Source: Xanthomonas hortorum pv. cynarae (lineage in GTDB: Bacteria; Pseudomonadota; Gammaproteobacteria; Xanthomonadales; Xanthomonadaceae). Taken from it: 64,000 nucleotides of DNA. Of the stretch, positions 1 through 64,000 are shown piece by piece. The position numbers and the translations under genes are program-made. The stretch's first letter is position 1. Each line of letters begins with the position of its first letter. The stretch spans positions 59,891 to 123,890 of the forward strand of contig NZ_MDFM01000008.1 in assembly GCF_002939985.1 (NCBI RefSeq). The letters run 5' to 3'. The notes below the pieces were generated by a model. That model ran no database searches, was not told where the DNA came from, and saw nothing but the letters and a program-made list of their open reading frames with translations.

Positions 1-77
1 CGCTTGCGGGACCGTGTGGCGGCATGGATGCCGCCACCGAGCCCCCAGGGACGGGTTCACGGCGTGTCCCGCGAGCG
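1..77. repeat. Dispersed hairpin repeat, copy 1 (cut by window edge)
   Basis: An outer arm at 1-12 (CGCTTGCGGGAC) pairs with 66-77 with one mismatch, enclosing a perfect inner hairpin (TGGCGGCAT at 17-25 with ATGCCGCCA at 28-36). Nearly the same sequence recurs at 50730-50828, so this is a dispersed intergenic element. Its left end is probably outside the window. It occupies most of the leader of the permease gene that starts at 236; nothing else is evident in 78-235. Confidence 0.8.
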
Positions 78-235
78 GCGAGAACGCCGCGCACTCGACA
101 CACTGGTTTCGGATAGGCAAACAATGGAAGTCTCGCTGCTTCGGGTTAGCGCGATGCCAAGCCAGCCCTCCGCCGATGCCTGTGCTGCGCGCTATGCGAT
201 CCTGTGCATCGCTTTCCAACGGACACGATCACGCC

Positions 236-1153
236 ATGGCGGTGGATGCATTTGCGTTGATTCTGGCGATGTTGGGGCTGGGTCTGCTGTTCGCCCGCTT
301 GCGGGTGCTGCCGGACAACAGCGCCGACGTGCTCAATCGCATCGTGTTGTATATCTGCCTGCCGGCCTCGGTGCTGACCTATGTGCCGCGCCTGCATCTG
401 GATGCTTCGCTGGGTGGGGTGATCGCCACGCCGTGGGTGTTGACCGCGATCATCGTGCCGCTGCTGTGGGGCTGCAGCCGTGTGTTTGGATTCAAACGTG
501 AGGAATACGCTGCGCTGCTGATGTGCGTGGTCTTCACCAACTCCAGCTTCATCGGCTTTCCGATGGTGCGCGCGTTGATCGGCGATCACGCGCTGCCGTA
601 TGCGGTGGTCTACGACCAGTTCGGTACTTTCGTGCTGCTGTCCACGTTTGGGTTGTATGTGCTGGCGCGCTACAGCGGCGACACCCCGCCTACCGCGCGG
701 ATGATCCTGCTGCGGGTGCTGCGGTTTCCGCCGCTGTGGGCGCTGCTGTTCGCACTGACGTTGATGCCGGAGCAGCCGCCGACCTGGATCGGTTCGGGAT
801 TGAAGAGTCTGGCCGATGCGATGCTGCCGCTGGTGATGCTGGCGGTCGGCTTTTCGCTGCAGTTGCGTTTGCCTGCGGACGAGTTAAAACCGCTGGCAGT
901 GGGGCTGGTCTTCAAACTTGCGTTGATGCCGGTCCTGGCGCTGCCATTGTCCTGGGCGCTCGGCTTGCATGGGGCGATGTTGCAGACCAACGTCCTCGAA
1001 TCGGCCATGCCCACCATGATCACCGCCGCCGCATTGGCCATCTCGCATCGGCTGGCACCGCGCCTGGCCGCAGCGATGGTCGGCTACAGCATCCTGCTGT
1101 CGCTGCTGACCTTGCCTGCCTGGGCCTGGTTGCTGGCACGTCTGGTGGCGTGA
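236..1153 (+). CDS. AEC-family (auxin efflux carrier-like) permease
   Basis: A 305-residue integral membrane protein with about ten hydrophobic segments spread evenly from the N-terminus to the C-terminus, as in the AEC/malonate-permease family. Members export or import small organic anions across the inner membrane; the substrate cannot be told here. I chose the ATG at 236, which begins MAVDAFALILAMLGLGLL, because the open frame upstream runs through the hairpin repeat at 1-77 and encodes no membrane-protein-like sequence. It stands alone, with over 300 bases before the next gene. Family assignment is good; substrate is unknown. Confidence 0.8.
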   Translation: MAVDAFALILAMLGLGLLFARLRVLPDNSADVLNRIVLYICLPASVLTYVPRLHLDASLGGVIATPWVLTAIIVPLLWGCSRVFGFKREEYAALLMCVVFTNSSFIGFPMVRALIGDHALPYAVVYDQFGTFVLLSTFGLYVLARYSGDTPPTARMILLRVLRFPPLWALLFALTLMPEQPPTWIGSGLKSLADAMLPLVMLAVGFSLQLRLPADELKPLAVGLVFKLALMPVLALPLSWALGLHGAMLQTNVLESAMPTMITAAALAISHRLAPRLAAAMVGYSILLSLLTLPAWAWLLARLVA

Positions 1154-1484
1154 TGCCAGGCGCGAACTCGCGCTGCCACTGCGGTAATGCCGCATCGCAG
1201 GTTCAACGCGCACCTGCGTTAGCCTCGCAGCCAATGCTGCACTGCGATGACAATGCGCTGCATTCAGAGCCGCCAATCGACACCACAGCGCGCGAGGTCA
1301 TGACGCAGGCGCGCAGGTCGCGCAGAAGCTGCTGCGCACGCGCGCTGCACAGGGATTTTCCGAGCATGGATCACGGCTATTGGAAGATCGCCAGGCTGGC
1401 AGTCGAGCGGTTTAACGTCTTTCGACTACTTCCTCACCGTGCCGCGGTGTACGCTGCCGGCTTGCTCCCGGAAGCGAGGCGTGC
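1154..1484. other. Gene-free interval between permease and ParA-like gene
   Basis: About 330 bases with no open frame that looks coding. A small GC-rich hairpin (GCGCGAACTCGCGC) lies just after the permease stop and could end its transcript, but it has no T-run. I see no recognisable promoter motif. Confidence 0.5.
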
Positions 1485-2117
1485 ATGAAGACAGTCCTGG
1501 TGGCCGGCTCCAAAGGCGGCGTAGGCAAGACCACGATCGCCACCAATCTGGCCGCACATGCGGCCTTGCAGGGCCAGCGCACCGTGCTGGCAGATGCCGA
1601 TCCGCAGGGCTCGTCCACGCGCTGGGCGCAGCGTCGCGCCAGTCTGGAAAGTGCGGTGCTGCCGATCGACGCCACCCGCCGTCGCAACTGGCAGGCCGCA
1701 GTGCCCGATGGCACCGATCAGCTGATCATCGATGCCCCGGCCGGGGCAATGGCCGACGACCTGAGCGGATTTCTGGACCACGTCGATGCCATCGTGGTGC
1801 CGGTGCTGTCCTCGGCACTGGATATCGAAGCGGTGGTGGGCTTTCTCAACACGCTGGCCAAGGTGCCGCGCGTGCACCAGCGCAAATTGCCGGTGGGCCT
1901 GGTGCTCAATCGCGCCCGTCCGTGGACCCAGACCTCGCAGCAGGCCGCCGAGATGATCGGCACCTGGCCGTATCCGCTGGTGACCCAGCTGCGCGACACC
2001 CAGGCCTACGTGGTCATGGCCGGGCTGGGGCGCAGCTTGTTCGATTACCGCTCGGCGCAGGTGCGCGACCATCAACAGGACTGGGAGCCGCTGTTCAAGT
2101 GGCTCAAGAAGGCCTAA
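1485..2117 (+). CDS. ParA-family P-loop ATPase (orphan)
   Basis: A 210-residue MinD/ParA-type ATPase. The deviant Walker A motif SKGGVGKTT lies at residues 9-17 (signature lysine K10, catalytic K15), followed by DADPQGSS and an IIDAPAG segment that fits the Walker B region. There is no ParB partner or HTH extension nearby, and the length matches short orphan ParA proteins used for chromosome, chemotaxis or cell-pole cargo positioning. The gene ends 14 bases before the phosphatase gene, so the two are probably co-transcribed. Cargo is not predictable from sequence. Confidence 0.85.
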
Positions 2118-2131
2118 ACCGGATAGTTTCC

Positions 2132-2608
2132 ATGCGCGAATTGATCTTGTTGCGACACGCCCACGCCGAGCCGGCCGATACCGGCCAGGCCGATCTGGAC
2201 CGCCCGCTGTCCCCGCACGGCATTGCCGAGGCGGAATCGGCCGGCCGCTGGCTGCGCGAGCAGCGCCTGGTGCCCGACCGCGTGCTGTGCTCGCCGGCCC
2301 GGCGCGCCCGCGAGACGCTGGAAGCGGTATTGGAGCTCACCGGCTATATCGAACAACGCCTGGACGAGCGCATCTACGAAGCGACGCCCGGCACCCTGGC
2401 CAGCCTGGTGGACGAACACCGCGACGCCGAGCGCTTGCTGCTGGTGGGCCACAACCCCGGGCTGGAGCGGTTGGCAGCGCTGATGCACAGCGGCCAGACC
2501 GGCGACTACCGTGGCATGCCCACCGCCGCGATCGCCCTGCTGGCGCTGCCGCTGGAGGCCGCCATCGAACCGGGGATCGCCCGCCTGATCGCCTTCTGGT
2601 GGCCTTGA
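2132..2608 (+). CDS. SixA-type histidine phosphatase
   Basis: A 158-residue histidine phosphatase of the phosphoglycerate-mutase superfamily. The catalytic LRHAHAE motif is at residues 7-13 and the second histidine lies in LLVGHNPGLE. In E. coli SixA dephosphorylates phosphohistidine on phosphotransfer proteins; the exact target here is inferred. The start at 2132 lies 14 bases after the ParA-like stop, and the downstream YceI gene begins four bases after the TGA, so the three genes look like one transcription unit. Length is normal for the family. Confidence 0.8.
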   Translation: MRELILLRHAHAEPADTGQADLDRPLSPHGIAEAESAGRWLREQRLVPDRVLCSPARRARETLEAVLELTGYIEQRLDERIYEATPGTLASLVDEHRDAERLLLVGHNPGLERLAALMHSGQTGDYRGMPTAAIALLALPLEAAIEPGIARLIAFWWP

Positions 2609-2611
2609 TCC

Positions 2612-3184
2612 GTGTCATCGTCGCTGCGCTGGTACGCCTGGCTCGCGCTCTGGGTCGCTCTGCCCTGTATGGCGCAGCAGAAGGTGCATTCCATCGACCC
2701 GGTGCAATCGCGCTTCGGGTTCGAGATCAGAACGCGCTTCGGCATGAAGATCGAGGGGTTCTTTCCGCGTTTTCGCGGTGAACTGGTGGAGTTGCCCGAT
2801 AAACGCCAACAGGTGCGCTTCCGGCTGGACGCCACCCAGGTGGAAATCCCCGGCAAGGACCGCTACACCGCGTGGATGCGCGGCGAGGATTTCTTCGATG
2901 TCGCCCAGTACCCGGTGGTGGAATTCGAGTCGCTTCCCTACACCGAGGAGGTGGTGAAGAAGGGCGGTGACATCACCGGCAACCTGACCATTCGCGGAAT
3001 CACCCACATCGAGACCCTGCATGTGGCGCCAGCTGAATGCGCGCGGCCGGGCTATGATTGCGACGTGATCAGTCGTGGGACGGTGCTGCGTGGACGTTAC
3101 GGAATGAATGCGTGGCAGATGGCCCTGGGTGACAGGGTGACGTTCGTTCTGCGTGGGCGGTTGCAGGAGGCGCGGCGCCCGTGA
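2612..3184 (+). CDS. YceI-family periplasmic protein
   Basis: A 190-residue lipocalin-like YceI protein, a family that binds polyisoprenoid or fatty acyl ligands in the periplasm. It begins with a hydrophobic signal segment (LRWYAWLALWVALPCMAQ), and the mature part has family features such as HSIDPVQSRFGFEIRTRFG and the MRGEDFFDVAQYP block. The GTG at 2612 is used because it supplies the complete signal peptide; the next ATG would cut it off. Its stop overlaps the start of the next gene by four bases (GTGA), implying translational coupling with the phospholipase-D-like lipoprotein. Confidence 0.85.
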   Translation: MSSSLRWYAWLALWVALPCMAQQKVHSIDPVQSRFGFEIRTRFGMKIEGFFPRFRGELVELPDKRQQVRFRLDATQVEIPGKDRYTAWMRGEDFFDVAQYPVVEFESLPYTEEVVKKGGDITGNLTIRGITHIETLHVAPAECARPGYDCDVISRGTVLRGRYGMNAWQMALGDRVTFVLRGRLQEARRP

Positions 3185-5226
3185 GTTTCCTGTTGAGGGT
3201 GCTTGTGCTGGCAACGCTGTTGCTCGGCACCGGATGCGCCGGCCTGTCGCAAATCGAACGCAACCGCGCCGCAGGCGTGGCCGCCGCCGCGCGCAGCACG
3301 GTGGTGAGCTGTGACCAGGCCAATCGTTGCGCGCTGCCCTCGCCGTTACGCGCGCTGGGCGGCGAGGCGATCACGGCCTCCACCCCGGCCGCGCCCCGGC
3401 ATTACGCCACCATTGTCGATCATGGCGAAGCCTCGTTGGTTGCGCGCTTGAATCTGATCCGCAGCGCCACCCGCAGCATCGATCTGCAGACCTATATTTT
3501 CGACAAGGACGACAGCGCACGCATGGTGCTGGATGCGCTGATGGACGCGGCGCAACGCGGGGTCAAGGTGCGCATTTTGATCGACCAGCTGTCGGCGATC
3601 GCCGATCTGCAGATCCTCGGCGCGCTGTCCAGCACCCACGAAAACCTGCAGCTGCGCATCTACAACCCCACCTTCGGCAAGGTCAAACTCAATTACTTCG
3701 ACTACGCCGGCAGCGTGGTGTGCTGTTTTCGCCGTTTCAACCAGCGCATGCACAACAAGCTGCTGGTGGTGGACGATGTGCTCGGCGTGGTCGGTGGCCG
3801 CAACTACCAGGACGACTATTTCGACTGGGACAGCGAATACAACTTCCGCGACCGCGACGTGATTCTGGCCGGCCCGGAAGTGCGTGCGATGGCGGTGAAT
3901 TTCGATGCGTTCTGGCGCGCACAGCGCAGCGTGCCGGCCGAGCGCCTGAACGATGTCGGCCGCCTGTTGCTGGAGCAGGGCGCACCGGCGATGCCGCCGG
4001 CCGAGTTTCGCCGCCCGGATCGGGTGGCACGCGTGGACCGTGAAGCGCGCGATCCACAGTTCATCCGCGATGTGTTCGTGACCCCGGCCATGCCGGTGCA
4101 GCGGGTGTTGTACGTGGCCGATCTGCCGCAGAAACACCGCAAGGAACATGCCGCCAAGGCGGTGTCTACCGCGCCCGAGCTGGACGGCCTGATCGCCGGC
4201 GCGCAGCAGGAAGTGTTGCTGCAGACGCCGTATCTGGTGTTGTCCGATGAAGCGCAGGAGATCTTCCGCGCACTGCGCAAGCGCCCGCAGCCGCCGCGCA
4301 TCGTGGTCTCGAGCAATAGCCTGGCGGCCACCGACAATCCGATCGTGTATGCGCTGTCGTACAAGTTCAAACGCCGCAATCTGCGCGAGCTGGGCTTCAA
4401 CGTTTACGAATTCAAGCCGTTTCCGCTGGATGCACCGGTGGATTACGCCAATCTGGTGCCCGACCCGCTCAACCCGGAGGCCGCCGAGCCGGCCGAGGGC
4501 GACAGCCGTGTCAATCGCGTGATCAGCGGCAGTGCCGCCGGCAATGCGGTGCGTGGCAGCGGTGGCAGCAATAGCAACAGTGGCAGTGGCAGTGGCAGTG
4601 GAACACCAGGGAGTGCCCTTCGCGGCAGCGGCGGTGGCGCGGGTCGTGCGCCCGGCGGCAGCGAGGTCGATCGGCGTGTGCTGCGTACCGAAACGCGGCC
4701 TTCGTTTCTCGGCACGCGTGCGGTCAACAAGCCGCTGCCGGTCACCCGCGCCGGCGCGCGCATGGGCCTGCATGCCAAGTCGTTGGTGGTGGACCGGCGT
4801 ATCGGTGTGATTGGCACGCACAACTTCGACCCGCGCAGCGAAAACTACAACACCGAGGCGGCGGTGGTGATCGACGATGCGCGCTTTGCGCAGGCGCTGG
4901 CTGCCAGCATCGAGCGCGACATCGCCCCGGAAAATGCCTGGACCGTGGCCTCGCGCGAAAAGCCGCCGGTGCTGAGCGGACTGAACTACAGCGTGGGCAA
5001 GGTGTCCGAATCGCTGCCGGTGCTGGATTTCTGGCCCTGGCGCTATGCCACCAATTACGAATTCCAGCCTGGCCCCGGCTGCCCGTTCCCACTCAAGCGC
5101 CAGGATCCGCAGTTCCGGCAGTGCTATGTGGCGGTGGGCGACTTCCCCGAGGTCAACGTCGGCCCGAAGTGGTTGCTGGTGCGGATGCTGACCGCCTTCG
5201 GTGCCGGCCTGGTGCAGATTCTGTGA
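3181..5226 (+). CDS. Phospholipase D-like lipoprotein (cardiolipin synthase-like)
   Basis: A 681-residue protein with two HxKxxxxD phospholipase D motifs: HNKLLVVDD near residue 191 with [11 protein letters not shown] after it, and HAKSLVVDR near residue 531 with [13 protein letters not shown] after it. A lipobox (LLLGTGCAG) at the N-terminus predicts membrane anchoring outside the cytoplasm. Such proteins transfer phosphatidyl groups or cleave phosphodiester bonds. Between the two halves, around residues 450-495, is a low-complexity Gly/Ser/Asn linker encoded by a GGCAGTGGCAGT-like tract at about 4552-4670. GTG start, overlapping the yceI stop. Confidence 0.85.
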
Positions 5227-5357
5227 TCGCATAGGCGCGCCGCTCACTGGCCGCTATCGTGACGATATGTCTCTGGCGCGGAGACGGAACTGCGCCTGGA
5301 TCAATCAGGGCAGTCAGCGACAGTTGAACCAGATCCTCCGGGCGCAGATGCTGTTGC

Positions 5358-5462
5358 GATTCCCGATTCCCGATTCCCGATTCCCGATTCCCGATTCCAA
5401 ATCTCCAATCTCCAATCTCCAATCCCCAATCCCCAATCCCCAATCCCCAATCCCCAATCCCC
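5358..5462. repeat. Heptanucleotide tandem tract, 15 units
   Basis: Fifteen consecutive 7-bp units in perfect register: six of the GATTCCC type, three AATCTCC, six AATCCCC. The tract ends six bases before the ATG of the thioesterase gene and takes the place where its Shine-Dalgarno sequence should be. Related heptads occur at 24003-24073 and 59025-59055. Confidence 0.9.
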
Positions 5463-5467
5463 AGCCT

Positions 5468-5896
5468 ATGACCTTCCGCGACCCCGTCGATCTTGCTGCC
5501 CTCAACGCCTCCAGTCGCGACACCTTGATCGAACATCTGGGCATCGTGTTCACCGACGCTGGCGACGATTGGTTGCGCGCCACCATGCCGGTGGATTCGC
5601 GCACCAAGCAGCCGTACGGCTTGCTGCACGGCGGTGCGTCGGTGGTGCTGGCCGAAACCCTGGGCAGTAGCGCCGGCAATCTGTGCGTGGAGATGACCAC
5701 TCAGATGTGCGTGGGGTTGGAGATCAACGCCAACCATCTGCGTGCGGCGTATCAGGACGTGGTCACTGGCACCGCGCGCGCCGTGCATATCGGGCGCAGC
5801 ACGCAGGTGTGGGACATCACCATCGAAAACCCGGCCGGCAAGCGCGTGTGCGTTTCGCGGCTCACCTTGGCCGTGGTCCCGCGCAGCAATGGCTGA
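5468..5896 (+). CDS. Hotdog-fold acyl-CoA thioesterase (PaaI/YbgC-like)
   Basis: A 142-residue hotdog-fold thioesterase. The signature [18 protein letters not shown] carries the HGG motif and the catalytic acidic residue that follows it, as in the PaaI / 1,4-dihydroxy-2-naphthoyl-CoA thioesterase group. It should hydrolyse an acyl- or aroyl-CoA in the cytoplasm; the natural substrate is unknown. The ATG at 5468 gives the normal family length. The frame stays open upstream through the heptad tract, but that part encodes only repetitive [12 protein letters not shown]-type sequence. No Shine-Dalgarno is visible because the tract abuts the start codon. Confidence 0.8.
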
Positions 5897-6013
5897 GCCC
5901 GCCGTGCAAGCACATGGGTGGAACAGCGCCACCCGCTGCCGGCACTGCGCGCGTGCCAAGCTGCTGTCACAATAGTCGCGCTTCCTTCCCCTGGTACCGG
6001 TCCCGTTCCTGCA

Positions 6014-6817
6014 ATGAGCGAGTCATCCCTGGACGCCACGCGCGATGCTGGCGGCGTGCTGCGTTGGTTCCGGTACCTGTATCGGGTACCGCTACTGCTG
6101 GTGCACCTGAGCATCTGTCTGCCGATCACCATGCTGTGCGTGGTGGCGCCGCCGCTGGCGCGCATCCGTACCGGCCACGACGACACCCTGGACGAGTGGA
6201 TGATCCGCTGGTGGCAGGGCAATCTGATGCGCATCTTCGGATTTCGTTTGCGTCACTTCGGCACTCCGCTGCCGGGCGCTGCGTTGTTCGTCGCCAATCA
6301 CGTCAGCTGGATCGACATCTCGATGCTGCACAGCCAACGCGTGATGGGCTTTGTGGCCAAGCGCGAGATCGCCGGCTGGCCGCTGGTGGGCTGGCTGGCG
6401 GCCAAGGGCCAGACCATCTTCCATCAGCGCGGCAATACCGAATCGCTGGGCGGCGTGCTGCAGGAAATGCTGGCGCGGCTGCAAAGCGGCAAGCCGGTGG
6501 GCGTGTTTCCGGAAGGGCGCACCCGCGGCGGCACCGAGGTCGGCCCGTTCCATGCGCGCATCTTCCAGGCCGCGGTCGAGGCCGGCGTGCCGGTGCAACC
6601 GGTGGCGTTGCGTTACGGCGAGCGCGGCAATGCGCAGGCGGTGGTGGCGTTCGGCGAGCGCGAGAGTTTCTTCGACAATATCGTGCGTCTGCTCGGCGAG
6701 CCGGCGCGGCTGGCCGAAGTGCATTTTCTCGAGCCGATCCGCGCGCTGGATATCGACGGACGTCGCCGCCTGGCCGACACCTCGCGTCAACGCATCATTG
6801 CGGCCATGGAGTCCTAG
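6014..6817 (+). CDS. 1-acyl-sn-glycerol-3-phosphate acyltransferase (PlsC-like)
   Basis: A 267-residue PlsC-family acyltransferase. An N-terminal membrane segment ([18 protein letters not shown]) precedes the catalytic HX4D motif in VANHVSWID near residue 95 and the acceptor-binding FPEGRTRGG near residue 165. It would acylate lysophosphatidate at the sn-2 position in the inner membrane during phospholipid synthesis. The ATG at 6014 is chosen over an upstream in-frame ATG at 5918 because the extra residues have no family similarity. A second, shorter family member lies at 60129-60758, so this may not be the only PlsC activity. Confidence 0.85.
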
Positions 6818-6879
6818 CCCGCGATGCGTATGCTCATCACTCCTGCGGCCGACGTGACAGTGCCTGGCCCGATGAGCGC

Positions 6880-7866
6880 ATGAACGTCTCCGACTACTCG
6901 CCGCCCCGCTGGTTGCGCAATCCGCATGTGCAATCACTGCTGGGCAGCAGCGCGTTGCGCCGGATCCGCAGCCGCCAGTTGCTGGCCGCCAGCGGCGCGG
7001 TGACCAGCGAACATATTCTCGACGGCGGCGACGGCGTACGCCTGCAGGGCTGGATGAGCATCCCGCCCGGCGATGCACCGGTGCGCGCCACCGTGCTGCT
7101 GCTGCACGGCTGGGAAGGCAGCGCCGATTCCAATTACATGCGGCTCACCGCTGCGCGCCTGCTGGGCCTGGGCTATCAGGTGTTCCGGCTGAATTTCCGC
7201 GACCACGGCGGCACCCATCACCTCAATGTGGATCTGTTTCACTCCGATCGCATCGATGAAGTGGTCAACGCTGCAGGCGATCTGTGGCGGCGTTTTCCCG
7301 CGCCGCAGTTACTGGTGGCCGGTTACTCGCTGGGCGGCAATTTCGCACTGCGGCTCGCCTTGCGCGCGCCGGCGGCCGGTCTGCCGGTGGCGCGGGTCGC
7401 AGCGGTGTGCCCGCTGCTGGATCCGGCCGCCACCATGCTGCAGATGGAAAAAGGCCCGCAGTTCTACGATTGGTATTTCCGCCGGCGCTGGCGCGAATCG
7501 CTGCTGCGCAAACGCAAGCTGTTCCCCGATCAGCACGGCTACGACGATGCCACCCTGGCGCTGGACATGCGCGGCCTGATGGCCTGGTTGGCCGAGCAGC
7601 ACACCGGGCACGGCTCGCTGCAGGCGTATTTCGACAGTTATTCGATTGCCGGCGAACGCCTGGCCGGCTTGCAGGTGCCGGTCCACATCCTGATGGCCGA
7701 AGACGACCCGGTGATTCCGTTCGCCGATTTCGCCGGCTGGCATCTGCCCGCGCACGCACAGCTGGAAATCGCGCGCTGGGGCGGTCACTGCGGCTTTCTG
7801 GAAAATGCCCGCGGCGATGGGTTTGCCGAACGCTGGGTCGCCGAGCGGCTGACCGCTGCGCTCTAG
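6880..7866 (+). CDS. YheT-family alpha/beta hydrolase
   Basis: A 328-residue alpha/beta hydrolase of the YheT/EMB8 group. It shows the N-terminal LRNPHVQSLLGS block, the oxyanion region LLLHGWEGSADSNY, the nucleophile elbow AGYSLGGNFALR, and the late HCGFLEN histidine. Family members are thought to be esterases acting on lipids or other hydrophobic esters; no substrate is established. The start at 6880 follows the PlsC gene by about 60 bases, so the two could share a transcript. An overlapping ATG at 6872 is in another frame and stops at once. Confidence 0.85.
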   Translation: MNVSDYSPPRWLRNPHVQSLLGSSALRRIRSRQLLAASGAVTSEHILDGGDGVRLQGWMSIPPGDAPVRATVLLLHGWEGSADSNYMRLTAARLLGLGYQVFRLNFRDHGGTHHLNVDLFHSDRIDEVVNAAGDLWRRFPAPQLLVAGYSLGGNFALRLALRAPAAGLPVARVAAVCPLLDPAATMLQMEKGPQFYDWYFRRRWRESLLRKRKLFPDQHGYDDATLALDMRGLMAWLAEQHTGHGSLQAYFDSYSIAGERLAGLQVPVHILMAEDDPVIPFADFAGWHLPAHAQLEIARWGGHCGFLENARGDGFAERWVAERLTAAL

Positions 7867-8480
7867 AGCTTGCTCTCTGCGTTGCCGTGCCAAGTGATGC
7901 GCGGCGCATCGCTCCAGGCACACCAATTACCCAGTCAGACAAAATAGGCAACTGATGCGCCTTTTAAGTCGCCGCGCCAAAAGCGACTTGAACGAATTGC
8001 TAGTCCGCGTAAGAGCTCAGTATCCCTTCCCACCATCCGTTGGCAACAAGACGCAATGGCTCGAAGTAAAAACATTGTTGATTTATGCGAAGTTTCAGCA
8101 GCCCGGTGCCTATGAGCGCAGGTAGCGTTGGGCCTTTAACTAAGGTCCTACTTCTGCCCGGGGGTTGCCAGCTTTGAGCCCCCATAGGCATTGGTACGTT
8201 GATTGGTCGAGCAACTGATTCTTCAACCTGTACGTTGAATGCATTTTCCCCAATGAATAGATGTCCAGCGACCATTCTTAACCTTCCGAGCTTTACGCGT
8301 TTGATAAGAAAATCCAAGCTAGCACGCGTTTTTCAGGGCAAGATTTCATTGTTTCCGAAGCTTGATGTGCGTGCCCAGCGTGCTTGCCCTGTGTCGCATA
8401 TCTTTTCGATGTGCATAAGACCCTAAGCCGTCCCACCGCGCATCGTTACAATAGGCGTTTGTCCTGGACACGCCGCCGCC
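7867..8480. other. AT-rich intergenic island
   Basis: About 610 bases between the YheT-like hydrolase and the TPR gene. Apart from the possible small minus-strand gene at 8000-8275 I see no coding sequence, repeat or clear terminator. The base composition is distinctly less GC-rich than the flanking genes. Confidence 0.6.
8000..8275 (-). CDS. Small hypothetical protein in an AT-rich island
   Basis: A 91-residue frame on the minus strand starting MVAGHLFIGENAFNVQ. I do not recognise it. In its favour: a good Shine-Dalgarno (GGAAGG) sits six bases upstream of the ATG, and the amino-acid composition is protein-like (LLKLRINQQCFYFEPLR). An upstream in-frame TTG at 8317 would add 14 residues. The surrounding 7.88-8.45 kb is visibly richer in A+T than its neighbours, suggesting foreign origin or decay. 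There is no signal peptide or membrane segment, and no partner gene. Coding status is uncertain. Confidence 0.45.
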   Translation of the reverse strand: MVAGHLFIGENAFNVQVEESVARPINVPMPMGAQSWQPPGRSRTLVKGPTLPALIGTGLLKLRINQQCFYFEPLRLVANGWWEGILSSYAD

Positions 8481-10556
8481 ATGCAAGACGCCATTCTCCA
8501 AGCCCTGCGCCGCAATGCGGCCGACGATGCGGTGGCGCTGGCCCGCGAGTGGGTCATCAGCGCGCCGGATAATGCCGCCACGCATCGCTGGCTCGGCCTG
8601 GCCTTGCAGCAGCAGCAGGGTCAGCCGGCGCTGGCGCTGGCCAGTATCGAAACCGCGCTGACGCTGACGCCGGAAGATGCCGACCTGCATCTGCTGCGCG
8701 CCGGCTTGCTATTGGCCACGCGCGATCTGTCTGCGGCCGATGCCGCGTTGTCGCGCACCACCGCACTTGACCCGAACCAGTTCAACGCCTACGTGATGCA
8801 GGCGCATCTGGCGGTGGCGCGTGGCGATCTTGACGATGCGCAGCGGCTGAGCCGCACCGCAGCGCGGCTGGCGCCGGAGCATCCGCAACTGCTGGCCGTC
8901 GATGGCGTGGTGGAGCTGCGCCGCGGTCAGAGCGACCACGCGCTGTCGCTGCTCACCCGCGCCGCCGAGCAGTTGCCGGACGATCCGCGTGTGCTGTTCG
9001 CGCTGGGCTTTGCGTATCTGCAGAAAGAACACTTTGCGTTCGCCGAGCGCGCCTTCGAGCGCGTGGTCGAGCTCAATCCGCCGGGCACCGCGCTGCGCGC
9101 CTTCATCGCCCAGCTCGCCCAGCGCCAGGGTCGCCTGGACGATGCGCTGGCCGCGATGCAGGGTGTGTTCGCCCAGCCCGGTGGCGACATCCCGGCCATG
9201 CGCCGGCTCGCGGGCGAAATGGAATTGCAGGCCGGTCGCCCCGACCAGGCCGTGGCGCACTTGCGCCTGGCGCTTGCGCACTGGCCGGCCGACCGGCGCA
9301 CGCTGCACGCGCTACTGACCGCCTGGGAGCGATTGGGTGCGGTCGACGACGCACGCGACACTCTGGACGCGGCGTTGGCCACCTCGGTCAGTGCGCATGA
9401 TCTATGGCTGGCGCGGCTGGCGGTGGAGCCGGTCGGCGGGCCGCAGGCGCAGGCGGTGATCGAGCGCTGGCTGCTGGGCATGCCCGAGCATCTGCCCGCA
9501 CTGGAAGCGCTGATGCGCGTGCACGACATGCAAGGCCATGCCGAAGAAGCCGAAATGGTGGCGCGGCAGATTGTGGCGGTCGAGCCGGGCCGCATCAGCG
9601 GCGAGCAGCGCATCGTCGAAGCCCTGCTGGAGCGCGACCCGCCGGCAGCGATCGCCTGTGTCCAATCCTTGATCGACTCCTTGCCGGAGAACCAGCAGAC
9701 CGTGCTGCGGCCGTGGCTGGGCAATGTGCAGGACCGCGCCGGCCAGCCCGATGCGGCGCTGGCCACCTGGATGCAGTTCCAGCGCGAGCAGGCCCAGCAC
9801 CGTCTGCCGTTGCCGCCGCAGGCCGCGAAGCAGCCGATGCAGTGGCCGGCGCTGGGCACCATTCCCGACACCGTCACCGCGCGCCCGCTGTTCGTCTGGG
9901 GCGTGCCCGGCTCGCATGTCGAACGCCTGATCGCAGTGATGGGCGCGGCCACCCCGCTGGTGCGCGACGACCGTTACGGCACCACCCCGCCGTCCGACGC
10001 GCTGCAGAGCTATCGCAGCGTCGAACAGCTGGCCTCCGGCGAACTGGCGCCGCTGGCGCTGGTGGAAGGCTGGAAGGCGCAGCTGCCGCGGCGCGGTATC
10101 GACGACGGCAACGTCATCGACTGGCTGCTGTGGTGGGACAACATCTTGCTCACTGCACTGCGCCCGCACCTGCCCGAAGGCCGGCTGGCAATCGCATTGC
10201 GCGACCCGCGCGACATGCTGCTGGACTGGTTGTCGGCCGGTGCGCCTGCGCCGTTGGCCGTGCAATCGCCGCAGCAGGCCACCGACTGGTTGCTGGCGGC
10301 GCTGGAGCAGCTCGCCGTGCTGCACGAGCGCGATCTTTATCCGCACCGGATCATCCGCCTGGACGGCATCGAGAGCGACCCGCAGGGTATTTCCACCGCG
10401 CTGGAACAGGCCTTCGGGCTGAGCTTCCCGCTGATCGAGCCGCGCGGACCCGCACGCCTGGCATCGGGCCGCTGGCGCAACTATCGCAGCGTGCTGGGCG
10501 CGCAATTCGATCTGCTCACGTTGATCGCAGTGCGCTTCGGTTATCCGCAAGACTGA
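8481..10556 (+). CDS. TPR protein with degenerate sulfotransferase-like C-terminus
   Basis: A 691-residue protein. Residues 1 to about 440 are a run of tetratricopeptide repeats (for example AATHRWLGLALQQQQGQPAL and the 34-residue spacing after it). The C-terminal part from about residue 465 resembles bacterial TPR-sulfotransferases: FVWGVPGSHVERLIAVMG sits where the PAPS-binding GxPRSGTT loop should be, and IALRDPRDMLLDWLSAG resembles the 3'-phosphate-binding region. The loop has lost the Arg-Ser-Gly-Thr-Thr residues, so catalysis is doubtful and a scaffold role is possible. No signal peptide. It appears to stand alone. Confidence 0.75.
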   Translation: MQDAILQALRRNAADDAVALAREWVISAPDNAATHRWLGLALQQQQGQPALALASIETALTLTPEDADLHLLRAGLLLATRDLSAADAALSRTTALDPNQFNAYVMQAHLAVARGDLDDAQRLSRTAARLAPEHPQLLAVDGVVELRRGQSDHALSLLTRAAEQLPDDPRVLFALGFAYLQKEHFAFAERAFERVVELNPPGTALRAFIAQLAQRQGRLDDALAAMQGVFAQPGGDIPAMRRLAGEMELQAGRPDQAVAHLRLALAHWPADRRTLHALLTAWERLGAVDDARDTLDAALATSVSAHDLWLARLAVEPVGGPQAQAVIERWLLGMPEHLPALEALMRVHDMQGHAEEAEMVARQIVAVEPGRISGEQRIVEALLERDPPAAIACVQSLIDSLPENQQTVLRPWLGNVQDRAGQPDAALATWMQFQREQAQHRLPLPPQAAKQPMQWPALGTIPDTVTARPLFVWGVPGSHVERLIAVMGAATPLVRDDRYGTTPPSDALQSYRSVEQLASGELAPLALVEGWKAQLPRRGIDDGNVIDWLLWWDNILLTALRPHLPEGRLAIALRDPRDMLLDWLSAGAPAPLAVQSPQQATDWLLAALEQLAVLHERDLYPHRIIRLDGIESDPQGISTALEQAFGLSFPLIEPRGPARLASGRWRNYRSVLGAQFDLLTLIAVRFGYPQD

Positions 10557-10730
10557 GCGGCGACCGAAATGGCTGCGCTCACTGTCGGGTGGGCGCGGCA
10601 TTGTTCGCTGGCGTGATGAACCGGCAGCGATACACCCAACCGAGCGCATCAGAGGGTTCCATTGCGATGGCTTCCACTGCTGCGCAGACCCAGGCACCCT
10701 GATCAGCATCATCCCTCACGGAGACCCTGC

Positions 10731-11342
10731 ATGCGCCTGACCAGCAACAGCATCGAAAACGGCAAGCCCATCGCGGTGGAGTTTGCGGCCGGCACGCCGG
10801 AGGGCTTTGCGCCCAACCGCAACCCGCATCTGGCCTGGAGCGAGGTGCCCGAAGGCACGCGTTCGTTCGCGCTGCTGTGTCTGGACCCGGATGTACCGAC
10901 CGTGCCGGAAACCGTGGGCCGCGACGATGTGCAGATTCCGGTCGACCAGCCACGCACCGATTTTGTGCATTGGGCCATGGCCGACATCCCCGCTGAAGTG
11001 CACGAGATCGCCGCAGCCAGTTGCAGCGACGGCTTCGTGCCCAAGGGCAAGTCGCGACCGGCCGGCCCGGCCGGTGCGCGTCAGGGTCTGAATTCGTACA
11101 CCGAATGGTTTGCCGGCAATGCCGACATGGCCGGCAACTACCTGGGCTACGACGGCCCGTACCCGCCGTTCAACGACCTGCGCATGCACCGTTATTTCTT
11201 CCGCGTGTTCGCGCTGGATGTGGCAACGCTCAGCCTGCCGGAGACCTTCACCGCGGCCGATCTGCTGTCGGCGATCCAGGGCCATGTGTTGGCCGAGGCG
11301 GCGTTGCATGGCACCTACACATTGAATCCGTCGCTGCGCTAA
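10731..11342 (+). CDS. YbhB/YbcL (PEBP/Raf kinase inhibitor-like) protein
   Basis: A 203-residue phosphatidylethanolamine-binding-protein family member. It carries the conserved LLCLDPDVP and DFVHWAMADIP segments that shape the anion-binding pocket, and later YDGPYPPFNDLRMHRYFF. Bacterial YbhB/YbcL proteins have no firm biochemical role. A GGAGA ribosome-binding site lies seven bases before the ATG at 10731, which settles the start. No signal peptide is evident, so it should be cytoplasmic. It is not closely linked to its neighbours. Confidence 0.85.
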   Translation: MRLTSNSIENGKPIAVEFAAGTPEGFAPNRNPHLAWSEVPEGTRSFALLCLDPDVPTVPETVGRDDVQIPVDQPRTDFVHWAMADIPAEVHEIAAASCSDGFVPKGKSRPAGPAGARQGLNSYTEWFAGNADMAGNYLGYDGPYPPFNDLRMHRYFFRVFALDVATLSLPETFTAADLLSAIQGHVLAEAALHGTYTLNPSLR

Positions 11343-11571
11343 GAGCGCCGAACAACGCCTGTGTCGCCGCCATGCGGGCGCCGTCGCTGCCGGGCCGAGT
11401 GCTGGGTTACGTTGCCCGGCTACTCGGTAGCGGCATGTATCAATCGATCGATCACTGCATTCCTGCGCGCTTTCCTACTCCGACCTGACGACAGCGCGCT
11501 ATGTCGTCGCATCTGGGCATGTTGCTCGCATCGGTGGCCACGGGATAACCCCGCAAGCAAACACCGGATCG

Positions 11572-12381
11572 CTAACCGCTGGCTTCGATCATCTGATCGA
11601 GCACATACACCGGTGCGCCGTCCGCGCCCGCAGCAGCGGGATAACGCGTCACCCGCAGCAAGGTGCGGATGCCGGTTTCGTGCTCGAAGCCTTCGATCTT
11701 GCCCTCGAAGGTTTGCCAGCGCTGGGTGACGGGCTGTCCGGTTGCATCCTGTTCGCGCAGCTGCAGGCATTGGCGCGACGGGTCGGAGGCGCACGGCACG
11801 GTCTCGGCGGCCACTTCGATCAACACCGTCTGGCCGGGGCCGCCATAGCGCGTGTCTGCGGTGGCGATGCCACCGAAAACCAGGCGAGTGCCATCGCTGC
11901 GGGTCAGGGTCAGCCGCGGCGCGGTCTGCGCGCTGTTCAACGCCACCGCGAAACGGCCGGACAGCAGCTCGCTGGCGGCGCGTTCCTGCGCCATCCGCCA
12001 TGATTCGGCACATAGGCGCTTGCTCGACACCACCCGGCCGATCTGCAACTGCGCCTCGGCCACGCTGTAGTTGGCGCCCAGGGCATTGCAGGTCTGGCTG
12101 ACCTGGATGCGTTCATCGCTGAAATCCAGTTGCAGTGGCGCAGTGCCCTCGACAAACAGGCTGCGCAACGCGGTGCCGTGCGCATCGCTGGCCTGCTGCA
12201 ACTGCCAGTGCTGTGCGCGCAGGGCGGCCCGCAGCGGGGCATTGTCGGCGGCCGGTGCGGCTACCGCATCGGCTTGCGCGGCAGCACTGGGGGAGGAGCC
12301 GGGTGCGTCCGGCGAAGCGCCCGACCCGCAGGCCGTCACGCCCGCCGCCAGCAGTGCAGGGGCGAAGAACACGGCACGCAT
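11572..12381 (-). CDS. META/DUF4377-type lipoprotein
   Basis: A 269-residue putative lipoprotein with lipobox LLAAGVTACGS followed by an Ala/Pro/Ser-rich linker. The middle part (WQLQQASD, QVSQTCNALGANY, SSKRLCAESWRMAQE) matches the META/HslJ fold, and the C-terminal part (ETVPCASDPSRQCLQLRE, then WQTFEGKIEGFEHETG) looks like the DUF4377 domain often found beside META. Function in the family is not firmly known; HslJ-like proteins are linked to stress and novobiocin tolerance. It should sit in the outer membrane facing the periplasm. Single gene, reading toward the YbhB gene. Confidence 0.8.
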   Translation of the reverse strand: MRAVFFAPALLAAGVTACGSGASPDAPGSSPSAAAQADAVAAPAADNAPLRAALRAQHWQLQQASDAHGTALRSLFVEGTAPLQLDFSDERIQVSQTCNALGANYSVAEAQLQIGRVVSSKRLCAESWRMAQERAASELLSGRFAVALNSAQTAPRLTLTRSDGTRLVFGGIATADTRYGGPGQTVLIEVAAETVPCASDPSRQCLQLREQDATGQPVTQRWQTFEGKIEGFEHETGIRTLLRVTRYPAAAGADGAPVYVLDQMIEASG

Positions 12382-12518
12382 GGGTGGCTCCCGGTGATCA
12401 ATGCCTCAGTGATACCGCCACCGCGCGGCCAGGGCAATGACGGGCGTCACTGCCTGGGCGCGTGCCACGCATGTCGCGCTCGCTTGAACATGCATGCCGC
12501 GCGGCGACAGTTGAGGCG

Positions 12519-13313
12519 TCAGGCTGCAGCCGGCAGCCACAACAGCAGGGCTGCGCCAAGCACGATGCGGTAGACCGCAAACACCGTGAAGCGATGCTTC
12601 TTGATGTAGCCCAGCAGCCACTTCACCACCACAAAACCGGTGATGGTCGCCGCCACGAAGGCCACCGCCACATCGGCCCAGTTCTCGCTGCCGAAGCCGC
12701 CTTCCTTGTACATCTCCAGCAGCGCATAGCCACTGGCCGCGAACATGGTCGGAATACCAACCATGAACACGAAATCCGCCGCCGCCGAGCGCTTGCTCAG
12801 GCCCAGCAGCATGGCCAGGAAGATCGCCGAGGCCGAGCGCGAGGTGCCGGGAAATACGCCGGCCACCACCTGCGCCAGGCCGACTGCGATGGCCACCTTC
12901 CAGGTCACCACGTCGCGCTCGGGCAATTTGCCGGCAAAGTGCTCGGCCACCAGCATCCACAGCCCGCCGATCAGCAGCGCCCAGGCCACCGGATGCACGG
13001 TTTCCGGCAGCTGCCAGCCGGCCTTGCGCACGATCAGCCCAACTACTGCCGTGACCAGGAAGGCCACGCCGATCTTGAGCACGTAGTCGCGATTGTCGCG
13101 TTCGCCCAGGCCGGTGGCCAGGGTCCACAGCTTCTGCCGCAGCGCCAGGCAGATCGCCAGGATCGCGCCGGCCTGGATGACGATATTGAAGAAGTCAGAA
13201 CGGCGTCCGAGCCATTGTTCGGCGATCAGCAGGTGGCCGGTGCTGGAGATCGGCAGGAATTCGGTCAAGCCTTCGAGAATGCCCAACAGCAGGGCGGAGA
13301 TCAGATCGGACAT
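12519..13313 (-). CDS. uppP: Undecaprenyl-diphosphatase UppP (BacA)
   Basis: A 264-residue inner-membrane enzyme that removes one phosphate from undecaprenyl diphosphate to recycle the lipid carrier for peptidoglycan and O-antigen; overexpression gives bacitracin resistance. Both signature blocks are present: EGLTEFLPISSTGHL near the N-terminus and GVFPGTSRSASAIF in the middle, among about eight hydrophobic segments. I chose the ATG at 13313 (MSDLISALLL), since the 16 residues encoded upstream are proline-rich and not family-like. It diverges from glnA, whose NtrC sites lie immediately upstream of this start. Confidence 0.95.
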   Translation of the reverse strand: MSDLISALLLGILEGLTEFLPISSTGHLLIAEQWLGRRSDFFNIVIQAGAILAICLALRQKLWTLATGLGERDNRDYVLKIGVAFLVTAVVGLIVRKAGWQLPETVHPVAWALLIGGLWMLVAEHFAGKLPERDVVTWKVAIAVGLAQVVAGVFPGTSRSASAIFLAMLLGLSKRSAAADFVFMVGIPTMFAASGYALLEMYKEGGFGSENWADVAVAFVAATITGFVVVKWLLGYIKKHRFTVFAVYRIVLGAALLLWLPAAA

Positions 13314-13360
13314 CGGACTGGGGAGGGATGGGGGAGGCGTCAGGATAGTGCATTGCGGCA

Positions 13361-13377
13361 TGCACCATATCGGTGCG
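13361..13377 (+). promoter_or_regulatory. NtrC binding site 1 upstream of glnA
   Basis: TGCACCATATCGGTGCG is a 17-bp inverted repeat of the NtrC form TGCACCA-N3-TGGTGCA with two deviations in the right arm. Its centre is about 129 bp upstream of the predicted glnA transcription start and 31 bp from the second site, close to the spacing of the strong enhancer sites at E. coli glnA. Confidence 0.75.
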
Positions 13378-13391
13378 CATTGCGATCAATT

Positions 13392-13408
13392 AGCACCACC
13401 AAGGTGCT
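13392..13408 (+). promoter_or_regulatory. NtrC binding site 2 upstream of glnA
   Basis: AGCACCACCAAGGTGCT is a 17-bp NtrC-type inverted repeat. The arms GCACC/GGTGC are perfect, with matching outer A/T. It lies about 98 bp upstream of the predicted start and is in helical phase (31 bp, three turns) with the site at 13361-13377. Confidence 0.8.
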
Positions 13409-13471
13409 ATTGAAGCCTGAGCGGCCTCTAGCGATGCAAGCAAAATCAACGACTTGTGAAAATATGACGCT

Positions 13472-13486
13472 TGGCACGGTCCCTGC
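13472..13486 (+). promoter_or_regulatory. Sigma-54 promoter of glnA
   Basis: TGGCACGGTCCCTGC matches the RpoN consensus TGGCAC-N5-TTGC with one change. The invariant GG (13473-13474) and GC (13485-13486) are 12 bp apart start to start, as required. Transcription should begin near 13497, giving a short leader before the glnA ATG at 13534. Confidence 0.85.
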
Positions 13487-13533
13487 TGTAGTACCGCCCA
13501 CGAGCCACTTAACTTCCCCTGAGGTTTCTTCCG

Positions 13534-14943
13534 ATGTCCGTGGAAAATGTTGAAAAGCTGATCAAGGACAACAAGGTCGAGTTCGTCGACCTGCGCTTCG
13601 TCGATATGCGTGGTGTACAGCAGCACATCACCTTTCCGGCCAATATCATCGAGCCGGCGTTGTTCGAAGAAGGCAAGATGTTCGATGGCAGCTCCATCGC
13701 GGGTTGGAAGGGCATCAACGAGTCGGACATGGTCCTGCTCCCGGACGCTGGCACCGCGTATCTGGATCCGTTCTTCGCCGATCCGACCATCGTGCTGACC
13801 TGCGACATCCTCGATCCGGCCACCATGCAGAGCTATGAGCGCGACCCGCGCGGCATCGCCAAGCGCGCCGAGGCCTATCTGAAGTCCTCCGGCACTGCCG
13901 ACCAGGCGTTCTTCGGCCCGGAGCCGGAATTCTTCATCTTCGATTCGGTGCGCTTCGCCAACGACATGGGTCACACCTTCTTCCAGGTCGGTTCGGAAGA
14001 GGCAGCCTGGAACACCGGCGCCAAGTACGACGGCGGCAACAGCGGTTACCGTCCCGGCGTGAAGGGCGGCTACTTCCCGGTTCCGCCGACCGACACTCTG
14101 CACGACCTGCGCGCGGAAATGATCAAGACGCTGGAACAGGTCGGCATCGAGACCGAAGTGCACCACCACGAAGTGGCCACCGCCGGCCAGTGCGAGATCG
14201 GCACCAAGTTCAGCTCGCTGGTGCAAAAGGCCGACGAACTGCTGACGATGAAGTACATCATCAAGAACGTCGCCTACCGCAACGGCAAGAGCGCGACCTT
14301 CATGCCCAAGCCCATCGTGGGCGACAACGGCTCGGGCATGCACGTGCACCAGTCGTTGACCAAGGGCGGCGTCAACCTGTTCTCCGGCGACGGCTACGGC
14401 GGCCTGTCGCAGATGGCGCTGTGGTACATCGGCGGCATCTTCAAGCACGCCCGTGCGATCAACGCCTTCTCCAACTCCGGCACCAACAGCTACAAGCGTC
14501 TGGTCCCGGGTTACGAAGCGCCGGTGATGCTGGCCTACTCGGCCCGCAACCGTTCGGCCTCGTGCCGCATTCCGTGGGTCACCAACCCGAAGGCGCGCCG
14601 CATCGAGATGCGCTTCCCCGATCCGTTGCAGTCCGGCTACCTGACCTTCACCGCGCTGATGATGGCCGGCCTGGACGGCATCAAGAACCAGATCGACCCG
14701 GGCGCGCCCAGCGACAAGGATCTGTACGACCTGCCGCCGGAAGAAGAGAAGCTGATCCCGCAGGTCTGCTCCAGCCTGGACCAGGCGCTGGAAGCGCTGG
14801 ACAAGGACCGCGAGTTCCTCAAGGCCGGCGGCGTCATGAGCGACGACTTCATCGACGGCTACATCGCGCTGAAGATGCAGGAAGTCACCAAGTTCCGTGC
14901 TGCGACCCACCCGTTGGAGTACCAGCTGTACTACGGCAACTGA
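13534..14943 (+). CDS. glnA: Glutamine synthetase, type I
   Basis: A 469-residue dodecameric type I glutamine synthetase, which makes glutamine from glutamate, ammonia and ATP. Visible motifs: the latch/beta-grasp region [11 protein letters not shown], the active-site block [12 protein letters not shown], the ATP-binding [16 protein letters not shown], the Asp50-loop equivalent DLRFVDMRG, and the adenylylation site LYDLPPEE with Tyr398 (Tyr397 without Met). The last implies control by GlnE. Upstream lie two NtrC sites and a sigma-54 promoter; downstream are glnK, amtB, glnL and glnG, forming one nitrogen-control locus. Confidence 0.98.
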
Positions 14944-14956
14944 GTTCCACCGCGGT

Positions 14957-14990
14957 GATGGCGGAGGCCCCCCCTCCCACCTCCGCCATC
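14957..14990 (+). terminator. Hairpin after glnA
   Basis: GATGGCGGAGG pairs perfectly with CCTCCGCCATC around a C-rich loop, starting 14 bases after the glnA stop. There is no T-run, so it may stabilise the 3' end or act with Rho rather than terminate alone. The rest of the gap up to the next hairpin at 15183 has no recognisable motif. Confidence 0.6.
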
Positions 14991-15177
14991 GCCGCCCATG
15001 TTCGATAAGTCCATGGTCCATGCCGTGGACTTGCAGGGGTCTTGATAAGGGTATTGAGAGAGCACTGGATCGCGACGCGCGGGCCTGACCTCTCCCACGA
15101 GGCGGATGCACTGACATCCGCTGGGGTCTGCGTGCTCGCGAACGAGCGGATGCCGGGGTTGGCATCCAGGGGAATGA

Positions 15178-15570
<393 letters not shown>

Positions 15571-15592
15571 ATCCCCCACCCCAGGAGTCCTT

Positions 15593-17035
15593 ATGAAGAC
15601 AGGTCTTTTCGCCGGGTGGAAAGCCCGGTTCTACAGTGTCTGCATGCTGATGCTGTTCAGTGCGCTGGTGGTGGGCGGCATGGGTAGCGCGCATGCGCAA
15701 TCCACCCCGCAGGTCACCCCGTTGCCGACCGAGCCGGTCACCACCGAACCGCTGCCGTCCGCGCAGCCGGAAGCCGCTCCCGTGGCGGCCGCCGAGGCTG
15801 CACCCGTGGTCGAGAAAGGCGATGTCGCCTGGATGCTGACCTCCACGTTGTTGGTATTGCTGATGGTGGTGCCGGGTCTGGCGCTGTTCTATGGCGGCAT
15901 GGTGCGCGCCAAGAACGTGCTGTCGGTGCTGATCCAGGTCGCTGTGGTGTTTTCGCTGCTGACCATCCTGTGGGTGCTCTACGGCTATAGCCTGGCGTTC
16001 TCCGGCGAAGGTCCGTGGATCGGCAATCTGGACAAGGCGCTGCTCAAGGGCGTGACCATCGAAACCCTGTCGGCCACCTTCACCAAGGGTGTCAGCCTGC
16101 CGGAATACGTGTTCGTGGCGTTCCAGGCGACCTTTGCCGGCATCACCGGCGCGCTGATCGTCGGTGCCTTTGCCGAACGCGCCAAGTTCGCCGCAGTGCT
16201 GCTGTTCTCGGTGATCTGGTTCACCTTCGGCTATCTGCCGCTGGCGCACATGGTCTGGGCCACCGGTGGTTATCTGTTCGGGCTGGGCGCGCTGGATTTT
16301 GCCGGTGGCACGGTGGTGCACATCAACGCCGGTATCGCCGGCCTGGTGGGCGCCTACTTCGTCGGCAAGCGTGCCGGGTTGGGGCGTGAAGCGATCAAGC
16401 CGCACAACGTGACCCTGACCTTCGTCGGTGCGTCGCTGCTGTGGGTGGGCTGGTTCGGCTTCAATGCCGGCTCCAACCTGGAAGCCAATGCCGGTGCGGC
16501 GCTGGCCTTCCTCAACACCTTGCTGGCCACTGCCGCGGCGGTGCTGGGCTGGTCGTTGACCGAGAAGATCATCAAAGGCAAGTCGTCCGCCCTGGGTGTG
16601 GCTTCGGGCATGGTCGCCGGCCTGGTCGGCATCACCCCGGCCTGCGGCACGGTGGGGCCGTTCGGCGCGATCGTGATTGGTCTTGCCGCAGGCGTGCTGT
16701 GCGTGTGGGGCGTTACCGGTCTCAAGCGCCTGCTCGGCGCAGACGACAGCCTGGACGTGTTCGGCGTGCATGGCCTGGGCGGCATCATCGGCGCGATCCT
16801 GACCGGCGTGTTCTCGGCGGCCTCGCTGGGCGGCCAGAAGGGCGGTGACTACGACATCGTGCATCAGGTCGGCATCCAGGCATTGGGCGTGGGCATCACC
16901 CTGGTGTGGATCGGCGTGGTCTCGGTGGTGGGTTTCCTGGTCGCAAAGCTGGTGTTCGGCCTGCGCGTCACCGAAGAAGCCGAGCGTGAGGGGTTGGACA
17001 TCACCTCGCACGGCGAAGCTGCATACGAGTCTTGA
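15593..17035 (+). CDS. amtB: Ammonium transporter AmtB
   Basis: A 480-residue Amt-family channel that passes ammonium across the inner membrane and is blocked by GlnK under ammonia excess. It starts with a cleavable-looking signal peptide ending near GSAHAQS, then a Pro/Glu-rich spacer, then the transmembrane core: DVAWMLTSTLLVLLMVVPGLALFYGG is typical of helix 1, DFAGGTVVHINAGIAGLVG carries the first pore histidine, and DSLDVFGVHGLGGIIG the second. The ATG at 15593 follows an AGGAG ribosome-binding site. Two hairpins follow the stop, the second an intrinsic terminator. Confidence 0.96.
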   Translation: MKTGLFAGWKARFYSVCMLMLFSALVVGGMGSAHAQSTPQVTPLPTEPVTTEPLPSAQPEAAPVAAAEAAPVVEKGDVAWMLTSTLLVLLMVVPGLALFYGGMVRAKNVLSVLIQVAVVFSLLTILWVLYGYSLAFSGEGPWIGNLDKALLKGVTIETLSATFTKGVSLPEYVFVAFQATFAGITGALIVGAFAERAKFAAVLLFSVIWFTFGYLPLAHMVWATGGYLFGLGALDFAGGTVVHINAGIAGLVGAYFVGKRAGLGREAIKPHNVTLTFVGASLLWVGWFGFNAGSNLEANAGAALAFLNTLLATAAAVLGWSLTEKIIKGKSSALGVASGMVAGLVGITPACGTVGPFGAIVIGLAAGVLCVWGVTGLKRLLGADDSLDVFGVHGLGGIIGAILTGVFSAASLGGQKGGDYDIVHQVGIQALGVGITLVWIGVVSVVGFLVAKLVFGLRVTEEAEREGLDITSHGEAAYES

Positions 17036-17043
17036 GCATGAAC

Positions 17044-17067
17044 ACCCGCAGCCATGCCGCTGCGGGT
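17044..17067 (+). other. Perfect hairpin after amtB
   Basis: ACCCGCAGC and GCTGCGGGT form a perfect nine-pair stem with a six-base loop, starting nine bases after the amtB stop. It has no T-run. It probably protects the 3' end of the glnK-amtB transcript together with the terminator that follows. Confidence 0.6.
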
Positions 17068-17075
17068 GGCACAAC

Positions 17076-17109
17076 GACCCGGCCGGGACTGCCCGCCGGG
17101 TCCGTTTTT
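17076..17109 (+). terminator. Intrinsic terminator of glnK-amtB
   Basis: GACCCGGC pairs perfectly with GCCGGGTC, followed two bases later by TTTTT. A textbook intrinsic terminator that separates the glnK-amtB unit from glnL-glnG. Confidence 0.85.
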
Positions 17110-17153
17110 CCCCGCGGCGCTGGTCGGCGCGGGTCAACTGCCGAGGTGTCTGC

Positions 17154-17306
17154 ATGACCAGCCCCACGCCTGTCCCTGTCGGCGCGGATGTGCGCTGGCT
17201 CGGTGCAAGCCACCGCTCGTCGGCCCCGAATTCTTCTCTGCACGCTTCGTCTGGCGCGACATCCGCGCACGTCGATGCTGCTTGCACTAAATTGGTGCAA
17301 TGGTGA
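17154..17306 (+). CDS. Possible 50-residue leader ORF overlapping glnL start
   Basis: An open frame beginning MTSPTPVPVGADVRWLGASH has GAGG about ten bases before its ATG and ends seven bases inside glnL (TGGTGA), in another frame. Its last codons are made by the NtrC operator at 17283-17299. It could be a leader peptide coupling translation into glnL, or simply a chance frame. I recognise no domain. Low confidence. Confidence 0.25.
   Translation: MTSPTPVPVGADVRWLGASHRSSAPNSSLHASSGATSAHVDAACTKLVQW
17283..17299 (+). promoter_or_regulatory. NtrC operator at the glnL start
   Basis: TGCACTAAATTGGTGCA fits the NtrC consensus TGCACYA-N3-TGGTGCA with no mismatch in the arms. It ends exactly one base before the ATG at 17300. 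In E. coli an almost identical site overlaps the glnL promoter and lets NtrC hold down its own synthesis; the same autoregulation is inferred here. Confidence 0.85.
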
Positions 17307-18355
17307 TTCCTTCCTCGATGCCATCGCTGGACAGCCTGGGCACCCCGGTGGCCTGGGCCGACCGCGAGGGCCGTGTGCTGGGCGTCAATCCAGCCTTCGC
17401 GCGCTGGCTTGGCGTCAGCGCACGGCGCCTGGTCGATCAACCGCTGGCCGCGCTGGAAGTACAGGGCGATGCGCTCGCCCGCTTCCTGCTCAACGACGAG
17501 CGCGATGTGCTGCGTCTGCATCGGCTGGCCCTGGGCCTGCCCAACGACGCACCGCGCTTTGCCGAAGGCTGGCTGTCGCGGCTGGACGACGGCGGCTGGC
17601 TGCTGGAAACCCACCCGGTCGACGAATTCCCCGCGCTGGATCCCACCCATGCACTGCCTAACGCCCTGAGCGCTGCGCTCAAGGGTCTGGCGCATGAGCT
17701 GCGTAATCCGCTGGCCGGGTTGAAGGGCGCCGCACAGCTGCTGGCGCGCCGTTCGGCTGGGCGCGACGAGGACGAGCGTGAGCTGATCGAATTGATCGGC
17801 ACCGAGATCGAACGCCTCAACACCTTGCTCGAACGCCTGCTCTCGCCCACGCCGGCACGCCCGCACGACCGCCTCAATATCCATGTCGTGCTGGAGCGCG
17901 TGCTGCGCCTGGCCGAAGCCGAGGGGGGCTGGTCGGTGCAGGTGCAACGCGATTACGACCCCAGCATTCCCGACATCCTTGGCGATGGCGATCGCCTCAC
18001 CCAGGCGGTGTGGAATCTGGTGCGCAATGCGTTCCAGGCCGGCGCCACCCGCGTCACCTTGCGCACCCGCGTCGAACATGGCCAGCGCATCCGCGACCGC
18101 GTGCATGCGATGTCGCTGCGGCTGGAGATCATCGACGACGGCGGCGGTGTGCCCGAAGAACTGGCCGAGCATCTGTTCCTGCCGCTGGTCAGCGGGCGCG
18201 CCGAAGGCAGTGGTCTAGGCCTGGCGTTGGCCCAGCAAGTCTCGCGCGAACACCACGGCACCCTGACCTACCGCTCGCGCGCCGGCCATACCGTTTTCAC
18301 CCTGCTGCTGCCCGAGCTGGCCGGCGATCACGACAAGGAGCATCTGCATGGCTGA
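17300..18355 (+). CDS. glnL: Nitrogen sensor kinase NtrB (GlnL)
   Basis: A 351-residue cytoplasmic histidine kinase/phosphatase. An N-terminal PAS domain (GTPVAWADREGRVLGVNPAF) is followed by the H-box LAHELRNPLAGLKGAAQ with phosphorylated His132, then the N-box region LVRNAFQAGA, the G1 box IIDDGGGVPEEL and the G2 box GSGLGLALAQQV. Under GlnK control it phosphorylates or dephosphorylates NtrC. The ATG at 17300 abuts an NtrC operator; a weaker alternative start is the ATG at 17318. Its end overlaps glnG by eight bases. Confidence 0.93.
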   Translation: MVIPSSMPSLDSLGTPVAWADREGRVLGVNPAFARWLGVSARRLVDQPLAALEVQGDALARFLLNDERDVLRLHRLALGLPNDAPRFAEGWLSRLDDGGWLLETHPVDEFPALDPTHALPNALSAALKGLAHELRNPLAGLKGAAQLLARRSAGRDEDERELIELIGTEIERLNTLLERLLSPTPARPHDRLNIHVVLERVLRLAEAEGGWSVQVQRDYDPSIPDILGDGDRLTQAVWNLVRNAFQAGATRVTLRTRVEHGQRIRDRVHAMSLRLEIIDDGGGVPEELAEHLFLPLVSGRAEGSGLGLALAQQVSREHHGTLTYRSRAGHTVFTLLLPELAGDHDKEHLHG

Positions 18356-19778
18356 GGCCGCCGCCGCATCCCACCATATCTGGGTGGTCGACGACGACCG
18401 TTCGGTCCGCTTCGTGCTGTCCACCGCTTTGCGCGATGCCGGCTACGCCGTGGATGGCTTCGAGAGTGCCGCCGCTGCGCTGCAGGCACTGGCCATGCGG
18501 CCCACGCCCGATTTGCTGTTCACCGATGTGCGCATGCCCGGCGAAGACGGCCTGACCCTGCTCGACAAACTCAAGTCCAAGCACCCGCAATTGCCGGTGA
18601 TCGTGATGTCGGCCTACACCGATGTGGCCAGCACTGCCGGCGCGTTTCGCGGCGGTGCGCACGAGTTCCTCTCCAAGCCGTTCGACCTGGACGACGCGGT
18701 GGCCCTGGCCGCACGCGCGCTGCCGGATGCCGATGCCGGCGTCGACGCACTGGTCGGCGTGCCGGTGGCGCAAGGCTCGGCCGCACTGATCGGCGACACC
18801 CCGGCGATGCAGGCGTTGTTCCGCGCCATCGGCCGGCTCGCGCAGGCACCGCTGTCGGTGCTGATCAACGGCGAAACCGGCACCGGCAAGGAACTGGTCG
18901 CACGCGCGCTGCACAACGAATCGCCGCGTGCGCGCAAATCCTTCGTTGCCCTCAACACTGCCGCCATTCCTGCAGAATTGCTGGAAAGCGAATTGTTCGG
19001 CCACGAAACCGGCGCTTTCACCGGTGCCACCAAACGGCATATCGGCCGTTTCGAACAGGCCGATGGCGGAACGTTGTTTCTGGACGAAATCGGCGACATG
19101 CCGCTGCCGCTGCAGACCCGTTTGCTGCGCGTGCTGGCAGAGAACGAATTCTTCCGTGTCGGTGGGCGCGAACTCATCCGTGTCGACGTGCGCGTGATCG
19201 CCGCCACCCACCAGGACCTGGAAGCGCTGGTCGAACAAGGCCGCTTCCGTGCCGACTTGCTGCATCGCCTGGACGTGGTGCGTCTGCAATTACCGCCGCT
19301 GCGCGAACGCCGCGGCGACATCGCGCAACTGGCCGAAAACTTCCTGGCCATGGCCGGGCGCAAGCTCGACATGCTGCCCAAACGGCTGTCGTCGGCCGCC
19401 TTGGAAGGCCTGCGCCACTACGACTGGCCCGGCAACGTGCGCGAACTGGAAAACGTGTGCTGGCGCCTGGCCGCCTTGGCCACCGCCGACATCATCGACG
19501 TGGTCGATGTGGAAGCCGCATTGGCGCGTGGCGGCCGTCGCCAACGCGCCGGCCGCAGCGACGGGCAATGGGACGAGATGCTCTCCAGCTGGGCCGCGCA
19601 GCGCCTGAGCGAAGGCGCCCAGGGACTGCACGCCGAAGCCCGCGAACGCCTCGACAAGACCCTGCTCGAAGCCGCCCTGCAACTCACCCAGGGCCGCCGC
19701 GCCGAGGCCGCCGCACGCTTGGGCTTAGGCCGCAACACCGTCACCCGCAAACTCGGCCCAGGCCGCAAACGCCGCTGA
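18348..19778 (+). CDS. glnG: Nitrogen response regulator NtrC (GlnG)
   Basis: A 476-residue sigma-54 activator. Order: receiver domain (VVDDDRS, phosphoacceptor Asp60 in LLFTDVRMPGEDG, conserved Lys in LSKPFD), AAA+ domain (Walker A GETGTGKE, the sigma-54-contacting GAFTGA loop, Walker [12 protein letters not shown], and the [11 protein letters not shown] motif), and a C-terminal Fis-type HTH (GRRAEAAARLGLGRNTVTRK). Phosphorylated by GlnL, it binds the sites seen upstream of glnA and glnL and drives RpoN transcription under nitrogen limitation. Overlap with glnL indicates translational coupling. Confidence 0.95.
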   Translation: MAEAAAASHHIWVVDDDRSVRFVLSTALRDAGYAVDGFESAAAALQALAMRPTPDLLFTDVRMPGEDGLTLLDKLKSKHPQLPVIVMSAYTDVASTAGAFRGGAHEFLSKPFDLDDAVALAARALPDADAGVDALVGVPVAQGSAALIGDTPAMQALFRAIGRLAQAPLSVLINGETGTGKELVARALHNESPRARKSFVALNTAAIPAELLESELFGHETGAFTGATKRHIGRFEQADGGTLFLDEIGDMPLPLQTRLLRVLAENEFFRVGGRELIRVDVRVIAATHQDLEALVEQGRFRADLLHRLDVVRLQLPPLRERRGDIAQLAENFLAMAGRKLDMLPKRLSSAALEGLRHYDWPGNVRELENVCWRLAALATADIIDVVDVEAALARGGRRQRAGRSDGQWDEMLSSWAAQRLSEGAQGLHAEARERLDKTLLEAALQLTQGRRAEAAARLGLGRNTVTRKLGPGRKRR

Positions 19779-19883
19779 TGTATCGCCTGGCCCCGGCTAA
19801 AGCCCGCTCCGCTGGAAGAAGGAACGGCGCGTAGGCGATACAGGCTTACCGCAATGGTGCATCAGACCGTATGCGGAGTTGAG

Positions 19884-20005
19884 CCCCTCTCCCGCCGGGA
19901 GAGGGGTGAGGGTGCGGGGCGAAGCCTCACGCACCCAAACGTCACTAGCGCTTCGCCCGTACCCTCATCCGGCGCTACGCGCCACCTTCTCCCGGCGGGA
20001 GAAGG
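19884..20005. repeat. REP-type intergenic repeat with two hairpins
   Basis: Two hairpins in tandem: CCCCTCTCCCG/GGGAGAGGGG at 19884-19906 and CCTTCTCCC/GGGAGAAGG at 19985-20005. They are joined by GTGAGGGTGCGG and ACCCTCATCCGGCG segments that can also pair with each other. A similar unit lies at 58747-58945. The remaining gene-free DNA between glnG and the first superoxide dismutase (19779-20191) shows no other signal. Confidence 0.75.
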
Positions 20006-20191
20006 AAACAACGCGCGATCCAGGCTTATCGCAATCGCACATCGGTGCTACCGCGCATCCGTCGACCCGCACCTCAAAACACCAGACACTCCACACCAAC
20101 CCCGTAAACTCCCGATCAGCCGGCAAGCGCATTTCATGACACGTGAACATGTGCCCGCATAGGTTTCCAGCCTGATCAGGAGAACAGCTCG

Positions 20192-20794
20192 ATGCGTTAC
20201 CGGTCGTCCACGATCGTCGCCCTCACCGCTCTGGCGCTGGCCGCCTGCAGCAGCACGCCACCCCCGCCGAAGGCACCGCCACCGCCAGTGGCGCGTGTCG
20301 TGCCCACCCGTCCGGTGCAACAGGCCGAAGCGGCGCTGGCCTCGGCCTCGGGCAGTCTGGTCAGCGGTCGGGTGGTGCTGGTACCTGCGTTACAGGGAAT
20401 CCGCATCACCGGCACCGTCGGTGGCCTGCGCCCGGGCGGTGTTGCCGGCTTCCATGTGCATGAGCGCGGCGATTGCAGCGCCGCCGATGCCAGCAGCGCG
20501 GGTGCGCATTTCAATCCGACCGGCGCACCGCACGGGCGTGCCGGTAGCAATCCCCACCACGCGGGCGATATGGACAATCTGCGCGCCGATGCCGAAGGCG
20601 TTGCGCACCTGGACATGATCATTGCCGGCATCACCCTGGGCGATGCCGCGCCCACCGATGTGATCGGCAAGGCGCTGATCGTGCATGCCGATCCAGACGA
20701 CTATCGCAGCCAGCTTAGTGGCAATGCCGGCGCACGTCTGGCCTGCGGCGTCATTCGCGTCACCCAATGGCGCACACCCCCTTCGCAGCCCTGA
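20192..20794 (+). CDS. sodC: Cu/Zn superoxide dismutase lipoprotein 1
   Basis: A 200-residue periplasmic Cu/Zn superoxide dismutase with lipobox ALALAACSS and a proline-rich linker. Metal ligands are visible in order: GFHVHERGDCS (Cu histidines and the disulfide Cys), AHFNPTG, the zinc loop NPHHAGDMDNL, the last copper histidine in LIVHADPDDY, and the closing SGNAGARLACGVI. It converts superoxide to peroxide and oxygen outside the cytoplasm. A second copy follows 49 bases downstream; the two genes probably form an operon arising by tandem duplication. Confidence 0.93.
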   Translation: MRYRSSTIVALTALALAACSSTPPPPKAPPPPVARVVPTRPVQQAEAALASASGSLVSGRVVLVPALQGIRITGTVGGLRPGGVAGFHVHERGDCSAADASSAGAHFNPTGAPHGRAGSNPHHAGDMDNLRADAEGVAHLDMIIAGITLGDAAPTDVIGKALIVHADPDDYRSQLSGNAGARLACGVIRVTQWRTPPSQP

Positions 20795-20843
20795 GTTGGG
20801 GCATCCATGGCCGCAACTGCGGCCTCTCTACAGGAGTTTTTTC

Positions 20844-21491
20844 ATGCGCATTCTTCCCGCGACGTTGTTCCTGGCCACCGCGCTGGTGCTGACCGCGTGC
20901 AAGCGCGACGAACCGGCACCGGCCGATCCCGCACCCGCACCGCAGGCCGGCACGCCAGCCGAAGCGGCGCATGGTGGCGAGCATGCCGCTTCCATGGTCA
21001 CCGAAGCGGCGGCCACTACCACCGCAACCGCCGAGCTCAAGCCGACCAAGGGCAATGAGGTGAAGGGCACGGTGAGCTTCAAGACCGTCGACGGCGCGCT
21101 GCGCGTCACCGGCCAGCTGAGCGGCCTCAAGCCCAACAGCGAGCACGGCTTCCACATCCACGAAAAGGGCGATTGCAGCGCACCGGACGGCAGCAGTGCC
21201 GGCGGGCATTTCAACCCGGCCCAATCCGATCACGGCACCGTCAGTGCCGACCCGCATCACGGTGGCGACATGCCCAACATCACCGCCGACGCGCAGGGCA
21301 ATGCCAGCATCGATGGCCCGGTCTCGAGCAACGTCAATCTCGGCAAGGCCGACCAGTTCGATATCGCCGGCCACGCCGTGATCGTGCATGCCGACGCGGA
21401 CGACTACAAAACCCAACCCACCGGCAACGCCGGCGGCCGTCTGGCCTGCGGTGTGATCACCACCGACAACGCGCCGGCTGCGACCAAGTAA
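20844..21491 (+). CDS. sodC: Cu/Zn superoxide dismutase lipoprotein 2
   Basis: A 215-residue second Cu/Zn superoxide dismutase. Lipobox LVLTACKRD is followed by an Ala/Pro/Glu linker that differs from that of the upstream paralogue. All active-site blocks are present: GFHIHEKGDCS, GHFNPAQ, DPHHGGDMPN, VIVHADADDYKTQP and TGNAGGRLACGVI. The Lys after DCKR suggests a different sorting signal from copy 1. The ATG at 20844 follows CAGGAG by nine bases, so the upstream extension of the frame is rejected. A perfect palindromic terminator follows. Confidence 0.93.
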   Translation: MRILPATLFLATALVLTACKRDEPAPADPAPAPQAGTPAEAAHGGEHAASMVTEAAATTTATAELKPTKGNEVKGTVSFKTVDGALRVTGQLSGLKPNSEHGFHIHEKGDCSAPDGSSAGGHFNPAQSDHGTVSADPHHGGDMPNITADAQGNASIDGPVSSNVNLGKADQFDIAGHAVIVHADADDYKTQPTGNAGGRLACGVITTDNAPAATK

Positions 21492-21516
21492 GTCAAAGAA
21501 ACGGGCAGACAAACAG

Positions 21517-21544
21517 ACGCCGCAGTGATCGATCACTGCGGCGT
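21517..21544. terminator. Palindromic terminator after the sodC pair
   Basis: A perfect 28-bp palindrome: left half ACGCCGCAGTGATC, right half its exact complement. It is followed by TATTTGTTT on the plus strand. It can end the sodC transcript and perhaps also transcripts coming from the minus-strand gene at 21710. Confidence 0.7.
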
Positions 21545-21709
21545 TATTTGTTTGGTACACACCTGCCAAGCATTGGTGCTGGTTTCAGTGCACGGACCAG
21601 TTCAGCACATGGATGTAAGCCGCGTAGGCGCGTGCCATGTTTGTCACCGAAGACGCCGGTTTTCCAGTACGCGCCAACAGTTCAACGTCCAAAGTAACCG
21701 GTGCGTTGC

Positions 21710-22594
21710 TTACGCAGCCAACGCCTGACGCGGATCCTGCCCCGGCTCCACATGCACATACAGCACTGGCAGCCCATGCGCTTCCAGCACGGCGGCCATC
21801 TGCCGCTGGCGTGAGAGGTATTGCTCGTACACCCCGCGCAGACGCTCGCAGTTTTCGCGATCGTGGGTGTAGTAATCGCACCAGCCGGCCGGGTCGAACA
21901 GCGCGATGCGCACTTCGCCGTCGACATAACGCAGCACCGGTTCGGGCGGCTGTTGCAGCCACTCTTCGGTCTGCGGGGCGAGCAGGGCGGCTTCGATCAG
22001 CGGCCATAGCGGCGCCAACCCTTGATTGTCGTACTGCATCGAAATCATCGCCGCCAGATCGTTCGCGGTGAGATAGCGCGCGTGTTCGATGCGTGCGCCG
22101 AAGCTTTCCTGCGCCAGCAAGGCGGTGTCGGCCTGCGCCATGCCCTGGGCCAGCAGCACTTCTTCCATCGCATCGGCCACGGTGGCGACGATTTCCGGAT
22201 CGCCGGACAGCAGGAACGGCAGCACGCGCAGGCCGCCGCCGGTGAGTTGTACATCGGCCTGGAACGGCAACGGAATCTCACCCTGCGCATCGGCACCGAA
22301 GGCCAGCACGCGCGGGCCCTGATCGCGTCCGGGTGCGCGCGCTTGCAGCTCTTCCAGGCGGCGATGCAGCGGCCAGCCCGGCCGCAGCACTTCGGCGGGG
22401 TCGAAATGCGCCATCGCCACGCTCAGCTCCAGCGCGCGGATCTCCGGGATCCACTGCGCCAGGTCGCGGCCGATACGTTCGGCCAGCATGCCGGCCTGCT
22501 CGGGCGCCAAGGCGCCGCGCTCGGGGGCGCTGCCGCCCGTCAATTCCAGCGCCATCACACCCATGGCGGTCACGCCGTGTTCGGTCTTGCTCAT
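21710..22594 (-). CDS. Conserved hypothetical protein
   Basis: A 294-residue protein I cannot assign. It starts MSKTEHGVTAMGVMALELTGG; an in-frame ATG seven codons earlier (22615) is possible. It is acidic and Leu/Ala-rich with no signal peptide, membrane segment or repeat. A central stretch (QYDNQGLAPLWPLIEAAL) and a C-terminal aromatic block (FDPAGWCDYYTHDRENCERL) look like folded, conserved protein. It diverges from the thiolase gene with only about 90 bases between starts. A cytoplasmic location is the only thing I infer. Confidence 0.75.
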   Translation of the reverse strand: MSKTEHGVTAMGVMALELTGGSAPERGALAPEQAGMLAERIGRDLAQWIPEIRALELSVAMAHFDPAEVLRPGWPLHRRLEELQARAPGRDQGPRVLAFGADAQGEIPLPFQADVQLTGGGLRVLPFLLSGDPEIVATVADAMEEVLLAQGMAQADTALLAQESFGARIEHARYLTANDLAAMISMQYDNQGLAPLWPLIEAALLAPQTEEWLQQPPEPVLRYVDGEVRIALFDPAGWCDYYTHDRENCERLRGVYEQYLSRQRQMAAVLEAHGLPVLYVHVEPGQDPRQALAA

Positions 22595-22682
22595 GATTCG
22601 CGGTTGGCCCATCACGGGGTCGAAGCTACACTGCGGCCATTATGCCTGCCGGCCCTGTGCAGGCCATGTCCCCGAGTCCTCC

Positions 22683-23978
22683 ATGCCAGGTCAACCGATG
22701 CCAGCAGCCCGTCCCGTCGCCATCTTGGGCGGCGTTCGTATCCCGTTCTGTCGTCAGAACACCGCGTACGCGGATGTGGGCAACCTGGGCATGTCGGTAC
22801 GCACGCTGGGCGCGCTGGTCGAGCGCTTCGGGCTGCATGGGCAGCAACTGGGCGAAGTGGCGATGGGGGCGGTGATCAAGCACTCCTCGGACTGGAATCT
22901 GGCCCGAGAGGCGGCGCTGTCGTCCGGCCTGTCGCCGCTGACGCCGGGCATCACCCTGCAGCGCGCCTGCGGCACCAGCCTGGATTCTGTGATCACCATC
23001 GCCAACAAGATTGCGCTGGGCCAGATCGATTCGGGCATCGGCGGCGGTTCGGACACGACGTCCGAAGTGCCGATCGTCTACGGCAAGAAGCTGCGCGCGC
23101 GGCTGCTGGCCGCCAACCGGGCCAAAGCCACCGGCGACAAGCTCAAGGCGCTGCTGCGTGGCTTCAAGTTTGGCGAGCTCAAGCCCGAGTTCCCCGGCGT
23201 GGCCGAGCCGCGCACCGGCAAGAGCATGGGCGACCACTGCGAGGACATGGCCAAGGAATGGAACATCGCGCGCGATTCGCAGGACGCGTGGGCGGTGGCC
23301 TCGCATCACAAGCTGGCGGCAGCGTATGAGCGCGGCTTCTTCGATTCGTTGATCGCCCCGTTCCGCGGTGTCTCGCGCGACAATATTTTGCGTGCCGACA
23401 CCTCGCTGGAAAAACTCGCCACGCTGCGCCCGGCCTTCGACAAGACTTCCGGTCGCGGCACGCTGACCGCAGCCAATTCCACCCCGCTCACCGATGGTGC
23501 TGCCGCGGTGCTGTTGTCCAGCGAAGCCTGGGCGCTGGCGCACGGCCACACCCCGATGGCCTATCTGCGCGATGCACAGGTGGCGGCGGTGGATTTCGTG
23601 CATGGCGAAGGCCTGCTGATGGCGCCGACCATTGCGGTGCCGCAGATGCTGGCGCGCCAGGGCCTGACCCTGCAGGACTTCGACATCTACGAGATCCACG
23701 AGGCGTTCGCCGCCCAAGTGTTGTGCACGCTGCGCGCCTGGGAAAGCGAGGATTACTGCCGCAATCGCCTGGGGTTGGATGCGCCGCTGGGCCGCATCGA
23801 CCCGGACAAGATCAACCCGCTGGGTTCGTCGCTGGCCACTGGCCACCCGTTTGCCGCCACCGGCGCGCGCGTAGTGGCAACTGCTGCCAAGCAGCTGGAA
23901 GAACGTGGCGGCGGCCGTGCGTTGATTTCGATCTGTACGGCCGGCGGCATGGGCGTGGTCGCCATTGTCGAGCGCTGA
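22683..23978 (+). CDS. Acetyl-CoA acyltransferase (thiolase, FadI-like)
   Basis: A 431-residue thiolase. The acyl-accepting cysteine is in LQRACGTSLDS near residue 97, the catalytic histidine in ATGHPFAATGAR, and the second cysteine in ISICTAGGMGV. Length and the insertion around GKSMGDHCEDMAKEWNI are like the FadI group, which cleaves 3-ketoacyl-CoA in beta-oxidation or condenses acyl-CoAs in reverse. No fadJ-like partner is adjacent, so the pathway is inferred. An alternative start five codons later (22698) would also be acceptable. Confidence 0.88.
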   Translation: MPGQPMPAARPVAILGGVRIPFCRQNTAYADVGNLGMSVRTLGALVERFGLHGQQLGEVAMGAVIKHSSDWNLAREAALSSGLSPLTPGITLQRACGTSLDSVITIANKIALGQIDSGIGGGSDTTSEVPIVYGKKLRARLLAANRAKATGDKLKALLRGFKFGELKPEFPGVAEPRTGKSMGDHCEDMAKEWNIARDSQDAWAVASHHKLAAAYERGFFDSLIAPFRGVSRDNILRADTSLEKLATLRPAFDKTSGRGTLTAANSTPLTDGAAAVLLSSEAWALAHGHTPMAYLRDAQVAAVDFVHGEGLLMAPTIAVPQMLARQGLTLQDFDIYEIHEAFAAQVLCTLRAWESEDYCRNRLGLDAPLGRIDPDKINPLGSSLATGHPFAATGARVVATAAKQLEERGGGRALISICTAGGMGVVAIVER

Positions 23979-24002
23979 TGCTGCTGCGCAGCGGGATTAG
24001 GC

Positions 24003-24073
24003 ATTCGGGATTGGGGATTCGCTAAGGCGACGTTCTTTTTGCGAATCCCGACATCCCCAATCCCCAATCCCCA
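24003..24073. repeat. Inverted heptanucleotide repeat cluster
   Basis: ATTCGGGATTGGGGATTCGC and, after a 20-base loop, GCGAATCCCGACATCCCC followed by AATCCCC heptads. The two arms are complementary, so the cluster can form a hairpin after the thiolase stop. The heptads match those at 5358-5462. Confidence 0.75.
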
Positions 24074-24091
24074 ACCTGCAAGGACGCATGG

Positions 24092-24634
24092 ATGTCGAAC
24101 GATGATGTTCGTGAACCACCCACCCTTTACCTGACACCAGCGCAAGGCGAGGTCTGGCGCGAAGGCGATGTGCTGGTGTGCACGCCGGGCGCCGATCTGC
24201 CGCCGCGTTGCGTCAAGTGCAATGCGCCGGTCGACGACTTGCCGCGTCGCTATATCTTTCATTGGCATCACCCGGTGATCTATCTGGCGCTGTTGATGGG
24301 CATATTGCCGTATCTGATCCTGGCCATCGTGTTGCGCAAGCGCAGCGCGCATGTGCTGAGCTTGTGCGCCCAGCACGAGCGGCGCCGCGTACGCTATGTC
24401 GTCATCACGAGGGCATCGGTCTTGCCGTTGCTGCTAGGCGGTCTTGCGCTGGACGGCGCGATCGGCTGGCTGACCGGCGCTGCTGTGATGGCGCTTATGC
24501 TGTTGATCGGCAGACTTGGCTCGCGGGTGTTATCGCCGCAATCGGTTGACCATGAGCAGGCGCGTTTCCTGGGTGCCTGCGATGCGTTCTTGCGCGAGCT
24601 GCCAGCGCCGCGTTGGGCATCCCGCAATCGATGA
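24092..24634 (+). CDS. Small membrane protein of unknown function
   Basis: A 180-residue protein. A hydrophilic N-terminal part contains a CVKCNAPVDDLPRR knuckle like half a zinc ribbon. Two hydrophobic stretches follow (VIYLALLMGILPYLILAIVL, and LPLLLGGLALDGAIGWLTGA running into AVMALMLLIG) with a Cys-containing loop CAQHERRR between them. It is probably an inner-membrane protein with 2-3 spans. I recognise no named family. The ATG at 24092 follows AAGGA by about nine bases. No operon partner is apparent. Confidence 0.75.
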   Translation: MSNDDVREPPTLYLTPAQGEVWREGDVLVCTPGADLPPRCVKCNAPVDDLPRRYIFHWHHPVIYLALLMGILPYLILAIVLRKRSAHVLSLCAQHERRRVRYVVITRASVLPLLLGGLALDGAIGWLTGAAVMALMLLIGRLGSRVLSPQSVDHEQARFLGACDAFLRELPAPRWASRNR

Positions 24635-24751
24635 TCTGCGGTGCGGCACCTATCTGCAGATATTTTTGTAGCGTTCTTGCGTCGCCGTCGCTGCAGATGT
24701 CATCGCAGGCCGGTGAATTTTGGTGGCAGCACTCCCGCTCAGATCCACAAA

Positions 24752-24783
24752 ACAAAAAAGCCCCGGACATGCCGGGGCTTTTC
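24752..24783. terminator. Bidirectional terminator after hemY
   Basis: AAAAAGCCCCG and CCGGGGCTTTT pair around GACATG. T-runs flank the stem on both strands, so it can end the minus-strand hem operon (last stop at 24824) and plus-strand transcripts from 24634. Confidence 0.85.
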
Positions 24784-24823
24784 AGTTAATCCACATGCCG
24801 CAGCATCGATCAGACGTGATCGA

Positions 24824-26089
24824 TTACAGCACCCGATCATCCGGCGCGAGCGGATCGGCCGGCGGTGTTGCGTACGCCGAGACGATCGGTCCACGCAGCG
24901 ATTGCTGCGGCAAACCCTCATGCACCGGTTCGCCGCGTGCAGCGCGCAGGGCATTGGCATAGCAGTGCTGCGCCGACAGCAGATCGCCGGCTGCGGCAAA
25001 GCCATGCCCGAGTTCTTCCCAGGCCTCGCTACCGGCGCCATTGGCCACCGCGCGATGCAGGAATTCTTCGGCCTGCGACCACTGTTGTTGATGACGCGCC
25101 AGGCGCGCCATCGTCAACAACAGGCCCGGGCTATCCGGATACTGGGTGAGCCAACGTTGCGCACTGGCACGGCGCGAGTCGTATTTTTCCAGCGGCAGCA
25201 CACCGTACAGACGCACCAGCGATTCGTCCCATTGCGTATCCAGCGCCTGTTCCAGGCTGTGTACGGCCGCATCGTCCCAATGCAGAATCGCCGCGCGCTG
25301 TGCATAGGCGCCGACCACTGCCGGATAGGTGCGCAGCGGCTTGGGCAGCGCTTCCCAGCGTTCGGCCAGGGCATTGGCATCGCCGGCCTGCAACAGCGTC
25401 TGTTCGGCCAGCGTCGCCTCCAGCGCGTTGTAGGCATCGGGTGCCAGCACCGCCTGCTGACGCAATGCGCCGAGTTGACCGTAGGCTTCGTCGGCACGGC
25501 CGATCTGCGCCAGGGCCTGCGTGCGCAGCAACAGCCCGCGTGCCGGCAGCGGTTGCGCGTTGGCACTATCGAGCGCATTGATCGCCTCGACCGGGCGTTG
25601 CCGCGCCAGATGCCGTTCGCCTTGCAGCAGCGCATGTGCGGTGGGGTCGCGCTCGGCCAGTTGCTGGGCCAGCGCAGTGGCCGAGGCGTCATCGCCGCGC
25701 GCATCGGCCACACGGACTGCAGTTGCCAGTGCGATACCGCTGACGTCGTCGTCCTCGCTGGCAGTGACCAGCAGGCGCTCGGCACGCTGCCACTGACCGT
25801 GATCGGCCGCGCGCAGGCCTTCGATCAGGCGGGCGCGGCCCTTCTTGCGGCGGTACTTGCCCCAGACCCGGAACGGCAGGCTGATCAGCGTCCACACCAG
25901 CCACAGCACCAGCAGCGCGATGACCAGGATCAGCAGCGCCTGCGGCATCGCCGCGCGGTAGTCGTTGCCGCCGACGCTGACCACCACATTGCCCAGGTCG
26001 TAACTGTTTTGATGCGACAACCATTGCGCACCGAGCACGCCCAGCGCCACGGCAACCAACAGGATCAAGACGGTACGCAACACTTTCAT
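24824..26089 (-). CDS. hemY: HemY-like TPR membrane protein
   Basis: A 421-residue proteobacterial HemY (not the protoporphyrinogen oxidase of the same name). Two N-terminal membrane segments (VLRTVLILLVAVALGVLG, ALLILVIALLVLWLVW) precede a periplasmic or cytoplasmic TPR-type helical region rich in Leu/Ala repeats. Its role in heme synthesis is inferred from its constant linkage to hemD-hemX. The start codon overlaps the hemX stop by four bases (ATGA). The C-terminus is proline-rich (YATPPADPLAPDD). Confidence 0.9.
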   Translation of the reverse strand: MKVLRTVLILLVAVALGVLGAQWLSHQNSYDLGNVVVSVGGNDYRAAMPQALLILVIALLVLWLVWTLISLPFRVWGKYRRKKGRARLIEGLRAADHGQWQRAERLLVTASEDDDVSGIALATAVRVADARGDDASATALAQQLAERDPTAHALLQGERHLARQRPVEAINALDSANAQPLPARGLLLRTQALAQIGRADEAYGQLGALRQQAVLAPDAYNALEATLAEQTLLQAGDANALAERWEALPKPLRTYPAVVGAYAQRAAILHWDDAAVHSLEQALDTQWDESLVRLYGVLPLEKYDSRRASAQRWLTQYPDSPGLLLTMARLARHQQQWSQAEEFLHRAVANGAGSEAWEELGHGFAAAGDLLSAQHCYANALRAARGEPVHEGLPQQSLRGPIVSAYATPPADPLAPDDRVL

Positions 26090-27063
26090 TGGGTGGATCT
26101 CCCTTCACGCATGGCCTGCAGTTGCAGCAGGGTGGTGCCCAGTTCCGGCAGGCGCGGACGCAGTGGCGCTTGTTGCAAGGTGCGCAGGCGCGTGCGGGCC
26201 TGGCGACGTTGTGGGGAATCCGGCCACAGCCGGGTGGTCCAGGTGTCCACGCGCCGCAGCGATTGGACGAAGCCGGCGGCATCGCCGCGCTCGGCGGCAG
26301 CGCGGGCCAGGCTGACTTCGATCTGCAAGGCATCGCGCGCGGCGTTGCGGTCGCCGCCGACGAGCAGTGCATCGCCACGGCTGGGGCGAATGTCCACCAG
26401 CGGCGCAAGCACTTTCTGCCACCACGGCTGCGCGGCTTCGTTCTCTTGCGCGGTGTGTTCCGGCAGGCGCTGCAGATCGGCGGCGAGTGTGTCCAGCAAT
26501 TGACCGGCTTGCGCTTGCGGGCCAGCGCCGAGGCGGTCCAGTGCGTCGCGTTCCTGCACCAGCGCCTGGCGCAGATTGAGGTAGCCCGGATCGTCCACGC
26601 CGTTGAGTGCGGCATTGGCCAGCGCATAGGCACGGCGTGCGCCGTCGGCGTCGCCGGCAATACTCAGGCGTTGCTGGCCGAGCCGCAGCAGCAGTTCCAC
26701 TTCATCCAGACGCAGCGCCTGCGCGCCATGTCGATTGGGATCGGCCAGTTTCTGTACGGTTTCTTCGAGCAACGCGCTGCGCTGGCTCAGCCCGAGCATT
26801 TCATCGCGTAACACACGATTGGTCGCTGCGGCATCCTGCAGGCGCTCGTTGGCCAGGCGCTGATCGCGGCGCAAGGTTTCCAGCATCTGCTGGGTGCCAT
26901 CCCAGCGTTGCTGCTGCGCCTGGGCCGCCTGCAGCTGCCCGCTTTGATAGGTCTGCCACGCGCGCCAGCCCAGAAACAGCGCCACGCCCACTGCCGCCAC
27001 GGCAACCGCAAGCAGCAGCCAGGCCACGGGGAAGCGTCGCGTGGAAGCGGGCATTTCAGTCAT
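26086..27063 (-). CDS. hemX: HemX-like protein (uroporphyrinogen-III C-methyltransferase family)
   Basis: A 325-residue HemX-type protein: short cytoplasmic N-terminus, one membrane segment (FPVAWLLLAVAVAAVGVALFLGW), then a long coiled-coil region (QLQAAQAQQQRWDGTQQML) and an alpha-helical domain ending at LRPRLPELGTTLLQLQAM. Despite the family label it lacks the SAM-binding methyltransferase motifs, so an enzymatic role is doubtful. It is the middle gene of hemD-hemX-hemY and is translationally coupled to hemY. Confidence 0.9.
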   Translation of the reverse strand: MTEMPASTRRFPVAWLLLAVAVAAVGVALFLGWRAWQTYQSGQLQAAQAQQQRWDGTQQMLETLRRDQRLANERLQDAAATNRVLRDEMLGLSQRSALLEETVQKLADPNRHGAQALRLDEVELLLRLGQQRLSIAGDADGARRAYALANAALNGVDDPGYLNLRQALVQERDALDRLGAGPQAQAGQLLDTLAADLQRLPEHTAQENEAAQPWWQKVLAPLVDIRPSRGDALLVGGDRNAARDALQIEVSLARAAAERGDAAGFVQSLRRVDTWTTRLWPDSPQRRQARTRLRTLQQAPLRPRLPELGTTLLQLQAMREGRSTQ

Positions 27064-27166
27064 TGGGAGATCCTCGGGCGGTCACGACTGGCGCATGCGC
27101 CGCAGTCATCTGCTACAGCATGGCGTGCCGCAGCAGACGCCCGCAAGCGCTGGATGGATTCGGAGT

Positions 27167-27943
27167 TCAGCAAGGTCGCGATGGTGTCACGATCGCTGCA
27201 GCGGCGGCTGCCAATTGCTCGGGCAATGGACCTGCGGCGCGCACCACATGGGTGAAGCCGGCGGCATGTGCGGATGCGCGCATGCGCTCGCTGGAGGCCA
27301 CCACCGGATGGAGTTGCCAGGCATCGACCAACGCTGCGGGCAGTTGCTCTAACACCAGCGATAGCGCTTCGGCGCTGCTCAATGCCAGCACGCTGCGTGG
27401 CAGTGCACTGGCCAGGGCGTGCACCGCCGATGCGCGCAATCGCAGCGCGACGCGTTGATAGACATCGGCGCGCAGGACATGGGCGCCACGCTGCTCCAAT
27501 GCCGGTGCCAGCATGCCGCGCCCGCCTGGCGCAGTGATCAGTGCGACTGTCTGCAATGGCGGCTCGAACAGCGGCAGAGCCAGCAGTCCTTCGCTATCCA
27601 TGCGCGCAGGGCGCACCACTGCATCGATCCCATAGGCCTGCAATGCGCGCGCGGTGCCTTCTCCTACGCTTACCCATTGCGCCTGCGCTGGCCGCCGCAG
27701 CGGTGAAAGACGCTGCGCGGCGTGCACCGCTGCCGGGCTGGTGAATACCGCGATCGGTGCCTGCAGCGCTTGCTCTAGTGCAGCCCGTGCCTGTGGGGTG
27801 TCGTTGGTCTGCAGCCGCCACGGCGACAGCGCGAGCAGCCGTCCGCCATGCCGGGCGGCGGCCCGCCGCAGTGGCGCGTGCTCACCGCTGGGTCGCAGCG
27901 AGATCAGGGTCCAGGCGTCGGTCGAGGAGGTGGGCCGGGTCAT
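27167..27943 (-). CDS. hemD: Uroporphyrinogen-III synthase
   Basis: A 258-residue HemD, which closes and inverts ring D of hydroxymethylbilane to give uroporphyrinogen III for heme, siroheme and cobalamin. The family is poorly conserved, but typical landmarks are present: LISLRPSGEHAPLRRAA near the start, AVFTSPAAVHAA, VGEGTARALQAYG, ALITAPGGRGMLAPAL and the closing FTHVVRAAGPLPEQLAAA. I chose the ATG at 27943 (MTRPTSSTDAW), dropping 31 unrelated upstream residues. hemX starts 104 bases downstream, so one operon is likely; hemC is not in the window. Confidence 0.88.
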   Translation of the reverse strand: MTRPTSSTDAWTLISLRPSGEHAPLRRAAARHGGRLLALSPWRLQTNDTPQARAALEQALQAPIAVFTSPAAVHAAQRLSPLRRPAQAQWVSVGEGTARALQAYGIDAVVRPARMDSEGLLALPLFEPPLQTVALITAPGGRGMLAPALEQRGAHVLRADVYQRVALRLRASAVHALASALPRSVLALSSAEALSLVLEQLPAALVDAWQLHPVVASSERMRASAHAAGFTHVVRAAGPLPEQLAAAAAAIVTPSRPC

Positions 27944-28163
27944 CTCACGATTATGCGAGAACGTTGCGGCGTCAGGGCAAGATGGCACCGCGCCGATGTC
28001 GCCGGTGGCGATCTCATCGGACCGGAATGCCGTCAATCGCAGCAGCGTTTGCAGGCGACATTGCCGGCGCTCATGAATGAGATGTGCGTCTCATTTCGTA
28101 ACCTCTTGTAAATCTTGTGGATCCGGCCACGATCCGCCTCGACAGCCACGCCGGAGTAGTACC

Positions 28164-28973
28164 GTGATCAAGTCCTACCTCATCAACATGCAGCGCAGTA
28201 GCGACCGTTTGCAGGCCATGTCGGCGCGGTTCCAGGCGCTGGGCATGCCGTTCGAGCGCATTCCCGCCTTCGACGGCGCCACGCTGACGCCCGAGCAGAT
28301 CGCCGATTTCGTGCGCGAACGCCCGCTGGAAGGTTCCGGGGATGGCTTCAGCACCGGCCCGCGCAAGTGGACCGCTTCCAACATCGGCTGCTTTCTGAGC
28401 CATCAGGCCGCGTGGCGCATCGCGGCGGACTCCGATGACGCCTACACCGCCATCTTCGAAGACGACATGCATCTGTCCGACGCGCTGCCGGCGCTGTTGT
28501 GCAGCACCGAGTGGCTACCGGCGGGCAACAGCATCGTGCGGCTGGAACCGTCCTACAACCGCATCAAGCTCGATAGCAAGGTCGCCGACATCGGCGGGCG
28601 TCAGCTGCGCCTGGTGCGTCCATCCACCTATCAGCACTGCTGGCCGGTGTGCGCCGGCGCGCTGATCATCAGCCGCGATGCGGCACGCTTGTTGCTGGCC
28701 GCCGACGCGCGCTGGCACACCATGGCCGATATTTTTCTGTTCGGCTGGAACGAATCGCCGGTCGCACAGCAGTTGTCCACCTATCAGCTCTCGCCGGCGG
28801 CCTGCATCCAGGACAAGTTCTTCCACAACGCCCCGGAGCAGATCGTGTTCACCAGCACCATCGATGCGCCGCTGACGCAGGCGCAAAAGCAGCGCAGTGC
28901 GCATTGGAAGGCGAAAGCGACCGCGTTGTTGCGTATGGCGCAGGGCTATCGCAAGGTGGTGTTCGCGCCCTGA
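28164..28973 (+). CDS. Glycosyltransferase family 25 protein
   Basis: A 269-residue GT25-type glycosyltransferase, the family of LOS/LPS galactosyltransferases. It begins VIKSYLINMQRSSDRL, the usual N-terminal nucleotide-sugar fold, and has IGCFLSHQAAWRIA and the acidic AIFEDDMHLSD motif that would bind metal and UDP-sugar. The GTG at 28164 gives the complete family N-terminus; an ATG at 28188 would remove part of the first strand. It probably decorates surface polysaccharide in the cytoplasm, but no LPS genes are adjacent, so the acceptor is unknown. Confidence 0.85.
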   Translation: MIKSYLINMQRSSDRLQAMSARFQALGMPFERIPAFDGATLTPEQIADFVRERPLEGSGDGFSTGPRKWTASNIGCFLSHQAAWRIAADSDDAYTAIFEDDMHLSDALPALLCSTEWLPAGNSIVRLEPSYNRIKLDSKVADIGGRQLRLVRPSTYQHCWPVCAGALIISRDAARLLLAADARWHTMADIFLFGWNESPVAQQLSTYQLSPAACIQDKFFHNAPEQIVFTSTIDAPLTQAQKQRSAHWKAKATALLRMAQGYRKVVFAP

Positions 28974-29112
28974 GCGGCGCGATAGAGAAGGCCTGCAACG
29001 GGACGGCGCTGAACGTATTTTACCATGCGGTACCGCATGTATTTCAGTGCACAAGACGCTCGCAGCACATTGCGGCATGATGCCGCCCTTCGCCGTCTTT
29101 CAGCCTTCGCCG

Positions 29113-29583
29113 ATGACTCCTTCGTGCACGCTCGCATCCGCCCTGCAGTCGCTGCAGCAGCAATTCATTGCCATGCCGCCGGTGCTGTCGATGGGCATCG
29201 CCGTCGATGGCTTGCATGACGGCGCGCTGCGCTTGCGTGCGCCGCTGCAGGCCAATGTCAACGACAAGGCCAACGCGTTCGGCGGCAGCCTGGCCTCGCT
29301 GATGACGCTGGCCAGTTGGGGCTGGCTGACCCTGCAACTGCAATTGGCCGGGCACAGCGCCGATGTGTATGTGGCCGACAGCCAGCTGCGCTATGTCGCG
29401 CCGGTGTACGAAGACCTGGTCGCCAATGCCGAGCCATCCGAGATGGGCAGTTGGGACGCGTTTTTGGCCACCTTCCGCCAACGCGGCAAGGCGCGTATCG
29501 GCATGCGTGCGCAGATTGCGCTGGGGTCGGGCGCGGCGGCGGCGACGCTGAGCGGGCGCTTCGTGGCGTTTCCAAAACGGTAG
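29113..29583 (+). CDS. YiiD C-terminal-type thioesterase
   Basis: A 156-residue hotdog protein like the thioesterase domain at the C-terminus of E. coli YiiD/FabY-type proteins. Core features are LRLRAPLQANVNDKANAFGG (the active-site Asn/Asp-Lys stretch at the start of the long helix) and LASLMTLASWGWLTLQL. It lacks the N-terminal acetyltransferase half of YiiD. An acyl-ACP or acyl-CoA substrate is inferred. In-frame ATGs at 29077 and 29080 are alternative starts. It is followed 21 bases later by a small secreted protein gene. Confidence 0.78.
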   Translation: MTPSCTLASALQSLQQQFIAMPPVLSMGIAVDGLHDGALRLRAPLQANVNDKANAFGGSLASLMTLASWGWLTLQLQLAGHSADVYVADSQLRYVAPVYEDLVANAEPSEMGSWDAFLATFRQRGKARIGMRAQIALGSGAAAATLSGRFVAFPKR

Positions 29584-29604
29584 GATGCGGGCTGGACTCG
29601 GGGG

Positions 29605-30033
29605 ATGCGCATGCGTGCAGTGATGGGGGCAATGCTGTTGCTCGGGCTGGCGATGGTGAGCGATGTGGTGTGTGCCGGCAGCCGTGCCCAGGCGCGCGCA
29701 CTGGAGACCACCCAGGCCGCCTACACGGCTGCGGTGCGCTGGAGCGACTTCGACGCCGCGCAGGGCTTTGTCGAACCCACGTATGCCTTGGCGCATCCGC
29801 TCAGCGATCTGGAGCGCTCGCGCTACGAACAGGTGCAGATCTCCGGCTACCGCGAGGTGCGGGTGGGCGAAGATGCCGCCGGCGACCTGCGCCGCGAGGT
29901 CGAGTTGCGCGTGATCAACCGCAACACCCAGGCCGAGCGGCTGGTGCGCAGCATCGAGCTGTGGCGCTGGGACGCCGAGCGCAAACGCTGGTGGCTGGCC
30001 AGCGGCCTGCCCGATCTGTGGCAGGGCCAGTAG
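29605..30033 (+). CDS. Hypothetical secreted protein
   Basis: A 142-residue protein with a signal peptide (MGAMLLLGLAMVSDVVCAG) and a mature domain of mixed helix and strand (WSDFDAAQGFVEPTYALAH, SIELWRWDAERKRWWL) like small NTF2-like or SnoaL-like periplasmic proteins. I do not recognise a specific family. The Cys just before the likely cleavage site could be a lipobox (VVCAG), although the residues before it fit poorly. It lies between the YiiD-type thioesterase and the rhodanese gene on the same strand. Confidence 0.72.
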   Translation: MRMRAVMGAMLLLGLAMVSDVVCAGSRAQARALETTQAAYTAAVRWSDFDAAQGFVEPTYALAHPLSDLERSRYEQVQISGYREVRVGEDAAGDLRREVELRVINRNTQAERLVRSIELWRWDAERKRWWLASGLPDLWQGQ

Positions 30034-30109
30034 CCCGCACTGCTGCGCCCTGGCCGTCGCGTGCGCCAGCTGTGCGACAATTCCCGCCCGCTTGAACGAC
30101 CCTGACCCC

Positions 30110-30547
30110 GTGAATTTCGAAGAGCTGCAGGCCTTTGTCGGCCGCAACCCCATGTTGTCGCTGGCCCTGGTGGGCCTGACCATCGCCCTGATCGTCACCG
30201 AGGTCGCGCGCCTGTTCCGTGGGTATCGCGCACTCGCGCCGGCCGAGCTGACCCGTTTGATCAACAGCGAGAACGCGCTGGTGATCGACCTGTCGCCCAC
30301 CGCCGATTTCGAAAAAGGTCATATCGCCGGCAGCCGCAATGTGGCGCTGGCCAAGTTCGACCCGGCCGGCAAATTGCTTGCCAACGCCAAGGCCTCCCCC
30401 GTGGTGGTGGTCTGCCGTAACGGCAACGCCTCGGCAGGCGCGGCCAAGACGCTCAAGAAGGCCGGCTTCGAGAAGGTGTACTGGCTCGATGGCGGCGTGG
30501 CTGCCTGGCAGATCGCCGAGCTGCCGCTGGTCAAGGGTCGCACCTGA
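30110..30547 (+). CDS. Membrane-anchored rhodanese-like protein
   Basis: A 145-residue protein with one N-terminal membrane segment (PMLSLALVGLTIALIVTEV) and a rhodanese domain. ALVIDLSPTADFEKGHIAGS is the CH2A-like region, and the active-site loop starts at the cysteine of VVVCRNGNASAGAA. It may transfer sulfane sulfur at the membrane. It matches the YibN-type rhodanese that usually sits just before secB, as here. I prefer the GTG at 30110 to a TTG six codons upstream. Confidence 0.87.
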   Translation: MNFEELQAFVGRNPMLSLALVGLTIALIVTEVARLFRGYRALAPAELTRLINSENALVIDLSPTADFEKGHIAGSRNVALAKFDPAGKLLANAKASPVVVVCRNGNASAGAAKTLKKAGFEKVYWLDGGVAAWQIAELPLVKGRT

Positions 30548-30658
30548 TCTCACCTTGTACGGCGGCAGGCAAGTCCCCATTGCTTGCGTGAGAGACTCGC
30601 GCTTTCACGCCTGCATCATTCAACGCTGCATCCACCGAACCGTTTTTTGGAGTTAGGA

Positions 30659-31174
30659 ATGTCCGACGAAATCATCAACGGCGCCGTTGCGCCGGCCGAC
30701 GCCGCTGCTGGCCCCGCTTTCACCATCGAGAAGATTTACGTCAAGGACGTTTCTTTCGAATCGCCGAACGCACCGGCCGTCTTCAACGACGCCAACCAGC
30801 CCGAGCTGCAGCTGAACCTCAATCAGAAGGTGCAGCGCCTCAACGACAACGCCTTCGAAGTCGTGCTGGCCGTGACCCTGACCTGCACCGCCGGTGGCAA
30901 GACCGCCTACGTGGCCGAAGTGCAGCAGGCCGGCGTGTTCGGCCTGGTCGGTCTGGAGCCGCAGGCGATCGACGTGCTGCTCGGCACCCAGTGCCCGAAC
31001 ATCCTGTTCCCGTACGTGCGCACCCTGGTCAGCGACCTGATCCAGGCCGGCGGCTTCCCGCCGTTCTACCTGCAGCCGATCAACTTCGAAGCCCTGTACG
31101 CAGAAACCCTGCGCCAGCGCTCGCAGGGCGAAGGCACCTCGCTGGCCGATTCCGAGCCGGCTGGCAACGCCTAA
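30659..31174 (+). CDS. secB: Protein-export chaperone SecB
   Basis: A 171-residue tetrameric cytoplasmic chaperone that keeps preproteins unfolded and hands them to SecA. The core is clear: [39 protein letters not shown], then [19 protein letters not shown] and [24 protein letters not shown]- and C-terminal tails are Ala-rich and variable, as usual. TTGGAG provides the ribosome-binding site. The order rhodanese-secB-gpsA is the common gamma-proteobacterial arrangement and supports all three calls. Confidence 0.96.
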
Positions 31175-31189
31175 GCGTTGCGTGCGCCG

Positions 31190-32215
31190 ATGAGCGATTC
31201 GAAGCACAAGATCGCCGTCCTCGGCGCCGGCTCCTGGGGCACGGCCCTGGCCGCGCTGCTCGCCAGACACGGTCACCCGACCGTGCTCTGGGGGCGCGAT
31301 GCGGCGATGGTGGACGCCATCGACCGCAATCACGAAAACGTGCGGTATCTGCCGGGCATTCCATTGCCCGACAGCCTGCGCGCGACCACCGACCTGCAGC
31401 TGGCCGTTGCCGATGCAAGCTGGATCCTGGTCGTGGTGCCCTCGCATGCGTTCACCGAAACGATCCAGTTGATTGCACCGTTGCGTCCGGCCGGTGCCGG
31501 CGTTGCGTGGGCGACCAAGGGATTCGAGCCCGGTTCCGGGCGGTTCCTGCATGAAGTGGCGCGCGCCATCCTCGGCCCCAGCGTTGCGCTGGCCGTGGTG
31601 ACCGGGCCGTCCTTCGCCAAGGAAGTCACGCTTGGCTTGCCGACCGCCATCACCGTGCACGGCGACGATGCCGCGTTCGCGCAAGTGGTGGCCGACGCCA
31701 TGCATGGCCCCACCTTCCGCGCCTATACCGGCGATGACATGGTGGGCGCCGAACTCGGTGGCGCGATGAAGAACGTGCTGGCCGTGGCCACCGGTGTGGC
31801 CGATGGCATGCAGCTCGGTCTCAATGCACGCGCCGGTCTGATCACGCGTGGCTTGAACGAGATGCTGCGCCTGGCGGCGGTGATCGGTGCGCGTCCGGAG
31901 ACCTTGATGGGCCTGGCCGGATTGGGCGATCTGGTGCTGACCTGCACCGGCGATCTGTCGCGCAACCGGCGGCTTGGATTGGCGTTGGGGCGCGGGCAGA
32001 GCTTGAACGATGCGATCCGCGAGATCGGCCAGGTGGTCGAGTCGCTGCAAACCGCCGATGAAGTCATGCGCCAGGCAGAGCATCACGGCATCGAATTGCC
32101 GATCTCCAACGCGGTGCGTGCCGTGTTGCATGGCGAGATCACACCGGAAGCCGCATTGAAGGAACTGTTGGCGCGCGAGCGCAAGCCCGAGTATCCGCAG
32201 GCGTTGTTTACCTGA
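31190..32215 (+). CDS. gpsA: Glycerol-3-phosphate dehydrogenase [NAD(P)+]
   Basis: A 341-residue GpsA, reducing dihydroxyacetone phosphate to glycerol 3-phosphate for phospholipid synthesis. The dinucleotide-binding motif [18 protein letters not shown] is at the N-terminus, with VVPSHAF, the conserved GPSFAKEV, the catalytic-lysine region [16 protein letters not shown] and [14 protein letters not shown] further on. The start at 31190 lies 15 bases after secB; a strong terminator follows 45 bases after the stop. The enzyme is cytoplasmic. Confidence 0.96.
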
Positions 32216-32260
32216 TTGGTTGGTAACGCGCCTCGCGCGTCGCGTGGTGGAGTGAAGACA

Positions 32261-32291
32261 CTAAAAAGCCCGGCAATGCCGGGCTTTTTAG
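32261..32291. terminator. Intrinsic terminator after gpsA
   Basis: CTAAAAAGCCCGGC and GCCGGGCTTTTTAG form a perfect 14-pair stem around AAT. A- and T-runs on both sides make it functional in both directions. Confidence 0.93.
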
Positions 32292-32448
32292 TGGTTGCGC
32301 ACTTGTCGTTGCGTGCATCAAGGCGAAAGCTTGTCGCGTCGCAACCACGTAAACGTGCTGCGCACTACGTTCCAGCGCAACAGCCCTTACACACGGCATC
32401 TAGCGATCGAGTGCGCTGCATTGCAATCATCCAATCGCGCAAAAGAAA

Positions 32449-32474
32449 GAAGCCCGGTCGTGGGACCGGGCTTC
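32449..32474 (-). terminator. Terminator after the Ax21-type gene
   Basis: GAAGCCCGGTC and GACCGGGCTTC form a perfect 11-pair stem. Read on the minus strand it is followed by TTTCTTTT and ends the transcript of the outer-membrane protein gene whose stop is at 32520. Between this and the gpsA terminator (32292-32448) I see no gene. Confidence 0.85.
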
Positions 32475-32519
32475 CAATGCAACGCGGGAGAGAGAGTCGC
32501 GTTGCGTTAAACGTGCGGC

Positions 32520-33116
32520 TTACCAGCTGAAACGCGGGCCGACCGACCATTCCTTGTTGCCGTCGCCATCCATACGGATGTCGCCGTTGATGCCCCAGTT
32601 CTGGTTCAACTTCACCTGGGCGCCAAGGCGGCCGTAGAAGGTGTCGTCCAGATCGATGCCACGCTTCTTGGAGAAATCTTCGTAGCCAGCCAGAGCGTAG
32701 ACTTCGAAATGCTCGCCGAACGAGTTACGCAGGCCAGCTTCGACGCTGAAACCATCGAAGTTGATGTTCGGGGTGTCCAGGTCCAGCGTGCGATAGGCAA
32801 CGCGCGCCAGCAGGTCGGTGCTGGTGGCCACTTCGTAGTTGTAGCCCACGCCCACGCCCCATTGCTGGAAGTCGGTGTTGGAGCTTTCGAACACATTGTT
32901 GTTGTCGTCAGCGTTCTGCTTGCTGTAATCGCCGAACACGTGGATGTTCGGGGTGATGGCGTAGGAGCCCTTCACGCCCCAACCATCGGCGTCGCGACCT
33001 TCGGTCGGAGTGCGCACATAGTCGCCTTCGACGAAGTTGTAGGAGATGTTTTCAGCAGCGGAGGCCGCAAACGGCAGAGCTGCGAGAAGGCCGAGGGCCA
33101 GCAAAGAAGTCTTCAT
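32520..33116 (-). CDS. ax21: Ax21-type outer-membrane beta-barrel protein
   Basis: A 198-residue secreted protein: signal peptide ending LPFAASA, mature start AENISYNFVEGDYVRTP, then alternating strands typical of a small outer-membrane barrel, ending in Phe-Ser-Trp (GPRFSW) as barrel proteins do. The mature N-terminus matches the Xanthomonas Ax21 peptide, including the tyrosine once claimed to be sulfated and recognised by rice XA21; that claim was later withdrawn. The protein is now seen as a conserved outer-membrane or vesicle protein. Monocistronic, with its own terminator. Confidence 0.88.
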   Translation of the reverse strand: MKTSLLALGLLAALPFAASAAENISYNFVEGDYVRTPTEGRDADGWGVKGSYAITPNIHVFGDYSKQNADDNNNVFESSNTDFQQWGVGVGYNYEVATSTDLLARVAYRTLDLDTPNINFDGFSVEAGLRNSFGEHFEVYALAGYEDFSKKRGIDLDDTFYGRLGAQVKLNQNWGINGDIRMDGDGNKEWSVGPRFSW

Positions 33117-33462
33117 GATCGAGATACCTGTACTTATTGATTTGGGCCGGCGCTGAGGCGGATGCCGTTCGCTGCCGAGATGTAAATTCTCCGTTATTCG
33201 ATGGAACGCGACATGAATTTCGAACTGACTGGTGCATGAATCATCGCGCCTGGTTCAGTTCCGGTTTTTGTCATCAAGCTGCAATGCGTGTAGCGCACAC
33301 GCAAAGCGTGATGGGGTGTGAGTTACCTCGCGCCAATGTGAGATGCGCGTGTAGAAGCACCTGTTTTGCAGCGATTTTTGCCATTTGCATTGAGGCGAGG
33401 ACATTGTACTGACGCTGCGGCTGGGACCATGCAGGCTTGTTGAACATCTCTGGAGCTGTATC
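33117..33462. other. Divergent promoter region between ax21 and poxB
   Basis: About 345 bases, less GC-rich than the flanking genes, lying between two divergent starts. It must hold both promoters, but I cannot fix -35/-10 boxes with confidence and see no clear operator repeat. No gene is evident. Confidence 0.5.
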
Positions 33463-35190
33463 GTGGCGAAGAAAAAGACGTTGGCGCGGTTTCTGGCCGA
33501 GACGCTGCAGAGCGCGGGGGTGGAGCGGATCTGGGGTGTGACCGGCGACAGCCTCAACGGCTTGACCGATGCCTTGCGTGAGATGCAGACGATCGAGTGG
33601 ATGCATGTGCGCCACGAAGAAGTCGCCGCATTCGCCGCTGGCGCCGAGGCGGCGGTGACCGGCCAGCTGGCCGTGTGTGCGGGCAGCTGCGGGCCGGGCA
33701 ATCTGCACTTGATCAACGGGCTGTTTGATTGCCATCGCAGCCGTCAGCCGGTGCTGGCGATCGCCGCGCATATTCCCTCGTCCGAGATCGGGCTGAGTTA
33801 TTTTCAGGAGACCCATCCGCAGGAGTTGTTCCGCGAGTGCAGTCACTTCGTGGAGTTGGTGACCAACCCGGCGCAGCTGCCGGAAGTGCTGCATCGGGCG
33901 ATGCGCACCGCCATCCTGCAGCAGGGTGTGGCGGTGGTGGTGATCCCCGGCGATATCGCGTTGCTGGAAATGGACAAGCACGTGTCCAGTGCCTGGCCGC
34001 AACTGCGCCAGCCGCGCGTGTTGCCAGCCGCCGAAGACGTGGCGCAGTTGGCCGAGCTGTTGCAGCGAAGCGAGGCGATCACGCTGTTGTGCGGCAGCGG
34101 CTGCGCGGGTGCACACGATGCGGTGGTGGCGTTGGCCGACACCCTGGGCGCGCCGATCGTGCACGCGTTGCGCGGGAAAGAATATGTGGAGTGGGAAAAC
34201 CCGTTCGATGTCGGCATGACCGGTTTGATCGGTTTTAGTTCCGGCTACCACGCGATGCTCAACTGCGACACCTTGATCATGCTGGGTACGGATTTCCCGT
34301 ATCGGCAGTTCTACCCGAAGGACGCGACCACCGTGCAGGTGGATCGCGACCCGAGCGCATTGGGACGGCGCACGCCCTTGCAACTGGGTATCGCAGCGGA
34401 TGTTGGCGAAACCATTGCCGCCTTGCTGCCGCACTTGCAGCGGCGCGAGAAGCGCGACTTCCTGGAGAAATCGCTTGCGCATTACCGCAAGGCACGCGAG
34501 GGGCTGGACGATCTGGCGGTGCCGGCAGACCCGGGCGAGCCGCTGCATCCGCAATTCGTGGCGCGAATGATCAGCCAGATCGCCGACCAGGACGCAGTGT
34601 TTACCTGCGATGTCGGCACGCCGACGGTGTGGGCCGCGCGCTATCTGCGCATGAACGGACAACGCCGTTTACTCGGCTCGTTCAATCACGGTTCGATGGC
34701 CAATGCGATGCCGCAGGCGCTGGGTGCGCAAGCGGCGTTTCCGGGTCGTCAGGTGATTTCGCTGTCTGGCGATGGCGGCTTTGCGATGTTGATGGGCGAC
34801 TTCATCTCGCTGGCGCAGCTGCGTCTGCCGGTGAAGATCGTGGTGTTTAACAATGCCTCGCTGGGATTTGTGGCGATGGAGATGAAGGCCGCGGGTTATC
34901 TGGATACCGGCACCGAGTTGCGCAATCCGGACTTCGCTGCGATGAGCAATGCGATGGGCATTTTGGGCATCCGTGTCGATGAGTCGTCGCAGCTGGAACG
35001 TGCATTGCGGCAGGCCTTTGCGCATTCCGGCCCGGCGTTGGTGGATGTGCGCATCGCCACGCAGGAACTGGCAGTGCCGCCGGCGATCAAGCTGGAACAG
35101 GCCAAGGGGATGGGCCTGTATCTGCTCAAGGCGGTGATGAGCGGGCGCGGTGATGAAGTCATCGATCTGGTCAAGACCAATATGCGTTAA
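33463..35190 (+). CDS. poxB: Thiamine-diphosphate-dependent pyruvate dehydrogenase (quinone)-like
   Basis: A 575-residue ThDP enzyme of the pyruvate oxidase group: TPP-PYR domain with the catalytic glutamate in [16 protein letters not shown], a central FAD/Rossmann-like domain, and a TPP-PP domain with [14 protein letters not shown]. PoxB oxidises pyruvate to acetate and CO2 and feeds electrons to ubiquinone at the membrane. The C-terminal stretch after residue 530 ([20 protein letters not shown]) fits the lipid-binding tail seen in PoxB. The GTG at 33463 follows CTGGAG. A related acetolactate-like activity is less likely. Confidence 0.87.
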
Positions 35191-35237
35191 CGCCATCGCC
35201 GCGTTCACCACTGCACGTCTTCATCGGACTCTTTTGC

Positions 35238-36680
35238 ATGCCTCGTTCGTTGTTGCGCCAATTGCTGTTGATCTGGGTGGTGATCCTGGCCGCCTGCGTG
35301 GGCGTGGCCACGATGTTGTATGGCCTGTACCGACAGACAGAAGGCGTGCGGCTGGATGAGGCGCGCCAGCAATTGACCGCGCAGTGCACGCGCATCGTGC
35401 AGCGCTACGCCGGCGCAAGCGAGGCCGCACGCAGTGGCGACAACGGGGCCGGGCTGGCGGCGGTGGTGGTGCAGTTGGTGCTGGCCGACGCGCCCGGTGT
35501 GGAAGGCGGGGTGTGGAATCTCGACAAGGGATTTATTGCGTACGCCTATCCCACCTACGACGGCAGCGATCACAAGACCGATATCCCCGCCGCTGAGTGG
35601 ACCACGATTGTCAGTACCGCACGGCAAAGTGCAATGGGCAACAAGGCGGTGGAATTTCGTCGCGATGGCAGCCGCGAAGTGGTGTTGATCAGCGCGTGTC
35701 CGCTGGCCTCGGGCACCGCCGCATGGACCATGTCGCGAGTGCCGGCGAGCACCTCCGATGCCTGGCGGCCGTTGGTGATCGGCATGCTGCTGATCTTCGC
35801 CATGGTGGCGGTGTCGGCGATTGCGTTAGGCGTGGTGGTACGGCGTTGGAGTCAGCGCCTGCAGCGGATCCAGCAGGCGCTCGCCGCCGATACCGAGCTG
35901 CCGCAGATTCCGGTCACCGGCGCACCCGAGCTGGATCGGTTGGGCGCTGCGGTGAGCGACTACGCACAGCGTAATGCGCAAGCGCTGGCGCAGACACGGC
36001 GGCTGGCCGACGAGCTATCCCGGCACGAACGTCTGGCCGCACTCGGACGCCTGACCGCCACGGTGGCGCACGAAATTCGCAACCCCATCGCCACGATGCG
36101 CCTGGCGGTGGAGAACGAGATCGCCAGGCGCGAAGCGACGCCGGAAGATGCGGCGCACGGCGAGCTGATGCTGGGGCAGATCCGCCGCCTGGATGGGGTG
36201 GTCGAAAGCCTGCTCGGCATGGTGCAGCCGATCCGTCTGCAGTTGGAAACGGTGGTGGTGCAGGACTGGTTGGCGACCTTGCTGGATCCAGCCTTGCTAC
36301 CGCCAGGCACGCTGGCGCCACAGTTGCGCGTGCCTGCTATGCCGTTGCAATGGACGCTCGACCCGCAGCAGCTCGGACGCGCCGTGCACAATCTGCTGCG
36401 CAACGCGTTGCAGCACGCCGACGCAGGCAGCACGGTGACATTGGAGGCCAGCGCCAGCGATGATTTGTTGCAGCTACAGGTCTGCAATCGCGGCGCGGCG
36501 ATTGCCAAGACCATTGCAGCGCAGTTGTTCGAGCCGTTCGTCAGCGGTCGCAGCGATGGCAATGGCCTCGGCCTTGCCCTGGTGCGCGAGATCGCACGCG
36601 CGCATGGCGGGCAGGTGCGTTACGTACATGCCGACGGCATGACCCATTTCATTGTGGAGCTGCCATGGCGCGCATCCTGA
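35238..36680 (+). CDS. Membrane sensor histidine kinase of an NtrC-type pair
   Basis: A 480-residue sensor kinase. First membrane segment at residues 6-30 (LLLIWVVILAACVGVATML), a periplasmic sensor of about 140 residues (containing GVWNLDKGFIAYAYPTYDG), a second segment (PLVIGMLLIFAMVAVSAIALGVVV), a HAMP-like linker, then the H-box ATVAHEIRNPIATMRL and the ATPase boxes NLLRNALQHA and SDGNGLGLALVREIA. No known ligand domain is recognised in the sensor. It overlaps the response regulator gene by 16 bases, so the two are certainly a pair. Confidence 0.9.
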   Translation: MPRSLLRQLLLIWVVILAACVGVATMLYGLYRQTEGVRLDEARQQLTAQCTRIVQRYAGASEAARSGDNGAGLAAVVVQLVLADAPGVEGGVWNLDKGFIAYAYPTYDGSDHKTDIPAAEWTTIVSTARQSAMGNKAVEFRRDGSREVVLISACPLASGTAAWTMSRVPASTSDAWRPLVIGMLLIFAMVAVSAIALGVVVRRWSQRLQRIQQALAADTELPQIPVTGAPELDRLGAAVSDYAQRNAQALAQTRRLADELSRHERLAALGRLTATVAHEIRNPIATMRLAVENEIARREATPEDAAHGELMLGQIRRLDGVVESLLGMVQPIRLQLETVVVQDWLATLLDPALLPPGTLAPQLRVPAMPLQWTLDPQQLGRAVHNLLRNALQHADAGSTVTLEASASDDLLQLQVCNRGAAIAKTIAAQLFEPFVSGRSDGNGLGLALVREIARAHGGQVRYVHADGMTHFIVELPWRAS

Positions 36681-38005
36681 TCATCGATGACGACGCGGCG
36701 TTTCTTGCCACCTTGCAGGCAACGCTGCGCTCGCTCGGCCATACGGTGATCGCGGTCGATAACGGCGCCGATGGATTGGCGCGCTTGAACGAGGGCGGTA
36801 TCGAGCTGGCGTTCGTGGACTTCCGCATGTCCGGGATGGACGGGATCCAGGTGCTGCGCGCACGTGCGGACGATGCCCGTGCGCGTCAGGTGCCGTTGGT
36901 GATGCTCACCGCGTACGCGTCCAGCGGCAACACCATCGAAGCGATGACGCTGGGTGCGTTCGATCACCTGGTCAAACCGGTTGGGCGTGCCGATATCATC
37001 GAGGTGGTGGAGCGTGCATTGGCAAGTCGCGCCGACACCGGCGCCGATACCGCGGCGACCGAGCTGCCTGAAGACGACGATGCACTGGTCGGCCACAGCC
37101 CGGCGATGCGTAACGTGCACAAACGCATCGGGCTGGCGGCAGCCTCCGATTTGCCGGTGTTGATCACAGGCGAGACCGGCACCGGCAAGGAGCTGGCTGC
37201 GCGTGCCTTGCACCGTGCCAGCGCACGCGCGAATGCGGCGTTCGTGGCGGTCAATTGCGCCGCGATTCCGTTGGAGCTGATGGAGAGCGAGTTGTTCGGC
37301 CATCGCAAGGGCGCGTTTTCCGGGGCGACCGGCGACCGCATCGGCCTGATTCGCGAGGCCGATGGCGGCACGCTGTTTCTGGACGAGATCGGCGACATGC
37401 CGCTGCCGATGCAGGCCAAGTTGCTGCGCTTTCTGCAGGAAGGTGAAGTGACGCCCCTGGGTGGCCGCGGCGCGCAGAAGGTGGATGTGCGCGTGCTGGC
37501 GGCCACGCATCGCGATCTGGCCGCGTGGGTGGCGGCTGGGCAGTTTCGCAGCGACCTGCGTTATCGCCTGAATGTGGTGCCGATCGAGCTGCCGCCGCTG
37601 CGCGAACGCGGGCAGGACATCGTGCTGCTTGCGCAGTATTTTCTGCGCAACGGCGAAGGCGCAGCGCGTGCGTTATCGCCGGACGCGCAAGCACGGCTGC
37701 TGGTCTATCCGTGGCCCGGCAACGTGCGTGAGCTACGGAATGTGATGCAACGCAGTCAGCTGCTGGTGCGTGGCCACAGCATCACCGCCGAGGATCTGGA
37801 CGAGGCGCTTGGTCACAGTGCCGAGCAACCCATGACGACGGCGCCGCTGGAAGGCACCTTGCCCGAGGCAGTAGCGCGTCTGGAAAAGCAGATGATCCAC
37901 GACGCATTGGCGCACAGTGGCGGTAACCGCGCCGAAGCCGCGCGCCGGCTCGGCATTCATCGTCAGCTGCTGTATCGCAAGCTCGATGAGTATGGGTTGC
38001 AGTAG
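36665..38005 (+). CDS. Sigma-54-dependent response regulator
   Basis: A 446-residue NtrC-type activator. Receiver ([10 protein letters not shown], phosphoacceptor Asp52 in [11 protein letters not shown], Lys in HLVKPV), AAA+ domain (Walker A GETGTGKE, sigma-54 loop GAFSGA instead of GAFTGA, Walker [23 protein letters not shown]), and a Fis-type HTH at the end ([20 protein letters not shown]). The Thr-to-Ser change in the loop is conservative. It should activate RpoN promoters; a good candidate promoter lies 300 bp downstream at 38306, ahead of the repeat-domain genes. Confidence 0.93.
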
Positions 38006-38214
38006 TCGCAGCGATAAAAACCGAATGCGATGTTTGCAGGCTGGCGGAGTCGATGTTTTGGCTGCGATGCAGTACGCGCACAGCAACACGCGCACATGTG
38101 GGTGATTGCATGCCGCCGTTTCCACACGCAGTGCTTGGCCACTGGTGTCCACAGCAGACCTTGCGCCGGAAGAGTGCTTGCTTTCGCACAGTCATGCATA
38201 ACGAGGCTGCAAGG

Positions 38215-38231
38215 TGTCTGCAAAGCGGACA
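38215..38231 (+). promoter_or_regulatory. Candidate activator-binding inverted repeat
   Basis: TGTCTGCAAAGCGGACA: seven-base arms with one mismatch around AAA, the same 7-3-7 architecture as NtrC sites but a different sequence. Its centre is about 109 bp upstream of the start predicted from the sigma-54 promoter at 38306, a usual enhancer distance. A second inverted repeat, CAGTG-N6-CACTG, lies at 38129-38144. Binding by the response regulator upstream is inference. Confidence 0.45.
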
Positions 38232-38305
38232 GTGGTGTATGAAACGCAGACGCTCATTCGTAAAGCTGCATGTACAAAACCCTTGAAAAACAACGCATCC
38301 GACGT

Positions 38306-38320
38306 TGGCACGATTGCTGC
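38306..38320 (+). promoter_or_regulatory. Sigma-54 promoter ahead of repeat-domain genes
   Basis: TGGCACGATTGCTGC matches TGGCAC-N5-TTGC with one change, with the invariant GG and GC 12 bp apart, exactly as at glnA. The predicted start is near 38332, and the ATG of the downstream gene is at 38367. The rest of the gap 38006-38366 has no coding sequence that I can support. Confidence 0.78.
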
Positions 38321-38366
38321 TTTGTCTTCAGGGCAAGCGGCGCTCCTGCCGCCCTGGAGACATCAC

Positions 38367-39167
38367 ATGATTCGTCAGACCGCACTCGCTTTCGCACTGG
38401 CCTGCAGCGTGGCGACTGCCGCCGCGCAGGTTCCTGCAGCGCCGGCCGCACCGGTTGCCCCGCGTCCGCCGGTCGGCACGCCACCACCGGCGGCGCCGAT
38501 GCCGCCCGCACCACCTGCACCGGTAGCCGCTACCCCGGTGAGTGTGACCGGCACCGTCGAGCGCTTCATGCTCAATCCCAACGGCGAGGTCGACGGCCTG
38601 TGGTTGCGCGATGGCACCCAGGTGGCGTTTGCGCCGCATTTGTCCGGCGAACTGCAGGCAGCCGTGCGCCGTGGCGATGCGGTCACCGTGCAGGGTTATC
38701 GCCTGGGCAGCCTGCCGGTGCTACGTGCCAGCAGCATCCGTTCCACGCGTGGTGGGCGCGAGGTGGTCGACCGACCGCCGACGACCGCCGCCATGCCGCC
38801 CGCGCCTCCGGCGCCCGCCGCATTGACGCCGTTGCAGGCCGAGGGACGCATCGAGCGGTTGGTCTATGGCCCCGGTGGCGAGACCAATGGCGCATTGCTG
38901 AGCGATGGCACGCTGGTGCGGATGCCGCCGCATCTGGCGCTGCAGTTCGGCGATTTGTTGCGCACCGGTGCGCCGCTGAGCGTAAGCGGCTTCGGTGTTG
39001 CCGCGGCCACCGGCCGCGCCATCGAAGCCACGCAGTTGGGTCGCGATCGTGCCTCGCAGCGCGCCTTGTTCAGTCCTCCGCGCCCGGATGGTCCGGTGCC
39101 GCCCGCACCACCGGCGCCGCCTGTCCCGCCGGCCGCACCGCCACCGCCGGCTCCGGCGCCGCGTTGA
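38367..39167 (+). CDS. Secreted Pro/Ala-rich protein with two repeated domains
   Basis: A 266-residue protein with a signal peptide (MIRQTALAFALACSVATAAA) and three Pro/Ala-rich stretches, including a C-terminal one of about 30 residues. Between them are two copies of a short domain: GTVERFMLNPNGEVDGLWLR...APHLSGEL and GRIERLVYGPGGETNGALLS...MPPHLALQF, each continuing into a valine-rich VSGFG/VQGYR-like strand. I know no named family; an OB-like fold is a guess. The ATG at 38367 follows CTGGAGA. It lies behind a sigma-54 promoter and next to a paralogous gene at 39299. Confidence 0.75.
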   Translation: MIRQTALAFALACSVATAAAQVPAAPAAPVAPRPPVGTPPPAAPMPPAPPAPVAATPVSVTGTVERFMLNPNGEVDGLWLRDGTQVAFAPHLSGELQAAVRRGDAVTVQGYRLGSLPVLRASSIRSTRGGREVVDRPPTTAAMPPAPPAPAALTPLQAEGRIERLVYGPGGETNGALLSDGTLVRMPPHLALQFGDLLRTGAPLSVSGFGVAAATGRAIEATQLGRDRASQRALFSPPRPDGPVPPAPPAPPVPPAAPPPPAPAPR

Positions 39168-39298
39168 TCCACCGCGCCGTCGCACACGCGGCGGCGCTCA
39201 CACCGTTCCTCTCTATGCGCCTTTCCTGCCACGTGTCATGCGTGGCGACGGGCGCGGCTTGCCGGCGTTGGCCGGTCCTACTTTCGTTGGAGTTTTTC

Positions 39299-39913
39299 AT
39301 GCATTGGGTCGATCCTGATTTCCTTCCCGAAACCCGCGGCACGCTGGCGCGCTTTCTGCTCAATCCCAAGGCCGATATCGATGGCCTGCTGCTGACCGAT
39401 GGCACCGAAGTGCACACGCCGCCGCATCTGTCTGCCGCCTTGCTCAAGGCGCTCAAGCCCGGCAGCGCGTTGACCGTGCGTGGCCTCAAGCCGCGCGATG
39501 TGGACATGCTGGTGGCACTGGCGATCGATCCGGAAGGCGGCAAGCGCATTCTCGATGAAGGCCCGCATGGGCCGCACGTCAAACCCAAGCCCAAACCGCC
39601 TGCCGGCAAGCCACCCAAGCCGCAACGTACCCAGCACAGCGGCACCATTGCGCGGTTGCTGCACGGCCCGCATGGGCAAGTGCATGGCGTGTTGCTGGAT
39701 GACGGGGTCACGGTGCGGTTTCCACCGCATGCTGGCGCCGACTTTTCCAAGCAGCTGATCGTCGGCAAGGCGCTGGTGGCAGAAGGCGAGACCCAGGCGA
39801 CGCCGCACGGCGTGCTGATCCACGCGCATGCGTTGGGCGCCAAGGCCGCGTCGCTGAAGCAGATCGAGCATCCGCATGGCCCGGGTGCACATAAACCAAA
39901 GCCCAAGCACTAG
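39299..39913 (+). CDS. Repeat-domain protein paralogous to the secreted gene upstream
   Basis: A 204-residue protein without a signal peptide. Two copies of the same short domain as its neighbour (GTLARFLLNPKADIDGLLLT...TPPHLSAAL and GTIARLLHGPHGQVHGVLLD...FPPHAGADF) are joined by a basic Lys/Pro linker (KPKPKPPAGKPPKPQ); the tail is again Lys/Pro/His-rich. It would stay in the cytoplasm, and the basic linker suggests nucleic-acid or polyanion contact, which is speculation. GTTGGAG precedes the ATG. The gap of about 130 bases to the upstream gene has no terminator, so co-transcription is likely. Confidence 0.75.
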   Translation: MHWVDPDFLPETRGTLARFLLNPKADIDGLLLTDGTEVHTPPHLSAALLKALKPGSALTVRGLKPRDVDMLVALAIDPEGGKRILDEGPHGPHVKPKPKPPAGKPPKPQRTQHSGTIARLLHGPHGQVHGVLLDDGVTVRFPPHAGADFSKQLIVGKALVAEGETQATPHGVLIHAHALGAKAASLKQIEHPHGPGAHKPKPKH

Positions 39914-40017
39914 GTGCCCGCGATGCGGCTGCCGCGTTGGCGCGATGCGATCGCAATCGGGTCGGCCATGCACGCCAGCGTGCGCAGTCGCTTTCCATCG
40001 TGTAACGGAGAACGCCG

Positions 40018-41241
40018 ATGCGCATGAGCACAGCGCGTCCACGTGGCAGCCGCGCGCTGGAAGCGCTGCATTTCAGCGTGGCCGATGTGCAGGACGGGCT
40101 GGGGCCGTTTCTCAGCGTGTTTTTGCAATCCAAGGGCTGGTCGGTGGCGGCGATCGGTACAGTAATGAGTGTGGGCGGTATTGCCGGCATGCTTGCCACC
40201 ACGCCGGCCGGTGCACTGGTCGATACCACCCGGCGCAAGCGCGCCGTGGTGGTGGTCGGCTGTCTGGCGATTCTGTTGGCCACTGCACTGATCTGGCTGC
40301 GGCCGAGCTCCTCCGGTGTGGTCGCCGCACAGATCGTCTCGGCGTTGGCGGCAGCCGGCATCGGCCCGGCGCTCACCGGCATCACCTTGGGGCTGGTGCA
40401 TGCGCGTGGGTTCGATCATCAACTGGCGCGCAATCAGGTCGCCAACCATGCCGGCAACATGCTGGCCGCACTATTGGCCGGCTGGCTGGGATGGCGGTAC
40501 GGGTTTGCGGCGATCTTTGTGCTCACCGCAGCTTTCGGCGTGCTGGCGATCGTGGCGGTGTGGCTGATTCCGTCGGCGGCCATCGACCATCGCGCAGCGC
40601 GCGGTCTGGGCAACACCGACGGCACGGACACTCTCAGTGGTTGGCGCGTCTTGTTGACCTGCCGACCGCTGGCGTTGCTGGCCGTCACCCTGGGGCTGTT
40701 CCATCTGGGCAATGCGGCGATGTTGCCGCTCTACGGCATGGCGATCGTGGCCGCGCATGCGGGCGACCCGAGTGCGCTGACGGCCACCACGATTGTGGTG
40801 GCGCAGGCCACGATGGTGGTGGTGGCGTTGTTGGCGATGCGCTGGATCCGCGTGCACGGACATTGGTGGGTGTTGCTGGTGGCGTTCATGGCGTTGCCAT
40901 TGCGCGCGCTGGTCGCCGCATCGCTGATCCAGGGCTGGGGCGTGTTTCCGGTGCAGATGCTCGATGGACTCGGTGCCGGCCTGCAGGCCGTGGTGGTGCC
41001 GGCGCTGGTGGCGCGTTTGCTGCAGGGCACCGGGCGCGTCAATGTCGGTCAGGGTGCGGTGATGACGGTGCAAGGTGTGGGCGCGGCGCTGAGCCCGGCA
41101 TTCGGTGGCTGGCTGGCGCACGCCTTCGGCTATCGCATCGCGTTTCTGGCGCTGGGCGCGATCGCGTTGTTGGCGGTGGCGCTGTGGGCAGGCTGTCGCG
41201 GCATGTTGCGGGCAGCGATCGATGTGCAAGCGGTGCAGTGA
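40018..41241 (+). CDS. Major facilitator superfamily transporter
   Basis: A 407-residue MFS protein with about twelve hydrophobic segments. An early FSVADVQDGLGPFLSVFLQS block and the loop 2-3 signature region GALVDTTRRKRAVV (in place of GxLaDrxGrkx) are visible. Charged, short cytoplasmic loops fit a 12-span proton-driven importer or exporter. The substrate is unknown; similar proteins are annotated as drug or sugar efflux pumps. The ATG at 40018 has GGAG about ten bases upstream, with another in-frame ATG two codons later. Confidence 0.85.
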   Translation: MRMSTARPRGSRALEALHFSVADVQDGLGPFLSVFLQSKGWSVAAIGTVMSVGGIAGMLATTPAGALVDTTRRKRAVVVVGCLAILLATALIWLRPSSSGVVAAQIVSALAAAGIGPALTGITLGLVHARGFDHQLARNQVANHAGNMLAALLAGWLGWRYGFAAIFVLTAAFGVLAIVAVWLIPSAAIDHRAARGLGNTDGTDTLSGWRVLLTCRPLALLAVTLGLFHLGNAAMLPLYGMAIVAAHAGDPSALTATTIVVAQATMVVVALLAMRWIRVHGHWWVLLVAFMALPLRALVAASLIQGWGVFPVQMLDGLGAGLQAVVVPALVARLLQGTGRVNVGQGAVMTVQGVGAALSPAFGGWLAHAFGYRIAFLALGAIALLAVALWAGCRGMLRAAIDVQAVQ

Positions 41242-41396
41242 AGCGGTGGCATGAGCGCGGCGCCCAGGCACAACATCGCAATCAACGATCGAGTGGTGCG
41301 GATTGCGCGCAGAACCATCACCGGCGCGCGCGATACGCCGCTTTCCGGCAGCGATCAGCCGCCCGTCGGTTGTGCAGTCGTATCGACCATTGCGAC

Positions 41397-41873
41397 TTAC
41401 CGACCGCCGCTGAAGTCCCACTGCCGCCAGGCTTCGAACACCATGACCGCGACGGTGTTGGACAGATTGAGGCTGCGGTTGTCCGGTCGCATCGGCACAC
41501 GCAGCCGGTGCTGTGGCGGGATGGATTCCAGTACATCGGCCGGCAGGCCGCGGGTTTCCGGGCCAAACAAAAAGGCATCGCCATCTGCGAACTGCGGTGT
41601 GTCGTAACGCACGCTGCTACGCGTACTCAGTGCAAACACGCGCTTGGGCGCAATTGCGGCCAGTGCGGTGGTCAGGTCGGCATGCACCTGCAGGGTTGCG
41701 TACTCGTGATAGTCCAGGCCGGCGCGTCTGAGCTGCTTGTCGCTGAGGTCGAAGCCGAGCGGCTCGATCAGGTGCAGGCGCGCGCCGGTGTTGGCGCACA
41801 AGCGAATCACATTGCCCGTGTTGGGCGGAATTTCCGGTTGAAACAGGATGACATCGAGGACGGGTGCTGACAT
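41397..41873 (-). CDS. trmL: tRNA (cytidine(34)-2'-O)-methyltransferase TrmL
   Basis: A 158-residue SPOUT methyltransferase that 2'-O-methylates the wobble base of tRNA-Leu. Family motifs are clear: VILFQPEIPPNTGNVIRLCAN at the start, HLIEPLGFDLSDKQLRRAGLDY, the knot region FLFGPETRGLP and RPDNRSLNLSNTVAVMVFEAW at the C-terminus. The length is exactly that of TrmL. The ATG at 41873 is the natural start; the frame upstream overlaps the next minus-strand gene and is not family-like. Confidence 0.94.
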   Translation of the reverse strand: MSAPVLDVILFQPEIPPNTGNVIRLCANTGARLHLIEPLGFDLSDKQLRRAGLDYHEYATLQVHADLTTALAAIAPKRVFALSTRSSVRYDTPQFADGDAFLFGPETRGLPADVLESIPPQHRLRVPMRPDNRSLNLSNTVAVMVFEAWRQWDFSGGR

Positions 41874-41899
41874 GCGCGCAAGTGTAGCTGCGCGCGTGC

Positions 41900-42361
41900 T
41901 TAAAGGCCGAGGGTGGCGTTGACCAGCGCTTCCAGCTCGACCGGCGCCGGCTGCAGCTGCGGCACCGGCAGGTTGACGATGACCTGACCCATCAGCGCGC
42001 CGATGGCGGCAGCGGCCTGGCCCGAAGCGGTCTGTGCACTGGCGGCGGTGCTGCGAACCACCAGGTCGGCGCGCTGTTCGGCCGAGGGGCGGACCTGGAC
42101 GGTCGCCAGGGTGACTATGCGTGGGCCGGCCTGTTCGGCAGCGAGTGCGGCCAGTTGCTCGGCCGACGGACGCACCTGCACGGCGCTCAGGGTGCGGATG
42201 TCGCTGCTGCGCTCCAGTGTCTGCTGGGCGATCTGGTCGGCGGCCGGGCGAACCTGCACGGTGTCCAGCGTGGTCAGGCTGGCGGCCTGGGCAAAGCCGG
42301 CCAGGGCGGTGCCGGCGAGCAGGGCGGCGGCGAGGGCGATGCGCAGGGTCTGGGTCTTCAT
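41900..42361 (-). CDS. Secreted protein with three VQVRP repeats
   Basis: A 153-residue protein with a signal peptide ending near GFAQA. The mature part carries three near-identical motifs spaced 26-27 residues apart: LDTVQVRPAADQ, LSAVQVRPSAEQ and LATVQVRPSAEQ (VQVRP at 35-39, 61-65 and 88-92). An Ala-rich region and a closing VIVNLPVPQLQPAPVELEAL follow. I recognise no family. The repeat suggests a modular binding surface in the periplasm. It lies 26 bases upstream of trmL on the same strand; trmL may be co-transcribed with it. Confidence 0.75.
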   Translation of the reverse strand: MKTQTLRIALAAALLAGTALAGFAQAASLTTLDTVQVRPAADQIAQQTLERSSDIRTLSAVQVRPSAEQLAALAAEQAGPRIVTLATVQVRPSAEQRADLVVRSTAASAQTASGQAAAAIGALMGQVIVNLPVPQLQPAPVELEALVNATLGL

Positions 42362-42758
42362 GGCGATGTCTCTTGGTGTGGGTGATCAGTGGTGTGGTAG
42401 TAAGGTAGAACACCATATCGGTATGCGCAAGAACTTTCTTGGTGTTTTTTTATTTATTCAGCTGGAAGTCAGATTTGGGTGGATGTGTGATGTGGCTGGC
42501 TGCTTGCCGATGAACTAGAGCAAGTGGCGTGCCAGCATCAGTGCATTGATTTAAAAGGGATTTTTTGTTCGCGGCAGTGTCCGCGGCCGGACACCCGAAC
42601 GCGCGCGGCGCCTGCGGACAGCGCAGCGGAGAGGTCGTCAGGGCGATGGAGGTGATATTCGGCGCGCTGAATGACTCGATGGCGGGCACACGGCACGCGC
42701 TGATTGCCGGCAGACAACTGCGGCACAATCCTGCTTTACCCACAGGTGTCTAAGACTT
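42362..42758. other. Intergenic region with AT-rich promoter segment
   Basis: About 400 bases between divergent starts. 42400-42480 is AT-rich (TTTTTTTATTTATTC) and probably holds the promoter of the minus-strand VQVRP gene. A GTGTCCGCGGCCGGACAC palindrome-like segment lies near 42575-42592. No coding sequence is supported. Confidence 0.5.
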
Positions 42759-43079
42759 ATGCGCGTGCTCATGCTGTCTGTTCTGGTTGCCGCTACCACC
42801 GCGGCCTGCACCTGGGTGCCGATCAAACAAAGCGGCAAGGGCGTCCAGGTCCTGCCCGCAGGCCCTGTGCCAGCTGGCTGTCAGCAGCAGGGCGAGGTCG
42901 TGGTGTCGGTCAAGAGCAAGGTCGGCTTCTATAACCGCAACCCGTTGCGGGTGCAGGAAGAGCTGGAGACGCTGGCACGCAACGAGGCGCCGGGTGCCAA
43001 TGCCAATACGGTCCAGGCGCAGGGCCAGCCGGCCGATGGCAGCCAGCGTTTCAACGCGTTCCGCTGCCCGCCGCGCTGA
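42759..43079 (+). CDS. DUF4156-type small lipoprotein
   Basis: A 106-residue lipoprotein with lipobox VAATTAACTW and a compact mature domain containing three further cysteines near its ends, as in DUF4156 proteins, which resemble the outer-membrane stress sensor RcsF. Core segments are GCQQQGEVVVSVKSKVGFYN and QEELETLARNEAPGANAN. The ATG at 42759 follows an AGGTG-like ribosome-binding site. Function in the family is not established. It precedes oleA by about 100 bases but need not be part of that pathway. Confidence 0.83.
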   Translation: MRVLMLSVLVAATTAACTWVPIKQSGKGVQVLPAGPVPAGCQQQGEVVVSVKSKVGFYNRNPLRVQEELETLARNEAPGANANTVQAQGQPADGSQRFNAFRCPPR

Positions 43080-43180
43080 ACCGTTGGGCTAGAGCGAGGC
43101 CGGTTCAATTGTAAAGATGCGGTAAAAGCGGCCAGCAGCTAGACTGACGCCCCCTCGCCTGACGCCATGGCGCTATTTCG

Positions 43181-44197
43181 ATGCTCTTCCAGAATGTCTC
43201 CATCGCGGGACTTGCGCATATTGATGCGCCGCACACGCTGACTTCCAAGGAAATCAACGAGCGCCTGCAACCGACCTACGACCGTCTCGGGATCAAGACC
43301 GACGTGTTGGGCGACGTTGCCGGTATCCATGCACGGCGCCTGTGGGACCAGGATGTCCAGGCATCGGACGCGGCCACGCTGGCCGCACGCAAGGCCCTGA
43401 TCGACGCCGGCATCGGCATCGAGAAGATCGGCCTGCTGGTCAATACCTCGGTGAGCCGCGACTACCTGGAGCCGTCCACGGCCTCCATCGTGTCCGGCAA
43501 CCTTGGGGTGGGCGACCACTGCGTGACCTTCGACGTGGCCAACGCCTGCCTTGCCTTCATCAACGGCATGGACATCGCCGCCCGCATGCTGGAGCGTGGC
43601 GAGATCGACTACGCGCTGGTCGTGGACGGCGAGACCGCCAACCTGGTCTATGAAAAGACGCTGGAGCGCATGAGCTCGCCGGATGTCACCGAGGAAGAGT
43701 TCCGCAACGAACTCGCCGCATTGACCCTGGGCTGCGGTGCTGCGGCCATGGTGATGGCGCGCACCGAGCTGGTGCCCGACGCGCCGCGCTACAAGGGCGG
43801 CGTGACCCGCTCGGCCACCGAGTGGAACAAGCTGTGCCGGGGCAACCTGGACCGCATGGTCACCGACACCCGGCTGCTGCTGATCGAAGGCATCAAGCTG
43901 GCGCAGAAGACCTTCCTGGCCGCCAAACAGGCGATGGGCTGGGCGGTGGACGAGCTGGACCAGTTCGTCATCCACCAGGTCAGCCGCCCGCATACCGCCT
44001 CGTTCGTGAAGTCGTTCGGCATCGACCCGGCCAAGGTCATGACCATCTTCGGCGAGCACGGCAATATCGGCCCGGCCTCGGTGCCGATCGTGCTCAGCAA
44101 GCTCAAGGAGCTGGGCCGCCTGAAGAAGGGCGACCGGATCGCGCTGATGGGCATCGGGTCGGGGCTGAATTGCTCGATGGCGGAAGTGGTTTGGTGA
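43181..44197 (+). CDS. oleA: OleA, acyl-CoA head-to-head condensing enzyme
   Basis: A 338-residue thiolase-superfamily enzyme that joins two long-chain acyl-CoAs by non-decarboxylative Claisen condensation to a beta-keto acid, the first step of bacterial olefin synthesis. Catalytic Cys123 is in DVANACLAFING, Glu97 in VSRDYLEPS, His265 in QFVIHQVSRPH and Asn295 in GEHGNIGPAS. These equal C143, E117, H285 and N315 of the tagged X. campestris structure, offset by 20. The overall sequence is nearly that of X. campestris OleA as I recall it. oleB, oleC and oleD lie further downstream. Confidence 0.96.
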   Translation: MLFQNVSIAGLAHIDAPHTLTSKEINERLQPTYDRLGIKTDVLGDVAGIHARRLWDQDVQASDAATLAARKALIDAGIGIEKIGLLVNTSVSRDYLEPSTASIVSGNLGVGDHCVTFDVANACLAFINGMDIAARMLERGEIDYALVVDGETANLVYEKTLERMSSPDVTEEEFRNELAALTLGCGAAAMVMARTELVPDAPRYKGGVTRSATEWNKLCRGNLDRMVTDTRLLLIEGIKLAQKTFLAAKQAMGWAVDELDQFVIHQVSRPHTASFVKSFGIDPAKVMTIFGEHGNIGPASVPIVLSKLKELGRLKKGDRIALMGIGSGLNCSMAEVVW

Positions 44198-44209
44198 GCT
44201 GCATCTAGC

Positions 44210-44244
44210 GACGTGTTAAAAAAAATGGATTTTTAGTACACGTC
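44210..44244. promoter_or_regulatory. Imperfect palindrome between oleA and fic
   Basis: GACGTGT-TAAAAA and TTTTTA-GT-ACACGTC pair around a seven-base centre with a two-base bulge. It starts 12 bases after the oleA stop and could terminate oleA transcripts or be an operator for fic. Confidence 0.5.
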
Positions 44245-44284
44245 ATTGCATCATGTTCGCTCTTGCAACATGACCGGTGTAGGC

Positions 44285-45424
44285 ATGGACGACACGCTGG
44301 TGTTCAACCCCGAGCAGCCGTACAACGCGCTCCCGCCGCTTCCTCCGGCGGGAGACATCGAAACGCGTAGCCTGCTCAAGGACTGCATCGTTGCACGCAC
44401 CGCGTTGGCCGAGCTGAAGCAGGCCACCGCGCTGTTGCCCAATCCGGCAGTGCTCATCAACACGATCCCGATCCTGGAAGCACAGGCCAGTTCGGAGATC
44501 GAAAATATCGTCACCACAACGGACGACTTGTTCCGTTATGCAGACGACCAGGAACGCGCCCAGAACCCGGCAACCAAAGAAGCCCTGCGTTACCGCAGCG
44601 CGCTCTACGAAGGGTTCCAGTCGCTGCGGCGACGACCGCTATGTACCGACACCGCCGTGGTGGTGTGCAGCCGCATCAAGGCCGTGCAGATGCAGATCCG
44701 TCGCGTGCCCGGGACTGCGCTGGCCAATGAGCAGATCCATCAGATCATCTATACCCCGCCGGTTGGCGAGGCATTGCTGCGCGACAAGCTGGCGAACTGG
44801 GAGCGCTTTATTTACGAGCACACCGACATCGATCCGCTGATCCGGATGGCGGTGGCGCACTACCAGTTCGAAGCGATCCACCCGTTCACCGATGGCAATG
44901 GGCGCACCGGGCGTGTCTTGAATCTGCTGATACTGATCGAGCAAGGGTTGCTCGATGTTCCCGTGCTGTACCTGTCGCGCTACATCATCCGCCATCGCAG
45001 CGACTACTACCGCTTGCTGCTGGATGTCACACGGCATGGTCGCTGGGCCGAATGGATTCAGTACATGCTCGCAGCTGTTGCCGAGACCGCTGCATGGACG
45101 ACGGCAAAGATCCAGGCAATCCGCGAATTGGAAACGCAGGCGCGTGACCACGTGCGAGAACACGCTCCCAAGGCCTACAGCCGCGAACTCGTTGAAGTGA
45201 TCTTCAATCAGCCGTACTGCCGCATCCAGAATGTGGTGGACGTGATGGGCGTCACCCGGCAGACCGCCGCACGCCATCTCAAGGAACTGGTGGATATCGG
45301 CATGCTGCAAGAGCAGCGCCTGGGTAAAGAAAAATTGTTCCTGCATCCGGCGTTTCTGCACCTGCTATCCAGTGATGGGCATCAACTGCCGACTTATCGG
45401 ATGCATTTGCGGGAAGCGGAATGA
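44285..45424 (+). CDS. Fic-domain protein (class II, self-inhibited) with C-terminal wHTH
   Basis: A 379-residue Fic protein. The active motif HPFTDGNGRTGR starts at His199 and is complete, so AMP transfer to a target hydroxyl is expected. An N-terminal inhibitory helix SSEIEN (Ser69, Glu73) is the class II (S/T)xxxE(G/N) pattern, in which Glu blocks productive ATP binding. The C-terminal 90 residues look like a winged helix (VVDVMGVTRQTAARHLKELV), as in many Fic proteins. Start uncertain: ATGs at 44270 and 44285 are both possible. The target is unknown. It separates oleA from oleB. Confidence 0.88.
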   Translation: MDDTLVFNPEQPYNALPPLPPAGDIETRSLLKDCIVARTALAELKQATALLPNPAVLINTIPILEAQASSEIENIVTTTDDLFRYADDQERAQNPATKEALRYRSALYEGFQSLRRRPLCTDTAVVVCSRIKAVQMQIRRVPGTALANEQIHQIIYTPPVGEALLRDKLANWERFIYEHTDIDPLIRMAVAHYQFEAIHPFTDGNGRTGRVLNLLILIEQGLLDVPVLYLSRYIIRHRSDYYRLLLDVTRHGRWAEWIQYMLAAVAETAAWTTAKIQAIRELETQARDHVREHAPKAYSRELVEVIFNQPYCRIQNVVDVMGVTRQTAARHLKELVDIGMLQEQRLGKEKLFLHPAFLHLLSSDGHQLPTYRMHLREAE

Positions 45425-45563
45425 CGCTGACTGTGTACTCCTACATCTGCCACGCGTTGGAGATGTCGCAATGCGGCGATCACCGTGGTGCTCCTCGTCT
45501 GTACGTGCCACGTCAACATCTGCATCACGCAGCTTCTCTTGAAACGAATTGGATACCTTTGCC

Positions 45564-46466
45564 ATGACCTACCCCGGCTATCCTTTCACTCCCAAGCGCC
45601 TTGAGGTGCGTCCCGGCATTGCGATGTCGTATCTGGACGAAGGTCCGCGCGATGGCGAAGTGGTCGTGATGCTGCACGGCAATCCGTCGTGGAGTTATCT
45701 GTGGCGGAACCTGGTGAGCGGCCTGTCGGATCGGTACCGTTGCATCGTGCCGGACCATATCGGCATGGGGCTATCCGACAAGCCGGACGATGCGCCTGAC
45801 GCGCAGCCGCGTTACGCGTATACGCTGCAGTCGCGCGTGGACGATCTGGACACGCTGCTGCGGCATCTGGGGATCAGCGGGCCGATCACGCTGGCGGTGC
45901 ACGATTGGGGCGGCATGATCGGATTCGGCTGGGCGTTGTCGCATCACGCGCAGGTCAGGCGGCTGGTGATCACCAACACCGCTGCATTCCCGTTGCCGCC
46001 GGAAAAGCCGATGCCGTGGCAGATTGCGATGGGCCGGCATTGGCGGCCGGGCGAGTGGTTTATCCGCACGTTCAATGCGTTTTCCTCCGGTGCTTCGTGG
46101 TTTGGCGTATCGCGGCGGATGCCGGCCGCCGTGCGTCGCGCGTATGTAGCGCCGTACAACAACTGGCGCAACCGCATCTCCACCATTCGCTTCATGCAGG
46201 ACATTCCGCTGTCGTCCGCCGACCAGGCGTGGTCGCTGCTGGAACGCTCGGCGCAGGCATTGCCCTCGTTTGCCGACCGCCCGGCGTTCATCGCGTGGGG
46301 GCTGCGCGATATCTGCTTCGACAAGCACTTCCTGGCGGGCTTCCGTAAGGCATTGCCGAATGCCGAAGTCACCGCGTTCGACGATGCCAATCACTACGTG
46401 CTGGAAGACAAGCACGAAGTGCTGGTGCCGGCGATCCGTGCGTTTTTAGAGCGCAATCCACTGTAA
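45564..46466 (+). CDS. oleB: OleB, beta-lactone decarboxylase
   Basis: A 300-residue alpha/beta hydrolase of the haloalkane-dehalogenase group that releases CO2 from the cis-beta-lactone made by OleC, giving the internal alkene. The nucleophile Asp114 is in LAVHDWGGMIG, the oxyanion region in MLHGNPSWSYLW, and the catalytic histidine in FDDANHYVLED. Asp114 has the same number as in X. campestris OleB. The ATG at 45564 is used; the open frame upstream begins with TTG. Membrane-associated OleBCD assemblies are known, so it probably works with the oleC and oleD products encoded downstream. Confidence 0.93.
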   Translation: MTYPGYPFTPKRLEVRPGIAMSYLDEGPRDGEVVVMLHGNPSWSYLWRNLVSGLSDRYRCIVPDHIGMGLSDKPDDAPDAQPRYAYTLQSRVDDLDTLLRHLGISGPITLAVHDWGGMIGFGWALSHHAQVRRLVITNTAAFPLPPEKPMPWQIAMGRHWRPGEWFIRTFNAFSSGASWFGVSRRMPAAVRRAYVAPYNNWRNRISTIRFMQDIPLSSADQAWSLLERSAQALPSFADRPAFIAWGLRDICFDKHFLAGFRKALPNAEVTAFDDANHYVLEDKHEVLVPAIRAFLERNPL

Positions 46467-46610
46467 GCGCCGCTGGTTACTCATGTAGGCGCAGCAGGCG
46501 CGGTGCAAGCTGCGCGAAAAAAGCGGATGGACAAGTGGAGAGAATCGGCCACGCAGTCGTTCTGTGGGTCGCTGCGAGTGGACGCCGCACTTAATCGCAG
46601 CGATCAGCTG

Positions 46611-46994
46611 TTACAGCGGCGGCAGCGGATTGCGCTGTGCGTCGTCCACACCCAGCCAATCGGTTTCGGTGAGCGCATGCAGGCCGTGCGCCAATCGCGA
46701 CTTGTCGCATTGCGCGCTGCGCTCACCAAACTCCAGCGAGGCTGGCACGGCGGCGCAGGAGGAGGGGCGGCGGTCGTGGATGCTGCAGCGGCTGTAGCGA
46801 CCGATGTCCGCGTCCAGTGCGATGCAGCGCGGGTGCGATTGCGAGGTGCCGCGCATGACGCGCTCGTGCGTGCGCAATGACTCGGTCAGCTCGATCGGCA
46901 CCCTGCCGCCCAATGCGGGGTCGGCTTCGCTCCAGTGGAAACTGACGCGGAAGTAGGCGCAGCAAGCGCCGCAGGTGAGGCAGGGATGTGCCAT
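46611..46994 (-). CDS. YkgJ-type cysteine-cluster protein
   Basis: A 127-residue protein with an N-terminal CLTCGACCAYFRV cluster and later cysteines in HPRCIALDADIGRYSRCSIH and SSCAAVP, the pattern of the YkgJ/PF03692 family, which probably binds an iron-sulfur cluster or zinc. Function is unknown. The ATG at 46994 (MAHPCLTCGACC) places the cluster at the very N-terminus as in relatives; a longer frame from 47147 is possible. It runs against the ole genes on either side and is most likely unrelated to them. Confidence 0.83.
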   Translation of the reverse strand: MAHPCLTCGACCAYFRVSFHWSEADPALGGRVPIELTESLRTHERVMRGTSQSHPRCIALDADIGRYSRCSIHDRRPSSCAAVPASLEFGERSAQCDKSRLAHGLHALTETDWLGVDDAQRNPLPPL

Positions 46995-47320
46995 GGCATG
47001 CCGGGCCTTGCGCGGCGAAACAACGTGGAGAGCGCGGCATTCTGACCGAACCACGCCACGATACAAGTGGTACGGACGCGCGCCTGTTAGCGGTTCATCT
47101 GCGCAAGTTGGGCAAGCGGATGTACACGATGGGGGCGAGTCGCACATTGGGCAGGAAATTTAGTGCGAACCCTGCACCGCATCGCTGCATCGCTAAGGCC
47201 GCATGGCGCGTCATCAGGGCAACTCGGGATAGGCGATGCCGGCGCGCTCCATCGGGCGTGTGACGTTTTGAAATGACGCAAGCGGGGCGGCACCGTCTGC
47301 GCATGGGTGATAATGCGCCA
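46995..47320. other. Intergenic region upstream of oleC
   Basis: About 325 bases between the divergent YkgJ-type gene and oleC. It must contain the oleC promoter, since oleB cannot be co-transcribed through the minus-strand gene without antisense overlap. I see no clear promoter boxes, repeat or gene. Confidence 0.5.
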
Positions 47321-48976
47321 ATGACAACTCTTCTCTGCAATATCGCCGCCACCCTGCCGGAACTCGCGCGCGAGCGCCCCGAGCAGATCGCCATCCGCTG
47401 CCCAGGCCGTCGCGCCGCCAACGGATTTGCTGCCTACGATGTGACCTTGAGCTATGCCGAGCTGGACGCGCGCAGCGATGCGATCGCCGCCGGATTGGCA
47501 TTGCATGGCATCGGACGTGGCGCGCGCGCGGTGGTGATGGTGCGGCCGTCGCCGGAGTTCTTCCTGTTGATGTTTGCGTTGTTCAAGGCCGGTGCGGTGC
47601 CGGTGCTGGTGGATCCGGGTATCGACAAGCGCGCGCTCAAGCAATGCCTGGACGAAGCGCAGCCGCAGGCGTTTATCGGGATTCCGCTGGCGCAGCTGGC
47701 GCGTCGTCTGTTGCGTTGGGCGCGCTCTGCCAAGCAGATCGTCACCGTCGGTGGCCGCTACGGCTGGGGCGGGGTGACGCTGGCGCGTGTGGAGCGCGAT
47801 GGCGCCAACGCCGGCAGTCAATTGGCCGACACTGCGCCGGACGATGTGGCCGCCATTCTGTTCACCAGCGGCTCCACCGGCGTGCCGAAGGGCGTGGTGT
47901 ATCGACACCGGCATTTCGTCGGGCAGATCGAGTTGCTGCGCAACGCCTTCGACATGCAGCCCGTTGGTGTGGATCTGCCGACGTTCCCGCCGTTTGCCTT
48001 GTTCGATCCGGCATTGGGGCTGACCTCGGTGATTCCGGATATGGATCCGACCCGCCCGGCCACCGCCGATCCGCGCAAGTTGCACGATGCGATCAACCGC
48101 TTCGGTGTGACGCAGTTGTTCGGCTCGCCGGCATTGATGCGTGTGCTGGCGGACTATGGCCAGCCACTGCCCAACGTGCGCCTGGCCACCTCGGCCGGTG
48201 CGCCGGTGCCGCCGGATGTGGTGGCCAAGATCCGCGCGCTGCTGCCGGCAGATGCGCAATTCTGGACGCCGTACGGCGCCACCGAATGTTTGCCGGTGGC
48301 AGCGATCGAAGGCCGCACCCTGGATGCCACCCGCGCAGCCACCGAGGCCGGTGCCGGCACCTGCGTGGGCCAGGTGGTCGCGCCCAATGAAGTGCGCATC
48401 ATCGCCATCGACGATGCGGCCATTCCCGAGTGGAGCGGCGCGCGCGTGCTGGCGGTGGGCGAGGTCGGCGAGATCACCGTTGCCGGTCCCACCACCACCG
48501 ATACCTACTTCAACCGCGACGCGGCCACGCGGATCGCCAAGATCCGTGAGCGCAGCAGTGATGGCAGCGAGCGCATCGTGCATCGCATGGGCGATGTGGG
48601 GTATTTCGATGCGGAAGGGCGCTTGTGGTTCTGCGGCCGCAAGACCCATCGCGTGGAAACTGCAACGGGGCCGCTCTACACCGAGCAGGTGGAGCCGGTG
48701 TTCAACGTGCATCCGCAGGTGCGGCGCACCGCGTTGGTTGGTGTGGGCGCAGCCGGACAGCAGCAACCGGTGCTGTGCGTGGAATTGCAGCCGGGTGTTT
48801 CGGCATCGGCGTTTGCGCAAGTGGAAACCGCATTGCGTGCGTTGGGCGCTGCGCACCCGCACACCGCAGGAATCGCGCGGTTTCTGCGCCATTCCGGGTT
48901 TCCGGTGGACATCCGCCACAACGCCAAGATCGGTCGCGAAAAGCTGGCGGTCTGGGCGGCGCAGCAGTCGCACTGA
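47321..48976 (+). CDS. oleC: OleC, beta-lactone synthetase
   Basis: A 551-residue adenylate-forming enzyme that converts a beta-hydroxy acid to a beta-lactone using ATP, the third step of olefin synthesis. The P-loop-like AMP signature ILFTSGSTGVPKGVVYR, the core TPYGATECLPVAAI, VGEVGEITVAGPTTTDTYF and the hinge-region GDVGYFDAEGRLWFCGR are all visible, and the C-terminal lysine occurs in HNAKIGREKLA. The ATG at 47321 (MTTLLCNIAATLP) is preferred; 47303 would add six residues. The regulator gene begins eight bases after its stop. Confidence 0.94.
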   Translation: MTTLLCNIAATLPELARERPEQIAIRCPGRRAANGFAAYDVTLSYAELDARSDAIAAGLALHGIGRGARAVVMVRPSPEFFLLMFALFKAGAVPVLVDPGIDKRALKQCLDEAQPQAFIGIPLAQLARRLLRWARSAKQIVTVGGRYGWGGVTLARVERDGANAGSQLADTAPDDVAAILFTSGSTGVPKGVVYRHRHFVGQIELLRNAFDMQPVGVDLPTFPPFALFDPALGLTSVIPDMDPTRPATADPRKLHDAINRFGVTQLFGSPALMRVLADYGQPLPNVRLATSAGAPVPPDVVAKIRALLPADAQFWTPYGATECLPVAAIEGRTLDATRAATEAGAGTCVGQVVAPNEVRIIAIDDAAIPEWSGARVLAVGEVGEITVAGPTTTDTYFNRDAATRIAKIRERSSDGSERIVHRMGDVGYFDAEGRLWFCGRKTHRVETATGPLYTEQVEPVFNVHPQVRRTALVGVGAAGQQQPVLCVELQPGVSASAFAQVETALRALGAAHPHTAGIARFLRHSGFPVDIRHNAKIGREKLAVWAAQQSH

Positions 48977-48984
48977 GCCCAACG

Positions 48985-50532
48985 ATGCGCGCGCGTTATC
49001 GTCTGGATGACCTGCGCATCGATGTGGCGCGTCAGCGCGTGGAGCGCGGCGGTGTCGCGCTCGAGGTTGGCGGGCTGAGTTTCCGCCTGCTGCACTATTT
49101 GCTGCAGCAGGGGCAGCGGGTAGTCGATTTCGACGAGTTGATCCAGAACGTGTGGGCACCGGCGCTGGTCAACGAAGAAACCGTCACCCAGCGTGTGCGC
49201 CTGTTGCGGCAAGCCTTGGGCGACGACTCGCGGCAACCGCGTTACCTGCGCTCGGTGCGCGGGCAGGGCTATCAGCTGTGCGTGCCGGTGCAGTTGGACG
49301 AAGCACCGCCTGCGGGTGCGGTGCCGCGCCGTGGTGCCTGGATCGTTGCGGCAGGTGCGCTGCTGCTCTGCGTTGGCGCGACCTGGTGGCTGCAAACGCG
49401 TGATGCGCCACCAGCGCAAGCCGCATTGTTGCAGCGTGCCGATTACTACGCCGGCATCGGCCAGCGCGACGACAACGAACGCGCTATCGGCTTGTATCGC
49501 CAACGCCTGCAGGAAGCACCGGACGATCGACAGGCGCAACTCGGCCTCAGCCGCGCCTACAGTGCGCGCGTGTGCCAATACGACAGTGATGCAGCGTTTG
49601 CGCTGCAAGCCTTGCGACTGGCCGATGCTGTTGTGGCCGTGCAACCGGGCCTTGCGGCAGCGTACGCCGCGCGTGGTTATGCGCTGGATTGTCAGGGCCG
49701 CAATGGCGATGCCTTGGCAGCCTACGAACAGGCACTGCAGCTGGATCCCAGTGCCGATGCGGTGCGCGGCTCGGCTGCGTATCTGTACGAGCGCCAGGGA
49801 AAATTGGTGCAGGCGCTGTCGGCCAACCTGGCGATGCGCGACCCGACGCGCGTGCGATTTTTGCCGATCCAGATCGCCAGCAATCTGAGTCTGCTCGGCT
49901 ATGCGAGTGCAGCCGAGGCGCGCTACCGAAAGAATTTTCAGCTGTACCCGGACGATCCTTTCTCCAATCTGGCCTGGCCTACGTTCCTGTTCGAACATGG
50001 CCGCGCGGCCGAGGCGCAGACGGCGTTGAACGAGGCGCAGAGCCGCGGTACCGAGTACGCAGGGCTGTCGTTGCTACAGGCCGAGATTGCGTGGCTGCGT
50101 GGTGACAAGACGCTTGCGCGTGCAGCGGCGCTGCGGGCGGTGCAGCTTAGACCGCAGGGCAGCTTCGCGCAGACCGTAGCCTGGACACTGCAGGCGCAGC
50201 CACCACCGGCAGCCGCGACGCTGCATGCGCGCGCGCAGGATTTGTTGGTCAGCGTGGAGCGTGGCGGCGACCCGTTCGATGCAGTCGATGCGGCAATGCT
50301 GCTGCTGTGTGCGGATGCGCCGGACGCGGCGATGCGCGCCCTGCAGCATGCCGAAGTCGCCGGCTACCGCAACGCCGGCTATCTGCGTCAGTCGCTGCTG
50401 CTGCAGCCGCTGCGCGCCCTGCCGGAGTTTGTAGCGTTGCTGACACGTATCGATGCCGATCTTGCTGCCCAGCGTGCGCAACTGCGTCGCCGCAATCTGT
50501 TGCCGGCAGATGCCGTGTCCGAGCGGGGCTAA
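48985..50532 (+). CDS. CadC-like winged-helix regulator with TPR domain
   Basis: A 515-residue one-component regulator. Residues 1-100 are an OmpR/PhoB-type winged helix (VWAPALVNEETVTQRVRLLR, then YLRSVRGQGYQLCVPV), followed by a membrane segment (RGAWIVAAGALLLCVGATWW) and a periplasmic TPR region from about residue 140 to the end (AAAYAARGYALDCQGRNGDA and similar repeats). The layout is that of CadC/ToxR-like membrane transcription factors. It starts eight bases after the oleC stop and is surely co-transcribed with it, so a role in olefin or envelope control is plausible but unproven. Confidence 0.85.
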   Translation: MRARYRLDDLRIDVARQRVERGGVALEVGGLSFRLLHYLLQQGQRVVDFDELIQNVWAPALVNEETVTQRVRLLRQALGDDSRQPRYLRSVRGQGYQLCVPVQLDEAPPAGAVPRRGAWIVAAGALLLCVGATWWLQTRDAPPAQAALLQRADYYAGIGQRDDNERAIGLYRQRLQEAPDDRQAQLGLSRAYSARVCQYDSDAAFALQALRLADAVVAVQPGLAAAYAARGYALDCQGRNGDALAAYEQALQLDPSADAVRGSAAYLYERQGKLVQALSANLAMRDPTRVRFLPIQIASNLSLLGYASAAEARYRKNFQLYPDDPFSNLAWPTFLFEHGRAAEAQTALNEAQSRGTEYAGLSLLQAEIAWLRGDKTLARAAALRAVQLRPQGSFAQTVAWTLQAQPPPAAATLHARAQDLLVSVERGGDPFDAVDAAMLLLCADAPDAAMRALQHAEVAGYRNAGYLRQSLLLQPLRALPEFVALLTRIDADLAAQRAQLRRRNLLPADAVSERG

Positions 50533-50729
50533 GACACTGCATCGATTCGTTTGGATGCGCTTCACGCTCAAATCGCAGTACATGCGCTGCATGCCGCAGA
50601 GAGCAACTGCGCTCGCTGCTCATTACGTAGTCGTGCGGTAAGCCACTTCGGAAAATTACTACACACACTGCTAGCCGGGCGCGGCCGGGTTTGTAGTTTT
50701 CATCAGCACACGACCACGTAGACAGGTGC

Positions 50730-50828
50730 GATGTCCTCACCGCTTGCGGGACCGTGTGGCGGCATGGATGCCGCCACCGAGCCTCCAGGGATGGGTTCAC
50801 GGCGTGTCCCGCAAGCGGTGAGGGCATC
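50730..50828. repeat. Dispersed hairpin repeat, copy 2
   Basis: Outer arms of 23 bp with one mismatch at 50730-50752 and 50806-50828, and a perfect inner hairpin TGGCGGCAT/ATGCCGCCA at 50757-50776. Apart from a few substitutions it is the same element as at 1-77, showing that the arms extend to about 23 bp and that the left copy is cut by the window edge. Confidence 0.88.
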
Positions 50829-50960
50829 GCGCCCTCGACCCGCTTGGCCTGGGAGCATCCAACTGCGCCGAAGCTCAAGCTCTCGGTTGCCTTGAAAGCT
50901 GATCGAGCGGTGCGGATGCGTCGGGTGTAGAGCGCATGATCTGCGGCTTGGTTGCAGGGC

Positions 50961-51062
50961 CCTTGCCCGGCCACCATCGCGGGACACGCTGCAAGTACGT
51001 CCTTGTAAGCTCTTACGCGGCATCCATGCCGCGTAAGGTCCCGCGACGGTGGCCGGGCAAGG
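50961..51062. repeat. Second type of large hairpin repeat
   Basis: Outer arms of 25 bp at 50961-50985 and 51038-51062 pair with one mismatch (CCTTGCCCGGCCACCAT... against ...GGTGGCCGGGCAAGG). Next to the right arm is a perfect inner hairpin CTTACGCGGCA/TGCCGCGTAAG at 51012-51037 sharing the GGCATCCATGCC core with the other element. Probably a related non-autonomous repeat. Confidence 0.85.
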
Positions 51063-51262
51063 ACCCGTCGAGATGGGCGGTGTGCGTGGTTACAAGCAGT
51101 GTTGCGAGCATTGCATGCAGCGCGGCCTTCAGATGCGGTGCGGTCTGATCGGCTCCTTTCGATCTGCAATGTCATTGCCATTTCTGACATCACTCCACTC
51201 GTCAACGAAGGCGAGTGCAGCCAGCGGGTTGGCGCTATCGATGCAGTTTTGGAGAGGTTTCG

Positions 51263-52504
51263 TTAGCGCGCTTGGTTGCCCTCAGGCAGCGCCTTGAGCA
51301 CATAGTCGGTCAGCAACCGATGTGATTGGTGGTGCATCTGCCGGGTGTTGTAGGCGCTGCGCGTGAGCACTACCACCAACCGTTCTGCGGGTACGACGAA
51401 GACGTAGTTGCCGCCATTGCCGGACATCGCCCAGGTGTCGCGTTGCACGCCGTGCACCGGAAACAGGAAGTGCCAGAGTTGGTAGCCATAATCGGCATCG
51501 TCGCGTGCCTGCGCATGCACGCTGGTCATCGCGCCTATCCAGTTGGCGGCAATCACCTGGCGGCCTTGCCAACGCCCCTGTGCAAGCAGCAACTGGCCGA
51601 ATTTGGCCAGGTCGCGGCTGCGGTAACGGGTGCCGCCACCGCCCATGCCCACCCCTTCGGACGACACATTCCACTGCGCCTGCTCGATCCCGAGCGGCTT
51701 TTCGAGCACCTGTGCGGAGAACGCCTGCAGCCGCTGTCCGCTGGCTTTCTCCAGCACCGCACCGAGCAGGAAGGAGCCTGCGGTGCAATACGAAAACGCG
51801 CGGCCGTGCGGGCTTTGTGCGGGCCGCTGCATCCATGGTGCGTAGCCACGGATCGGCAGATCCAGGGCGAATTGCGTCCAGTCCGCACTCACGTACATGC
51901 GCTCTTCGTTGCCGGTGGAGAAGGCGTTGTCGTCGTTGCATTCCAGTTGGGAGCTCATCGTGAGCAGGTCTTCGAGGGTGATGTCGCGCTTGCGTGGATC
52001 CGGATGCTGCCATTGGCGATCGCCGAAGTAGTCGTAGACCTTGGCTTGCGCGTTGGGGATCAACTTGCGCGCGATCGCCGCACCGACCAGCAGCCCGGTG
52101 ACGCTCTTGGTCAACGAGCGGGTGTCGTGCAAGGTCTGGCGATCGGCATCGCCCAGGTAGTGTTCGTAGACCAGCACGCCATCGCGCACGATCAGCACGC
52201 TGGTGGTGGATGGCGCCAGATCGCCCGCCAGTGCCTGTTCCATCTGTGCAAGCACGGGCAGGTTCCAGCCGCCAGCGGCAGTGCTGGCGACTGGCCAGCC
52301 GTCATCCAGCGCGGGTGGCGTGGTGGTCGCTGCAGGCACAGCCGGTGACGCGGCAGCCGATGGACCTGGTGTAGCAATGCCTGGAGTGGCGGCTTTTGCA
52401 GAGGCGGCTCTTGGAGAAGCGGCTCTTGGAGAAGCAATAGGCGGTGCGGCATGCAGCGGGAAGATGACGAGCAGGGCGGACAACAGCAGCGACAGGCGGG
52501 TCAT
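51263..52504 (-). CDS. Beta-lactamase-family serine hydrolase, secreted
   Basis: A 413-residue class C-like serine hydrolase. A signal peptide (LLLSALLVIFPLHAA) is followed by a 45-residue Ala/Pro/Ser low-complexity linker with SPRAA repeats, then the catalytic domain: nucleophile in TRSLTKSVTG (SxxK), a Tyr-x-Ala/Asn equivalent in FSYCTAGSFLLG, and GMGGGGTRYRSRDLAKFG. Members are esterases, D-aminopeptidases or 6-aminohexanoate-dimer hydrolase-like enzymes rather than true beta-lactamases. The ATG at 52504 gives the full signal peptide. It is opposite to oleD, which starts about 200 bases away. Confidence 0.87.
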   Translation of the reverse strand: MTRLSLLLSALLVIFPLHAAPPIASPRAASPRAASAKAATPGIATPGPSAAASPAVPAATTTPPALDDGWPVASTAAGGWNLPVLAQMEQALAGDLAPSTTSVLIVRDGVLVYEHYLGDADRQTLHDTRSLTKSVTGLLVGAAIARKLIPNAQAKVYDYFGDRQWQHPDPRKRDITLEDLLTMSSQLECNDDNAFSTGNEERMYVSADWTQFALDLPIRGYAPWMQRPAQSPHGRAFSYCTAGSFLLGAVLEKASGQRLQAFSAQVLEKPLGIEQAQWNVSSEGVGMGGGGTRYRSRDLAKFGQLLLAQGRWQGRQVIAANWIGAMTSVHAQARDDADYGYQLWHFLFPVHGVQRDTWAMSGNGGNYVFVVPAERLVVVLTRSAYNTRQMHHQSHRLLTDYVLKALPEGNQAR

Positions 52505-52702
52505 GGTGACTCCAGCGATCCAGGGTCCGGCCATGACGCCAGCAGCGCGAATGAACTGCCTGATGTCTCAATGAAGATTTATGAAGCTCTTTGCGATCAA
52601 TGGCTTGCGTAAGCCGCAGGCGGCCTGCCGCGCGCGCGGCGTCGCGATCACAGTCCGGTCCGGCTATTGTGTGCGCCCTGCAGGAACAATGGATGTGGCG
52701 CA

Positions 52703-53713
52703 ATGAAGGTGCTGGTGACCGGTGGTGGTGGCTTTCTCGGCCAGGCGTTGTGCCGCGGCCTGCGCGCGCGCGGGCATGAGGTGGTGAGTTTCCAGCGCGG
52801 CGATTACCCGATTCTGCAGACCTTGGGCGTGGGCCAGATCCGTGGCGACCTAGCCGACCCGCAAGCGGTGCGACACGCCTTCGCCGGTATCGATGCGGTC
52901 TTCCACAACGCTGCCAAGGCCGGTGCGTGGGGCAGCTACGACAGCTATCACCAGGCCAATGTGGTCGGTACGCAGAACGTGATCGACGCGTGTCGTGCCA
53001 ATGGCGTGCCGCGCCTGATCTACACCTCCACACCCAGCGTCACCCATCGCGCCACCAATCCGGTGGAAGGTCTGGGCGCCGACGAAGTGCCATATGGCGA
53101 AGACCTGCGTGCAGCGTATGCGGCCACCAAGGCGATCGCCGAGCGTGCGGTGCTGGCGGCCAACGATGCGCAGCTGGCGACGGTGGCGTTGCGTCCGCGT
53201 CTGATCTGGGGGCCGGGCGACAATCATCTGCTGCCGCGCCTGGCAGCACGTGCGCGCGCCGGGCGGCTGCGCATGGTCGGCGACGGCAGCAACCTGGTGG
53301 ACAGCACCTACATCGACAACGCCGCACAAGCGCACTTCGATGCGTTCGAGCACCTCGCACACGGGGCTGCTTGCGCAGGCAAGGCGTACTTCATTTCCAA
53401 TGGCGAGCCGTTGCCGATGCGCGAGTTGCTCAATCGCTTGCTGGCCGCGGTGGATGCACCGGCAGTGACGCGTTCGCTGTCGTTCAAGACCGCCTACAGA
53501 ATCGGTGCGGTGTGCGAGACCCTGTGGCCACTATTGCGTCTGCCAGGCGAAGTGCCGCTGACGCGTTTTCTGGTGGAACAGCTGTGCACGCCGCATTGGT
53601 ACAGCATGGAACCGGCGCGTCGCGACTTCGGTTATATACCTAGCATCAGCATCGAAGAAGGGCTGCAGCGGCTGCGATCCTCATCTTCCAACGACATCGC
53701 CATCACCCGGTAA
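52703..53713 (+). CDS. oleD: OleD, 2-alkyl-3-oxoalkanoate reductase
   Basis: A 336-residue short-chain dehydrogenase of the extended epimerase type. It uses NADPH to reduce the beta-keto acid from OleA to the beta-hydroxy acid used by OleC. The Rossmann motif [16 protein letters not shown] is at the N-terminus, [16 protein letters not shown] follows, and the catalytic tyrosine and lysine are in [30 protein letters not shown] is typical of this family. The ATG at 52703 excludes 12 cysteine-rich upstream residues. It completes the four-gene pathway with oleA, oleB and oleC. Confidence 0.93.
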
Positions 53714-53777
53714 AGACCGCCATATCTTCAGGATACGTCTGCGCCGATTCGGCACGACAACTTCTGGAATCCTTGCC

Positions 53778-53936
53778 ATGCTGCATTACGCCATCATTTT
53801 CTTCGTCATCGCCATCATCGCCGCTGTGCTGGGCTTCAGTGGTATCGCCGGTGCGGCGACCAACATCGCCTGGATCCTGTTTGTGGTGTTCCTGATCCTG
53901 GCAGTGATCTCGATGTTCCGTCGCGGCAAGGTTTAA
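53778..53936 (+). CDS. DUF1328/UPF0391 membrane peptide
   Basis: A 52-residue membrane protein, [20 protein letters not shown] followed by a Gly/Ala turn ([12 protein letters not shown]), a second hydrophobic segment and a basic tail (FRRGKV). This is the DUF1328 family of two-span inner-membrane peptides with no known function, often stress-induced. A hairpin terminator lies 49 bases after the stop. It sits 64 bases after oleD on the same strand but is probably independent. Confidence 0.92.
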
Positions 53937-53984
53937 CCACTTAGCTGCGATACGTCACGGCAGCGGCGCTGCCGATTGATGCTC

Positions 53985-54018
53985 AGATGGCCCGCTTCCG
54001 CAAGGAGGCGGGCCATCT
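53985..54018. terminator. Terminator between DUF1328 and the GNAT remnant
   Basis: AGATGGCCCGC and GCGGGCCATCT form an 11-pair stem around TTCCGCAAGGAG. The two genes on either side converge on it, so it may serve both. The T-run is poor. Confidence 0.65.
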
Positions 54019-54054
54019 GCGTTATGAGGGCTCTACAGCTGTGTTGTGGCTGTT

Positions 54055-54180
54055 TTAAAGCAGTTTTTCGAGATATTGCACGTGCTTGCTGAACGACAAT
54101 TCGGTGGCATGCGCATTGTTGAGTGCAAGTAGTGCCGGGTAATCGTGCAACTGCACCTCGCGCACCTGCGATGGACTCAT
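54055..54180 (-). pseudogene. 41-residue N-terminal fragment of a GNAT acetyltransferase
   Basis: A short frame starting [20 protein letters not shown] and continuing NNAHATELSFSKHVQYLEK before TAA. The stretch PALLALNNAHATELS is the N-terminal motif of a GNAT subfamily whose full proteins are several times longer, and nothing downstream continues the domain in any frame, so the gene looks truncated. Its ATG shares one base with the ddlA stop (TGATG), so it is still placed to be translated with ddlA. It could also be a functional micro-protein, but a remnant is more likely. Confidence 0.7.
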
Positions 54181-55283
54181 CAGCGCTGTTCCACCGCACT
54201 ACGCAGCAGTTGATCATCAGCGTGCCGCTGCAACGCCAGCTCGATCAACTGCGTGATCAAACTCCGATAGTCCAGCCCGCTTGCCTGCCATAGCTTGGGA
54301 TACATGCTGATCCGGGTGAAACCCGGCAGCGTGTTGACCTCGTTGATCACGATGCGGCCATCTGCGCAGAGAAACACGTCCACACGCGCCATGCCGGCGC
54401 AGTCCAGCGCTTGGTAAGCCTGCACCGCAATCTGCTGGATGCGCTGCTGTGTCTGCGCATCGATGTTGGCCGGAATCACGATCTCGGCGCCGTGTTCGCT
54501 GATGTACTTGGTCTGGTAAGAGTAAAACGCGTCGTGCACCACGACTTCACCGCATACGCTGGCCTGCGGTGTGGCATTGCCCAGCACGGCGCATTCGATC
54601 TCGCGCCCAGTTACCGCTGCTTCCACCAGCACCTTGTGGTCATACGCCAGCGCCAACGCGAGTGCGGCGGCAAACTGCTCCGCAGTGCGCACCTGGCTGA
54701 CGCCGACCGATGAGCCTTGATTGGCCGGTTTGACGAACAACGGCAAACCGAACTGTGCAACCAACGCATGCACGTCGGCGTGTGCGGCGGTGTGGCGGTT
54801 GAAGCACACGAACGGCGCCACCTCCAGCCCGGCATCGCGCAGCACGCGTTTGGCCATGTCTTTGTCCATCGCCACTGCTGAGCCGAGCACGCCGGAGCCG
54901 ACGAAGGCCAGATTGGCCATGCGCAATAGCCCTTGCAGCGAGCCGTCTTCGCCCAGCGTACCGTGCACGATCGGAAACACCACATCGATCTGCGCCAGCG
55001 CCTGCTCCGGCTGGGTCGGACGCAATTGCTGCTGGTGCGCACCCGGCAGCAGCGCCACGCCGCGACCGCTGCGATGCAAGGCTATGCGCGCCGGGTCGTC
55101 GGCATTGAGCAGGAAGCTGTCGGGGTCGTTGACGTGCCACTGGCCTTGCTTGTCGATGCCGATCAGCACCGGCTCGAAGCGCTGCGGATCGAGCGCATCC
55201 AGAATATTTCTCGCCGATTGCAGCGAGACCTCGTGCTCGGCCGATTTGCCGCCGAAGATGAGACCGACCCGGATCTTGCGCAT
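54180..55283 (-). CDS. ddlA: D-alanine--D-alanine ligase
   Basis: A 367-residue ATP-grasp enzyme that makes the D-Ala-D-Ala dipeptide for peptidoglycan. Motifs: [16 protein letters not shown] at the N-terminus, [16 protein letters not shown], the ATP loop [14 protein letters not shown], and the metal-binding [15 protein letters not shown]. The length is that of the DdlA branch (longer than DdlB), and no mur/fts genes are nearby, so it is the second, unlinked ligase. The ATG at 55283 follows GCAGGAGCAGGCG. Its stop overlaps the start of the GNAT remnant. Confidence 0.95.
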
Positions 55284-55477
55284 CGCCTGCTCCTGCCACC
55301 TGTTCAATGAGGTCGCCAGCATGCCCGCGGCCGGCGCGCTGAAGGAAGTCCTCCATGACCGACGCAAGCGGCCTTGCCACCAAGGCGAGCTGCCATGGCC
55401 GCCGCGTCCGCCTCCGGCGTGCACTCGCCAGCTCACCATCAAGCAGTTGCGACATGCGGGGACGGTAGAATGGGCCC

Positions 55478-56122
55478 ATGCCCGGATCACTGCTCAACTC
55501 ACTCAAGCCGCTCGCCGGCCAGGCCCTGCAAGCCGCGCTCAATCGCGCGCTGGCGCTGGACCCGGATACCCGCGACGCCCTGTTGCCGCTTGAAGGCCAG
55601 CGCATCGCGCTGACCCTGGAAGCCCCCGCACTGGCCTTGCAGATCCGCGTGCACGAGCGCCGGCTGCTGGTCGGCCCGGTGGACCAAACGCAGGAGCCAG
55701 ACCTCGCCGTGCGCAGCACCCTGGCCGGCCTGCTCGGCCAGCTGCCGTTTCTGGCCAATGCGCGCCGCAGTGGTGCGCCGGCGGGCCGGCTCAAGGTCTC
55801 CGGCGATGCCGAACTGGCGCGCCAGCTGCAGCAATTGGCAGGGCGGTTCGATCCGGATTGGCAACTGCCGTTCGTGGCGGTGTTCGGCGATATCCTGGGC
55901 GTGCAGATCGCCAGCGCGGTGCGTGCAGCGCTGCAGCAGGCGCGCCGCAGTGCAGTGGATCTGGCGCATAGCGCGGCCGAATTCGTCACCGAAGAATCGC
56001 GCGATGTGGTGCCACGCGCCGAACTCGAAGCCTTCCACGACGATGTCGACGAACTGCGCGACGACGTCGAACGGCTGGCCGCACGCGTCACCCGTCTGCG
56101 TGCTGCCGGAGGTGCGGCATGA
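55478..56122 (+). CDS. ubiJ: Ubiquinone biosynthesis accessory factor UbiJ
   Basis: A 214-residue SCP2-domain protein (residues about 10-120) with a hydrophobic-cavity sequence [20 protein letters not shown] and a C-terminal coiled coil ([20 protein letters not shown]). UbiJ binds the polyprenyl intermediates and forms the soluble Ubi metabolon with UbiK and the hydroxylases. It overlaps ubiB by four bases (ATGA), the usual ubiE-ubiJ-ubiB arrangement, although ubiE is not adjacent here. It diverges from ddlA. Confidence 0.9.
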
Positions 56123-57792
56123 AGGCGCTGCTGCGGGCCAGCCGAATCGGCCGGGTGATCCTGCGCTATCGGCTGGACGTCTTGCTGCAAAGCACGCCGG
56201 CCGAGCGCTGGCTGCGCCTGGCCAAGCCATTCGTGCCGCGTGCCAGCGCCGAGATCGCCGCGCAATCGCGCGGTGCGCGTTTGCGCCTGGCGCTGCAGGA
56301 ATTAGGGCCGATCTTCGTCAAGTTCGGGCAGATCCTGTCGACCCGGCGCGACCTGATTCCGGCCGACGTCGCCGACGAATTGACCCTGCTGCAGGACCGG
56401 GTCAAACCGTTCGACGGCGAAGTTGCGCGGCTGATCGTGGAGCGCGCGCTGGGCCTGCCGGTGAGCGTGGCATTCGCCGCATTCGACACCGTGCCGTTGG
56501 CCTCGGCCTCGATCGCGCAGGTGCACGCAGCGACCTTGCCGCCGGACGCCAATGGCGTGCGCCGCGAAGTGGTGGTCAAGGTGTTGCGCCCGGACATCGA
56601 GCGCCAGATCGATGCCGATATCGCCTTGCTACATTCGTTGGCCACCCTGGTCGAGCGCACCCACCCGCGCGCGGACAAGATCCGCCCGCGCGAAGTGGTG
56701 GCCGAGATCGAAGCCACCTTGTCGGCCGAACTCGATCTGCAACGCGAAGGCGCCAACGCCAGCGTGCTGCGCCGCTTCTGGGAAGGCTCGGACGATCTGT
56801 ACGTGCCCGAGGTGATCTGGTCGCACACCGCCGAGCGCGCGCTCACCCTGGAGCGCGTGTACGGCATTCCCTCCGACGACATCGCCAAGCTCGATGCGGC
56901 CGGTATCGATCGCAAGGCGCTGGCGGCCAAGGGCGTGCGCGTGTTCTACACGCAGGTGTTCCGCGACAATTTCTTCCATGCCGATGCGCACGCCGGCAAC
57001 ATCTGGGTCGACTCGGACCCGGAGCGCCGGCTCAATCCGCGCTTCATCGCGCTGGATTTCGGCATCATGGGCCAGCTCTCGCAGGAAGATCAGTACTACC
57101 TGGCCGAGAACTTCATGGCGATCTTCCACAAGGATTATCGCCGCATGGCCGAGTTGCACGTGGAGGCAGGCTGGATGCCGGACAACGTGCGCATCGACGA
57201 ACTGGAAGCGGCCGCGCGCTCGGTGTGCGAGCCGTACTTCACCCGGCCGTTGTCGGAGATTTCGCTGGCCGAAGTGCTGATCAAATTGTTCCGCGTCGCG
57301 CAGCGTTATGAATTGACGCTGCAGCCGCAGCTGATCCTGTTGCAGAAGACATTGCTCAACATCGAAGGCGTCGGCCGCCAGCTCGATCCCAAGCTGGATA
57401 TCTGGGCAGTGGCGCGGCCGGTGCTCGAACGCATCCTGCGCGAGCGTTATAGCCCGCGCCGGGTGCTGGGCGAATTGCGCAAGCGGTTGCCGGAAATCAT
57501 GACGCATGCGCCGGACATGCCGCGCCTGGTGCACAGCTGGTTGAAGCAGCAGGTGGAAGGCCGCCATCAGCTCGATATCCGCTCGGCCGAGTTGCGCGCG
57601 CTGGATGTGAGCCTGCGCAAGTTGCAGACGCGCGTGGTCACCGCCATCACCGGCAGCGGGCTGCTGGTGGTTGCCGCTGTGCTGTATGGCCTGCATCCGA
57701 ATGGCTGGTACCTGGGCACGGTGCCGGTGTGGAGCTGGGTCAGTGGCACGGCCGGCTCGGTGGCCTTGCTGATCGCCTGGCTGCGCCGCTGA
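56119..57792 (+). CDS. ubiB: Ubiquinone biosynthesis kinase-like protein UbiB
   Basis: A 557-residue ADCK/UbiB-family atypical kinase needed for ubiquinone formation and lipid-precursor transport. The KxGQ motif is in [16 protein letters not shown], the Ala-rich nucleotide loop in [14 protein letters not shown], the catalytic region in [12 protein letters not shown] and the metal-binding DFG in [11 protein letters not shown]. Two hydrophobic segments at the C-terminus ([15 protein letters not shown] and the one after it) anchor it in the inner membrane. It is translationally coupled to ubiJ. Length is normal. Confidence 0.96.
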
Positions 57793-57924
57793 CACATTGC
57801 GATAGGTGGCCCGCTGCATTCGGCTGCATTTCGGCAGTGCCTGCAGCGGGGCACCAGCGCGGCCCTCGCGTCGTGGCGCGGCAACGCAGTGGCATGCTGT
57901 GTCGGCGATGCGGATAATCCGCCG

Positions 57925-58662
57925 GTGAGCATATCGACCGACCCGCTGCAGATACTCCACCAGGATGATGTCCTGGCCGTCGTCAATAAACCTGCGGGCC
58001 TGATGGTCCACGACAGCAAGCTGGCGCGCGGGGAGGACGACTTTCTGGCCGACCGCCTGCGCGAGCAGCTGGGCCGGCCGATCTTTCTGGTGCACCGGCT
58101 CGATCGCGCCACCAGCGGCTGCTTGCTGCTGGCGTTCGATCGCGAGAGCGCCAGCACGCTGGGCAAGGCCTTGATGGCCGGCGAATTGGAGAAGGACTAT
58201 CTGACGGTGTGCCGCGGCTGGCCGGCCGAGGAGCAGTTCATCGTCGATCACGATCTGGACGGTGGCCCCGGCAAGCCGGTCAAGAAGCCGGCGGTGACCC
58301 ATTTTCAGCGGCTGGCCACCGGCGAGCTGGAGATTCCGTCGACCGGCTTTGCCACCTCGCGTTATGCGCTGCTGCGCTGCCAGCCGCAGACCGGGCGTTT
58401 TCGGCAGATTCGAAGGCACATGAAACACCTGTCGCACCACATGATCGGCGACACCAGCCATGGCGATGGCCGGCATAACCGGAGTTTTCGCATGCTCGGG
58501 ATCCACCGCATGTTGCTGCACGCCGAGCGCCTGGGGTTTCCGCATCCGGCCGATGGGCGGCGTCTCAGCGTAGTGGCGCCGCTGGATGTGGAGTTTGCGA
58601 AAGCGTGTGCATTGTTCGGGTGGGACGTGGCGGGGTTGCAAGGCACGACACGCGTGCAGTGA
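57925..58662 (+). CDS. truC: tRNA pseudouridine(65) synthase TruC-like
   Basis: A 245-residue RluA-superfamily pseudouridine synthase. The catalytic aspartate (Asp60) is in FLVHRLDRATSGCLLLA, with VVNKPAGLMVHDSKLA before it, and RQIRRHMKHLSHHMIGD and LHAERLGFPHP after it. Length and the KHLSHH motif favour TruC, which modifies U65 of tRNA, over the longer RluA/C/D enzymes with S4 domains. The start is a GTG at 57925; another GTG at 57889 would add 12 residues without family match. Single gene. Confidence 0.88.
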   Translation: MSISTDPLQILHQDDVLAVVNKPAGLMVHDSKLARGEDDFLADRLREQLGRPIFLVHRLDRATSGCLLLAFDRESASTLGKALMAGELEKDYLTVCRGWPAEEQFIVDHDLDGGPGKPVKKPAVTHFQRLATGELEIPSTGFATSRYALLRCQPQTGRFRQIRRHMKHLSHHMIGDTSHGDGRHNRSFRMLGIHRMLLHAERLGFPHPADGRRLSVVAPLDVEFAKACALFGWDVAGLQGTTRVQ

Positions 58663-58746
58663 TGCGACGTGGTCATGGATGTGTCAATGCATCAACGTCG
58701 ATCTGTCAGTGCACCAACGTCGAGCGGCAACGTTTTCAGGCAGCCG

Positions 58747-58945
58747 TACCCTCACCCCAACCCCTCTCCCGACGGGAGAGGGGCTTGGCTGTTCCTTCTC
58801 CCCTCGGGAGAAGGTGCCCCGTAGGGGCGGATGAGGGTGCGAGCGAAGCCTGGTGGAGTTTGGATGCACGTGCTGCTTCGCCGCTTACCGCCTTGACCCC
58901 CACTCCCTCTCCCGGCGGAGAGGGGCTGGAGCAGGCTTCTCCCAC
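58747..58945. repeat. REP-type intergenic repeat cluster
   Basis: ACCCTCACCCC, then hairpin CCCTCTCCC/GGGAGAGGG, then CCTTCTCCC/GGGAGAAGG, GGATGAGGGTGCGAGC, and a second CCCTCTCCCGGCGGAGAGGG at about 58903-58924. It is the same family as the unit at 19884-20005. It fills most of the gap between truC and the DUF2059 gene. Confidence 0.78.
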
Positions 58946-59024
58946 TGGAGGAAAGCTGGGGCACCGCCGGAATCGTCAACGCAATCGACCTAGCATCCGC
59001 ATCTGTTGCAGGAACCACGCTGTT

Positions 59025-59055
59025 ACGAATCCCCAATCCCGATTCCCCAATCCCA
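59025..59055. repeat. Short heptanucleotide repeat
   Basis: CGAATCCCCAATCCCGATTCC and following bases are units of the same AATCCCC/GATTCCC heptads seen at 5358-5462. It ends just before the stop of the minus-strand DUF2059 gene. The other DNA in 58663-59060 holds nothing beyond this and the REP-type cluster. Confidence 0.7.
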
Positions 59056-59060
59056 GCCCT

Positions 59061-59603
59061 TCAGGGCTTCTGCGCCGCCGCCGGCTCATTGACGATCTTC
59101 TCCAGATCCTTCTGCAGATCGGCAAACAGCGGCAGCATCTTCTGCTGGATCGCGCCCATCAGGTTCTGGGTCAGTGCCGGGGTCTTGTCGAGCAGGCTCT
59201 GGCCGGCCGAGCTCTCATAGAACTCGGCCATGGCCAGCACGTCCTCGCGCGAGAACGAGCGCTTGTAGATGTCCACATACATCGGGCGCAGCTCCGACCA
59301 CGACAGCGCCTTGCGCACGGTCTGGCGGGTGCGGTCCTGGATGCGCTGCAACTGCGCCTGTTGGCCGGCATCTAGCTGGCGCTGCGCGGTGAGCTGGGCG
59401 AATTGCTGCTGCTGCATCGCTTCGATCTGCGGCAGCATCGTGTCCAGCATGGCCTGCGCGCGCGAGGCGGCCAGCAATCGGTTGATGTCGGCATCGCTGG
59501 GCGCCTGCGCGAACGCGACGGGCGTGGCCAGTGCCAGCGCGGCCAGCACGATCAGACGGCGCGCGAAGGCGCGGACGGCAGCAACGGAACGGGGTGGTGT
59601 CAT
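59061..59603 (-). CDS. DUF2059 periplasmic protein
   Basis: A 180-residue secreted protein with a signal peptide (LIVLAALALATPVAFAQ) and an all-helical mature part. The second half (ELRPMYVDIYKRSFSREDVL and YESSAGQSLLDKTPALTQN) is the DUF2059 domain of unknown function. A Gln-rich coiled segment (MQQQQFAQLTAQRQLDAGQQ) precedes it. The ATG at 59603 gives the signal peptide; the frame continues upstream but overlaps the divergent arfB promoter. No operon partner. Confidence 0.87.
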   Translation of the reverse strand: MTPPRSVAAVRAFARRLIVLAALALATPVAFAQAPSDADINRLLAASRAQAMLDTMLPQIEAMQQQQFAQLTAQRQLDAGQQAQLQRIQDRTRQTVRKALSWSELRPMYVDIYKRSFSREDVLAMAEFYESSAGQSLLDKTPALTQNLMGAIQQKMLPLFADLQKDLEKIVNEPAAAQKP

Positions 59604-59694
59604 CGGAGCATCCTGCAAACTGGGGACCGGCCGCAGCATACGGGAGCCGGCGTTCGCGCGCGCGTCCACGCCGGTGCCGATACAATCGGCGCGC

Positions 59695-60126
59695 ATGGCC
59701 AGCGACCCGATCCAGATCACCCCCAGCCTGACGATCCCGCCCAGCGAGATCGTCGAACGCTTCGTGCGCGCCAGCGGCGCGGGCGGGCAGAACGTCAACA
59801 AGGTCTCCACTGCGGTGGAACTGCGTTTCGACGTAGCCGGGTCGCCGTCGCTGCCCGAACCGCTGCGCGCGCGGCTGCTGTCGCGGCGCGACCGCCGCAT
59901 GACCGCCGATGGCGTGCTGGTGATCGACGCGCAGCGCTTCCGCACCCAGGACCGCAACCGCGAGGATGCGCGCGAGCGGCTGGTCGAAATCATCAGTGCG
60001 TGCCTGTCGGTGCCCAAGCGCCGGGTCGCCACCAAACCGAGTCATGGTGCCAAGCTGCGGCGGCTGGATGCCAAGCGTGAGCGCAGCCATATCAAGCGTG
60101 GACGCTCTGCGTCCCACTGGGAGTAA
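59695..60126 (+). CDS. arfB: Alternative ribosome-rescue factor ArfB (YaeJ)
   Basis: A 143-residue class I release-factor homologue that hydrolyses peptidyl-tRNA on stalled ribosomes without a stop codon. The GGQ motif (residues 30-32) is in RASGAGGQNVNKVSTAVELR, and the C-terminal basic tail (KPSHGAKLRRLDAKRERSH) is what enters the empty mRNA channel. It lacks the codon-recognition domains of RF1/RF2. The ATG at 59695 gives family length. The acyltransferase gene follows two bases after its stop. Confidence 0.92.
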   Translation: MASDPIQITPSLTIPPSEIVERFVRASGAGGQNVNKVSTAVELRFDVAGSPSLPEPLRARLLSRRDRRMTADGVLVIDAQRFRTQDRNREDARERLVEIISACLSVPKRRVATKPSHGAKLRRLDAKRERSHIKRGRSASHWE

Positions 60127-60128
60127 GC

Positions 60129-60758
60129 GTGAGTCACACCGACCCGTCGTTGCCACCGGTAACACAGGCCAACATCCTGCTGCAGCCAACCCCACCCAGA
60201 ATGCCGCGTGCACACGGCCGCTTCGGTCGCTGGCTGGGCCGTACCGCCTTGCGCCTGACCGGCTGGCGCCTGCTCGGGCGGCTGCCCGACGAGCCCAAGC
60301 TGGTGATGATCGTGGCCCCGCATTCGTCCAACTGGGACGGCTTTCTGGGCTTTGCGGCCAAGTTCGCGCTGGGCTTCGATGTGCGCGTGCTGGGCAAGGC
60401 GCAATTGTTCTGGTGGCCGCTGGGCCCGCTGCTGCGCAAGCTCGGCGCGATCCCGCTGGACCGCAGCTCGCCGCAGGGCACCATCGGCCAGGCGGTGCGT
60501 CTGATCCGCAACTCCGAGCAGATGTGGTACGTGATCACCCCCGAAGGCACCCGCAAGCGCGTGGAACACTGGAAGGCGGGCTTCTGGAAGATCGCCTCCG
60601 ACTCCAAGGTGCCGATCCTGCCGGTGTATTTCGACTATCCCAGCAAGACCGTGGGCATCGGCGAGCCGTTCTGGACCGGTACCGACATGGCGGCCGATAT
60701 CGCCGCCATCCGCACCTGGTACCGGCCGTGGCGCGGCAAGCATCGCGATACGCTGTGA
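60129..60758 (+). CDS. PlsC-like lysophospholipid acyltransferase, short form
   Basis: A 209-residue acyltransferase-superfamily protein. The HX4D motif is APHSSNWDGFLG, then RVLGKAQLFWWPLGPLLRKL and the acceptor motif VITPEGTRKRVEHWK. There is no clear N-terminal membrane segment, unlike the protein at 6014-6817. Similar short enzymes acylate 1-acylglycerol-3-phosphate or ornithine-type lipids; the exact acceptor is unknown. GTG start with a four-base leader after arfB, so both are on one transcript. Confidence 0.83.
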   Translation: MSHTDPSLPPVTQANILLQPTPPRMPRAHGRFGRWLGRTALRLTGWRLLGRLPDEPKLVMIVAPHSSNWDGFLGFAAKFALGFDVRVLGKAQLFWWPLGPLLRKLGAIPLDRSSPQGTIGQAVRLIRNSEQMWYVITPEGTRKRVEHWKAGFWKIASDSKVPILPVYFDYPSKTVGIGEPFWTGTDMAADIAAIRTWYRPWRGKHRDTL

Positions 60759-60856
60759 TGATGCGGCCACGCGCTTGAAAGGTTTTGTCACTGCCGGTCG
60801 CCTGCATTCATGACCGGCGCCGCCGGGCACCTCGCTGCCTCCACCGAGGAAACACC

Positions 60857-61873
60857 ATGATGGGCTTGTCCGCACGCGCACTGTGTTTGTCGCTCTCCCT
60901 CCTGCTTGTTGCCGGCCCGGCGCTGGCGGCCACACCGATGCTGGTGATCCACGGCGGCGCAGGCGTGGAGAAAGCCGGCCTGTCTGCAGACGAACAGGCG
61001 CAGGCGCGCGAGGCGATGCAACGCGCGCTGCGAGCCGGTCACGCGGTGCTGCAACGGGGTGGCAGCGCGGTGGATGCGGTGGCCGCCACCATCACCGTGC
61101 TGGAGGACGCGCCGCAGTTCAACGCCGGGCGCGGCGCGGTGTTCACCCATGACGGCAAGAACGAGCTGGACGCCGCGATCATGGACGGCGCCACCGGCAA
61201 GGCCGGCGCGATTGCCGGCGTGCACACGGTCAAGAACCCGATCCAGCTGGCGCGCAGCGTCATGGACCATTCCAAGCACGTGATGCTGGTCGGCGACGGC
61301 GCCGAACAGTTCGCGCGCGAGCAAGGCGTCACCCTGGTCGACCCGAGCTATTTCCGCACCGACAAGCGTTGGCAGCAACTGCAGAAAGCGCTCAAGGCCG
61401 AGGCCGGCGACCGCAAGGCGCAGGCCGAACTCGATCTGGAAACCGCCAAGCACTTCGGCACTGTCGGTGCGCTGGCGCTGGATCGCGAAGGACACTTGGC
61501 CGCCGGCACCTCCACCGGCGGCATGACCAACAAACGCTACGGCCGCGTCGGCGATGCGCCGATCATCGGCGCCGGCACCTACGCCAATAGCCAGTGCGCG
61601 GTGTCCGGCACCGGCTGGGGCGAGTTCTATATCCGCGCGGTGGCCGCCTACGACATCTGCGCACGCATGAAGTACGCGGGCCAGTCGTTGCAACAGGCGG
61701 CCGAAGCAGTGATCGACCAGGAGATTCCCAAGGCCGGTGGTGACGGTGGCGCCATCGCGCTGGACGCGCAGGGCAATGCCGCGTTCCCGTTCAACACCGA
61801 GGGCATGTACCGCGGCTGGATCGGCGCCGATGGCACGCCGCACGTGGCGATCTTCAAGGACGAGACGTTGTAG
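60857..61873 (+). CDS. Isoaspartyl peptidase / plant-type L-asparaginase
   Basis: A 338-residue Ntn-hydrolase precursor. A signal peptide (LSLSLLLVAGPALA) directs it to the periplasm. The alpha subunit starts MLVIHGGAGVEKAGL, and autocleavage should occur before nucleophile Thr202 in KHFGTVGALALDREGH; TSTGGMTNKRYGRVGDAPII and ANSQCAVSGTGWGE line the active site. It hydrolyses isoaspartyl dipeptides and asparagine. The ATG at 60857 (first of two adjacent) follows GAGGAAACACC. Cytoplasmic relatives lack the signal peptide. Confidence 0.9.
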   Translation: MMGLSARALCLSLSLLLVAGPALAATPMLVIHGGAGVEKAGLSADEQAQAREAMQRALRAGHAVLQRGGSAVDAVAATITVLEDAPQFNAGRGAVFTHDGKNELDAAIMDGATGKAGAIAGVHTVKNPIQLARSVMDHSKHVMLVGDGAEQFAREQGVTLVDPSYFRTDKRWQQLQKALKAEAGDRKAQAELDLETAKHFGTVGALALDREGHLAAGTSTGGMTNKRYGRVGDAPIIGAGTYANSQCAVSGTGWGEFYIRAVAAYDICARMKYAGQSLQQAAEAVIDQEIPKAGGDGGAIALDAQGNAAFPFNTEGMYRGWIGADGTPHVAIFKDETL

Positions 61874-61979
61874 CGCACATCCTCAACCGAACCCGTCCAT
61901 CCAATCCAACGGCACATGCCAGCGGCCCGCAAACCCGCTAGCGTGACCGGCTGCTCTACCCACTCAGGAATCACACGCC

Positions 61980-64000
61980 ATGTCGCGTACCGTCGTTCTG
62001 GCCGCTGCCATCACCCTGGCACTGGCTGCTTGTTCTGGAAAAGATTCGTCCGGTAAGGAGTCCACCACCGTGCCCGAGAAGACCGCCGCCACCCCGGCCG
62101 CCGATGCCGCGCCGAACCCGCTGCTCACCCCCAGCACGCTGCCGTTCCAGGCGCCGCCGTTCGACAAGATCAAGGACAGCGATTACCTGCCGGCCTTCGA
62201 AGAAGGCATGCGCCTGCAGTTGGCCGAGATCCGCAAAATTGCCGACAACCCCGAACCGCCCACCTTCGACAACACCATCGAAGCGATGGAGCGTGGTGGC
62301 GAAACGCTCTCGCGCGTGTCGCGCATTTTCTTCGGGCTGGTGCAGGCCGATACCAGCGATGCACGCCAGAAGATCCAGGAAGAGATCGCGCCCAAGCTGG
62401 CCGCGCACCAGGACGAAATCAATCTCGATCCCAAGCTCTTCGCACGCGTCAAAACCCTCTACGACCAGCGCGACACGCTGAGCCTGGACCCGGAGCAGAA
62501 GCGTCTGCTTGAGCGCGATTACGAAGAACTCGTGCGCGCCGGTGCGCAGCTGTCCGAGGCCGACAAGGCCAGCCTGCGCAAGCTCAATATCGAAGAGACC
62601 ACGCTCTCCACCCAGTTCCATACCCGTCTGGTCGCCGCCTCGGCTGCCGGTGCGGTGGTGGTGGACGACAAGGCCAGGCTCGATGGCCTGAGCGAAGGCG
62701 ATATCGCCGCCGCCGCCGATGCCGCCAAGGCGCGCAAGCTCGATGGCAAGTACCTGCTCACCTTGCAGAACACCACCCAGCAGCCGGTGCTGGCCTCGTT
62801 GAAGGACCGCCAGCTGCGCGCCGAGGTACTCAAGGCCTCGGAAACGCGCGCCGAAAAGGGCGATGCCAACGACACCCGCCAGACCATCCAGCGTCTGGCC
62901 CAGCTGCGCGCGCAAAAGGCCAAGCTGCTCGGCTTCGACAGCTACGCCGCCTACAGCCTGGGCGACCAGATGGCCAAGACCCCGGCCGCCGCGCTCAAGC
63001 TGCTGACCGACACCGTGCCGGCCGCCACTGCCAAGGCGCGCCGCGAAGTGGCCGAGATGCAGAAGGTGATCGATGCACAGAAAGGTGGTTTCAAGCTCGC
63101 CGCGTCCGATTGGGACTTCTACGCCGAGCAGGTGCGCAAGGCCAAGTACGACCTGGACGAGTCGCAGATCAAGCCGTATTTCGAACTGGACAACGTTCTG
63201 CAGAACGGCGTTTTCTACGCGGCCACGCAGCTGTACGGCATCACCTTCAAGCAGCGCACCGATATCCCGACCTATCACGCGGACATGAAGGTGTATGAAG
63301 TGTTCGACGCGGACGGCACCTCGATGGCGCTGTTCTATACCGACTACTTCAAGCGCGACAGCAAGTCCGGTGGCGCCTGGATGGACGTGTTCGTCGAGCA
63401 GGACGGCCTCACCGGTGCCAAGCCGGTGGTCTACAACGTCTGCAACTTCACCAAGCCGGCTGCCGGCCAGCCGGCGCTGCTGAGCTTCGACGACGTCACC
63501 ACCTTGTTCCATGAGTTCGGCCACGCGCTGCACGGCATGTTCTCCAAGGTGAAGTACCCCTCGATCGCCGGCACCAGCACCTCGCGCGATTTTGTCGAGT
63601 TCCCCTCGCAGTTCAACGAACACTGGGCCTCCGATCCCAAGGTCTTCGCCAACTACGCCAAGCACTACCAGACCGGCGCGGCGATGCCGGCCGAGCTGGT
63701 GGAAAAGATCAAGAAGGCCAAGACCTTCAACAGCGGCTACGCAACCACCGAGTACCTGTCGGCCGCGTTGCTCGACCTGGCCTGGCACACCCAGCCGGCC
63801 GACGCATCGTTGCAGGACGTGAGCAAGTTCGAAGCCGACGCGTTGAAGCGCTTCAAGGTGGACCTGGCCGAAGTGCCGCCGCGTTATCGCAGCAGCTATT
63901 TCGACCACATCTGGGGCGGCGGGTATTCGGCCGGGTATTACGCCTACTTCTGGTCGGAAGTGCTCGACGACGACGCATTCGAATGGTTCAAGGAAAACGG
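61980..64000 (+). CDS. dcp: M3-family peptidyl-dipeptidase lipoprotein (partial)
   Basis: An open frame of at least 673 residues that continues past the right edge. N-terminal lipobox ITLALAACSGK, a Thr/Ala/Pro linker, then a helical thimet-oligopeptidase-type domain. The zinc motif HEFGH is at residues 511-515 in TLFHEFGHALHGMFS, with the third ligand expected in the following FVEFPSQFNEHW. It is homologous to Dcp, which removes C-terminal dipeptides from oligopeptides. Periplasmic lipoprotein forms are common in Xanthomonadaceae. It is incomplete at the window edge. Confidence 0.92.
   Translation, partial: MSRTVVLAAAITLALAACSGKDSSGKESTTVPEKTAATPAADAAPNPLLTPSTLPFQAPPFDKIKDSDYLPAFEEGMRLQLAEIRKIADNPEPPTFDNTIEAMERGGETLSRVSRIFFGLVQADTSDARQKIQEEIAPKLAAHQDEINLDPKLFARVKTLYDQRDTLSLDPEQKRLLERDYEELVRAGAQLSEADKASLRKLNIEETTLSTQFHTRLVAASAAGAVVVDDKARLDGLSEGDIAAAADAAKARKLDGKYLLTLQNTTQQPVLASLKDRQLRAEVLKASETRAEKGDANDTRQTIQRLAQLRAQKAKLLGFDSYAAYSLGDQMAKTPAAALKLLTDTVPAATAKARREVAEMQKVIDAQKGGFKLAASDWDFYAEQVRKAKYDLDESQIKPYFELDNVLQNGVFYAATQLYGITFKQRTDIPTYHADMKVYEVFDADGTSMALFYTDYFKRDSKSGGAWMDVFVEQDGLTGAKPVVYNVCNFTKPAAGQPALLSFDDVTTLFHEFGHALHGMFSKVKYPSIAGTSTSRDFVEFPSQFNEHWASDPKVFANYAKHYQTGAAMPAELVEKIKKAKTFNSGYATTEYLSAALLDLAWHTQPADASLQDVSKFEADALKRFKVDLAEVPPRYRSSYFDHIWGGGYSAGYYAYFWSEVLDDDAFEWFKEN

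Follow-up and report, generated by a model that had tools for sequence, protein, structure and literature searches.

Does the two-component pair encoded at this locus control the genes behind it, and to what end? In the window (the whole 64,000-nucleotide stretch analysed, from Xanthomonas hortorum pv. cynarae) a histidine kinase and an NtrC-type regulator are followed by a sigma-54 promoter and two genes whose products share one repeated domain. The original prediction held that the pair switches on both proteins, a reading supported by the conserved control region and by the joint absence of regulator and target genes described below. We consider it likely that the locus represents a dedicated, ligand-sensing sigma-54 two-component module for the two genes and for transporters. 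The circuit layout, as judged from sequence, is well supported; the sequence-based part of the reading comprises gene order, promoter, operators, fixed spacing, joint absence and a fold model of gene 1.

The kinase and its regulator

The sensor histidine kinase (35238 to 36680, forward strand) contains the Pfam domains HisKA and HATPase_c; its start at 35238 is an addition to the original prediction. Its reading frame shares 16 nt with that of the regulator (36665 to 38005, forward strand), in which PF00072, PF00158, PF25601 and PF02954 (Pfam: Response_reg, Sigma54_activat, HTH_8/Fis) each score above cut-off. The regulator thus combines a receiver, a sigma-54 AAA+ domain and a Fis-type HTH in one chain, as NtrC-type proteins do, and the predicted kinase and NtrC-type pair is borne out by both the ORF calls and the Pfam domains. 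The GAFTGA loop of NtrC-type regulators contacts sigma-54; here it reads GAFSGA, a conservative change. Among the 40 regulators in which this loop was legible (57 sequences scanned), 27 have GAFSGA and 13 GAFTGA.

Structure prediction models the N-terminal sensor part of the kinase (approximately residues 25 to 185) as a PAS/Cache-like domain, which is probably periplasmic. The top rows of a Foldseek search with this model were WalK/YycG extracellular domains, none of the rows reaching E ≤ 0.001. The sensor motif EGGxW...AYxxPTYxG..K.D.P.AE, with small changes allowed, is found in 15 of the 16 kinases aligned; it is absent from that of L090, a locus that does have the kinase–regulator pair, which counts against the module reading.

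ZraPSR, a zinc-responsive sigma-54 two-component system, resembles the locus in having a similar kinase and regulator and an exported small protein as target. Among NCBIfam rows, ZraS takes second place for the kinase and ZraR third place for the regulator, with both scores far under the equivalog cut-offs (129.8 bits against 479, and 383.8 against 760, respectively). The target here differs in being a tandem OB-fold protein, accompanied by a cytoplasmic twin and by transporters, and nothing in the analysis points to zinc.

The tandem-domain, probably OB-fold proteins

Gene 1 (38367 to 39167, forward strand) encodes a Pro-rich, presumably exported protein with a signal-peptide-like N-terminus and two domains (approximately 38532 to 38744 and 38826 to 39047). 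The structure model predicts tandem OB folds, each with the five-stranded β-β-β-α-β-β barrel of that fold. The product of gene 2 (39299 to 39913, forward strand) has no signal peptide; it contains two further copies of the domain (39326 to 39532 and 39626 to 39844) joined by His/Lys/Pro-rich linkers, with 17 His, 17 Lys and 25 Pro in 204 aa. A secreted and a cytoplasmic protein sharing one repeated domain had been predicted; this is confirmed, with two copies in each. Neither Pfam nor NCBIfam returned a row for the window's two proteins, and no PDB sequence was related to the domain, the best hit being a designed protein (E 0.038). With gene 2 alone as query, a class-wide search matched 2 of 369 genomes including its own, the other at a non-credible E of 8e-4; a profile of the domain reached further.

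The YgiW/YdeI proteins are periplasmic OB-fold proteins of the BOF type, and gene 1 could be a BOF-like envelope-stress protein that binds cationic compounds, with the transporters secondary. An exported OB-fold protein under two-component control has precedents: the accessible part of PMC8120321 describes a P. aeruginosa periplasmic OB-fold protein controlled by CarSR and BqsSR, and OmdA, which is under PmrAB and linked with polymyxin resistance. The same part mentions neither sigma-54 control nor a cytoplasmic twin, features that, with the two domains, set the present proteins apart. BOF (PF04076) has no match at E ≤ 1 in the window proteins or in 16 domains, nor at E ≤ 0.001 in the whole genome, the E. 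coli control being detected. Membership of the BOF family is accordingly rejected, and the looser BOF-like role strikes us as unlikely. DUF5666 (PF18914) shows a weak likeness: a Caballeronia gene 1 product matches at E 0.00049 and 20.8 bits, below the gathering score of 27. Pfam gave no DUF5666 match in the window proteins, and only one of 16 Xanthomonas domains matches, at E 0.13.

The control region and its conservation

The predicted −24/−12 promoter TGGCACGATTGCTGCT (38306 to 38321, forward strand) has zero mismatches to TGGCACGN5TGCW and has the fixed-spacing element of sigma-54 promoters; transcription would be expected to start near 38332. Another perfect site lies at 13472, ahead of an ORF that we take to encode glutamine synthetase, so the original comparison with the glnA promoter was a fair one. 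The consensus quoted in the accessible part of PMC7280030 is TGGCACN5TTGCW. The window contains three perfect TGGCACGN5TGCW sites, and 12 with at most one mismatch against 7.0 expected, a count that 5 of 100 shuffles also reach; the promoter match by itself is therefore weak evidence.

Upstream, the inverted repeat TGTCTGCAAAGCGGACA (operator 1; 38215 to 38231, forward strand) starts 91 bp before the −24 element. Its predicted position ahead of the promoter is confirmed, and the spacing is kept in relatives. As a loose pattern with three mismatches it is no commoner in the window than chance (13 found, 13.3 expected). The exact form TGTCYGCN3GCGGACR is unique in the genome, where a spaced search (operator, 70 to 80 bp gap, sigma-54 site) gave three places, 38215 among them. 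Alignment places a putative degenerate copy, operator 2 (TGTATGAAACGCAGACG; 38236 to 38252, forward strand; 6 of 10 positions), 21 bp after the start of operator 1, and an A/T-rich, weakly IHF-like stretch without strand assignment, matching at best 7 of 9 positions, lies at 38273 to 38298. Both are additions to the original prediction, and their weakness in the window itself counts against the module reading.

Repeat and promoter lie 90 to 92 bp apart in 29 of 29 Xanthomonas loci, where the promoters match 9 to 11 of 11 consensus positions and the distance from regulator to gene varies from 171 to 651 bp. The layout, TGTCC-N7-GGACA at about −91, frequently with a further copy near −69, is also found in Burkholderiaceae and Alphaproteobacteria. 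Outside Xanthomonas, 23 of the 27 fetched loci with the pair have it at 89 to 93 bp and four have a shifted or single form; among ten fetched loci without the pair, one has it. The best operator–promoter pair was at 89 to 93 bp in 47 of 56 upstream regions, a set that left out L146 (E 3e-4, regarded as a chance hit), L152 (from another contig of the L142 genome), L067 (from the genome that holds L092) and L068 to L070 (genes without the pair); the plasmid sample comprised regions from 14 of 21 plasmid records. Of 1120 shuffled controls, 18 held any equally good pair and one held it at that spacing, counts that are not probabilities since the relatives do not count as independent samples and were themselves the source of the operator pattern. 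On the strength of the 29 Xanthomonas loci and the comparison of the 56 regions with shuffles we reject a chance site, despite the weak single-genome statistics. The original prediction, which relatives keeping the genes and losing promoter and repeat would have contradicted, withstood this survey. Nor is operator conservation a by-product of adjacency, since in Paraburkholderia 22B1P the operators lie ahead of gene 1 and the kinase and regulator downstream, in the opposite direction.

Operator 2 reaches at least 7 of 10 positions in 3 of 29 Xanthomonas, 9 of 15 further-genome and 12 of 13 plasmid and other promoters; a strong site in Xanthomonas is unsupported. It is invisible in pooled column conservation (0.21 bits vs 0.26 elsewhere) and emerges only group by group. 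A perfect IHF match (9 of 9) occurs in 25 of 57 aligned promoters and in none of the 13 plasmid and other promoters, the latter a point against the module reading.

The operator at 38215 might instead serve another sigma-54 activator of similar specificity, such as that of the secreted-repeat gene at 42361 to 41900. This gene has a sigma-54 promoter with a similar TGTCC...GGACA palindrome of its own, an arrangement also seen in genera that have no gene 1 and, wherever this was checked, no copy of the 36665 to 38005 regulator; a further activator of this kind therefore probably exists, a point against the module reading. The spacing there, however, is 59 to 61 bp rather than 89 to 92 bp, with N6 in the Xanthomonas copies. 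The −91 layout tracks the 36665 to 38005 regulator through Alpha-, Beta- and Gammaproteobacteria, and regulator and target genes are jointly absent: two genus members without the target genes both lack the regulator ortholog. Action of such an activator at 38215 is, in our judgement, highly improbable.

Transporters, known systems and a proposed mechanism

Behind gene 2 lies a conserved MFS transporter gene (40018 to 41241, forward strand; Pfam, synteny), a further addition to the original prediction. Other loci add CitMHS/ArsB-like and YdcZ transporters, and the same control region precedes transporter operons in Methylocystis, Caballeronia SBC2 and five further genomes; by sequence, the regulon is wider than the two genes. 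Several loci count against the module reading. L125 has the control region with no pair within 12 kb, the anion carriers of L188 and L190 have no control layout of their own, and relatives of genes 1 and 2 occur without the pair at ten loci. Ten of the 39 genomes matched in the homologue search had E values of 1e-4 to 8e-4 and were treated as chance hits.

DctBD, MifSR and AtoSC are sigma-54 two-component systems, and DctBD has tandem operators, sigma-54 control and a PAS/Cache-type sensor. The present locus and its relatives share with these systems the PAS/Cache-like sensor, the NtrC-type regulator and tandem operators before sigma-54 promoters of transport genes; the top NCBIfam row of the kinase is AtoS, with a score under cut-off. 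They differ in targets and operator, and no substrate pathway is linked here. Read on the pattern of DctBD and DctA, the sensor would recognise a wanted organic anion, the carriers would import it and the OB-fold proteins would be accessory binders; the CitMHS family carrier of relatives and one weak match to CitA among the sensor rows fit this. The best NCBIfam rows for the MFS protein, however, are efflux families, though with scores below cut-off, and to our knowledge OB-fold proteins do not commonly serve as solute receptors. Among the eight annotated gene-listing regions with the pair or gene 1, there is no catabolic enzyme that recurs throughout. We regard uptake of an anion as rather unlikely. 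As a neighbour, a poxB-type ubiquinone-dependent pyruvate dehydrogenase (33463 to 35190, forward strand) ends 47 bp before the kinase, and it is present in all 25 kinase-bearing Xanthomonas loci examined; the 37 other loci yield only three distant TPP-enzyme matches, at 27–33% (L127, L192 and L229).

Binding and export of a small compound by the ligand-sensing module appears most likely. The PAS/Cache-like sensor would read the compound and the kinase would phosphorylate the regulator, which would then bind the TGTCC-N7-GGACA operator or, as many relatives have it, a pair of such operators separated by two helical turns. IHF, where its site exists, may bend the DNA, and the regulator would open sigma-54 RNA polymerase at 38306. 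The transcript would cover genes 1 and 2 and continue into the MFS gene by read-through. On either side of the inner membrane the sensed compound, or its product, would be bound by the exported and the cytoplasmic protein, and the MFS carrier (elsewhere CitMHS/ArsB-like or YdcZ) would move it, most probably outward. More tentatively, and with considerable doubt, genes 1 and 2 might be the first representatives of a binding system spread over two compartments, in which one compound is held in periplasm and cytoplasm by duplicated tandem-domain OB-type proteins, made with carriers under a pair whose sensor motif, DNA-reading helix and −91/−69 operators are largely kept across Alpha-, Beta- and Gammaproteobacteria. 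Given the constancy of both the sensor motif and the control region, the ligand could well be shared everywhere, in which case finding it in a single organism would account for the module throughout.

The type of circuit is familiar, its content unfamiliar. The original statement that no such system had been described agrees with the literature searched, in which no description of the module was found (supplementary tables and many subscription papers lay outside its scope); the accessible parts of PMC7970052, PMC7280030, PMC8120321 and PMC9088363 do not contain it. A domain family without its own Pfam or NCBIfam model is, in most fetched loci, part of one regulatory module that extends over Xanthomonas, Burkholderiaceae and some Alphaproteobacteria and is in places plasmid-borne. 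With single or double operators, and some copies displaced by roughly one helical turn, these loci form a natural series in which to study how spacing is read by sigma-54 activators.

Control region in Xanthomonas

The sigma-54 promoter of the original prediction corresponds to a site at 38306-38321 with zero mismatches to TGGCACGN5TGCW. Twelve sites with at most one mismatch were found against 7.0 expected, so an isolated sigma-54 site carries little weight. The predicted inverted repeat was located by sequence search at 38215-38231; its exact form occurs once genome-wide, and a loose search gave no enrichment within the window. Upstream lies the kinase (35238-36680; HisKA and HATPase_c), which overlaps by 16 nt the regulator (36665-38005; Response_reg, Sigma54_activat, AAA lid and HTH_8). 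The DNA-reading helix reads IHRQLLYxKL in 37 of the 40 regulators read (57 sequences scanned) and ISRQSLYxKL or ISRQTLYxKL in three. The sigma-54 contact loop of the window's regulator is GAFSGA, the form seen in 27 of these 40 (window counted), with GAFTGA in 13.

Of 297 family genomes sampled, only 16 of the 18 in the window's genus and 13 in a second genus, g7, hold a clear relative of gene 1 (38367-39167). Broadly defined, Xanthomonas probably includes g7; at least four further g7 genomes (G111, G186, G202 and G214) are not among the matches. The closest named loci, in Xanthomonas sp. LMG 31884 and X. hortorum jj2001, are 95-100% identical across the six proteins compared. Conservation of both the gene order and the 17-bp repeat had been proposed as a check. 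In all 29 Xanthomonas loci the regulator lies upstream of gene 1, its end 171-651 bp away, 61-64 bp separate the start of the sigma-54 site from the gene, and the repeat stands 90-92 bp upstream of that site. TGGCAC is kept in 27 of the 29 sites and is TGGCAT in two (L014 and L020). Outside these two sites the 29-locus alignment shows little conservation, except in the ribosome-binding region, in an A/T-rich stretch and in a second, weaker element that follows the repeat by 21 bp. Gene 2 (39299-39913) was read in 26 loci of this set; it is on a separate contig in G092, and two small g7 genomes (G170 and G226) gave a match to gene 1 only. The regulator orthologs of these two are 77% and 76% identical, respectively. 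The two genus members that lack gene 1 (G175 and G254) have a best regulator match of only 47-48%, and the figure is 47-49% in the six other family or order members searched that have no gene 1.

Control regions in other genera

With the domain profile, 9 of 398 Pseudomonadota genomes gave relatives (the window's own included). Of 250 family f108 genomes, 16 have relatives, one of them weak (G1056) and one on short contigs without the pair (G1095). A plasmid protein search returned 21 records, mainly from Caballeronia, Paraburkholderia and Burkholderia, with others from Methylocystis, Acidiphilium, Bradyrhizobium, Methylocapsa and Spirosoma. We examined 37 larger non-Xanthomonas loci; kinase and regulator are present in 27 and absent from 10. 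The regulators of the 27 are 49-60% identical to that of the window. Gene 1 accompanies the pair, usually together with gene 2 and the MFS gene, and some loci also hold a metallophosphoesterase, a CitMHS/ArsB-like carrier or a YdcZ carrier. TGTCC-N7-GGACA lies 89-93 bp from the sigma-54 element in 23 of the 27; the other four have shifted or single operators (L090, 101/80; L127, 100/68; L132, 69; L230, 68). Nine of the 10 scanned loci without the pair show no such layout near the gene. The exception, L125, has a perfect layout at 91 bp.

In Paraburkholderia 22B1P the pair is downstream and opposed, and both operators are still found before gene 1. The transporter operon of Methylocystis and Caballeronia SBC2 has its own 91/69 control region. 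An anion-carrier gene has a control region at 90-93 bp in five of seven further genomes (L184-L187 and L091); none was seen at the anion-carrier genes of L188 and L190.

The best operator-promoter pair is spaced 89-93 bp in 47 of 56 upstream regions, 68-70 bp in seven and 80 bp in one, with no best pair in L142; this count describes a regularity and not a probability, because the operator pattern was derived from the same loci. Among 1120 dinucleotide shuffles, an equally good pair arose at any spacing in 18 and at 89-93 bp in one. Promoters were grouped as 29 Xanthomonas, 15 from other genomes and 13 plasmid and other. At exactly 91 bp the mean operator scores are, in that order, 7.6, 5.8 and 6.2 of 10; the background is about 2.5. 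Counting copies at 67-71 bp that score 7 of 10 or more, 3/29, 9/15 and 12/13 promoters have a second operator. The sequence WATCAANNNNTTR, which we take as the IHF consensus, is matched at 9 of 9 positions in 25 of 57 promoters compared with 0.1% of base shuffles; these perfect sites fall in 12 Xanthomonas and 13 other-genome promoters, with none in the plasmid and other group. The window itself matches at just 7 of 9.

L125 belongs to a MAG labelled Terriglobia, a label that may be wrong. Its perfect operator and sigma-54 site (5690-5796) precede a gene 1 relative, and no kinase-regulator pair was found within 12 kb. Three small f218 genomes (L093-L095) encode a secreted two-domain protein without circuit or control region.

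Regulation and possible role of the products

The circuit belongs to the NtrC-type sigma-54 systems. ZraPSR and DctBD are sigma-54 two-component systems that work in like manner. The window's kinase and regulator miss the ZraS and ZraR cut-offs; the likeness to DctBD would lie in the working of the circuit. We consider it very likely that this is a classical sigma-54 enhancer system, in which the regulator would occupy one operator, or two that share a DNA face, and act from there on the sigma-54 promoter, with an IHF-like bend in many relatives.

As predicted, both products carry the same repeated domain, in two copies each. The gene 1 protein has a signal-peptide-like N-terminus and Pro-rich stretches; gene 2 has no signal-peptide-like start. 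The claim that no such system had been described agrees with our literature searches, which gave no description of the controlled protein family or of the exported/cytoplasmic pairing. With less confidence than the regulatory reading, we suggest that the products form a bind-and-export set for one compound. There is little to favour export over import: the top-ranking families for the MFS protein (40018-41241) are efflux families, below cut-off, the nearest families of the anion carrier are ArsB/CitMHS, and the annotated regions share no constant catabolic enzyme. One candidate ligand, as a lead only, is a metal or metalloid, because gene 2 is His-rich in the window, the carriers are ArsB-like and the permease adjoining the L125 gene (6618-7685) weakly resembles SO_0444 Cu/Zn exporters, below cut-off.

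Separately, Paraburkholderia PGU19 (L229, 3129-6525) has a solo gene 2 relative near a divalent metal transporter gene and a thiamine-pyrophosphate enzyme. The latter is 33% identical over 572 aa to the window's poxB (33463-35190, + strand), and a poxB-type enzyme precedes the kinase in Xanthomonas; its proximity to gene 2 in L229 is possibly a coincidence.

Other sigma-54 sites in the window

A secreted 153-aa protein with TLxTVQVRPSAEQ-type repeats is encoded at 42361-41900 (- strand) behind a perfect sigma-54 promoter (42534-42519, - strand), with a TGTCC-N6-GGACA palindrome 59 bp upstream and an IHF-like stretch. Palindrome and promoter can be aligned between the window and 21 named Xanthomonas loci, a few copies being changed. 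Relatives of the protein occur in 77 of 294 family genomes, and TGTCC-N5..8-GGACA is found at 25 of the 30 loci read. In the window's genus 12 of 15 loci have it, with N6; in other genera it stands at 13 of 15 loci, with N7 (the 17-bp form) and at 59-61 bp. These other genera have no gene 1, and in the two checked (G001 and G029) the regulator ortholog is absent. Since a similar palindrome and sigma-54 promoter thus stand at this gene also in genera without gene 1, the family probably has a second activator of similar specificity. Elsewhere, a perfect sigma-54 site at 13472-13487 precedes what we take to be a glutamine synthetase ORF, followed further down by a presumed NtrBC-like pair at 17687-19754.
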